In this document: positions 1 through 36,005 of the stretch, piece after piece
How positions within the stretch are numbered: position 1 is the stretch's first letter
Layout: each line of letters starts with the position of its first letter
Assembly (NCBI GenBank): GCA_903897605.1
Contig: CAIUCH010000037.1
Location: forward strand, 1-36,005
From: an uncultured Alphaproteobacteria bacterium
Lineage (GTDB): Bacteria; Pseudomonadota; Alphaproteobacteria; Micropepsales; Micropepsaceae
Direction of reading: 5' to 3'
Length of the DNA stretch: 36,005 nucleotides
Program-made: the position numbers and the translations under genes
Notes under the pieces: generated by a model
What the model was told of the DNA's origin: nothing
The model's input: only the letters and a program-made list of their open reading frames with translations
Database searches by the model: none

Positions 1-1891
<1,891 letters not shown>

Positions 1892-1909
1892 GGCTTTGCT
1901 ATCCTATGT

Positions 1910-1924
1910 CCCCTATAATAGGGG
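1910..1924. other. 15-bp palindrome CCCCTATAATAGGGG in the dnaG-rpoD gap
   Basis: Six-base perfect arms (CCCCTA/TAGGGG) around TAA, 19 nt before the rpoD GTG. On the minus strand it contains TATTAT, a plausible -10 element for an rpoD promoter, and in RNA it could fold into a small hairpin just upstream of the ribosome-binding site. No convincing -35 sits at the right distance. Function is not shown. Confidence 0.4.
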
Positions 1925-1937
1925 CGCTTGAGTTAGT

Positions 1938-1956
1938 AACGCGGAAAGTCCGCGTT
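1938..1956 (-). other. Hairpin overlapping the dnaG stop codon
   Basis: A perfect 8-bp stem AACGCGGA/TCCGCGTT around a 3-nt loop. It overlaps the TAA of dnaG (1955-1957). No T-run follows on the minus strand, so it is not a standard intrinsic terminator. It could act as a processing or stability element between dnaG and rpoD. Confidence 0.45.
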
Positions 1957-3826
1957 ATTCGTGGGACGACCGAAGCAAACGCCGCGCCTCGTGCCAGGCT
2001 TCCTCGCTGCCTTCGGCAGCAAAGCGCCTGAGGGCGCGGTCGCGTTCCGGTTCTCCTTCCGCCATCGCGCGGAAATCCGCCGCGGCGCGCAGGAAACGGG
2101 CTTCTGTCTCGTCCTCCGGCATGGATTCCGGTATTGGGGCACCGGGCTTGGATGTGGCGCCCAGACGCGCCAACAATTCAGCCATTCCCAGGCGCATGAA
2201 ATGGTTCAAAACCGGCGCTTTTTCAAGGCTTGAGCCGGAGGCCGCGAGGTTTAAAAGTTCGTGGCGCAGCCTGTCAAGCGAGGGATCGCGGAAGACCAGC
2301 TCGGCCAGCTTCTCTCCTTGGGACAGGGCCAGGGCAGGTTTCTCCAAAAGCAGCCCGGCCAACTCGACTTCTTTGAGGGCCAGGGCCCCCTCCCGGGCCT
2401 GCCCGGCCTGACCGGCCCGGGCCAAAAGACTGGCCTTGACGGCGGGGGATACCGCCTCGGCGGTGCCCGGCTGGGGGCGGAACGGCCCCTGATTTTTACC
2501 CCGGAACGGCTGGCCCCGATAGGCCGGACCCCTGTCCTGGCGGGGTTGCTGGACCCGCCGCTTGAAGCTGTCGAATATTTTTTGATCGAAATCGCGGCGG
2601 TAGTAATCCGCCACCTTGGCATCGCCGATCTGGGCGGTGAGGCCGGTCAGCGTCCGCTCGAGCCCGGCGCGGCGCTCGGGGGTGGAAAAATCCCGCCCCT
2701 CGGTTTCGGCCCGCCACAGAACTTCCGAAAGCGGCAGCGCCGCATCCAGCAAGACGCGCATCGCCTGCGGCCCGCTCTTGGCGAGATAACTGTCGGGATC
2801 TTCTCCAGCCGGGAGAAAGGCAAAGCGCAGTGAATATCCCGCCTTCAGTTGCGGCAGCGCCAGATGCGCGGCACGCAGCGCCGCCTTCTGTCCGGCCGCA
2901 TCGCCATCAAAAGCAAGGATGGGTTCCGGTGCGGTCTTCCACAAAAGCTGCAGTTGATCCGAAGTCAGCGCGGTGCCCAGCGGCGCCACGGCATGGGCAA
3001 AGCCGCCGCGCACCAGCGCGATCACATCCATATAACCTTCCGCCACCAGAACGGTGCCGGCCTTGATCGCGGCAGCGCGCGCGGTGGCGAAATTGTAAAG
3101 ATTGAAGCCTTTGGAAAAGAGCGAATTCTCGCCGCTGTTGATGTATTTCGGCTTGGCGTCTTCTTCCAGCGCCCGGCCGCCAAAGGCAATGACCCGGCCC
3201 CGCCCATCGGCGATCGCGAACATCACCCGGTTGAAAAAGAAATCACGCAAGCCGCGATTTTCGTCGGCGGGACGCGCCAGGCCGGCAGCGACCATATCGT
3301 CCTGGGTGACGTTTTTCGTTTTCAAAAATTCGATCAGCGCCTGGCCGGATGCGGGCGCGTATCCCAGGCGGAATTGCTTGGCGGCGGCGCCATCCAGCCC
3401 GCGGCGCTTCAAGTAATTGCGCGCCTCCTGGCCGGCATTTTCGCGCAGCTGCGCTTCATAGAATTGCGCCGCCAGATCGACGATTTCGTAAAGCGATTTT
3501 TTCTTTTGCTCGCGCGCCTCGTCGTCGGGCGACCATTTGGGAAGTTCGACCCCAGCTTCGCCGGCGAGTTTCTCCACCGCTTCGGGAAAACTCAGGCCTT
3601 CGGTTTCCACCAGCCATTTGAAAGCATCGCCGCCCGCGCCGCAGCCGAAGCATTTATAGGCATGGCGTTCATTCTCGACCTTGAAGCTGGGGGATTTCTC
3701 GGCATGAAAGGGGCAGCAGCCCCACATCACCCGGCCCTTGCGGATCAGCTTGACGCGGCGTCCCACAAGCTGGACCAAATCGGTCCGCCGCCGGATCTCT
3801 TCCAGCAATCCTTCGCCATAGCGCAT
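1955..3826 (-). CDS. dnaG: DNA primase DnaG
   Basis: Makes the RNA primers for replication and works with the DnaB helicase. 623 residues, within the usual 580-660 range. The N-terminal CHC2 zinc finger is visible: C38-P-F-H41 and C59-F-G-C62. The TOPRIM catalytic core follows, with E263 in AEGYMD and the acidic pair in AFDGDAAG (D307, D309). The C-terminal part is the divergent helicase-interaction domain. It starts at ATG 3824-3826 (MRYGEGLLEEIRRRTDLVQL), which fits the family N-terminus, although the ribosome-binding site is weak. It lies between yqeY and rpoD on the same strand. A small hairpin CGGGA/TCCCG at 3839-3852 sits just upstream of the start. Confidence 0.97.
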   Translation of the reverse strand: MRYGEGLLEEIRRRTDLVQLVGRRVKLIRKGRVMWGCCPFHAEKSPSFKVENERHAYKCFGCGAGGDAFKWLVETEGLSFPEAVEKLAGEAGVELPKWSPDDEAREQKKKSLYEIVDLAAQFYEAQLRENAGQEARNYLKRRGLDGAAAKQFRLGYAPASGQALIEFLKTKNVTQDDMVAAGLARPADENRGLRDFFFNRVMFAIADGRGRVIAFGGRALEEDAKPKYINSGENSLFSKGFNLYNFATARAAAIKAGTVLVAEGYMDVIALVRGGFAHAVAPLGTALTSDQLQLLWKTAPEPILAFDGDAAGQKAALRAAHLALPQLKAGYSLRFAFLPAGEDPDSYLAKSGPQAMRVLLDAALPLSEVLWRAETEGRDFSTPERRAGLERTLTGLTAQIGDAKVADYYRRDFDQKIFDSFKRRVQQPRQDRGPAYRGQPFRGKNQGPFRPQPGTAEAVSPAVKASLLARAGQAGQAREGALALKEVELAGLLLEKPALALSQGEKLAELVFRDPSLDRLRHELLNLAASGSSLEKAPVLNHFMRLGMAELLARLGATSKPGAPIPESMPEDETEARFLRAAADFRAMAEGEPERDRALRRFAAEGSEEAWHEARRLLRSSHE

Positions 3827-3921
3827 GACGCCATCTTACGGGAAAACTCCCGAAAAAGATGTGCAAATTGCAGGGGATTGAAGACGAAAAAATGCCGCGC
3901 CTGTGCATGATTCGGCACCTT

Positions 3922-3941
3922 CGGCGGGGAAAGCCCCGCCG
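3922..3941 (-). terminator. Hairpin directly after the yqeY stop
   Basis: An 8-bp perfect GC stem CGGCGGGG/CCCCGCCG with a 4-nt loop, abutting the yqeY stop codon at 3942-3944. No T-run follows on the minus strand. It may be a weak or Rho-assisted terminator, or an attenuator before dnaG. Confidence 0.4.
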
Positions 3942-4421
3942 CTACGCGTCCTTCGCTACACTCGGACCCAAGCAAGCTTTCACCACGGCGCTGGCGCGGG
4001 CGAAATCCATCTGCCCGGCATAGCGTTCCTTCATTGCCGCCATCACCTTGCCCATGTCCTTGATCGAGGTGGCGCCCAGTTCCGCAATGACGGCTTTGGC
4101 TGCCTGCTGCACCCCGGCTTCGTCCATCTGGGCCGGCATGAAGGAGCGGATGATGGCGATTTCCTCGCGCTCGCCCGCCGCCAGTTCCGGGCGGTTGCCG
4201 GCGTCAAAGGCGACTGCGGATTCGTCGCGCTGTTTGATCATCTTGGCCATCAGCGACAGGATTTCGTCGTCGCCCAGAAGCTCGCGGCTGGTTTCGGTGC
4301 GCGCCGCGATGTCGCGGTCCTTCAAGGCCGCCAGCACCAGCCGCAAAGTGCCCAGACGCTTGGCGTCTTTGGCCTTCATCGCCTCTTTCATCGCGTCATT
4401 GAGCTTGAGGCGAAGCGACAT
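3942..4421 (-). CDS. GatB/YqeY domain protein
   Basis: A 159-residue protein of the YqeY family, which resembles the C-terminal tRNA-binding domain of GatB (the amidotransferase subunit that makes Gln-tRNA/Asn-tRNA). The cellular role of free-standing YqeY proteins is not settled. Family features seen: the start MSLRLKLNDAMKEAMKAKDA, the motif LGTLRLVLAALKDRDI, and the C-terminal MGKVMAAMKERY. The frame is open further upstream, but the ATG at 4419-4421 has an AAGGGC ribosome-binding site and matches the family start, so the longer form is rejected. It is divergent from carA with a 147-nt gap and precedes dnaG, a common alphaproteobacterial order. Confidence 0.93.
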   Translation of the reverse strand: MSLRLKLNDAMKEAMKAKDAKRLGTLRLVLAALKDRDIAARTETSRELLGDDEILSLMAKMIKQRDESAVAFDAGNRPELAAGEREEIAIIRSFMPAQMDEAGVQQAAKAVIAELGATSIKDMGKVMAAMKERYAGQMDFARASAVVKACLGPSVAKDA

Positions 4422-4447
4422 GGAATCTGCCCTTTTGGAAAGAATGG

Positions 4448-4476
4448 AACCTACGCGAATCCGTGGATAAGTGCAA
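4448..4476 (-). promoter_or_regulatory. Candidate yqeY promoter
   Basis: On the minus strand TTGCAC (4471-4476) and TAGGTT (4448-4453) are separated by exactly 17 nt, upstream of the yqeY start. Both hexamers are poor matches (3 of 6 each), so this rests mainly on spacing and location. Confidence 0.25.
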
Positions 4477-4568
4477 CCCATTGAAATTGCAGACGTAATA
4501 TGTGCGGACGTCGTGTTGACCCCAAGCCCCCGCATCCCTATTTTCGCGCAAATCCGAGGACGTCTCCC

Positions 4569-5726
4569 ATGCCGCAACCCCAGACCCCCGCTCCGCTGTC
4601 ACGCGGGGGCGTGATGTTGGCCGACGGAACTTTCTTTGAAGGCACAGGGTTCGGCGCGATGGGCGCGGCGGTGGGCGAAGTCTGCTTCAACACCGCCATG
4701 ACCGGGTATCAGGAAATCCTCTCCGATCCTTCCTATGCCGGCCAGATCGTCGCCTTCACCTTTCCCCATATCGGAATTGTCGGCACCAATGCCGAGGACA
4801 TCGAGACCGTCACCCCGGCGGTGCGCGGGTTGATCGTGCGCGCCGATGCCGAACATCCGTCGAATTACCGCAGCCTCGGCGCACTCGATCGCTGGCTGAA
4901 GTCGCACAACATCCCCGCCGTGGCGGGGATCGACACCCGCGCCCTCACCAACCTGATCCGCGAAAAAGGCATGCCGCATGGCGTGATCGCCAATGCGGGC
5001 GCCGGTGCTCTCGATCATGCTTCATTGCTGAAACAGGCCAAAAGCTTTCCCGGCCTGGAAGGTCTGGATCTCGCCAAGGATGTCAGCGCCCGCCAGACTT
5101 ACAAATGGAACCAGACGGAATGGGCCTGGAACAAGGGCTATGGCGTCGAAGCGCAAACCAGCTGGCGCGCCACCGTGATCGATTATGGCGTCAAGCGGAA
5201 CATCCTGCGGCTGCTGGCCAGCAAGGGCGCCGACATCACCGTGGTGCCCGCCAATGCCAGCCTTGACGAGGTATTGCGCAACGATCCGCATGGCGTGCTG
5301 CTGTCGAACGGGCCGGGCGATCCGGCGGCGACCGGCGAATATGCCATTCCCACCATCAAGGGTGTGGTGGACCGCGGCGTGCCGGTATTCGGCATCTGCT
5401 TGGGCCATCAGATGCTTGGCCTGTCCTTGGGCGCCAAGACCAAAAAAATGGCCCAGGGCCATCATGGCGCCAATCATCCGGTAAAGGATCTGGAGACCGG
5501 CAAGGTCGAGATCGTCTCGATGAATCACGGCTTCACGGTGGACCGGGACACCCTGCCCAAGGGCGTCAAGGAGACCCACGTCTCCTTGTTCGACGGCACC
5601 AATTGCGGCATCGCGGTCGAAGGCAAGGACGTCTTCAGCGTCCAGTATCACCCCGAAGCTTCGCCCGGACCGATGGACAGCCATTATCTGTTCGACCGTT
5701 TTGCCCGCGCCGCGACGAAAAACTGA
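4569..5726 (+). CDS. carA: Carbamoyl-phosphate synthase small subunit CarA
   Basis: Glutamine-hydrolysing subunit that passes ammonia to CarB to make carbamoyl phosphate for arginine and pyrimidine synthesis. 385 residues, the normal length. The N-terminal CPSase small-chain domain carries [20 protein letters not shown]. The C-terminal class I amidotransferase domain carries the nucleophile C277 in GICLGHQ and the H361/E363 pair in YHPEASPGP, so the triad is intact. The ATG at 4569 has GAGGA eight nt upstream and begins [20 protein letters not shown]; a longer reading from 4500 lacks such a site. carB is not in the window. The next gene, an ECF sigma factor, lies 89 nt downstream and is probably a separate unit. 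Confidence 0.97.
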
Positions 5727-5778
5727 AGAATTTGCAGGAACCGGGAATAAAATGTGCAGCCGCCCGGTATTGCCCTTT

Positions 5779-5806
5779 GTAACGGCCCTTATGGGGACAG
5801 CGATCG
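5779..5806 (+). promoter_or_regulatory. Candidate ECF-type autoregulatory promoter
   Basis: GTAACG (5779-5784), 16 nt, then CGATCG (5801-5806), just before the ECF sigma ATG at 5816. GTAAC-type -35 elements with CGAA-like -10 elements are used by some alphaproteobacterial ECF sigma factors, and such genes are often self-activated. If right, transcription would begin within about 5 nt of the ATG, which would fit the absence of a Shine-Dalgarno sequence. This is inference from one site. Confidence 0.3.
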
Positions 5807-5815
5807 GGCCCGGTC

Positions 5816-6334
5816 ATGGATGAGAAACGCCACCGCTTTGAAGCGATGGCGATGCCGCATCTCGACGCGGCCACCAATCTTGCGCGCTGGCTGACCCGCG
5901 GCGGCGCGGAGGCGGATGATATCGTGCAGGACGCGATGCTGCGCGCCTTCCGCAGCTTCGATGGTTTTCGCGGCGAGGCGGTGCGGCCCTGGCTGCTGGC
6001 GATTGTGCGCAACTGCCATCGCTCGGCGCTGGAGCAAAAGAAGCGCCACATGGCGGCGCCTTTGGGGGAAGACGGCGGAATGGATGTGGTGGCTGCGGAT
6101 CCGACGCCGGAAGCCCATGCCATTCAGACCGGCGATGGCCGCAGGCTGGACCAGGCCATCACTGCCTTGCCGCAGGAGTTTCGGGAAGTGCTGATCCTCA
6201 GGGAGCTGGAGGAAATGTCGTATCGCGACATCGCCACGGCAACCGGCGCGCCAATCGGTACCGTGATGTCGCGGCTGGCACGGGGCCGGGCATTGCTCAA
6301 GGCAAAATTGACGGAGGCCGGCCATGAATTGTGA
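5816..6334 (+). CDS. ECF-family RNA polymerase sigma factor
   Basis: A 172-residue group 4 sigma factor with only the two core domains. Region 2 is seen at residues ~30-70 (DDIVQDAMLRAFRSFDGFRG followed by WLLAIVRNCHRS). Region 4 lies at residues ~118-163 (LPQEFREVLILRELEEMSYR, then GAPIGTVMSRLARGRALL). It starts at ATG 5816, with no clear ribosome-binding site, and its end overlaps the anti-sigma gene by 11 nt, so the two are translationally coupled. The inducing signal cannot be read from sequence. The downstream phosphoesterase and cupredoxin are the likeliest local targets, since they lie in the same direction with short gaps and a terminator only after the cupredoxin. Confidence 0.93.
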   Translation: MDEKRHRFEAMAMPHLDAATNLARWLTRGGAEADDIVQDAMLRAFRSFDGFRGEAVRPWLLAIVRNCHRSALEQKKRHMAAPLGEDGGMDVVAADPTPEAHAIQTGDGRRLDQAITALPQEFREVLILRELEEMSYRDIATATGAPIGTVMSRLARGRALLKAKLTEAGHEL

Positions 6335-7061
6335 CCAGATCCTTCAGACCCAGGCCTATCTGGACGGCGAGCTCGACGCCGCCGATGTCCTCAAGGCCGA
6401 GCATCATCTGGAAAATTGCGCTGAATGCCAGGCTATGGCGGCGGATCATGCGGATCTGAAAGCCGCGCTGGCCGGCGCGCAATATCACCGCGCCCCGGCC
6501 GCCTTGCGGGCGAAAATCGGCCGCGCCCTGGACGCGGAATCCAAGCCGGTGCGGCGCGCACCCGGCTTCTGGCTGGGCGCGGGCAGCGGCGGCGGTGCAA
6601 TGGCGATCGCCGCGACCATTGCCTTCTTTCTTTTGATGCCCGCCGATCCGTTGGTGAACGATCTGGCCGAAGCCCATCTGCGCTCGTTGATGGGCAATCA
6701 TCTGATCGATGTGGTCTCGTCCGACCGGCATACCGTCAAGCCCTGGTTTGCGGGCCATGCCGATGTCTCGCCGCCGGCGCACGACTTTCCGGCGGAAGGA
6801 TTCACCCTGGTCGGCGGCCGCGCCGATTATGTGCACGGGACGCGCGCCGCCGTGGTGGTCTATCGCCATGGCGCGCATGTCATCAATCTGTTCGCCTGGG
6901 CGGACCATGGCGCGTCCCTGCCCCGCAACAATTCGCGCGACGGCTATCACATCCTGTTCTGGAAACAGAATGGTCTGGACTTCGCCGCGGTGTCGGATGT
7001 CGCGCCGGATGAACTGGATACTTTCGCGGCGCTGGTAAAAAAAACCGAAGCCACGGAATAA
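6324..7061 (+). CDS. Zinc-type (ZAS) transmembrane anti-sigma factor
   Basis: A 245-residue protein expected to hold the preceding ECF sigma inactive at the membrane. The N-terminal anti-sigma domain has the H-x3-C-x2-C zinc motif at H28, C32 and C35 (HLENCAEC). One membrane helix lies at ~residues 88-106 (AMAIAATIAFFLLMP). The C-terminal ~135 residues would be periplasmic and include the conserved-looking GGRADYVHGTRAAVVVYRHG segment typical of this alphaproteobacterial family. It begins at ATG 6324 inside the end of the sigma gene. The zinc motif suggests possible redox or metal sensing, but that is inference. The family assignment is strong; the signal is unknown. Confidence 0.9.
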   Translation: MNCDQILQTQAYLDGELDAADVLKAEHHLENCAECQAMAADHADLKAALAGAQYHRAPAALRAKIGRALDAESKPVRRAPGFWLGAGSGGGAMAIAATIAFFLLMPADPLVNDLAEAHLRSLMGNHLIDVVSSDRHTVKPWFAGHADVSPPAHDFPAEGFTLVGGRADYVHGTRAAVVVYRHGAHVINLFAWADHGASLPRNNSRDGYHILFWKQNGLDFAAVSDVAPDELDTFAALVKKTEATE

Positions 7062-7110
7062 ACCGCCCGCCCGACCGGTATAGGCCTCGAAACTTAGCTC
7101 GAGGTCCTGA

Positions 7111-8031
7111 ATGTCTGACGATTTCAACCCATCCCGCCGGGGCGCACTGCAATGCCTTGCCTTTGGCGGCGCGGGGACGCTGTTCACTTTGTCCGGCGGC
7201 ATCCTGACGCCGGTCGCCCTGGCGCAAGACGCCATGAAGAAAGCGTCCGGAATTCCGCTGTTCCTGCAGATCAGCGACACCCATATCGGCTTCAACAAGC
7301 AAGCCAATCCGGATGTCGCCGGCACGCTGAAACAGACCATCGAACTGGTCAATGCGATGAAAACCCGGCCGGCATTGACCATCCACACCGGCGACATCAC
7401 CCATCTGTCGCGGGCGGCGGAATTCGATACCGCCAATCAGCTCATGATGGACCTGCGCGCGGGCGAGCTTCACATCGTGCCCGGCGAGCATGACGTTACC
7501 GACGGCACCGGCACCGAATATTTCGCCCGCTTCGGCAAGGCCTCGGACAATCGCGGTTATTACAGCTTCGATCATCAGGGCGTGCATTTCATCGGCCTGG
7601 TCAATGTGATGAACTTCAAGCCCAATGGTCTGGGCGCCTTCGGCGCCGACCAACTCGCCTGGCTGAAGGACGATCTGGCCGCGCGCAGCAGCAGCACGCC
7701 CATCGTCGTGTTCGCGCATATGCCAATGTGGACCATCCTGGAAAGTTGGGGCTGGGGCACCGGCGATGCCGAGGAAGCCTTGTCCTATCTGCGCCGCTTC
7801 GGCTCGGTGACGGTTTTGAACGGTCACATTCATCAGATCATACAGAAGGTGGAAGGCAACATCACCTTCCACACCGCGCGCTCGACCGCCTATCCCCAAC
7901 CCGAAGCGGGTATCGGTGACGGACCGGGTCCCCTGACGGTGCCCGCCGATCGACTGAAACACATGCTGGGCATCACCAGCATCCGCCTGCTGCGGCATCA
8001 CCTCTCCCTCTCCGACACCAGTCTTGTTTGA
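7111..8031 (+). CDS. Exported calcineurin-like metallophosphoesterase
   Basis: 306 residues. The calcineurin-type two-metal site is visible in order: D56-x-H58 (ISDTHIG), G-D95 (HTGDITH), G125-E-H-D128 (PGEHD, where most families have GNHD), H203 (AHMP) and H239-x-H241 (NGHIHQ). The N-terminus has a Tat-like signal: SRRG followed by a hydrophobic stretch and VALAQ, so the enzyme is likely periplasmic. Substrate is not predictable from sequence; phosphodiesters or phosphomonoesters are possible. Start ATG 7111 has GAGG six nt before it. It follows the anti-sigma gene by 49 nt and precedes the cupredoxin by 17 nt, indicating one operon. The N-to-E change at a metal-coordinating position may be normal for this subfamily. 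Confidence 0.9.
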   Translation: MSDDFNPSRRGALQCLAFGGAGTLFTLSGGILTPVALAQDAMKKASGIPLFLQISDTHIGFNKQANPDVAGTLKQTIELVNAMKTRPALTIHTGDITHLSRAAEFDTANQLMMDLRAGELHIVPGEHDVTDGTGTEYFARFGKASDNRGYYSFDHQGVHFIGLVNVMNFKPNGLGAFGADQLAWLKDDLAARSSSTPIVVFAHMPMWTILESWGWGTGDAEEALSYLRRFGSVTVLNGHIHQIIQKVEGNITFHTARSTAYPQPEAGIGDGPGPLTVPADRLKHMLGITSIRLLRHHLSLSDTSLV

Positions 8032-8048
8032 TTCACAAAGGATTTGTC

Positions 8049-8375
8049 ATGCGTTCCGTCAAGAATTTGATTGCCTATCCCGTAGCGATGTTTCTGTTCA
8101 TCGCTTCCGCTGCCGCGGCGGACAGCAACACCATCATCATCAAGAAGTTCATGTTCAACCCGATGGATGTCACGGTGCCGGCGGGCGCCAACGTCACCTG
8201 GAAAAATGACGATGGCGAGCCGCACACCGTGGTCAGCCTGACCGGCGACTTCCGCTCCCAGGCACTGGATGAGAAAGACAAATTCTCACACCAATTCAGC
8301 GCACCGGGCACCTACAAATATATCTGCTCGATCCATCCCAAAATGGTGGGAACCATCACAGTCATGGCGAAATAG
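8049..8375 (+). CDS. Small periplasmic cupredoxin (type 1 copper protein)
   Basis: 108 residues with a Sec signal peptide ending near AAAA-DSN (residue ~24). The remaining ~84 residues form a plastocyanin/amicyanin-like fold with the complete type 1 copper ligand set H59 (GEPHT), C93, H96 and M99 (CSIHPKM). It should carry electrons or bind copper in the periplasm. A reading from the TTG at 8028 is possible, but ATG 8049 has AAAGGA six nt upstream and starts a good signal peptide. It is the last gene of the sigma/anti-sigma/phosphoesterase group and is followed by a strong terminator. Its partner enzyme is unknown. Confidence 0.92.
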   Translation: MRSVKNLIAYPVAMFLFIASAAAADSNTIIIKKFMFNPMDVTVPAGANVTWKNDDGEPHTVVSLTGDFRSQALDEKDKFSHQFSAPGTYKYICSIHPKMVGTITVMAK

Positions 8376-8400
8376 CCCCCTCACACCGCCATGACGTGGA

Positions 8401-8435
8401 TGCGGAGCCGGCGATGCCGGCTCCGCATTTTTTTA
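8401..8435 (+). terminator. Strong intrinsic terminator after the cupredoxin gene
   Basis: A 13-bp perfect stem ATGCGGAGCCGGC/GCCGGCTCCGCAT with loop GAT, followed by seven T on the plus strand. Its T-run overlaps the stop codon of the convergent VOC gene. Confidence 0.95.
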
Positions 8436-8807
8436 TGGCGCGATCCGCCAAGGCGGAAAGCGACGGTTTTCTCCGGCGTAATAGAAACAAAGCCGGTTGC
8501 CCGCCGGGTCGCTGAGCCAGGCTTCGCGCCACAGCCAGCCTTTGTCTTGCGGATCGCCGTCAAAGACGATGCCTTTGGCCTTCAACGCGGTGACACGCGC
8601 ATCCAGATCGTCGCATTCGAAATAGACATGCGGCCCGTGACCGACCGCTTCACGGGTCAGTTCCAGCGACAAGGTCGCATGATCGGGCGGCAGCTCGAAC
8701 CGCGCATAATGATCGTCCCGCACGATCAGGACGAATCCTAGCGTTTCATAAAATGTGATGCAGCGCCCAAGATCGTGCGCCGGCAAGGTGACTTGATTGA
8801 GCTTCAT
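8433..8807 (-). CDS. VOC-superfamily (glyoxalase/bleomycin resistance-like) protein
   Basis: A 124-residue single-domain protein with the vicinal oxygen chelate fold. The N-terminal repeat MKLNQVTLPAHDLGRCITFY is followed by ETLGFVLI, the central VYFECDDLDARVTALKAKG, and the C-terminal WLSDPAGNRLCFYY, all typical of the family. Members bind a metal and act as lyases, dioxygenases or antibiotic-binding proteins; the specific function here cannot be told. ATG at 8805-8807. It lies downstream of the DUF4893 gene on the same strand, separated by a dispersed repeat, and is convergent with the cupredoxin operon. Confidence 0.85.
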   Translation of the reverse strand: MKLNQVTLPAHDLGRCITFYETLGFVLIVRDDHYARFELPPDHATLSLELTREAVGHGPHVYFECDDLDARVTALKAKGIVFDGDPQDKGWLWREAWLSDPAGNRLCFYYAGENRRFPPWRIAP

Positions 8808-8859
8808 TCTCGCATGTTAGCACAGGGTCAAGAATGGCAAGCGGGCCAACTTGCTGCCA

Positions 8860-8942
8860 GGCCGCTCGCTCAAGCTCGCGGCGTTCGCTTGCTTTCGCAG
8901 GTCCGCAGGACCTGCTCACGCGCGTTCCGCACGCCGCCGCTC
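8860..8942 (-). repeat. Dispersed REP-like repeat, copy A
   Basis: Read on the minus strand it begins AGCGGCG two nt after the DUF4893 stop, contains a perfect hairpin GCAGGTCC/GGACCTGC with a TGC loop, then CGAAAGC, and ends GAGCGAGCGGCC. A second copy with the same order of blocks lies at 35696-35791, also starting two nt after the stop of a minus-strand gene. The middle part differs in length between the copies. Confidence 0.8.
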
Positions 8943-8943
8943 A

Positions 8944-9549
8944 CTAGCGGACAAGCTCAATCGTGTCGAAATCCGATTCCTGCGTCGCGGGCTCTGGCAA
9001 GTCGATGCGCAGATGATTGTTGCCGATACCGACCAGAATGCCGACCTGGTCATCCGGACTGATCGCGCCGCCGACAGAAGCGGCGCGGCCGGAGTAGCGG
9101 TGAATGGGTTCGCCCTTGGCGCTCTGCGCACCGAGATAAACCCACATGCCTTCCTGGGGATACAGATACCCCGCCATGCGCTGGGTACCATTCTTCTCGA
9201 ACCAGATGCCGCCATTCACTTTGGAGATGTGGCAATTGAACCAGCTGAAAACATAATAACCTGTCGCGCCGCCCAGCTTGATCTGGCGGCAGCGCCAGTT
9301 TCCGTAAAGCGCCTGTTCGGGCACGGCATGCGATGCGGGCCGCAAGCTCTGTTCGATGGCGCGAAAATCGCCCGAACCGCCGCGTTGTCTGGCCTGGCTC
9401 AGGGCATCGTCGCGCGTGTCATTCAGATGGGCGAGGCGATCGATATCACGCGGCGAAATCTGGCCCTGCCAATCGGCATGGGCCGTTCCCGTCAGGACCA
9501 GCAGTGCCGACATAGCGAGTATTAACTTATGCGGCGCCTGTTTCGTCAT
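8944..9549 (-). CDS. Exported DUF4893 protein
   Basis: About 201 residues with a Sec signal peptide (LILAMSALLVLTGTAHA, cleavage before DWQG). The mature part matches the DUF4893 pattern: an N-terminal DWQGQISPRDIDRL block, then YGNWRCRQIKLG, YYVFSWFNCHIS, a GGIWFEKNGTQRMAGYLYP strand region, and a C-terminal ending in IELV. No function is known for the family. Two ATGs are possible (9553-9555 and 9547-9549); the inner one is chosen because GGAG lies seven nt before it, while it is only one or two nt from the outer. The gene overlaps the end of fabI by 23 nt, so it is translationally coupled to fatty acid synthesis genes. Confidence 0.85.
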   Translation of the reverse strand: MTKQAPHKLILAMSALLVLTGTAHADWQGQISPRDIDRLAHLNDTRDDALSQARQRGGSGDFRAIEQSLRPASHAVPEQALYGNWRCRQIKLGGATGYYVFSWFNCHISKVNGGIWFEKNGTQRMAGYLYPQEGMWVYLGAQSAKGEPIHRYSGRAASVGGAISPDDQVGILVGIGNNHLRIDLPEPATQESDFDTIELVR

Positions 9550-10375
9550 GGCCATTCTCCGGGGGCGTCCAGCCCTTCAGATCCGCTGTCGGCGGCATGC
9601 CGACCACGTTGAAGCCGGCGTCCACGAAGTGCACTTCGCCGGTGACGCCGCCCGAGAGGCTGCTAAGCAAATAGAGTGCCGCGCCGCCGACATGGTTAAG
9701 TTCGACCGAGCGCTTGAGCGGGGCATGGCTCTTGTTCCATTTGAACACCATGCGGGCATCGCCCACCGCGCTGCCGGCCAGGGTGCGCATCGGCCCGGCG
9801 GAAATCGCATTAACCCGGATTTCATCGCGGCCCAGATCGGCGGCGAGATAGCGCACCGACGCTTCCAGCGCCGCCTTGGCCACGCCCATCACATTGTAAT
9901 TGGGCATGACGCGCTGGGCGCCGAGATAGGTCAGGGTCACCATCGCGCCGCCCTTGGTCATCAGGCTGGCGGCGCGGCGCGCCACGGCGGTGAAGGAATA
10001 GCAGGAAACATCGAGGCTTTTTAGGAAATTGGCCCGCGTGGTGTCGACATAGCGGCCCTTCAATTCCTTGGCATCGGAAAAGGCGATGGCGTGGACCAGA
10101 AAATCGAGCGAGCCCCAGTCCTTCTCCAGGCGCGCGAACACCGCATCGAGATCGGAATCCTTTTCGACATCGCCGGGCAGGATGATCTTGCTGCCGATGG
10201 ATTCGGCCAAGGGCCTGAGCCGTTTTGCCTGCGCATCACCTTGATAGGTAAAAGCCAGTTCCGCGCCTTGCGACGCCAGCATCTGGGCAATGCCCCAGGC
10301 AATCGAATGATCATTGGCGACGCCCATGATCAGGCCGCGCTTGCCCGCCATCAGTCCCGTTCTGACTTCAGCCAT
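9527..10375 (-). CDS. fabI: Enoyl-[acyl-carrier-protein] reductase (NADH) FabI
   Basis: Last reductive step of each fatty acid elongation cycle. 282 residues of the short-chain dehydrogenase family. Seen: the divergent FabI nucleotide-binding segment GLIMGVANDHSIAWGIAQML, the active-site Tyr-x6-Lys in NYNVMGVAKAAL, and the substrate-loop region SAGPMRTLAGSAV. ATG 10373-10375 (MAEVRTGLMAGKRG) is chosen over the ATG 30 nt upstream because GAGG lies five nt before it and the shorter protein matches the family start. It follows fabB by 39 nt on the same strand. As the target of triclosan and diazaborines, it would be the main drug-sensitive step of this pathway if no other reductase exists. Confidence 0.96.
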   Translation of the reverse strand: MAEVRTGLMAGKRGLIMGVANDHSIAWGIAQMLASQGAELAFTYQGDAQAKRLRPLAESIGSKIILPGDVEKDSDLDAVFARLEKDWGSLDFLVHAIAFSDAKELKGRYVDTTRANFLKSLDVSCYSFTAVARRAASLMTKGGAMVTLTYLGAQRVMPNYNVMGVAKAALEASVRYLAADLGRDEIRVNAISAGPMRTLAGSAVGDARMVFKWNKSHAPLKRSVELNHVGGAALYLLSSLSGGVTGEVHFVDAGFNVVGMPPTADLKGWTPPENGHDETGAA

Positions 10376-10414
10376 GATGTCCTCGCGCGGGGTTTTCTGT
10401 TCCATTGTGGGACA

Positions 10415-11638
10415 TCACTTTTCCAGCCGCTGAAACACCAGCGACGCATTGGTGCCGCCAAAGCCGAAGGAGTTCGACAGGGCGGTATTGATTTTCACGC
10501 TATCGATGCGCTTGCGCACGATGTTGGCGCCTTCGATAGCGGGATCGAGTTCCTCGATATTGGCGCTCTCGCAGATGAAGTCATTTTGCATCATCAAAAG
10601 CGTGTAGATCGCCTCATGCACGCCGGCGGCGCCCTGGCTGTGGCCGGTCAATGACTTGGTGGCGCTGATCGGCGGCATTTTCGCACCGAACACTTCGCGG
10701 ATGGCGTTGATCTCGGGAATGTCGCCCACCGGCGTCGAAGTGGCGTGCGGATTGATGTAATCCACCGGCGCCTTCACATTCGCCAGCGCCATCTGCATGC
10801 AGCGCACCGCGCCCTCACCCGACGGCGCAACCATGTCGGCGCCATCGGCGGTGGCGCCATAGCCCGACAATTCGGCATAGATCTTCGCACCGCGCGCCTT
10901 GGCGTGTTCCAACTCTTCCAGGATCAAAATTCCGCCGCCGCCGGAAATCACGAAGCCATCGCGATTCTTGTCATAGGCGCGCGAAGCCTTTTGCGGCGTG
11001 GCGTTGAATTTGGACGACATCGCGCCCATCGCATCGAACAATTCGCTGAGCGTCCAGTCCAGTTCCTCGCCGCCGCCCGCGAACATCATGTCCTGCTTGC
11101 CCCACTGGATCATCTCTGCCGCATTGCCGATGCAATTGGCGGAGGTGGAGCAGGCGGACGAGATCGAATAATTCACCCCCTTGGTCTTGAACCAGGTGGA
11201 GAGATTGGCGCTGCAGGTGGACGACATCGCCTTGGGCACGGCGAAGGGGCCGATCCGCTTGGGCCCCTTGGCGGGATCGCGCGCGATATCGGCGGCGGCG
11301 ACGATGGCCTTGGTCGAAGGCCCGCCCGAACCCACGATCAATCCGGTACGCGGCGTGGAAATATCCTTTTCCGTCAAACCGGCATCGGCGATCGCCTGGT
11401 TCATCGCCACCCAGCAATAACCCGCGCCATCGCCCTGGAACCGGCGGGCGCGGCGATCCACCACCGCATCGAGATCGATCTTCAGGCTGCCATGGATCTG
11501 AGAGCGAAAGCCCAGGCGCACATAATCATCCGCGGTAACGATGCCCGATCTGGCATGACGCAGACTGTCGGTCACTTCATCGGCATTGTTGCCGATGGAC
11601 GAGACGATGCCGAGGCCGGTAACGACCACTCTTCTCAT
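10415..11638 (-). CDS. fabB: 3-oxoacyl-ACP synthase I FabB
   Basis: Condensing enzyme of type II fatty acid synthesis needed, with FabA, to make unsaturated fatty acids. 407 residues. The thiolase-fold active site is complete: nucleophile C163 (SSACSTSAN), H298 ([11 protein letters not shown]), K328 and H333 ([13 protein letters not shown]), the same residue numbers I recall for E. coli FabB. The C-terminus [15 protein letters not shown] is conserved. The start is ATG 11636-11638 ([10 protein letters not shown]) with GAGGA six nt upstream; a longer open frame upstream overlaps fabA and is not used. The gene lies 19 nt after fabA, and fabI follows, so fabA-fabB-fabI is probably one operon. Confidence 0.97.
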
Positions 11639-11657
11639 GACAATCCTCGAAATGATC

Positions 11658-12215
11658 TTATGCGGAAGCGGGCGCCGCGGATGCCTTTGCCAGCGCGGCC
11701 GCCGCGTCGGTGAACAATCCGACGCGCAGGCCCTTGGCCTCATAGATCACTTTGTCGTCCACTTTCATGATCCCGTCGGCGATCCCAAGCACCAATCTGC
11801 GCATGACCACGCGCTTGAGATTGACGATGTAGGTGATCTTCTTGGCGGTGGGCAGCACCATGCCGGTGAATTTTACTTCATCCACGCCCAGCGCCCGGCC
11901 CCTGCCCAGCCCGCCCATCCAGCCAAGGAAGAAGCCCACCATCTGCCAGAGCGCATCAAGGCCTAGGCACCCCGGCATCACCGGATCGCCCTGGAAATGG
12001 CATTTGAAAAACCAGAGATTGGGATTGAGATCGAATTCGGCGACCACTTCGCCCTTGCCGTTTTCGCCGCCAGTCTCGGTGATCGAGGTGATGCGGTCGA
12101 ACATCAGCATCGGCGGCAGCGGGAGTTGTGCATTGCCCGGTCCGAACAACTCGCCGCGCGCGCAAGCCAGAAGGCCCGCCATGTCGAAACTCGATCTCTT
12201 CACCGGCGTATCCAA
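11658..12215 (-). CDS. fabA: 3-hydroxydecanoyl-ACP dehydratase/isomerase FabA
   Basis: Dehydrates 3-hydroxydecanoyl-ACP and isomerises trans-2- to cis-3-decenoyl-ACP, the branch point to unsaturated fatty acids. 185 residues in the hot-dog fold, with catalytic H73 ([13 protein letters not shown]) and D87 (CLGLDALWQ) and the long conserved run through [13 protein letters not shown]. The start is a TTG at 12213-12215 with AAGGGA seven nt upstream; the first ATG (12180-12182) would remove the conserved block [17 protein letters not shown] in part, so TTG is preferred. It is first in the fabA-fabB-fabI unit and divergent from irr, a conserved neighbourhood in alphaproteobacteria. Confidence 0.95.
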
Positions 12216-12270
12216 TGTCCTGTCCCTTCAAGAGCCTGATCGGCTGCATGTCCCCGAGAACCGCCTTAGC

Positions 12271-12299
12271 CTAAAATGGGGTGTCGGAACCACCGTCAA
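12271..12299 (-). promoter_or_regulatory. Candidate fabA promoter
   Basis: On the minus strand TTGACG (12294-12299, 5 of 6 to consensus) and TTTTAG (12271-12276, weak) are spaced by 17 nt, about 55 nt upstream of the fabA TTG. It lies between fabA and the Irr-type palindrome. Confidence 0.35.
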
Positions 12300-12334
12300 A
12301 GGGCGGTTTGCCACGATTTTCTGCCTTGGCTTGA

Positions 12335-12349
12335 TTAGAAACATTCTAA
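12335..12349. promoter_or_regulatory. Irr-type iron control element upstream of irr
   Basis: Perfect palindrome TTAGAA-ACA-TTCTAA, 73 nt before the irr ATG and 120 nt from the fabA start. The half-sites are identical to the palindrome before rubrerythrin at 12878-12892. Alphaproteobacterial Irr binds iron control elements of the type TTTAGAA-N3-TTCTAAA, so this is probably an autoregulatory operator. Confidence 0.8.
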
Positions 12350-12421
12350 CATATAGCTTGATTCACTGTAGCAAGGATTGGCGGGCCCAAACAGGCCGCA
12401 CCGCAACAGGACTTTTGGCCG

Positions 12422-12841
12422 ATGGGCAAAGCCAGCCGCGATAGCAGCAAGGCAATTGCGCGCCTGCGCGGCGTCGGCCTGCGCCCGACCCGCCAGCGGG
12501 TGGAACTGGCCAGCCTTTTGTTCAAAGGCCCGGACCGCCATGTGACGGCGGAAAACCTGCATGAGGAAGTGGCGGGCCTGGGCCTGAAAATCTCGCTGGC
12601 GACGGTCTACAACACCTTGCACCAATTCACCCATGCCGGCCTTTTGCGCCAGGTGATTGTCGATGCGGCGCGGGGCTATTTCGACACCAATACCGGCGAT
12701 CACCAGCATTTCTTCCTCGAGGCCGAAGGCACCCTGATCGACATTCCGGGCGAGGACATCCGGGTCGCCGGCGTTCCCGCTCCGCCTGCGGGCATGACAG
12801 TGGACCGGGTGGATGTGGTGGTCCGCGTCAAACGGGCCTGA
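12422..12841 (+). CDS. irr: Fur-family iron response regulator Irr
   Basis: A 139-residue DNA-binding regulator. Seen: the Fur winged-helix part GLRPTRQRVELASLL, then DRHVTAENLHEE and the recognition-helix region ISLATVYNTLHQFTHAGLLR, followed by YFDTNTGDHQHFFLE and a short dimerisation domain ending VDVVVRVKRA. The lack of C-terminal CxxC zinc sites and the LDIPG-like TLIDIPGEDI motif set it with Irr, which senses haem/iron status, rather than with Fur or PerR. The usual His-rich haem-binding triplet is H94-Q95-H96 here. No N-terminal haem regulatory Cys-Pro motif is present. An AGGA is about 10 nt before the ATG. It is divergent from fabA, with an Irr-box between them. Confidence 0.9.
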   Translation: MGKASRDSSKAIARLRGVGLRPTRQRVELASLLFKGPDRHVTAENLHEEVAGLGLKISLATVYNTLHQFTHAGLLRQVIVDAARGYFDTNTGDHQHFFLEAEGTLIDIPGEDIRVAGVPAPPAGMTVDRVDVVVRVKRA

Positions 12842-12877
12842 CTTTTCGGCGAATTTCCGGCATCCCAAAATTCTTCT

Positions 12878-12892
12878 TTAGAATTATTCTAA
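12878..12892. promoter_or_regulatory. Irr-type iron control element upstream of rubrerythrin
   Basis: Perfect palindrome TTAGAA-TTA-TTCTAA, 63 nt before the rubrerythrin ATG. A perfect -35 hexamer TTGACA begins five nt after it (12897-12902). A bound regulator would sit against the -35 box and would be expected to repress, though activation from that position is also possible. Confidence 0.8.
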
Positions 12893-12896
12893 TCTG

Positions 12897-12925
12897 TTGA
12901 CAGCCCCGGTCGATGGGCCCATTGT
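12897..12925 (+). promoter_or_regulatory. Candidate rubrerythrin promoter
   Basis: TTGACA (12897-12902) followed 17 nt later by CATTGT (12920-12925, 3 of 6). The -35 is perfect; the -10 is weak, so the exact hexamer is uncertain. It lies immediately downstream of the Irr-type palindrome and ~30 nt before the rubrerythrin ATG. Confidence 0.45.
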
Positions 12926-12955
12926 CATGTCCGGATTTCCAAGAAAGGACCCCCT

Positions 12956-13378
12956 ATGCCAGCCCTGAACAACACCAAGACCTGGGAAAATCTCAAAGAG
13001 GCCTTCGCCGGCGAAAGCCAGGCCAATCGCCGCTATCTCTATTTCGCGCAGAAGGCCGATGTCGAAGGCTTTAACGATGTCGCCAGCGTGTTCCGCTCCA
13101 CCGCCGAAGGCGAAACCGGCCACGCGCATGGCCATCTGGAATATCTGGAAGAAGTGGGCGACCCGGCCACCGGCCAGCCGATCGGCGCTACCGACGCCAA
13201 TCTGAAAGCCTCGATCGTGGGCGAGACCCACGAATATACCGACATGTATCCGGGCATGGCCAAGACCGCGCGCCAAGAAGGCTTCGAGGAGATCGCCGAC
13301 TGGTTCGAGACCCTGGCGAAAGCCGAAAAGAGCCATGCCGGCCGCTTCCAGAAAGCACTCGACGGCCTGGGCAAATAA
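12956..13378 (+). CDS. Rubrerythrin (diiron ferritin-like domain only)
   Basis: A 140-residue four-helix ferritin-like protein with diiron ligands in the expected order: E20 ([12 protein letters not shown]), E53-x2-H56 (EGETGH), E90 and E93 ([11 protein letters not shown]), and E124-x2-H127 (EKSHAGRF). Rubrerythrins reduce hydrogen peroxide. The C-terminal rubredoxin domain of the classic form is absent, so an outside electron donor is needed; the Fe-S protein encoded next is the obvious candidate (inference). AAGGA lies upstream of ATG 12956. The Irr-type box and TTGACA before it suggest iron-dependent control. A strong hairpin separates it from the following gene. Confidence 0.94.
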
Positions 13379-13393
13379 GTTTTCCAGACCACG

Positions 13394-13437
13394 CAGCCGC
13401 GCGAAAGCATCTCAGTCTTTCGCGCGGCTGTCTTCTT
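13394..13437 (+). terminator. Terminator or attenuator after rubrerythrin
   Basis: A 14-bp perfect stem CAGCCGCGCGAAAG/CTTTCGCGCGGCTG with a 9-nt loop, followed by the mixed T-tract TCTTCTT. It lies 16 nt after the stop and ~20 nt before the next gene, so it may allow partial read-through and give more rubrerythrin than Fe-S protein. Confidence 0.8.
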
Positions 13438-13458
13438 CCCACAACTTTTTGGATTCCC

Positions 13459-14793
13459 ATGACAGGCGAAGGTAGCCTCGACGCACCCACTCGCGAGATC
13501 ATTCGCTGGCAGGATCCGGAATTCACCGATCCGGTAAAGCTGGATGCGGAGATGCGGCGCGTCTTCGACATCTGCCATGGCTGCCGCCGCTGCTTCAATC
13601 TCTGCGATTCCTTTCCGCGCCTGTTCGACCTGATCGATTCCAGCCCGCAAGAGGATGTCGAACATCTGAAATCGGAAGACTTCAAGCCCATCGTCGAAGC
13701 CTGCACGCTTTGCGACATGTGCTTCATGACCAAGTGCCCCTATGTGCCGCCGCATCCCTTCATGCTGGATTTCCCGCATCTGATGCTGCGTCATCGCGCC
13801 GCCGAGGCCGCCAGCGGCCACAAGGACTTCACCCAGGGCCAGTTGGCGGAGATGGATCGCAACGGGACCCTGGCCCGCTTCGCGTCTCCCATCGTCAATT
13901 GGGCATCGGACAAATCCAACAAGCCAATGCGCGCCGTGATGGAAAAACTCGCGCATATCGATCCCAAGGCGAGTTTGCCGAAATTCCACAGCCGCACTTT
14001 TGTTTCCGCCGACAAGAGCGCGCCGCTTCATCCCAATCCGGCGGCGCCTGCGTTTGGCAAGCGCAAGGCGGCGCTCTATGCCACCTGCTTCGTCAATTAT
14101 AACCGGCCCGTCACCGGCATGGCGGCACGCAGCGTACTCAATCACATTGGGGTGGAGACGGTCGTTTCCTATCCCGGCTGCTGCGGCATGCCGTTCCTGG
14201 AACAGGCCAACCTCGCCCGCGTGGCCGAGAACGCCGCGAAAGTGTCGAAGGAATTGGCCAAGCTGATCGACCAGGGCTACGACATCGTCGCCCTCACCGC
14301 TTCCTGCGGCTTGATGCTGAAATTCGAATGGGCGCTGATCTGTCCCGATAATGCGGACGTCAAACGCGTCGCCGACCATGTCTTCGACATCGACGAATAT
14401 GTCGTGGACGTGGCCAAGAAACAGGGACTGCCCGACGGGCTGTCTCCGCTGCCCGAAGGCGTCACCGTGCATCTGGCCTGCCATGCCCGTGCCCAGAATA
14501 TGGGACCGAAAGCCGCCGAGATGCTGAAGCTGATCCCCGGCACGCCGGTGGATGTGATCGAGCGCTGCTCCGGCCATGGCGGCACGTTTGGCGTGGTCGA
14601 ACCCACCCACGAAGTCGCCGTCAAAGTCGGCCGGCCGGTATTTCGCGCCGCCAACACCCAAAAGCGCGGCCACATCGTGTCGGATTGTCCGCTCGCTGCC
14701 CAGCACATTGTCGCGCATACCGACACCCCGGCGCGCGAACCGGAACATCCCATCCAAATCATGGCTCGCGCCTATGGATTGATCGAGGACTGA
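13459..14793 (+). CDS. [4Fe-4S]/CCG-domain protein (heterodisulfide reductase/GlpC-like)
   Basis: A 444-residue iron-sulfur protein. Two N-terminal [4Fe-4S] motifs are visible: C39, C42, C45, C49 ([11 protein letters not shown]) and C82, C85, C88, C93 ([12 protein letters not shown]). Two CCG-type cysteine-rich domains follow, with C210, C241-C242-G (YPGCCGMPF) and C283, then [22 protein letters not shown] and SDCP. This is the layout of GlpC and HdrD-like subunits that pass electrons between partners. There are no membrane helices. With rubrerythrin before it and DUF3501 one nt after it, it probably serves as the electron donor in a peroxide-reducing set; this is inference from context. The ribosome-binding site is weak. 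Confidence 0.92.
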
Positions 14794-14794
14794 C

Positions 14795-15382
14795 ATGCCC
14801 GCTGCCGCCCGCAAGATCATCGAAGCCGATATTCTGTCCGATCGCGACTATGCCGCCCGGCGCGGCGAGTTGCGCGGCGAGGCGATCGCGCTGAAGAGGC
14901 ATCGTCGGGTCGAAGTTGGCCCCTTCGCCACATTTTATTTCGAGAATTACCAGACCATGTGGCTGCAGGTGCACGAGATGCTGCGCATCGAGAAAGGCGG
15001 CGCCGAGCAGCTGGCGGGGGAGTTGGAGGCCTACAATCCCCTCATCCCTCAAGGCGACGAGCTGATCGCCACCCTGATGCTGGAGATCGAGGATGCCGAT
15101 CGCCGCAATGCCACCCTGCTGACCCTGGGTGGCATCGAGGAAACCGTCTTCATCGAGATCGGCGATACGCGCATCGGGGCCACGCCCACCGAATATGACG
15201 ACCGCACCACACCCGACGGCAAAACCTCTTCGGTGCATTGGCTGCGCTTTAAGCTGACGCCGGATTTGATTGCGCGCTTCGGGAAGGAACGTGTCGTGAT
15301 CGGCGTCGGCCACAGGAATTATGGCCATATGGCCGTGCTGAGCGACGAGACCCGCGCCGCGCTGGCAAAGGATTTCGGTTAA
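14795..15382 (+). CDS. DUF3501 family protein
   Basis: A 195-residue protein of DUF3501, with the family landmarks [40 protein letters not shown] and the C-terminal GVGHRNYGH. No catalytic motif or cofactor site is known. Its ATG lies one nt after the preceding stop with GAGGA at the right distance, so it is strongly coupled to the Fe-S gene. The pairing of rubrerythrin, a CCG/Fe-S protein and DUF3501 recurs in proteobacteria as far as I know, suggesting a joint role. Its stop codon overlaps that of the convergent PAS gene within a shared TTAA. Confidence 0.9.
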
Positions 15383-15918
15383 AGCTCGAATGCGCGACGG
15401 CGCGTGTAATAGGTTGCCGACAAGATACTGACCGGTGGCGCGCCGCCATGGCCGAGCGGCACCGCCAGCGATTCACCCACCAGATAATCCATTCGTTCCT
15501 GGTTGTAGGTGCCTTGGAACCGCAAGGGGCGCTGGGCTTCCAGCAGCGCGTCATAGGCGCCGGCCCAGCGTTCGGCCAGATCGGATGGCACCGAGTCCGT
15601 CATCAGTTTGCCGGTCTGGTTGCCGAAAAATTCCACCAGGAAAGAACCCTGCAGGCGGATGCGATAATCCGTCTTGCCTGGCGCGACCGTGACCCGCTCC
15701 ACCACCGAGACATGACGCAGGAATGGCTTGAGCAGCCTGATGTCGAGTTCCTCGCGCCGCGGCAACGCTTTCAGCGCATCGGCCTTGACCCGCCAAATGT
15801 CATACAGAATTGTCAGTTCCGGCTGAACGAATGACAAGGTTTCATCCACCGCGACGCCCCAGCCCGATTTTTTAATCTGTTCTTTCAGTCGAGCGATCGG
15901 ATCGCGCGCGTCCGCCAT
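15379..15918 (-). CDS. PAS_5-type (PAS fold) protein
   Basis: A 179-residue protein resembling the PAS_5 family of alphaproteobacteria: a start of the LYDIWRVKADALKALPRREE kind, then LLKPFLRHVSVVERV, the core YRIRLQGSFLVEFFGNQTGK, and a C-terminal strand pair ending ATYYTRR. It has no output domain, so it may be a stand-alone sensor or partner protein. Ligand unknown. ATG 15916-15918 is chosen as the only good start. It lies downstream of the acyl-CoA synthetase gene on the same strand but beyond a terminator. Confidence 0.75.
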   Translation of the reverse strand: MADARDPIARLKEQIKKSGWGVAVDETLSFVQPELTILYDIWRVKADALKALPRREELDIRLLKPFLRHVSVVERVTVAPGKTDYRIRLQGSFLVEFFGNQTGKLMTDSVPSDLAERWAGAYDALLEAQRPLRFQGTYNQERMDYLVGESLAVPLGHGGAPPVSILSATYYTRRRAFEL

Positions 15919-15985
15919 CGCAGGTCCCGGAAAATCGAATCGTTTGAAGTACCGCGTACAATCATTGGCCGCTTCACACCGCGAT

Positions 15986-16015
15986 GAAAAGAAAAAACAC
16001 CTGACGGCGCGTCAG
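15986..16015 (-). terminator. Intrinsic terminator of the acyl-CoA synthetase gene
   Basis: On the minus strand a 6-bp stem CTGACG/CGTCAG overlaps the stop codon (16012-16014) and is followed within three nt by a run of six T, then C and four T. Confidence 0.75.
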
Positions 16016-17802
16016 AGCTTGACCCGGTCTTCCACGATATCGGCATAGCGCGCCACATCAAGTCTTTCATAACGGCGCGTCTCGGGGTCGAACCAGTATA
16101 GCGGATCGGCGATGGCGGATGGATCAAAGCCCTCCCGCACCAGATCGACCTTGCGTTGCTTGAATGTGGCGGTCACCTCAATCTGAGGCTGCAATCTCAG
16201 AAACACCGGCCGCGCATAGGTTGCGAGATGGCTTTCAAGCCGCTCCGCCAGTCCGGTGATGTCGAAGCCGCCATCCACCACCAGGGCCGCCATGCCGGCG
16301 CGGCCATCCGCGCCAGGAACTTTGACGCCGTAAATGTTGACTTCCCGGATGCCCGGGATCGACGAAAGCGCTTCGGCCACTTCGCTGGTCGCGACATTCT
16401 CGCCCTTCCAGCGGAACGTATCGCCGATGCGGTCGACGAAATAGAAATAGCCATGCGCGTCGCGCCGCATCAGGTCGCCGGTGCGAAACCAGGCATCGCC
16501 CCTGGCGAAGACATCGTGCAGGATTTTCTTTTCGGTATCCGCCGCCTTGGTATAGCCCTCGAAATTGCGCCCGGCGCGCATCGAGATGCGGCCCACGGCT
16601 TCGCCCGCTTCATCCGGCCCGCATTCGACGCAAAGCCCGTCCGCGTCCCGCACCGGCATCTCGCGCTCGACGTCGAAGCGCACCACCCGGGTGGGCAGCA
16701 GCCATTCGAGATAATCTGGCACCCGCCCGACCGCGCCGACGGTGCCGTCATAATTCAGCATCGCCACATTGCCTTCGGTGGCGCCATAGAATTCGACGAT
16801 GCGGGGAATGGCGAAGCGGTCCTGGAAACGTTTCCAGATTTCGGGCCGGAGGCCATTGCCGGTGATGACGCGGATATGATGATCGCGTTCATGCGGTCCA
16901 GGCGGCGCGTTGAGCAGCCAGCGGCAAAGCTCGCCGATATAGGCGAACATGGTTGCGTCATAGCGGTGGATGTCATTCCAGAATTCATTCAGTGAGAATT
17001 TGCGCTTCAGGATCATCGCCCCACCGGACAAGAAGACGATGCCAACGGCGCAGACGCCGCCGGTCGCATGATAGAGCGGCAGAGGATTGTAGATCCGGTC
17101 ATGGCGGCCTGGCGTCAGCGCGCCGATAAAGCCCGTTATCATGAACAGCATGCGCATATGGCTGAAATTCGCGGCCTTGGGCAGGCCGGTGGTGCCGGAG
17201 GTGTAAATGAAGAAGGCGCGATCCTTGGCTGTGACACCCTGGCGCGCCCCCTTGCCCAAAGGCGTGGCCGGCATTTTCGCCAGGATCGCATCGAAATCCT
17301 GCATCCCGGCATGAGTTCCACCCTGCACCCAGAAAGCCGGCGCGGCGGTGAAGGAGGGGACCGCTTCGATGACACAGGACGCCAATTCGGCGCCGGCAAT
17401 CAGATGATTGGAGCCAGCGATCTCGATCGAATGGGCCAATGCCTGGCCCCGCTGATTGGTGTTGATCAAAGCCACGCTCAGCCCGGCCTTGAACAGTCCC
17501 AGCCAGCAGCAGAGAAAATCCGGCCGGTTTTCCATCAGCAGCGCGACGCAGTCGCCACGCTTCAATCCCTGGCCGACGGCCCAATGGCCATAGAGATCGG
17601 CGCGGGCATCCAGCCCGCCATAGCTCATCACCTCGTCCAGATAATAGATCGCGGGCGCCTGCGGCGTTGCGCGCGCCTGGGCTTCGACAATGTCAACGAT
17701 GGTGCGGGTGCTATCGGGCTTGATGCGGGCGAGCATCAGCAATGTCCGCGAGATGTGACTGAGATAGATGGCTTCGCGCCGAATCGCGGCGATGAGACTC
17801 AT
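16012..17802 (-). CDS. FATP-type (very) long-chain acyl-CoA synthetase
   Basis: Activates fatty acids to acyl-CoA through an acyl-adenylate. 596 residues. The AMP-binding P-loop is at ~200-211 (YTSGTTGLPKAA), followed by YNPLPLYHATGG, the adenine-binding EFYGATEGNVA, and the FATP/VLACS signature GYFYFVDRIGDTFRWKGENV with upstream WFRTGDL. The C-terminal domain carries VTATFKQRKVDL, where the family's catalytic lysine is placed. This pattern fits the SLC27/FATP branch rather than classical FadD. The frame is open far upstream, but ATG 17800-17802 (MSLIAAIRREAIYLSHISRT) has AGGGA at good distance and matches the family start. Its leader would hold the structured sequence at 17819-17945. Confidence 0.93.
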   Translation of the reverse strand: MSLIAAIRREAIYLSHISRTLLMLARIKPDSTRTIVDIVEAQARATPQAPAIYYLDEVMSYGGLDARADLYGHWAVGQGLKRGDCVALLMENRPDFLCCWLGLFKAGLSVALINTNQRGQALAHSIEIAGSNHLIAGAELASCVIEAVPSFTAAPAFWVQGGTHAGMQDFDAILAKMPATPLGKGARQGVTAKDRAFFIYTSGTTGLPKAANFSHMRMLFMITGFIGALTPGRHDRIYNPLPLYHATGGVCAVGIVFLSGGAMILKRKFSLNEFWNDIHRYDATMFAYIGELCRWLLNAPPGPHERDHHIRVITGNGLRPEIWKRFQDRFAIPRIVEFYGATEGNVAMLNYDGTVGAVGRVPDYLEWLLPTRVVRFDVEREMPVRDADGLCVECGPDEAGEAVGRISMRAGRNFEGYTKAADTEKKILHDVFARGDAWFRTGDLMRRDAHGYFYFVDRIGDTFRWKGENVATSEVAEALSSIPGIREVNIYGVKVPGADGRAGMAALVVDGGFDITGLAERLESHLATYARPVFLRLQPQIEVTATFKQRKVDLVREGFDPSAIADPLYWFDPETRRYERLDVARYADIVEDRVKL

Positions 17803-17818
17803 GCATTTCTTCCCTGAC

Positions 17819-17945
17819 GCCAGCTTGTGCGCTGGCTTTGCACTTCGCAAGATAGGAACCCAGGGGCAAACTCCGGCTTTCTTCCCCCATGGCTGCAAGC
17901 CTGATGGGGGAAGATGTCTGGTAGCGGGCTTGCCCGCGTGCCAGA
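17819..17945. other. Structured intergenic segment with three hairpins
   Basis: Between the acyl-CoA synthetase and TusA-like genes. GCCAGC/GCTGGC lies at 17819-17836, CTTCCCCCAT/ATGGGGGAAG (10 bp perfect) at 17881-17913, and TCTGG/CCAGA at 17917-17945 enclosing GCGGG/CCCGC. It could be a leader RNA for the minus-strand gene or a palindromic repeat unit. I could not match it to a known riboswitch class. Confidence 0.55.
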
Positions 17946-17963
17946 CAGATGGGGGCAGCGTAA

Positions 17964-18185
17964 TTGGAAGATCTGGATTTACGCGGGCTGAAATGCCCCC
18001 TGCCGGCGCTGATGGCGCGCAGAAGGCTGGCCAGCTTGAAACCGGGCGAAACCGTTTGGGTGCTGGCGAGCGATCCACTTTCGGTGGTGGATATTCCGCA
18101 TATGTGCGGCGAGGAAGGCCATGTCGTGATCGAGCAGAAATCCACGCCCGATCATCACGGCTTCCTGATCCGGCGCGGCCCTTAG
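17964..18185 (+). CDS. TusA/SirA-like sulfurtransferase family protein
   Basis: A 73-residue protein with the TusA fold. The N-terminal DLRGLKCPLPALMARRRLAS holds the CPxP active-site Cys that carries persulfide sulfur in TusA. The rest (VWVLASDPLSVVDIPHMCGE, then FLIRR) matches the family's second half. TusA proteins deliver sulfur for tRNA 2-thiolation or molybdenum cofactor, and paralogues have other sulfur roles. The start must be a TTG at 17964, since TAA lies directly before it and there is no ATG; a G-rich stretch upstream may serve as ribosome-binding site. The stop codon overlaps that of the convergent lipoprotein gene. Confidence 0.85.
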   Translation: MEDLDLRGLKCPLPALMARRRLASLKPGETVWVLASDPLSVVDIPHMCGEEGHVVIEQKSTPDHHGFLIRRGP

Positions 18186-18724
18186 ACCGGCGGCAGCGCC
18201 GGCGGCGGGGCCAGATGCGCGATGACGGCGCGCGCATCGACGGCACGCGGTTCGTGCGCCGCCTGGGCATCGTTCAGCAGCACGATCTCGGCATAGGATT
18301 CATATTTCGTGCTGGCGACGATATCGACGTCCGGACCGAATGCGCCGTAGCCCCAATGGGGGTGAAACCGCCAATAGCCGCGAAAGCCAAATCCCGGCTC
18401 CGGACCGGTGGGAATTGCGTCATAGCGGGTCTGGGATTGGGTATCGCGGGTGTCGAACAGGAAATGACTTTGTCCGGCCGCCAGGGTCACTTCGGCGGCG
18501 CGTAGCAAGAGGTCGTTTTCAACCATTTCTCGTGGCGTCACGGAATTGCCGGTAAACGTCACCCGCCAGCGATTGTCCGATATCTGCCGGTCGGTATAGC
18601 CGGTTGCCTCGCCGGGCCCGCGCGGCGCATAGGGGGCCGGGGTGGCGCAGCCCGCCAGGACCAGAAGACCCAGAATCAGTGCCGGACGGGTAAGCTTCAA
18701 AAGGCGTGACATTGGGGCTTGCAT
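18182..18724 (-). CDS. CC0125/CC1285-family lipoprotein
   Basis: A 180-residue lipoprotein. The signal peptide ends in the lipobox L-A-G-C26 (LVLAGCATPA), so it should be lipidated at Cys26. The mature domain, with YTDRQISDNRWRVTFTGNSV, then LLLRAAEVTLAAGQSHFLF and a Gly/Phe/Trp-rich segment, fits the family named after two Caulobacter lipoproteins. Function is unknown. The ATG at 18722-18724 has GGGAGA six nt upstream. It forms a convergent pair with the TusA-like gene. Confidence 0.85.
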   Translation of the reverse strand: MQAPMSRLLKLTRPALILGLLVLAGCATPAPYAPRGPGEATGYTDRQISDNRWRVTFTGNSVTPREMVENDLLLRAAEVTLAAGQSHFLFDTRDTQSQTRYDAIPTGPEPGFGFRGYWRFHPHWGYGAFGPDVDIVASTKYESYAEIVLLNDAQAAHEPRAVDARAVIAHLAPPPALPPV

Positions 18725-18750
18725 GGAAGGTCTCCCTGACCGTTCCTCTC

Positions 18751-18780
18751 ATCATATACAATCAAGGGCAGGGGCCCCAA
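18751..18780 (-). promoter_or_regulatory. Candidate promoter of the lipoprotein gene
   Basis: On the minus strand TATGAT (18751-18756, 5 of 6) with TTGGGG (18775-18780, 3 of 6) 18 nt upstream. The -10 is good and lies ~27 nt before the ATG. The rest of the 253-nt gap up to the next gene shows no clear gene or terminator. Confidence 0.35.
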
Positions 18781-18977
18781 GTTCCGCCCGCGGCCTTGTT
18801 CCGTTCGGCGGCCGTTCCCCCTTGCTAAAGCGGGCGGGGCGTAAGAAGTTCAGGCGTCCGGTCCGTGCCGGGCGCCAGGTCGCCGGGATGGCGTTTTTTG
18901 CTGTTCCCGGCGCATTCGTTAATGCGGAAAATCCCGCGGTTCCGCTGGATTTAGCCTTGGGGGCCTGAACCTTCGCC

Positions 18978-20420
18978 ATGCACGGTCTTTCCCTCGTCCT
19001 GCAATTTGCACTGTCCTGCGTCCTCGTCGCCGTTTGCACCTTGTCGGTCCAGTTGGCCGTGCTGGCCTGGGTGCGGGTGTTCCGCAAAAGCCCCAAACTC
19101 GCCCTGGCACTCTTGCGTGATGACGAACTGCCGCATGTGCTGATCCAGCTGCCGGTCTGCAACGAAGGCTTGCTGGCGGTCCGGGTGGCGGAAGCCGCCG
19201 CCGCGATGGATTGGCCCCGGGACCGCCTCACCATCCAGCTTTTGGACGATGGCGATAGCGATGCACACGCCGCCCTCGCCCGCGACGCCATGGCGGTGAC
19301 ACCGGAAGGCGTGAAGCTCGATATTCTCAGCCGCGGCAATCGCACCGGCTTCAAGGCCGGCAATCTTGCTTTCGGCCTCACCCATTGCGATGCGCCCTAT
19401 GTGGCCATTTTCGATGCCGACTTCGTGCCGTCGCCGGATTTTCTGCGCCGCACCGTGCCGGCGCTGGTCGCCGATCCGGGCTTGGCCTTCGTGCAGGCGC
19501 GCTGGGCCCATGCCAACCGCAACGCCAATTGGCTGACGCGGGTACAGGGCCTGCTGCTGGATTCCCATTTCGCGGTGGAACAGGAAGCGCGCTTCCGTGC
19601 CGGCTTTCCCATTTCCTTCAACGGCACAGCCGGGGTGTGGTCGCGTACCGCAATCGAGGAAGGCGGCGGCTGGACCGGCGACACCTTGACCGAGGATCTC
19701 GATCTTTCCATGCGCTGCACGATGCAAGGCTGGCGCGCCGCGATGATACCGGAGCTGACCGTGCCAGGTGAACTGCCGCAGACCGCGGCGGCCTGGCGGG
19801 CCCAGCAGGCGCGCTGGACCAAGGGTCATGCGCAATGCGCCCGCAAACTGTTGCCGCTGGTCTGGAGCAGCGAAATGCCGCTCTGGAAAAAGGCGGCGAT
19901 GACGTTGCAGATGTGCCAGTTCGCTTTTTACACGCTGGCATTTTCCAGCGCCGCGATCTCGCTCACTCTAATGTATATGGGCGTGGTCTATTATTCCGGT
20001 GTGGCGCTTTTGGGTCTGATCGTCACGCTGCTGGGCCTGGCCTCGTCCATCGGTTATCTCTATCTCGGCCAGCGCATGCTGGGCCTGCATCGCGAGCCAC
20101 GGCTCTATCGCGCGCTGCTGCTGGCGGTGGTGTTTCCTTCCGGACTTATCCTCGCCAACACCCGCGCCACCTTTGAAGCCTTTTTCAGCACCCGGATGGA
20201 TTTCAATCGTACCACCCGGGTGGGTGAGAAACATGCCGGCGGCTGGCGGGGCGTGCCGGAACTGATCGCCGGATTCCTGCTGCCGGTCTTCGCCTTCGCC
20301 GAATCCAACTGGAGCGCCGTGTTCTTTTTCTTCGCGGTATCGGGGCTGGTCTCCATCGGCTTCATGGGTGCTTCCGGCGCCGGCGAACCCGTCCGCCAGC
20401 GCATCACACCCGGCGAGTGA
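18978..20420 (+). CDS. Membrane family 2 glycosyltransferase (cellulose synthase/CslA-like)
   Basis: 480 residues. An N-terminal membrane helix (~5-30) is followed by a cytosolic GT-A domain with the processive-type motifs: LLDDGDS (D90, D91, D93), D146-A-D148 (IFDADF), TED 238-240 region (TLTEDLDLSMR) and QQARW 276-280. Four to five membrane helices follow. This arrangement is that of beta-glycan synthases such as CslA/glucomannan and cellulose-like enzymes. The donor would be a nucleotide sugar and the product a polymer or lipid-linked glycan at the inner membrane; which one cannot be told. No PilZ domain or partner subunits are nearby. The ribosome-binding site before ATG 18978 is weak. 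Confidence 0.88.
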   Translation: MHGLSLVLQFALSCVLVAVCTLSVQLAVLAWVRVFRKSPKLALALLRDDELPHVLIQLPVCNEGLLAVRVAEAAAAMDWPRDRLTIQLLDDGDSDAHAALARDAMAVTPEGVKLDILSRGNRTGFKAGNLAFGLTHCDAPYVAIFDADFVPSPDFLRRTVPALVADPGLAFVQARWAHANRNANWLTRVQGLLLDSHFAVEQEARFRAGFPISFNGTAGVWSRTAIEEGGGWTGDTLTEDLDLSMRCTMQGWRAAMIPELTVPGELPQTAAAWRAQQARWTKGHAQCARKLLPLVWSSEMPLWKKAAMTLQMCQFAFYTLAFSSAAISLTLMYMGVVYYSGVALLGLIVTLLGLASSIGYLYLGQRMLGLHREPRLYRALLLAVVFPSGLILANTRATFEAFFSTRMDFNRTTRVGEKHAGGWRGVPELIAGFLLPVFAFAESNWSAVFFFFAVSGLVSIGFMGASGAGEPVRQRITPGE

Positions 20421-20427
20421 GAGGCAC

Positions 20428-20488
20428 GACCGCGCAGCGGTCAAATCGATCCGTCGTTAGCGGCAGCGTAGTGCGACGATCGATTTGA
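20428..20488. repeat. Double inverted repeat after the glycosyltransferase gene
   Basis: A hairpin GACCGC-GCA-GCGGTC (20428-20442) runs into TCAAATCGATCCGTCG (20441-20456), which pairs with CGACGATCGATTTGA (20474-20488) apart from one bulged base. No T-run follows. It begins seven nt after the stop codon and looks like an intergenic palindromic unit or an mRNA 3' stabiliser. Confidence 0.6.
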
Positions 20489-20521
20489 GTGCCGAGCACG
20501 AGCGAGGCGCAACAGCATTCG

Positions 20522-20535
20522 ATTCAAATTTGAAT
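20522..20535. promoter_or_regulatory. 14-bp palindrome ATTCAAATTTGAAT upstream of the CHAP gene
   Basis: A perfect AT-rich palindrome in GC-rich surroundings, 68 nt before the CHAP-protein ATG. It has the size and position of a transcription-factor operator, but no regulator can be named. Confidence 0.4.
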
Positions 20536-20602
20536 TAATCGCCTAACTCTGCTTTTGCACGCACCCCCCTAGCTTGGTCCCCGGAACCGGATCGGGACGA
20601 TC

Positions 20603-21199
20603 ATGCTTTCGGGTTGGATAAAGATCGTCGCACTGGCCCTTGTGGCGGCGGGATTGGCAGGCTGCGCCAGCGATCCGGCCTCATATTATGGTCCTCCCGC
20701 ACGCGAACCCCAACTCACGCTCGCGGCGCCGCGGCAAATGCCGCTGCAATGCGCGCCCTATGCCCGCGAACATTCCAGCGTGAAGCTTTATGGCGACGCC
20801 TGGACCTGGTGGGACAAAGCGGCGGGAAAATTCTCCCGCCAGCCCCAGCCGGAATCCGGCGCAGTGATTGTGCTGGCGGGTTATGCCGGACCGGAGCGTG
20901 GTCATGTCGCGGTGGTGCGGTCGCTGATTTCTCCCCGCGAGATCCATGTCGACCACGCCAACTGGCTGGGCGACGGCGCGATCTATCTCGACAATCCGGT
21001 GGCGGATGTCAGCGAGAATAATGATTGGAGCCGGGTCCGGATCTGGAACATCAAGACCGGCGGCTGGGGCACGCGGATCTATCCGGTGCAGGGCTTTATC
21101 GGGCCGGGCAGCGGCGACCCCTTCGACCAGAACCAGGCGCTTCCCGACGCTACCGACCCGGCCCGCATCGCTCGCGCGGAATTGGGCGAAATACAGTAA
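20603..21199 (+). CDS. CHAP-domain lipoprotein (putative peptidoglycan hydrolase)
   Basis: 198 residues. The signal peptide ends in the lipobox L-A-G-C21 (GLAGCASDP). The CHAP (NlpC/P60-like) amidase/endopeptidase domain has the candidate catalytic C50 in LQCAPYAREHS, H101 in RGHVAVV and N120 in VDHANWLGDG, in the right order for a Cys-His-polar triad. Such enzymes cleave peptidoglycan stem peptides or cross-links. A tail of ~50 residues rich in Gly/Pro/Asp follows. It stands alone, downstream of a palindrome at 20522 and upstream of kup. Confidence 0.85.
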   Translation: MLSGWIKIVALALVAAGLAGCASDPASYYGPPAREPQLTLAAPRQMPLQCAPYAREHSSVKLYGDAWTWWDKAAGKFSRQPQPESGAVIVLAGYAGPERGHVAVVRSLISPREIHVDHANWLGDGAIYLDNPVADVSENNDWSRVRIWNIKTGGWGTRIYPVQGFIGPGSGDPFDQNQALPDATDPARIARAELGEIQ

Positions 21200-21242
21200 A
21201 AACAATGGCTTAACCATGGACCTGGCGACGGTTTGTACGCCG

Positions 21243-21297
21243 CCGCGGAAAAGCCTATTTTCCCACCCCTTCGGCCGGGTTGACGGTCTTTCCGCGG
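21243..21297 (+). other. Inverted repeat in the kup leader region
   Basis: CCGCGGAAA(A)G at 21243-21253 can pair with CTTTCCGCGG at 21288-21297 apart from one bulged A, closing a ~35-nt loop. It lies 40-100 nt before the first kup gene, which lacks a clear ribosome-binding site, so it could be a leader structure. Confidence 0.4.
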
Positions 21298-21340
21298 ATC
21301 AGATGCGTTTCATCGCTATGAAAAGCCGCCGCGCCAGTCT

Positions 21341-23302
21341 TTGTTGTCCGTGAATATATACCCCCCCGAGCCCGCCGACCCCAATGCGGTTCCGCTTGCC
21401 GGCGCGACGCCGTCCAAGCCCGTGATCCCGCCACCGCGTGATGGGCTTCGCCGCAATCTGGGCTTGATGATGGGAGCGCTGGGGGGGGTGTTTGGCGACA
21501 TCGGCACCAGCCCGCTTTACGCGATGCGCCAGACGGTGCTCGCCACCACCACCGGCTTTTCCAATCACATTGCGGTGATGGGTTCGCTGTCGATGATCTT
21601 CTGGGCCCTGGTCCTGGTGGTGACGGCGAAATACGTCACCATCATCATGCGCGCCGACAATAATGGCGAAGGCGGCACCTTGGCGCTGGCGGCGCTGGCG
21701 CATCGTTCGCCGGGGATGAGCCGCAGGTTGAAATCGACCATTGGCATCGGCGCGATATTGGGCCTGGCGCTGTTCTATGGCGATGGCATGCTGACCCCGG
21801 CGATCACCGTGCTGTCGGCGGTCGAAGGCCTGGAAGTGGAAAGCCCGGCTTTCGCGCCGCTGGTGGTGCCGCTGACCTTGATTATTTTGATCGGGCTATT
21901 TGCATTCCAGAGCCGTGGCACCGCCAAGATCGGCCGCCTGTTCGGGCCGGTGATGCTGTTGTGGTTCGCCACGCTGTCGGTGTTGGGCGCTTATTCGATT
22001 CTGAAAAATCCGGCCATCCTGGCTGCGGTCAATCCGGTTTATGCGTTCGACCTGTTCATCAACGCACCTTGGATCGCCTTCGTCTCCCTGGGCGCCGTGG
22101 TTCTGGCCGTGACGGGCTGCGAAGCGCTTTACGCCGACATGGGGCATTTCGGCAAAAAGCCCATTCAATATGCCTGGTACTTCGTGGCGCTGCCGGCGCT
22201 GCTGCTGGACTATTTCGGCCAAGGCGCGGCATTGCTGCGCGATCCGCATCTGGCTGGGATCGCCTTTTTCTCCATCGTGCCGCATTGGGCCCATTTCACG
22301 ATGGTGATCCTGGCGACAATGGCTGCCGTCATCGCCAGCCAGGCCGTCATCACCGGCGTCTTTTCCATGACCCAGCAAGCGGTGCAGCTGGGTCAATTGC
22401 CGCGCATGGAGATCCGCCACACTTCGGCCACCGAATATGGCCAGATCTATGTGCCACGCATGAATATCGTGCTGGCGATCGGTGTGGTTCTGATTGTGCT
22501 GATTTTCAAGAACTCCGGCGCGCTGGCCGCGGCTTATGGCATCGCAGTGACCGGTGTGATGGTGATCGACACCTTCAATGCGTCGCTGGTGGCGCGCAAG
22601 CAATGGCATTGGGCGTTGTGGGGCGTGGTGCTGCTGTTCGGCGCGCTGGGCATCACCGATTTTCTTTTCCTGGCCGCGAATTCCCTGAAAATCCCTGAAG
22701 GCGGCTGGCTGCCGCTTCTGATCGCGGCAGCCATGTTCCTGGTGATGGACACTTGGCGGCGCGGACGGCGGGTGCACATGGAAATCGTCCGCAACGAATC
22801 CATGCCGCTGGCCTTGTTCCTGGAGCGTGCCGACAAGAGCACCCAGCGCGTGGCGGGACTGGGCGTGTTCCTGTCCTCGCGCAATGATGTGGTGCCGGGC
22901 GCCCTGTTGCACAATCTCAAGCACAACAAGGTGCTGCACGAACGGGTGGTGATCGCCAATGTGGTGGTCGAGGACACCCCGGTGGTGCCGCCGGAAAAAC
23001 GCATCGAGGTCCAGAAGCTGGGCAAGGGATTCTATAGCGTGCGGGTGCATCACGGCTTTTTCGAAACCCCGGACGTACCGCAGGCAATGGAAGATGCCCG
23101 CCGCTTCGGCCTGGCGCTGGATGTTTCCACCGCGACCTTCTTCATCGGTCGCGAGACCCTGGTGCCGGCGGAGCATTCCGAACTGAACCGATTCCGCAAC
23201 TGGCTGTATCGCACGATTGCGGGTAATGCTCTGTCACCGGCATTGTTCTACAACCTGCCCACCAACCGGGTCGTCGAGCTCGGCACCCAGATCGCGATCT
23301 GA
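21341..23302 (+). CDS. kup: Kup-family potassium uptake transporter, first copy
   Basis: A 653-residue KUP/HAK/KT potassium-proton symporter. The hallmark GGVFGDIGTSPLYAMRQ lies near residue 50, followed by MRADNNGEGGTLALAALAH, LFYGDGMLTPAITVLSAVEG and GCEALYADMGHFGKKPI, about 12 membrane helices, and a cytosolic C-terminal domain ending VVELGTQIAI. No in-frame ATG exists in front of the conserved part; TTG at 21341 or 21344, or GTG at 21350, must start it, and none has a good Shine-Dalgarno. The second copy begins two nt after its stop. Confidence 0.93.
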   Translation: MLSVNIYPPEPADPNAVPLAGATPSKPVIPPPRDGLRRNLGLMMGALGGVFGDIGTSPLYAMRQTVLATTTGFSNHIAVMGSLSMIFWALVLVVTAKYVTIIMRADNNGEGGTLALAALAHRSPGMSRRLKSTIGIGAILGLALFYGDGMLTPAITVLSAVEGLEVESPAFAPLVVPLTLIILIGLFAFQSRGTAKIGRLFGPVMLLWFATLSVLGAYSILKNPAILAAVNPVYAFDLFINAPWIAFVSLGAVVLAVTGCEALYADMGHFGKKPIQYAWYFVALPALLLDYFGQGAALLRDPHLAGIAFFSIVPHWAHFTMVILATMAAVIASQAVITGVFSMTQQAVQLGQLPRMEIRHTSATEYGQIYVPRMNIVLAIGVVLIVLIFKNSGALAAAYGIAVTGVMVIDTFNASLVARKQWHWALWGVVLLFGALGITDFLFLAANSLKIPEGGWLPLLIAAAMFLVMDTWRRGRRVHMEIVRNESMPLALFLERADKSTQRVAGLGVFLSSRNDVVPGALLHNLKHNKVLHERVVIANVVVEDTPVVPPEKRIEVQKLGKGFYSVRVHHGFFETPDVPQAMEDARRFGLALDVSTATFFIGRETLVPAEHSELNRFRNWLYRTIAGNALSPALFYNLPTNRVVELGTQIAI

Positions 23303-23304
23303 CC

Positions 23305-25182
23305 TTGGAAGCACGTCCTCCCTCTTCGCTGAAACGTGAGCTTGGTCTGACCTTGGGGGCTCTGGGCGTCGTCTTTGGCGATATCGGCACTTCGCCGCTT
23401 TACGCCATGCGCGAGACCGCGCTGGCGGCCGGCGGCCATTCGCCCAACCCCGCCTCCATCTATGGCGCGCTGTCGCTGATCTTCTGGGCACTGGTGATCG
23501 TGGTGACGGTGAAATATGTCGTCTTCATCATGCGCGCCGACAATAACGGCGAAGGCGGCGTGCTGGCGCTAGCGGCACTGGCCCACCGCGCGCCCGTCAA
23601 TCGCGCCGCCAAGACCGCTATCGGCATCGCGGCGCTGATGGGTCTGGCGCTGTTCTATGGCGACGGCATGCTGACCCCGGCGATCTCGGTGCTGTCGGCG
23701 ATGGAAGGCCTGAATGCGGGCGGCGGCGCATTTTCGCCCTGGATCCTGCCGCTGACCCTGATCATTCTGATCGGGTTATTTTTCCTGCAAAGCCGTGGCA
23801 CCGAGAAGATCGGCAAGCTGTTCGGACCGGTGATGGTGCTGTGGTTCATCATCATCGCCGTGCTGGGGGCGATCTCGATCCTGAAGCAGCCGCAGATTCT
23901 GCGCGCCGCCGATCCCCGCTATGGCCTGGCGCTGTTCGGCAGCGAACCTTGGACCGCGTTCGTCGCCCTGGGTTCGGTGGTTCTGGCGGTCACCGGCTGC
24001 GAAGCGCTCTATGCCGATATGGGCCATTTCGGCCGGCGTGCCATCCGCTGGGCCTGGCTTTATTTCGCTTTCCCCGCACTGGTCCTGAATTATTTCGGTC
24101 AGGGCGCGCTGCTGCTGTCTCACCCCGGCGATGTGTCGTTGCTGTTCTATGCCCTGGTGCCGCCTTGGGCGCATTATCCCATGGTGGCGCTGTCGGCGCT
24201 TGCCACCATCATCGCCTCGCAGGCGGTGATTTCCGGCGTCTTCTCCATCACCCGCCAGGCCGTGCAACTGGGCCAGTTGCCGCGGATGGAAATCCGCCAC
24301 ACCTCGGCAACCGAACGCGGACAGATTTACGTGCCCCGCATCAATGTCATGTTGTGCGTGGGCGTGGTGCTGATCGTACTGATCTTCAAATCCTCCGATG
24401 CGCTGGCGGCGGCTTACGGTATCGCGGTGACCGGCGTGATGGTGATCTCGACCGTGCTGGTGGGACTGGTGGCGATCCATCGCTGGCACTGGTCCAAGCC
24501 CGCCGTATTCGCCGTCTTTGGTGGATTGGGCCTGATCGATCTCGCCTTCCTGACCTCCAACGCCCTCAAGATCACCCAAGGCGGCTGGCTGCCATTGGCG
24601 GTGGCGGCAGCCGTATTCGTGGTGATGGATACCTGGCGGGTTGGTCGCCGCGTCCATTTGGAGAAAGTGCGCGAAGGATCATTGGCGCTCGATCTGTTCC
24701 TGGACCGGGCCGACAAGATGACCCAGCGCGTCGCCGGCACCGCCATCTTCATGAGCACTCGCACAGATGTGGTGCCCGGCGCGCTGCTGCACAGCCTCAA
24801 GCATTACAAGGTGCTGCATGAGCGCATCGTGCTGGCCACGGTGACGGCCGCCGATACGCCATTCGTGCCGGCGTCGCGCCGCATCGCGGTGGAAAAGCTG
24901 GGCAAGGGATTTTTCACCGCCCGCTTCGTCTATGGCTTTTTCGAAAGCCCCAATATTCCTGAGGCGCTGGCGGCGGCGCGCGCCCACGGCCTGGCGCTGG
25001 AGATGGATCAATCCACTTTCTTCCTGGGGCATGAAACCCTGGTGCCGGGCGATCACCCCAGCCTCAGCCGCTGGCGGGTCGCACTGTACATGTGGCTGGC
25101 GTCGAACGCGCTGGCGCCCGGGCGATTCTATCATCTGCCGCCAGGGCGCGTCGTTGAGTTGGGTACCCAAGTCACGATCTGA
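23305..25182 (+). CDS. kup: Kup-family potassium uptake transporter, second copy
   Basis: 625 residues, alignable along its whole length with the first copy: GVVFGDIGTSPLYAMRE, IMRADNNGEGGVLALAALAH, LFYGDGMLTPAISVLSAMEG, GCEALYADMGHFGRRAIRW, and the C-terminus VVELGTQVTI. It begins at TTG 23305, two nt after the stop of copy one, with no separate Shine-Dalgarno, so its translation is probably coupled. It has a shorter N-terminal tail than copy one. Tandem kup genes are known in rhizobia and relatives; whether the two differ in affinity or pH range cannot be read here. Confidence 0.94.
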   Translation: MEARPPSSLKRELGLTLGALGVVFGDIGTSPLYAMRETALAAGGHSPNPASIYGALSLIFWALVIVVTVKYVVFIMRADNNGEGGVLALAALAHRAPVNRAAKTAIGIAALMGLALFYGDGMLTPAISVLSAMEGLNAGGGAFSPWILPLTLIILIGLFFLQSRGTEKIGKLFGPVMVLWFIIIAVLGAISILKQPQILRAADPRYGLALFGSEPWTAFVALGSVVLAVTGCEALYADMGHFGRRAIRWAWLYFAFPALVLNYFGQGALLLSHPGDVSLLFYALVPPWAHYPMVALSALATIIASQAVISGVFSITRQAVQLGQLPRMEIRHTSATERGQIYVPRINVMLCVGVVLIVLIFKSSDALAAAYGIAVTGVMVISTVLVGLVAIHRWHWSKPAVFAVFGGLGLIDLAFLTSNALKITQGGWLPLAVAAAVFVVMDTWRVGRRVHLEKVREGSLALDLFLDRADKMTQRVAGTAIFMSTRTDVVPGALLHSLKHYKVLHERIVLATVTAADTPFVPASRRIAVEKLGKGFFTARFVYGFFESPNIPEALAAARAHGLALEMDQSTFFLGHETLVPGDHPSLSRWRVALYMWLASNALAPGRFYHLPPGRVVELGTQVTI

Positions 25183-25191
25183 TGTCTCTCC

Positions 25192-25245
25192 ATGACCGGC
25201 CCCGAGCCGGTCATCCAGATGGATGGCCGGGTCAAGCCCGGCCAT
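25192..25245. repeat. Two tandem hairpins of a common alphaproteobacterial repeat
   Basis: ATGACCGGC/GCCGGTCAT (25192-25214) is followed by ATGGCCGGG/CCCGGCCAT (25223-25245), each a perfect 9-bp stem with a 5-nt loop. This sequence, read on the minus strand as the spurious peptide MAGLDPAIH, is a well-known dispersed repeat in alphaproteobacterial genomes. It lies between the convergent kup and rlmI genes and may help end both transcripts. Confidence 0.85.
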
Positions 25246-25258
25246 GGTGAGGAAAAAA

Positions 25259-26437
25259 TCAGTCCAGCGCGTACACCAACGCCTTCAGATACGCCGTCTC
25301 CGGCAGCATCGGATGGACCGGATGATCCGGCCCGGTGCCTGCGCTGCGGATTAGGCTGGCGCGCCGATTGGACCTGAGGATACCGGCGGTGCATTCCGCC
25401 CCAAACCGCTCCAGCGGAATATTGTGCGAGCAGGACGCCAGCAACAGCAGGCCGCCGGGCGCGGTGATGTCGGCGGCCAGGCGCGCCAATTTGCGATAGG
25501 CCTTGGCGCCGGGCTCTAGATCCTTGCGGGATTTCACGAAAGGCGGCGGATCGGCGATGACCAGATCGAACCGTTCCTTCTGCACCGCCAGCCGGGTCAT
25601 TTCCTCGAACACATCCGCCTTGACCGCGCGGATGGAAATTTGGTTCGCCGCCGCGCTGTCTTCGGCCAGTTTCAGCGCGGGCTCGGAAGAATCCAGACAG
25701 ATCACTTCCTTGGCGCCCGCCTTGGCGGCGAGAATTCCGAAGCCTCCCGTATAGCTATAGGCATCGAGCACCGTGCGGCCATTCGCCAATCCTGCCATGA
25801 AGGCGCGATTGTCGCGCTGGTCGTAATACCAGCCGGTCTTTTGGCCTTGGCCCAGATCGGCGAAATAGCGCGCGCCGTTTTCCTCGACCGCGATGCGGCC
25901 CGCCGCGCCCTTTTCCACCCGCACATAGGCTTCGAGCCCCTCGAGGGGCCGCGAAGGCGTGTCGTTGCGCAGGATGATGGTCTGGGGCGACAGCAGCTTG
26001 TTCAGCGCGGCAATCAGCACCGGCAGCAATTCTTCCATGCCCGCGATGGTGATCTGCAGCACCAGAACGTCGCCGAAGCGATCGATCACCAAGCCCGGCA
26101 GGCCATCGCCTTCGGCATGGACCAGGCGATAGAAAGGCCGGTCGTAAAACCGCTCGCGCAAGGCTAGGGCGCGCGCCAAATGCTTGGCGAAGAATTTCTC
26201 GTCCGCCGCCGCGCCGGTTTCGCGCGCGAACAGGCGCAGGCCGATCAGGCTTTTGGAATTGAAAAAGCCGCTGCCGAAATCCTGGCCGTCATCGCCTTTG
26301 ACATCCACCACCGTTCCCGGCGGCAAGGCCTTGGTGGCCGCCTCCATGGCGATCTCATTGGAGAAGATCCAGGGTGCACCCGCGCGGGCACGGCGGCCTT
26401 CACGGGGCTTGAGGTTGACGACAGGCCGCTTTTTCAT
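25259..26437 (-). CDS. rlmI: Class I SAM-dependent rRNA methyltransferase, RlmI-like
   Basis: 392 residues. The N-terminal PUA-like domain (VNLKPREGRRARAGAPWIFS) is followed by the Rossmann methyltransferase domain with SAM-binding motif I DAYSYTGGFGILAAKAGA (~225-242), the acidic D249 (ICLDSSEP), DPPPFVKSRKD (296-306) and the catalytic-type Cys C336 in LASCSHN. E. coli RlmI makes m5C1962 in 23S rRNA; this protein belongs to the same family and probably modifies 23S rRNA, although the exact base is inference. ATG 26435-26437. It is convergent with the kup pair. Confidence 0.9.
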   Translation of the reverse strand: MKKRPVVNLKPREGRRARAGAPWIFSNEIAMEAATKALPPGTVVDVKGDDGQDFGSGFFNSKSLIGLRLFARETGAAADEKFFAKHLARALALRERFYDRPFYRLVHAEGDGLPGLVIDRFGDVLVLQITIAGMEELLPVLIAALNKLLSPQTIILRNDTPSRPLEGLEAYVRVEKGAAGRIAVEENGARYFADLGQGQKTGWYYDQRDNRAFMAGLANGRTVLDAYSYTGGFGILAAKAGAKEVICLDSSEPALKLAEDSAAANQISIRAVKADVFEEMTRLAVQKERFDLVIADPPPFVKSRKDLEPGAKAYRKLARLAADITAPGGLLLLASCSHNIPLERFGAECTAGILRSNRRASLIRSAGTGPDHPVHPMLPETAYLKALVYALD

Positions 26438-26584
26438 GGCGAGGCGTTAGCATGGCCTGACCGCAAATGACACCGGCGCCAGCCTAAGTCCTTGAAATTG
26501 TGATCCCTGCGCGCAAAGCGTGCAGCGGGCTTGCGCTGGCTCCCGCCCGCTTTAATGATGCCGCCTCATTCAGCGGAGACCGGC

Positions 26585-26884
26585 ATGGCCATCGACGGAA
26601 AATGGGAAATCACGATCAATTCGCCGATGGGCGCCCAGAAGGCGACCTTGGATCTGAAGGCCGACGGCGCCACCCTTTCGGGCACCCAGACCGCCATGCA
26701 GGGCACCCAGCCCCTGACCAATGGCAAGGTCGATGGCGCCAAACTCAGCTGGTCGGCCGCGATCACCTCGCCGATGCCGATGACCCTGGAATTTTCCGGC
26801 GCGGTGGAGGGCGACAAATTGTCCGGCAGCGTCAAGGCCGGCGCTTTCGGCTCGTTTCCGTTCAGCGGTGGCCGCACGGCCTGA
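26585..26884 (+). CDS. Small beta-rich conserved hypothetical protein
   Basis: 99 residues with no signal peptide or membrane segment. The repeating pattern of short amphipathic strands separated by Gly/Asp turns (GKWEITINSPMGAQKATLDL, GATLSGTQTA, GKVDGAKLSWSA, LEFSGAVEGDKLSGSVKAGA) suggests a single up-and-down beta-sheet or small barrel, as in lipid- or ligand-binding proteins. Function unknown; I do not recognise a named domain. GGAGA lies six nt before ATG 26585, and a strong terminator follows 23 nt after the stop, so it is a free-standing gene. Confidence 0.75.
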   Translation: MAIDGKWEITINSPMGAQKATLDLKADGATLSGTQTAMQGTQPLTNGKVDGAKLSWSAAITSPMPMTLEFSGAVEGDKLSGSVKAGAFGSFPFSGGRTA

Positions 26885-26907
26885 CCGCGAATAGCGTATT
26901 GTCGAGA

Positions 26908-26931
26908 GGGGCGGCCCGCGCCGCCCCTTTT
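26908..26931 (+). terminator. Intrinsic terminator before psd
   Basis: An 8-bp perfect GC stem GGGGCGGC/GCCGCCCC with a 4-nt loop and TTTT. It lies only 16 nt before the psd start codon, so psd must be transcribed from within or through it. Confidence 0.8.
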
Positions 26932-26947
26932 GCTTTGGGAGAGACGA

Positions 26948-27601
26948 TTGCCAATTCATAAGGAAGGCTGGCCATTCATCGCGCTGTTCGCGGCGGTCAA
27001 CCTGCTGGCATTTCTATTATCGGCCTGGCTGGGTGTAGTCCTGCTGCCGGTGACGATCTGGTGCATCGCCTTCTTCCGCGATCCCGAACGCAAGACCCCC
27101 GAAGAACCCGGACTGATCATCTGTCCCGCCGATGGATTGCTGCTTCCCGTGATCGATGCCGTGCCGCCGGACGAACTGGGTCTTGGGACCGCGCCCCGCC
27201 CCCGGCTCTCGGTGTTTATGAACGTCTTCAACGTTCACGTGAATCGCAATCCGGTGTCGGGCACGGTGATCGCAAAATCCTACCGGCCAGGAAAATTCTT
27301 CAATGCCTCCTTCGACAAGGCCAGCGAACATAATGAACGCATGTCGCTGAGGTTACGGCCGGAAGGCGGTGATGGAACCCGGGATCTGGCGGTGGTGCAG
27401 ATCGCCGGCCTGGTGGCGCGGCGAATCGTCTGCGACCTGGCCCAAGGGCAGGGGGTGCGCCGGGGCGCACGATTTGGCATTATCCGGTTCGGCAGCCGGG
27501 TGGATGTCTATTTACCATCGGGCTGTATAATCACCGCCGCAGCCGGACAAAAAGTCCGGGCCGGCGAAACAGTACTGGCAAGGTTTGAGGAACAGACGTG
27601 A
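26948..27601 (+). CDS. psd: Phosphatidylserine decarboxylase, short (type II-like) form
   Basis: Makes phosphatidylethanolamine from phosphatidylserine. 217 residues from a TTG at 26948 that has GGGAG six nt upstream. An N-terminal membrane segment (~8-44) is followed by FFRDPERKTPEEPGLIICPADG, FMNVFNVHVNRNPVSG and the self-cleavage site G182-S183 (RFGSRVDVYLP), where Ser183 becomes the pyruvoyl cofactor and the chain splits into beta and alpha subunits. This is the short proteobacterial form found in rhizobia. The stop overlaps the GTG start of pssA (GTGA), so both PE-synthesis enzymes are made together. Confidence 0.95.
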   Translation: MPIHKEGWPFIALFAAVNLLAFLLSAWLGVVLLPVTIWCIAFFRDPERKTPEEPGLIICPADGLLLPVIDAVPPDELGLGTAPRPRLSVFMNVFNVHVNRNPVSGTVIAKSYRPGKFFNASFDKASEHNERMSLRLRPEGGDGTRDLAVVQIAGLVARRIVCDLAQGQGVRRGARFGIIRFGSRVDVYLPSGCIITAAAGQKVRAGETVLARFEEQT

Positions 27602-28428
27602 GCGAAAGCGAGCTTCCCGCACCGCCCAAGCGCACCCGCCGCGCCCGCGCGCGCCAGATCGTTGCGGCACGGCTGGAGCGGCTGGAAGATCTGTCCATCA
27701 GCAGGCTGGTGCCCTCGACCCTGACTTTGCTGGGTCTGTGCAGCGGCGCCACCGGCATCCGCTTTGCGCTTTTGGCCGATTGGCCGACGGCGGTGACCTG
27801 TGTGGTCTTCGCCATGATCTTCGACGTATTGGATGGCCGCGCCGCCCGCATGCTGGGCGCCGACACGCGGTTCGGCGCCCAGTTGGACTCTCTCGCCGAC
27901 CTGGTCAGCTTCGGCGTCGCGCCGGGCGTCATCATGTATACCTGGAGCCTGTCGCGCATGGGCGTGGGAGGCTGGATCGCCGCCCTCATCTTCTGCGCCT
28001 GCAGCGCCATCCGTTTGGCCCGCTTCAATGTGCAAAGCGTGCGCGACGAAGGCGCCAGCAAATCCAATCCCTATTTCACCGGCCTGCCCACGCCCGCCGC
28101 TGCCTGCATGATGCTGCTGCCGATGCTGGTCAGCTTTCAGTGGAATGGCCAGATCGTGCGCGAACCCTGGGTGGTGGGAACCATGATCGCCATCACCTCG
28201 GCGCTGATGGTGAGCCGGCTGCCGACGCCATCGGTCAAGCATATGCGAATCTCGCGCGAGCATCGCTTCCTGGCCGGACTGTGCGGCGGCATATTGGTGA
28301 TGCTGCTGATCATCTGGCCCTGGGCGACGCTCACCATCGGTCTTTTGATCTATGTCGCGACCATCCCGGTGGCCGTGGTGGTGCATCATCCCGCCGCCAA
28401 GCAGCAGCGCGCCGCCCTGCATCACTGA
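27598..28428 (+). CDS. pssA: CDP-diacylglycerol-serine O-phosphatidyltransferase PssA
   Basis: Makes phosphatidylserine from CDP-diacylglycerol and serine, the step before Psd. 276 residues, membrane-embedded, with the CDP-alcohol phosphotransferase signature in FDVLDGRAARMLGADTRFGA and QLDSLADLVSFG (DG-x2-AR-x8-G-x3-D-x3-D). About eight membrane helices follow a charged N-terminal tail. It starts at GTG 27598 with GAGGA six nt upstream and overlaps psd by four nt. It ends three nt before the stop of a convergent gene. Confidence 0.95.
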   Translation: MSESELPAPPKRTRRARARQIVAARLERLEDLSISRLVPSTLTLLGLCSGATGIRFALLADWPTAVTCVVFAMIFDVLDGRAARMLGADTRFGAQLDSLADLVSFGVAPGVIMYTWSLSRMGVGGWIAALIFCACSAIRLARFNVQSVRDEGASKSNPYFTGLPTPAAACMMLLPMLVSFQWNGQIVREPWVVGTMIAITSALMVSRLPTPSVKHMRISREHRFLAGLCGGILVMLLIIWPWATLTIGLLIYVATIPVAVVVHHPAAKQQRAALHH

Positions 28429-28431
28429 AGA

Positions 28432-28866
28432 TCAGAAACGGCGGCCCTGCGGACCGCGAGGCCCGAAGGGGCCGTGCGGCAAACCGCCATCGCGGCGAAA
28501 GCTGCCGACAAAGAAATGCATCTGACCATAGCCGTCCACGAAGCCGGCCGCGCCGCCATCGGCGCCATAGCCGACACCGCCGGTGAAATCGCCGCGCAGA
28601 TTTTCCACCACCTCACCGTCCTGCCGCTCGCGATAATCGTCATGGCGGTGGAAATGACGGCGTCCCGGCGCGTCGCGGAATTCTTCGCGCACCAGACTGG
28701 CGGAATGATAGTCGTAATAGGATTGGGCATAATGCCTGCCCGAGCGGTCATGATGCGCAACCGCGTGATGCGCATGATCATGCCGTGCCGGCTTCGCCAT
28801 CGCCGGACCGGCCAGCAATGCCGCAAGGCCGGCGCCGATGAGAAGAACAGCGAAATAGGTTTTCAT
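28432..28866 (-). CDS. His-rich exported protein of unknown function
   Basis: 144 residues. The signal peptide MKTYFAVLLIGAGLAALLAG ends at AMA-KPA (residue ~24). The mature part begins with a His-rich stretch (HDHAHHAVAHHD), is rich in His, Arg, Tyr and Gly, and closes with a GPFGPRGPQGRRF tail. No domain is recognised. The His clusters could bind metal, which is inference; the metallopeptidase and ZIP genes are next. ATG 28864-28866 has GGGGGA eight nt upstream; the longer open frame lacks this. A 17-bp palindrome lies 28 nt before the start. Confidence 0.7.
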   Translation of the reverse strand: MKTYFAVLLIGAGLAALLAGPAMAKPARHDHAHHAVAHHDRSGRHYAQSYYDYHSASLVREEFRDAPGRRHFHRHDDYRERQDGEVVENLRGDFTGGVGYGADGGAAGFVDGYGQMHFFVGSFRRDGGLPHGPFGPRGPQGRRF

Positions 28867-28893
28867 GATGCCATCCCCCATGGGCCGGTGCAC

Positions 28894-28910
28894 TGTATCA
28901 ATCTGATACA
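28894..28910. promoter_or_regulatory. 17-bp palindrome TGTATCA-N3-TGATACA
   Basis: A perfect inverted repeat with 7-bp arms, 28 nt upstream of the His-rich protein start, where an operator would overlap the promoter. No regulator gene is adjacent. The shape fits a dimeric repressor of the GntR or TetR kind, but that is a guess. Confidence 0.5.
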
Positions 28911-28955
28911 ATCTAGCGCGGGCTGACTGCGGAAAAGCAAGGATTTGGCCTATGG

Positions 28956-30005
28956 TTAATGGCGCCGATGCACCAAGGCGTGGATAAAGCCCAGCTTGGC
29001 GATGGAGCCCGGCGCCAGAATAAACGGATAGAGATCGGACTGTCCCATTGACCAGTTGAGGCTGTTGACCGTGAAGGTGATCGGCAGCCAAGCCTCGATC
29101 AGCTGCTGCATATCAGCCGCGTTATAAGGATCAAAATCAATCCGCGTGGTCTTCCGGCGGGTGACGACGGAAAGATCGAAAGCGCGCGCCGTCTCCAGCG
29201 TATCCACGATGTGCAGATAATGCGCCCAGCTTTCGGCGAAATCCTCCCAGGGATGGGTGGTGGCATAGACGCTGAGAAAATTCTTCCGCCAGTCGGGCGG
29301 CGCGCCTTGCGCATAATACGCCTTCAAGGCCGCCGCATAGTCGGCACGCTCGTCTCCGAACAGGGCACGAAAAGACTTCAGCGTCTCCGGATCGGACGCC
29401 ACCAGCCGGTCCCAGAAATAATGTCCGCTCTCGTGACGGAAATGCCCCAGCAGGGTGCGATAGGGCTCTCCCAATGCTTCGCGCGCCTGCTCGCGCACCA
29501 CATCGTCCGCTTCCTTCAACGCCAAGGTGATGAGGCCGTTATTGTGCCCCGTCATCACATGGGCGGCGTGCGGCGTGGGCGGTTCGGCAAGAAAGTCGAA
29601 GGCCAATCCATGCTCGGGATCGTCGATCCGGTTCGCCAAGGGTAGATGCAGAAGGATCAGGCTGTAAAAAAGTCGATGCTTGGCGTCCTCCATCCTGGAC
29701 CAGAGAATGTCGTTGCCGGGCACCGAAAGGTCGGGGATCAGGTGGTTGTGCCGGCAAGCGGTGCAATAGATCTCAGACTGGTTCGCCGGCAGCATCCAGT
29801 TGCAGACGCCATAGCGCGCATTGTCACAGAATTTGTAGGCCCTTTGCGGCGTCGCCAGCACGCTCCAGCCGCCATCCGGTTTGGGGTCCAGCGACGAGAG
29901 GGTGCCCAGATCGGGCAGATAACCCAGGGTGCGCCCGCAATGCTCGCACCGCACATTCTCGAAATAGAGAAGCTGGCCGCAGGCCTGGCAGGCGAACAAT
30001 TTCAT
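28956..30005 (-). CDS. Zinc-ribbon metallopeptidase family protein
   Basis: 349 residues. An N-terminal zinc ribbon (C6-x2-C9 and C20-x2-C23) is followed by a second Cys set (C60, C68, C81, C84) and then a putative gluzincin peptidase domain with H191-E-S-G-H195 (FRHESGHYFW) and a downstream acidic helix EDFAESWAHYLH that would give the third metal ligand. This is the layout of the zinc-binding metallopeptidase family (zinc-ribbon_6 plus Peptidase_Mx). No signal peptide, so cytosolic. Substrate unknown. ATG 30003-30005. It is divergent from a ZIP transporter with a 116-nt shared region. Confidence 0.88.
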   Translation of the reverse strand: MKLFACQACGQLLYFENVRCEHCGRTLGYLPDLGTLSSLDPKPDGGWSVLATPQRAYKFCDNARYGVCNWMLPANQSEIYCTACRHNHLIPDLSVPGNDILWSRMEDAKHRLFYSLILLHLPLANRIDDPEHGLAFDFLAEPPTPHAAHVMTGHNNGLITLALKEADDVVREQAREALGEPYRTLLGHFRHESGHYFWDRLVASDPETLKSFRALFGDERADYAAALKAYYAQGAPPDWRKNFLSVYATTHPWEDFAESWAHYLHIVDTLETARAFDLSVVTRRKTTRIDFDPYNAADMQQLIEAWLPITFTVNSLNWSMGQSDLYPFILAPGSIAKLGFIHALVHRRH

Positions 30006-30025
30006 CGGGGATTCCTGGGCTGCGC

Positions 30026-30102
30026 CGCTTCTAGCCGGTTCCGGATTTGGAGGCTATATCCGGCCGCAGGCTCGCCGCTGACACCGTCATGCGCTAGAAG
30101 CG
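30026..30102. promoter_or_regulatory. Inverted repeat between the metallopeptidase and ZIP genes
   Basis: Perfect 10-bp arms CGCTTCTAGC (30026-30035) and GCTAGAAGCG (30093-30102), one near each gene start, with 57 nt between. It could be a pair of operator sites in opposite orientation in a divergent promoter region, or the base of a large hairpin. Confidence 0.4.
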
Positions 30103-30121
30103 CCCAAAGGGGCAAGGTTCC

Positions 30122-30841
30122 ATGACGGCGTTTTTGGTGATGACGATCGCGTTGGGCGCCGCTGCCGCGACCATGCTGGGCGGGCTGGCGGCGCTGGGCT
30201 TGCGTGAGCGTCTGCATCTGGTTTTGGGATTCAGCGCCGGCGCGGTGATCGCGGTCGCTTTCTTCGATCTGTTGCCAGAGGCTTTGAGCCTGGCCGCGCA
30301 TCCGCCACGCACAGTTATCGCCATCGCCGCGCTGGGCTTTTTTCTGTATCTGCTGTTCGACCGCCTGGTCAGCCTGCACGGCGCACGGCAAGGAACCAGC
30401 ACCAGTCTCTGGCGCGGCCGCATCGGCGCCGGCAGTTTCTCGGCCCATAGCCTGCTCGACGGTTTCGCCATCGGCATCTCCTTTCAGGCCGGACAGGCGG
30501 TCGGCTTCGTCGTCGCCGCCGCCGTGCTGGTGCATGATTTTTCCGATGGTTTGAACACCGTCAATGTGGTGGTGAAGAATGGCGGCCAACGCCGCAGCGC
30601 GATGAATTGGCTGGTGGTGGATGCCCTGGCACCGCTGGCAGGCGCCGGCATAAGCCTTTTGGTGGCGCCGCCGCGCGACATGCTGGCGCTGTTGCTGGCG
30701 GGTTTCTCCGGTTTCTTCCTGTATATCGGCGCCAGCGATCTGTTGCCGGAAAGCCAGCGCGCATTCCCGCGCCTCTGGACAACAATTGCCACACTTATGG
30801 GCGCGGGGTTGCTTTATTTGGCGACACAATTCGCCTTCTAG
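30122..30841 (+). CDS. ZIP-family metal transporter
   Basis: 239 residues, about eight membrane helices. The ZIP metal-binding motifs in helices 4 and 5 are present: HSLLDGFAIGISF and HDFSDGLNTVNVVV, plus an acidic SDLLPESQ near the end and FDLLPEAL in helix 2. It would move Zn2+ or another divalent metal across the inner membrane into the cytosol. The family also includes GufA-like and Fe/Mn transporters, so metal identity is open. It starts at ATG 30122 with AAGG upstream. Its pairing with a zinc-dependent peptidase suggests a link to zinc supply. Confidence 0.9.
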   Translation: MTAFLVMTIALGAAAATMLGGLAALGLRERLHLVLGFSAGAVIAVAFFDLLPEALSLAAHPPRTVIAIAALGFFLYLLFDRLVSLHGARQGTSTSLWRGRIGAGSFSAHSLLDGFAIGISFQAGQAVGFVVAAAVLVHDFSDGLNTVNVVVKNGGQRRSAMNWLVVDALAPLAGAGISLLVAPPRDMLALLLAGFSGFFLYIGASDLLPESQRAFPRLWTTIATLMGAGLLYLATQFAF

Positions 30842-30882
30842 AAACTCTTACGAAAAATTTCGGCTCAAGTTCCCCTCTGGCT

Positions 30883-32469
30883 TCACGGGAAGTACTGATA
30901 AATCCAAGTCTCGCTGAGCGTCTTGTCGCTGAGCTTGAGATAGCAGCGCAGATCGATCGGCCCTTTGCCATCGACGGTAATGTCGAACAGACAACGCCAG
31001 CGGTCGGTGCCCACCACCTTGATGACATAGACGCCTTCCGCCTTGCCGTTGGAGACGTTGATCACTGGCGTCAGGTCATAACGCTGCTGCAACTCGCTGA
31101 GCCCGCCGCCCTGCCAATCGATGGCGAATTTGCGCTTGTTGGCGGGCCAGGGAATCTGTCCCGGCACGCCGCCGCGGCCGATGCGGGTGGCGACCGCGCG
31201 GGCCAGGCTTTTGGGATAGTTGGGTTCGCTGTCTTGCCAATAGAGGCGGTAGTCGAAACTGAGACCGTCGCCGCTCTTGATCGGATCGTCCGGCCGCCAA
31301 TAGACCACGATATTGTCGTGGGTCTCGTCGTCGGTGGGAATTTCGACCAGCTGCACCGCGCCCTTGCCCCAATTGCCCTTGGGTTCGACCCAGATGCCCG
31401 GCCGCCTGTCATAGAACGCGCCGTCATCCTGGTAATTCTCGAAATCGCGATCCCGCTGCATCAACCCGAAGCCTTTGGGATTGTTGTCCACGAAAGAGTT
31501 GGTCTGCAGGGTCGGCGGATCGATCAAGGGCCGCCAGATGCGTTCGCCCTTGCCGTTCCAGATCGATAGCCCGTCATTGTCGTGAATTTCGGGACGCCAA
31601 TCCGCGGCCTTGGTGCGCTCATTCTCGCCGTACCAGTACATGCTGGTGAGCGGGGCGATTCCCAACCGCGAAATATCGGCACGAAAGAAGATATCGCAAT
31701 GAACATTCATCACCACCGTGCCGCCTTGCGCTTGCGGGTTCTTCACGCAATCGAATTTATAGGCACCGGTGACGCTGGGTCCTTCCAGAAGGGCATGGAT
31801 CGTCGCCAGCGGTCCATTTTCCGCCAGCCAGAATTGCGAGAAGCGGGGAAATTCTTCTGCCGATTACAGGGCGGTGTTGACGGCGATGCCGCGCGCCGAG
31901 GCGCCATACTGGCCGTCCTGTCCAGAGGAACGAAAATAGCTCGCCCCCTGGAAGGCCAGCCAGTCGACCTGGGAGGACTGGCTTTCCATCACCCGGAAGC
32001 CCGCGAACCCCAATCTGGCGAGCGGTTTGGGGTCCAGGCTCGAGGCGCCATAGTCGAAATATTCCGGTGCATAAATCACTTCCCGGGCGATCTGCCTGCC
32101 GGAAGGCCCGTCCTGGACGGCGAATATGCTGACCGGGTCGGCGGAGTATTTGTTGAGGTGAAAAAAGGCAATGGGGTCGGCGCCCGCGACGCCCCGCCAC
32201 AGCGCATCCTCCTGGCGGAAACGGATTTTCTGCACCTTGTCGAAATCGACGCCCTGGATGATCGCCTTGGCCGGCGGCTCCTGGCGCTGGTAGGGAACCG
32301 TTGCCAGCTTTTTGGCCTGCTGGCGCAAGGCTTCGAACGAAAAGGCATGGGGCGGCCCGAAATGCAGCCCGGCTGGCGGGTTTTTTGACGCGGCGAAGCC
32401 TGGCAAGGACGGCAACAGGCCGGCGGCGGCAAAGCCCGCGAGCAGGAAACGTCGGTCGGGGGCGATCAT
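30883..32469 (-). pseudogene. opgG: opgG/opgD-like glucan biosynthesis gene cut by an in-frame TAA
   Basis: OpgG/MdoG-family periplasmic protein for making osmoregulated periplasmic glucans. The first part (codons 1-201) has a signal peptide (RRFLLAGFAAAGLL, possibly Tat) and the start of the beta-sandwich domain up to GASARGIAVNTAL. Codon 202 (31864-31866) is TAA. In the same frame the sequence then continues with SAEEFPRFSQFWLAENGPLA and GPSVTGAYKFD, and on through LGIAPLTSMYWYGEN and NNPKGFGLMQRDRDFENYQD to the natural end WIYQYFP. The whole is 529 codons, normal for the family, so one nonsense codon is the only defect. GGAG lies six nt before ATG 32467-32469. Either a real nonsense mutation or a base-call error. 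The 3' part could start at GTG 31744-31746 but would lack a signal peptide. Confidence 0.9.
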
Positions 32470-32634
32470 GCGAAGCTCCGGATGGCAGGGGCAATAAACC
32501 GGGCAAAGATGGAAAAGTTGGGGCGAAAATCCCCGCCTTCCGCGTCTGATTCAGGCCGCGAATTCACCCCGCCCGATCCATGATTTCGCCGTAATGTTCA
32601 CCCATCTTGGAAGCCTCCCGAGAACCCAAAGAGC

Positions 32635-32844
32635 ATGACTTTGATGGACCGCGACAGTCTTATTTTCCAGGGCGATTTTGTTCCCGCCAGCATGCCGTCG
32701 CGCCGTCCCGCCCCCATGCTGGCGCAGCCGATCGTGCCCTGGACGTTGACAAGGCTGGCGGCCGCGGGGATCGATTGGCTGATGGCTGAAACACTTCCGA
32801 CCCTGCCCGCTCCGATAAGCACGACCGCCAAGCGCCGTGTCTGA
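32635..32844 (+). CDS. Small ORF overlapping the opgH start; possible displaced OpgH N-terminus
   Basis: 69 residues beginning MTLMDRDSLIFQGDFVPASM, Pro/Ala-rich in the middle, ending STTAKRRV. Codon use is mostly G/C at the third position, like real genes here. It lies in the 367-nt gap between the divergent opgG and opgH and overlaps the opgH GTG by eight nt. OpgH proteins usually carry a Pro-rich cytosolic N-terminal tail before the first membrane helix, which opgH lacks here. So this may be that tail, split off by a frameshift near 32837, or a separate coupled small gene. No recognised domain. Confidence 0.4.
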   Translation: MTLMDRDSLIFQGDFVPASMPSRRPAPMLAQPIVPWTLTRLAAAGIDWLMAETLPTLPAPISTTAKRRV

Positions 32845-34699
32845 CATCGCTGCGCGGCGATGGCTTTTTCTGTTCCTGGTTATCGTTTCCACCACTGCCG
32901 CGGTGGTGAAGCTTTACCAGGTGCTGCGGATTGACGGGATCGACTTTCTCGAAACCCTTTTTCTCATCTTGTTCGGAATCTTGTTCGGCTGGATCACCAT
33001 CTCTTTCTGGATGGCGGTGTTCGGCGCCTTTGCCCGCCTGACCGGCGCAAAGCTGTTGCCGCTCACCGAAAGTGTCGCGCCTTCTTCCTCGCGCACCGCC
33101 ATCCTGATGCCGATCTATAACGAGGATGTGGCGTGGCAGACGCTGCGCGCCAGCCTGGAACCGGAAGCGCGGGTGTTTTACCGCCATCGCCACCGCAACA
33201 TCGGCCGCAAGAGCGGCAACATTCAGGATTTCTGCGAGAATTGGGGATCGCATTACGATTATATGGTCGTGCTGGATGCCGACAGCCTGATGAGCGGCGA
33301 GACCTTGACTGCCCTGGTCCAGCTGATGGACGCCAATCCCCGCGCCGCGCTGATTCAGGCACCCGCGACTTTGGTCGGACGCAGCACCTTGTTCGCGCGC
33401 ATCCAGCAATTCGGTTCCAGCGCCTATGGCCCCACCTACAATGCGGGGCTCGCCTGGCTGCAAGGCGCGCAAGGCAATTACTGGGGACACAACGCCATCA
33501 TCCGGGTGCGCGCCTTCCAGCAGCATGGCGGTTTGCCAAAACTTCCCGGCAAGCCACCTTTTGGCGGCGAGATCATGAGCCATGATTTCGTCGAGGCCGC
33601 CTTCCTGCAGCGCGCGGGCTGGGAAGTCTGGATGGCGCCCGATCTTACCAGCAGTTATGAGGAACCGCCGCCCACCATCTATGACCATCTCAAACGCGAC
33701 CGCCGCTGGGCGCAGGGCAATCTGCAACATTCGCGCGTTCTTCTGGCGCAGGGGCTGAAATTGCCATCGCGGCTGCATCTGGCGATGGGCATCATGTCGT
33801 ATATGGCCTCACCGCTCTGGCTGCTGTTGCTGGTGGTGTCGGCGCTGGAAATGTTCGTGCCCAGGGGCATCGCGCCTTTCGCCTATGCCGGCCGCCATCC
33901 GGAACTGGCCTTGTCGGTGTCGCAGGCCACGCCCTTGCTGCAGTTGGTCACCGCCACCCTGGTGCTGCTTTACGCGCCGAAACTGCTGGCGCTGATGGTG
34001 CTTCTGGCCCAGCCGGATGCGGTGAAGAATCACGGCGGCACCTGGAACATTCTGCGTTCGGTGGTGCTGGAAAGCATCTTCGCCACCTTGTTCGCGCCGG
34101 TGGTGATGCTGGTGCATAGCTGGTTCATCTTCAACATCGTGGTGGGTCGCGCCACTGGCTGGGGCACGCAGACCCGCGATGACAGGGCTTTGCCCTTCTG
34201 GTTGGTCTTCCGCGAATATTGGCCGCATACCCTGATCGGAATGCTGGCGGCGCTTGCGCTCTATCGTTACGCGCCAAACAGCTTGGGCTGGTTCGTGCCG
34301 CTGCTGCTGGGACTGATCCTGACCATCCCGCTGGTCCAGATCAGTTCCAGCCTGAAGCTGGGCGCGGCGTTGGCGCACGACGATTTGTTTCTGGTGCCCA
34401 GTGAAACGCAGACCATTGCGGTGCTGAAACGCGCCCATCAACTGCTGGAACGGCGCGAATCTGCGGAGCGGACAATGGATTACCGCCGGCTGGTGTTGAG
34501 CGACCCGGCGGTGATGGCATTGCATCTGCAATTGCTGCAGGAAGCGCCGCCCATGGTGGAGTTGCCGCCTGCGCAGCTTGCGGCGTTGGCCGATGCCGCG
34601 CGGCGGCAGGACACGCAAGGGTTCACGCGGCAGGACTGGGTGGCGCTGCTATCCGATGCCGAGAGCCTGGAAGCCGCGGGCACGCCTCCCGCCGCCTGA
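32837..34699 (+). CDS. opgH: OpgH-like glucans biosynthesis glucosyltransferase with an internal deletion
   Basis: Inner-membrane GT2 enzyme that makes the beta-glucan backbone of osmoregulated periplasmic glucans from UDP-glucose. 620 residues from GTG 32837. Membrane helices at ~9-30 and 38-66, then the GT domain, then about five or six helices. Present: VLDADSLMSGE (D147-A-D149), GNYWGHNAIIRVRAF, SHDFVEAAFLQRAGWEVW and LKRDRRWAQGNLQHSR. Missing: the ~40 residues between NEDV (95-98) and AWQTLRASLEPEARVFYR that in other OpgH proteins include the LSD(S/T) motif with the first catalytic-domain Asp. The two flanks join cleanly in frame near 33128. Activity is doubtful. It is divergent from opgG, whereas these genes usually form an operon. 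Confidence 0.88.
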   Translation: MSDIAARRWLFLFLVIVSTTAAVVKLYQVLRIDGIDFLETLFLILFGILFGWITISFWMAVFGAFARLTGAKLLPLTESVAPSSSRTAILMPIYNEDVAWQTLRASLEPEARVFYRHRHRNIGRKSGNIQDFCENWGSHYDYMVVLDADSLMSGETLTALVQLMDANPRAALIQAPATLVGRSTLFARIQQFGSSAYGPTYNAGLAWLQGAQGNYWGHNAIIRVRAFQQHGGLPKLPGKPPFGGEIMSHDFVEAAFLQRAGWEVWMAPDLTSSYEEPPPTIYDHLKRDRRWAQGNLQHSRVLLAQGLKLPSRLHLAMGIMSYMASPLWLLLLVVSALEMFVPRGIAPFAYAGRHPELALSVSQATPLLQLVTATLVLLYAPKLLALMVLLAQPDAVKNHGGTWNILRSVVLESIFATLFAPVVMLVHSWFIFNIVVGRATGWGTQTRDDRALPFWLVFREYWPHTLIGMLAALALYRYAPNSLGWFVPLLLGLILTIPLVQISSSLKLGAALAHDDLFLVPSETQTIAVLKRAHQLLERRESAERTMDYRRLVLSDPAVMALHLQLLQEAPPMVELPPAQLAALADAARRQDTQGFTRQDWVALLSDAESLEAAGTPPAA

Positions 34700-34707
34700 A
34701 CGCCGCG

Positions 34708-35568
34708 TCACGCCTTGCGGCCCTCCTTGTCCAGGGCAGCAAATTCCTGGTCGCTGAGCACAATCTCGGCGGCCGCGACATTCTCTTCCAGATGTTTGAC
34801 CTTGCCGGTTCCGGGAATGGGCAGCGTCACCGGGCTGCGCTTCAACACCCAGGCCAGCGCGATCTGCGCCGGTGTGGCTTGGTGTTTCTTGGCGATGCCG
34901 TCCAGCAACGACCCACGCCGGGCGAGATCACCCGCCGCCAGCGGATACCAGGGAATAAAACCGATCCCGTGCTTCTGGCAATAATCGAGCACATCCTCGC
35001 TTCCGCGCGACACCAGATTATATTGGTTCTGCACCGTGACGACGGGAAACACTTTGCGAGCGGCTTCGATTTCCTCCACCGAGACGTTGCTCAATCCCGC
35101 CTGCGCGATCACGCCGGTGTCCAGCAATGACTTGATGGCGGCGAATTGCTCGCCGCGCGGCACATCGGGATCGATGCGATGCAATTGCCAAAGCGCAATG
35201 GTTTCCACCTTGAGTCGGTCACGGCTCCGCTTCGCCGCGCCGATCAGATAGTCGGGATCTCCCTCGGGCGCCCACCGGTTGGGTCCGGAGCGGCTCAGCC
35301 CCCCCTTGGTCGCAATCAAAAGCCCGTCATAGGGATAAAGCGCCTCGCAGATCAGGTTTTCGGAAATGTCGGGACCATAGGCATCGGCGGTGTCGATGAA
35401 ATCCACACCCAGTTCGGGCACCCGCCTCAGGGTCGCCATGGCTTGCGGCTTGTCCTTGGGCGGACCCCAGACGCCGTCACCGATGGTTCGCATGGCGCCG
35501 AAGCCCAGGCGATGAACCTTCGCCTTGCCGCCGATGGTGAAGACGCCGGACTTTGCTGCATTGATCAT
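34708..35568 (-). CDS. Aldo/keto reductase
   Basis: A 286-residue (beta/alpha)8 NADPH-dependent oxidoreductase. The catalytic tetrad regions are seen: [10 protein letters not shown] (Asp and Tyr), LLIATKGG (Lys) and ALWQLHRID (His). The C-terminal [20 protein letters not shown] matches the cofactor-binding end of the family. Substrate cannot be told. The start ATG 35566-35568 ([20 protein letters not shown]) has GAGG seven nt upstream; a longer open frame upstream reads through a terminator and is rejected. Convergent with opgH. Confidence 0.92.
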
Positions 35569-35633
35569 GGGAAGGCCTCGGAGTTGAGAGCATCTGAAAT
35601 AGGCCGCGTACCGCCTTAGTTCCAGTGCGTGAA

Positions 35634-35671
35634 GGATAAAAGAAAACGGCCCCGCCAGAGCGAGGCCGTTT
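35634..35671 (-). terminator. Intrinsic terminator between the PQQ dehydrogenase and aldo/keto reductase genes
   Basis: On the minus strand an 8-bp stem AAACGGCC/GGCCGTTT with a 12-nt loop is followed by TTTTCTTTTAT. It should end the transcript of the upstream dehydrogenase gene. Confidence 0.85.
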
Positions 35672-35695
35672 CCAAGATATTGCGGACAGCTCTCC

Positions 35696-35791
35696 GGCCG
35701 CTCGCTTTGGCTGTCCATACGCTGTTGCTATGGACCGTTCGTCGCTTTCGCAGGTCCACCGGACCCGCTCACGCGGCTTCGCCGCGCCGCT
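35696..35791 (-). repeat. Dispersed REP-like repeat, copy B
   Basis: Read on the minus strand it begins AGCGGCG two nt after the dehydrogenase stop, has the core CGCGTGAGC, GGTCC-GGT-GGACC, TGCGAAAGC, and ends AAGCGAGCGGCC, as in copy A (8860-8942). An extra inner palindrome GGTCCATAGC/GCGTATGGAC-like segment makes it ~13 nt longer. Confidence 0.8.
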
Positions 35792-35793
35792 TC

Positions 35794-36005
35794 TTACCCA
35801 TTATCCGGCAGGGTGTAGCAAATATACTCGCCGGAGTAGTCGCCGCCCGAAACCGCGACAATGATGTACTGCTTGCCATTGACCATATAGGTCATCGGCG
35901 AGCCGGATTGCGACGCGGGCATCAGCACATTGCCGACTTCCTTGCCGGTGGCCTGGTCATAGGCGCGCAGCGGTGCGCCGCGCGGATGGTCAGGTGTGGT
36001 GGTGA
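35794..36005 (-). CDS. PQQ-dependent dehydrogenase, C-terminal fragment (5' part outside the window)
   Basis: The last ~69 codons of a minus-strand gene. The text PRGAPLRAYDQATGKEVGNV, then SGSPMTYMVNGKQYIIVAV and SGGDYSG, ending YTLPDNG and TAA (35794-35796), is the last propeller blade of quinoprotein alcohol/glucose dehydrogenases of the membrane glucose dehydrogenase type. Such enzymes use pyrroloquinoline quinone in the periplasm to oxidise sugars or alcohols. The cofactor and active-site residues lie outside the window, so substrate is unknown. Confidence 0.85.
   Translation of the reverse strand, partial: TTTPDHPRGAPLRAYDQATGKEVGNVLMPASQSGSPMTYMVNGKQYIIVAVSGGDYSGEYICYTLPDNG

Follow-up and report, generated by a model that had tools for sequence, protein, structure and literature searches.

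Does a genome whose opgH lacks a piece of the catalytic domain still make osmoregulated periplasmic glucans (OPGs), or has the pathway been lost? This question is raised by the opgH (mdoH) gene at 32837..34699 (+ strand) of the window, a stretch of 36,005 nucleotides that represents one whole contig of a 2.79-Mb, 60-contig draft genome from an uncultured alphaproteobacterium (G000, 95.8% complete). OpgH is a membrane GT2 enzyme, which is taken to use UDP-glucose for the glucan backbone, and the periplasmic glucanase of the opgG type is taken to process this OPG backbone. We consider it probable that OPG synthesis was lost recently by two independent lesions, one in each of these genes, in a genus in which the pathway is patchy.

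The missing segment of OpgH

The opgH gene of the window has a GTG start and 620 codons and lacks 39 codons of the GT-A part, while the rest is open and well conserved. The first-pass annotation had noted that about 40 residues, the first GT2 Asp among them, are cleanly lost in frame, with conserved flanks and intact later motifs. The comparison with the nearest relatives (L031, L032 and L033, 79% amino acid identity to the window protein) bears this out: 39 codons (117 bp) with ILSD inside are absent in frame between codons 98 and 99, and apart from this deletion the gene has no frameshift or stop. At the junction the window reads AAC GAG GAT GTG GCG TGG (33119-33136), which joins N95 E96 D97 V98 to A99 W100, and the flanks match the relatives codon by codon. 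The DxD, the later Asp (HD) and the RW of the QxxRW-like motif are all retained, as in all 82 rows of the wider alignment described below. The best NCBIfam model for the window protein is NF003958 (E 1e-209, 698.3 bits vs a cut-off of 419), and NF003962 is also above its cut-off (560.8 bits vs 328); the other seven MdoH models stay below theirs for the window protein and for the intact L031 protein alike. All nine models match the intact protein in a single stretch each, and in eight of the nine the match to the window protein is split into two.

Alignment by BLAST likewise breaks the window gene into two pieces, the first stopping at 33130 and the second starting at 33122, so that they overlap by 9 bases. 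A short direct repeat at the junction in intact genes had been suggested as a check, and it is present: the breakpoints in L031, L032 and L033 coincide with GA(G/A)GATGTGG and GAGGAAGT(A/G)G, which match at 8 of 10 bases and are spaced exactly 117 bp in all three. The window retains one copy, GAGGATGTGG at 33122..33131 (+ strand), which marks the site of the absent 117 bp, the exact breakpoint within the repeat being ambiguous. In the same genes, pairs matching at 8 of 10 bases or better account for 0.12-0.14% of the pairs with spacings from 60 to 180, and at a spacing of 117 there are 6, 2 and 5 such pairs among 1958 positions in the three relatives. The opgH deletion is thus most likely a short-repeat (slipped-strand) event, in which 117 bp between two imperfect 10-bp repeats would have been removed.

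The segment is strictly retained elsewhere. In a first alignment of 32 OpgH homologues it is kept in 31 of the 31 that span the region, the remaining one (L034) being a contig-edge fragment that does not reach it. A wider alignment of 82 proteins comprises the window protein, the window once more (L065), a fragment from G072 (L064) and 79 informative homologues, of which 28 come from the genus and 51 from a class sample. The genus set derives from 30 opgH loci found among 69 congeneric genomes; the class sample covers 289 genomes, 52 of them with an opgH match, and 51 stretches were aligned, leaving aside the weak matches in G315 (9.8e-11) and G289 (9.1e-8) as well as G000, G024 and G030, which were already in the genus set. 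The DxD and RW patterns served to select the reading frames, and every locus yielded one. A segment of at least 37 residues, together with the Asp at the LSD position, is found in 79 of 79 informative homologues. The three rows without it are the window, its duplicate and the G072 fragment, which starts downstream of the segment region. Within the genus the deletion occurs in none of the 28 other informative copies, and the deleted stretch contains 10 columns that are invariant among 18 relatives. Close relatives with a short opgH were looked for, and their number among the 79 informative homologues is zero, which rules out the short gene as a genus-wide or family-wide variant.

What the deletion means for the protein was judged from AlphaFold models built on alignments derived from the loci (19 rows for the window OpgH, 18 for the intact L031 protein). 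In the intact model the region consists of strand 87-93, helix 98-112, strand 118-124 and helix 129-145. The deleted residues correspond to L031 99-137. They comprise helix 98-112 almost to its full length, then strand 118-124 followed by the LSD, and the beginning of helix 129-145. In the numbering of the GT-A fold these elements are helix 1, strand 2 (with ILSD) and a portion of helix 2. Prediction for the window protein accordingly lacks strand 118-124, and model confidence falls around the junction, with pLDDT values of 42-59 in the blocks covering residues 91-130. The mean pLDDT is 64.3 for the window model vs 74.3 for the intact one, and Foldseek against the PDB at E<=0.001 returned 13 matches vs 177, with BcsA heading both lists; because the window model is the poorer of the two, this comparison serves as supporting evidence only. 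As modelled, the GT-A core of the window OpgH is incomplete.

The position of the lost Asp can be placed by way of BcsA. A phmmer search of the PDB with the window OpgH gave no match, but the profile of its relatives aligned with BcsA (5ej1, 4hg6, 4p00), the only PDB sequence-profile matches at E<=0.01. Asp125 of the L031 OpgH, the Asp of LSD, aligns with the first Asp of CDDGG in BcsA (residue 179, counted along the 4hg6 chain as printed), where the alignment is moderately reliable. This first GT2 Asp is present in all 79 informative homologues and missing from the window protein. In the CesA8 structure, the Asp of the DDG motif contacts uracil (PMC10592267). Since the lost residue falls on this uracil-contacting position, the UDP-binding part of the active site appears incomplete, as the first-pass annotation had supposed. 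The structural elements that the 117-bp deletion would have taken away, this Asp included, belong to the GT-A domain, and loss of such a segment suggests that the window OpgH is inactive.

The interrupted opgG-type gene and the state of the contig

Divergent from opgH, across an intergenic region at 32470..32836, lies an MdoG-family gene at 30886..32469 (- strand), with 528 codon positions including an in-frame stop by which it is interrupted once. We refer to it as opgG-type, a label that covers the OpgG and OpgD types together. The stop is a TAA after codon 201 (31864..31866, - strand); aligned relatives have an amino acid codon at its position. PF04349 matches strongly in both halves of the gene (profile positions 1-156 and 160-478). 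The MdoG family is present in 29 of the 69 congeneric genomes, and none of the 28 others has an internal stop. The original observation on opgH did not mention this stop. With it beside the opgH deletion, an oddity of one gene becomes the loss of a pathway.

A separate nonsense mutation would have cut the opgG-type protein to 201 residues and would have left the larger part without the N-terminal export signal. In E. coli work, an opgG knockout was unable to make OPG, and D388 is given as the general acid of E. coli OpgD (PMC10514313). Judged from its position, the counterpart of D388 should be missing from the N-terminal fragment.

The flanks of the gene pair are intact on both sides, with a ZIP metal transporter gene at 30122..30841 (+ strand, PF02535) and an aldo/keto reductase (AKR) gene at 34708..35718 (- strand, PF00248), whose homology to relatives begins at about codon 50. 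Over nearly all of its extent the contig runs collinear with a single contig of G061, the genome from which L031 comes. We compared 29 gene rows with G061 and dropped two (orf12335 and 26500, wrong frames with dN/dS >1). Among the 27 remaining genes the window has two broken ones, opgG and opgH, and 25 unbroken ones; the window genes other than these two were chosen as open frames, so that the absence of stops is partly by construction. In the reverse comparison of G061 frames with the window, stops of the window fall in opgG, in upstream extensions of dnaG, GT2, kup1 and rlm, and further in frames that lie next to known genes or on the strand opposite to them. The stretches left by the dropped rows hold a DUF4893 gene (8947-9555, - strand) and a Fur gene (12422-12841, + strand), both intact in the window, as is a 127-codon frame at 8436-8816 (- strand) with a counterpart of similar size in G061.

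Further observations on the contig concern other genes. Two tandem Kup-type potassium transporter genes (21341-25182, + strand) are 63-66% identical in cross matches, and both are conserved in G061 and G094. A 480-residue GT2 gene at 18978-20420 (+ strand) resembles cellulose-synthase models (TIGR03030, below cut-off) and is 92% conserved in G061. A zinc-binding metallopeptidase gene at 28956-30005 (- strand; PF15887 and PF10005) is intact in the window and split into three frames in G061, a reciprocal disruption.

The most serious alternative is that the deletion and the stop are assembly errors, or come from a minority strain picked by the assembler, the typical organism being intact. The genome is a 60-contig draft, and opgH and the opgG-type gene end 1.3 and 5.1 kb from the contig end. 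Moreover, disrupted frames also occur in G061 over this stretch (2 of 27 genes: peptidase Mx in three frames, and an AMP-binding gene split over two frames, with two stops), so that lesions or errors are no rarity in draft genomes of this kind. Against this stand two lesions of different type in both genes of one pathway, while the 25 other compared genes are clean, including the AKR gene, which is nearer to the contig end. The probability that two lesions placed at random by length both hit the opgG/opgH pair is about 0.013 (28 genes). The repeat at the deletion, 10 bp long and imperfect, is also too short to collapse in a usual k-mer assembly. We regard the artefact as unlikely and infer that both lesions are real in the organism.

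Selection, timing and a possible role of the short protein

Compared with G061, dN/dS is 0.130 for opgG and 0.149 for opgH, within a range of 0.058 to 0.334 for the other genes. These ratios point to past purifying selection on both genes, and since their divergence is still strongly constrained, the loss would be recent. Rate tests with two outgroups detected no significant excess on the window branch (chi-square 0.30-3.13 for opgH and 0.0-1.88 for opgG). At columns invariant in the outgroups, opgH has 11 changes in the window vs 11-13 in its sisters, and opgG 8 vs 6-7. In the absence of significant relaxation the decay itself is not yet visible, which is expected if the lesions are recent; judged from these substitutions, constraint on the two genes was probably lost late, if at all.

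Such figures would also fit a protein that is still used. Beside its enzymatic work, E. coli OpgH has a non-catalytic role, and the short OpgH could have been kept without a nucleotide pocket as a scaffold, for signalling or for division control. In favour of this are the strong past selection without significant visible relaxation, an open frame with a deletion that is exactly in frame, and later motifs as intact as those of a functioning protein. If it were true, the lineage would possess a membrane scaffold or an envelope-stress signal without periplasmic glucans. However, a long N-terminal region is absent, the first long helix starting at residue 4 of the window model, the GT-A part of this model loses confidence, and the partner opgG-type gene is broken as well. 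A DxD mutant of Caulobacter OpgH, though stably made, did not support growth (PMC11389396). We consider a retained pseudoenzyme very improbable. That the short OpgH is still a working glucosyltransferase, with UDP-glucose placed by other residues, is hardly credible despite the retained DxD, later Asp and RW, because no informative homologue has the short form and the missing piece holds the 10 invariant columns and a core strand.

The pathway in the genus and in known systems

Recent loss of OPG synthesis, the reading that we prefer, leads to the question of what else the genome could use. It has a single opgH match; neither a second opgH as compensation nor a GH94 supersandwich domain, as the mark of a Cgs/NdvB cyclic-glucan synthase backup, was found in G000, and with 95.8% completeness a second synthase could lie in the missing part. 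In the genus, opgH is present in 30 of 69 genomes and in 21 of the 48 with a completeness of 90% or more. All 29 genomes with an opgG-type gene have opgH, and the 30th opgH genome, G072, contributes a fragment at a contig edge. The GH94 supersandwich domain matches in 33 of the 69 genomes, and 29 have a two-domain Cgs-like frame, scored by hand where a single open frame holds two GH94 matches at a distance of about 1.5 kb; G031, in which the Cgs frame is interrupted by TAG, was scored positive, and the single-domain GH94 frames of G026, G076, G020 and G086 were not. A complementary distribution of opgH and Cgs was rejected by the cross-table, with both in 10 genomes, opgH only in 20, Cgs only in 19 and neither in 20. 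Some of these absences may be gaps, since 21 of the 69 genomes miss the limits of at least 90% completeness and at most 5% contamination. It was further observed that opgGH and cyclic-glucan synthase are both patchy in the genus, so that OPG-free members may be common.

The history of opgH in the genus was traced on a tree of dnaG, one gene that covers 62 of the 69 genomes (three had no match, and the short matches of G031, G072, G078 and G081 were dropped). On this tree opgH requires 14 Fitch changes with absence as the root state, or 20 losses under a loss-only model, and the pattern would fit repeated loss as well as repeated gain. One locus is more telling. The order AKR-opgH-opgG-ZIP is common to the window, L031-L033, L035 and L036, the last two being the copies of G024 and G009 as judged by identical match statistics. 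In G094 (L163, G094:C7:24000-36000) the AKR gene (2566-3420) lies directly beside the ZIP gene (3500-4153) without opgG and opgH, while its sister G009 has both. In G094 a permissive search for remnants of opgH gave nothing better than E 1.9, and a search for opgG at E 1e-3 was negative. G094 groups with G009 (support 0.99) and with G024 (0.998); the node joining the clade of G000 to that of G009, G024 and G094 has a support of 0.507. The nested position of G094 and the shared gene order favour loss for this genome. It was the informative one among eight in which the AKR gene was searched (seven opgH-less or sister genomes, plus G009): the opgH-less G093, G014 and G017 have the gene in another neighbourhood and are uninformative on the locus, in G080 and G084 all AKR matches were weak, and G092 had no match.

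Loss of the OPG pathway would have been tolerated or even favoured in the window lineage. A catalytically dead OpgH cannot support growth of Caulobacter, whereas opgH is non-essential in E. coli (PMC11389396), so that viability without OPGs depends on the lineage. Taken as a single event, the case looks like a clear and well-documented but ordinary gene decay, and in the literature that was searched we found no report of an opgH/opgG loss of this kind, which other wording or papers beyond it could hide. Its value lies in the genus, where three states of the pathway can be seen: it may be intact, newly disrupted by two lesions, or missing from the very same locus. Its members could be used to learn under which conditions OPGs can be dispensed with and what takes their place.

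Among known systems, the window protein is closest to OpgH/MdoH of family GT2, represented by NF003958 and eight sister models, which it resembles in its family match, in the DxD, later Asp and RW, and in the divergent opgG-type neighbour; it differs in lacking the 39 residues that hold helix 1, strand 2 and the Asp of LSD. Its neighbour resembles the OpgG/OpgD beta-1,2-glucanases of the MdoG family (PF04349), which both halves match, and differs in being split by an in-frame stop, which one genome shows among the 29 in the genus that carry the gene. Cellulose synthase BcsA (4p00, 5ej1, 4hg6) is the best fold match of the intact OpgH model, but shares only 17% identity with OpgH over the fold alignment with 4p00, and its product differs from that of OpgH.
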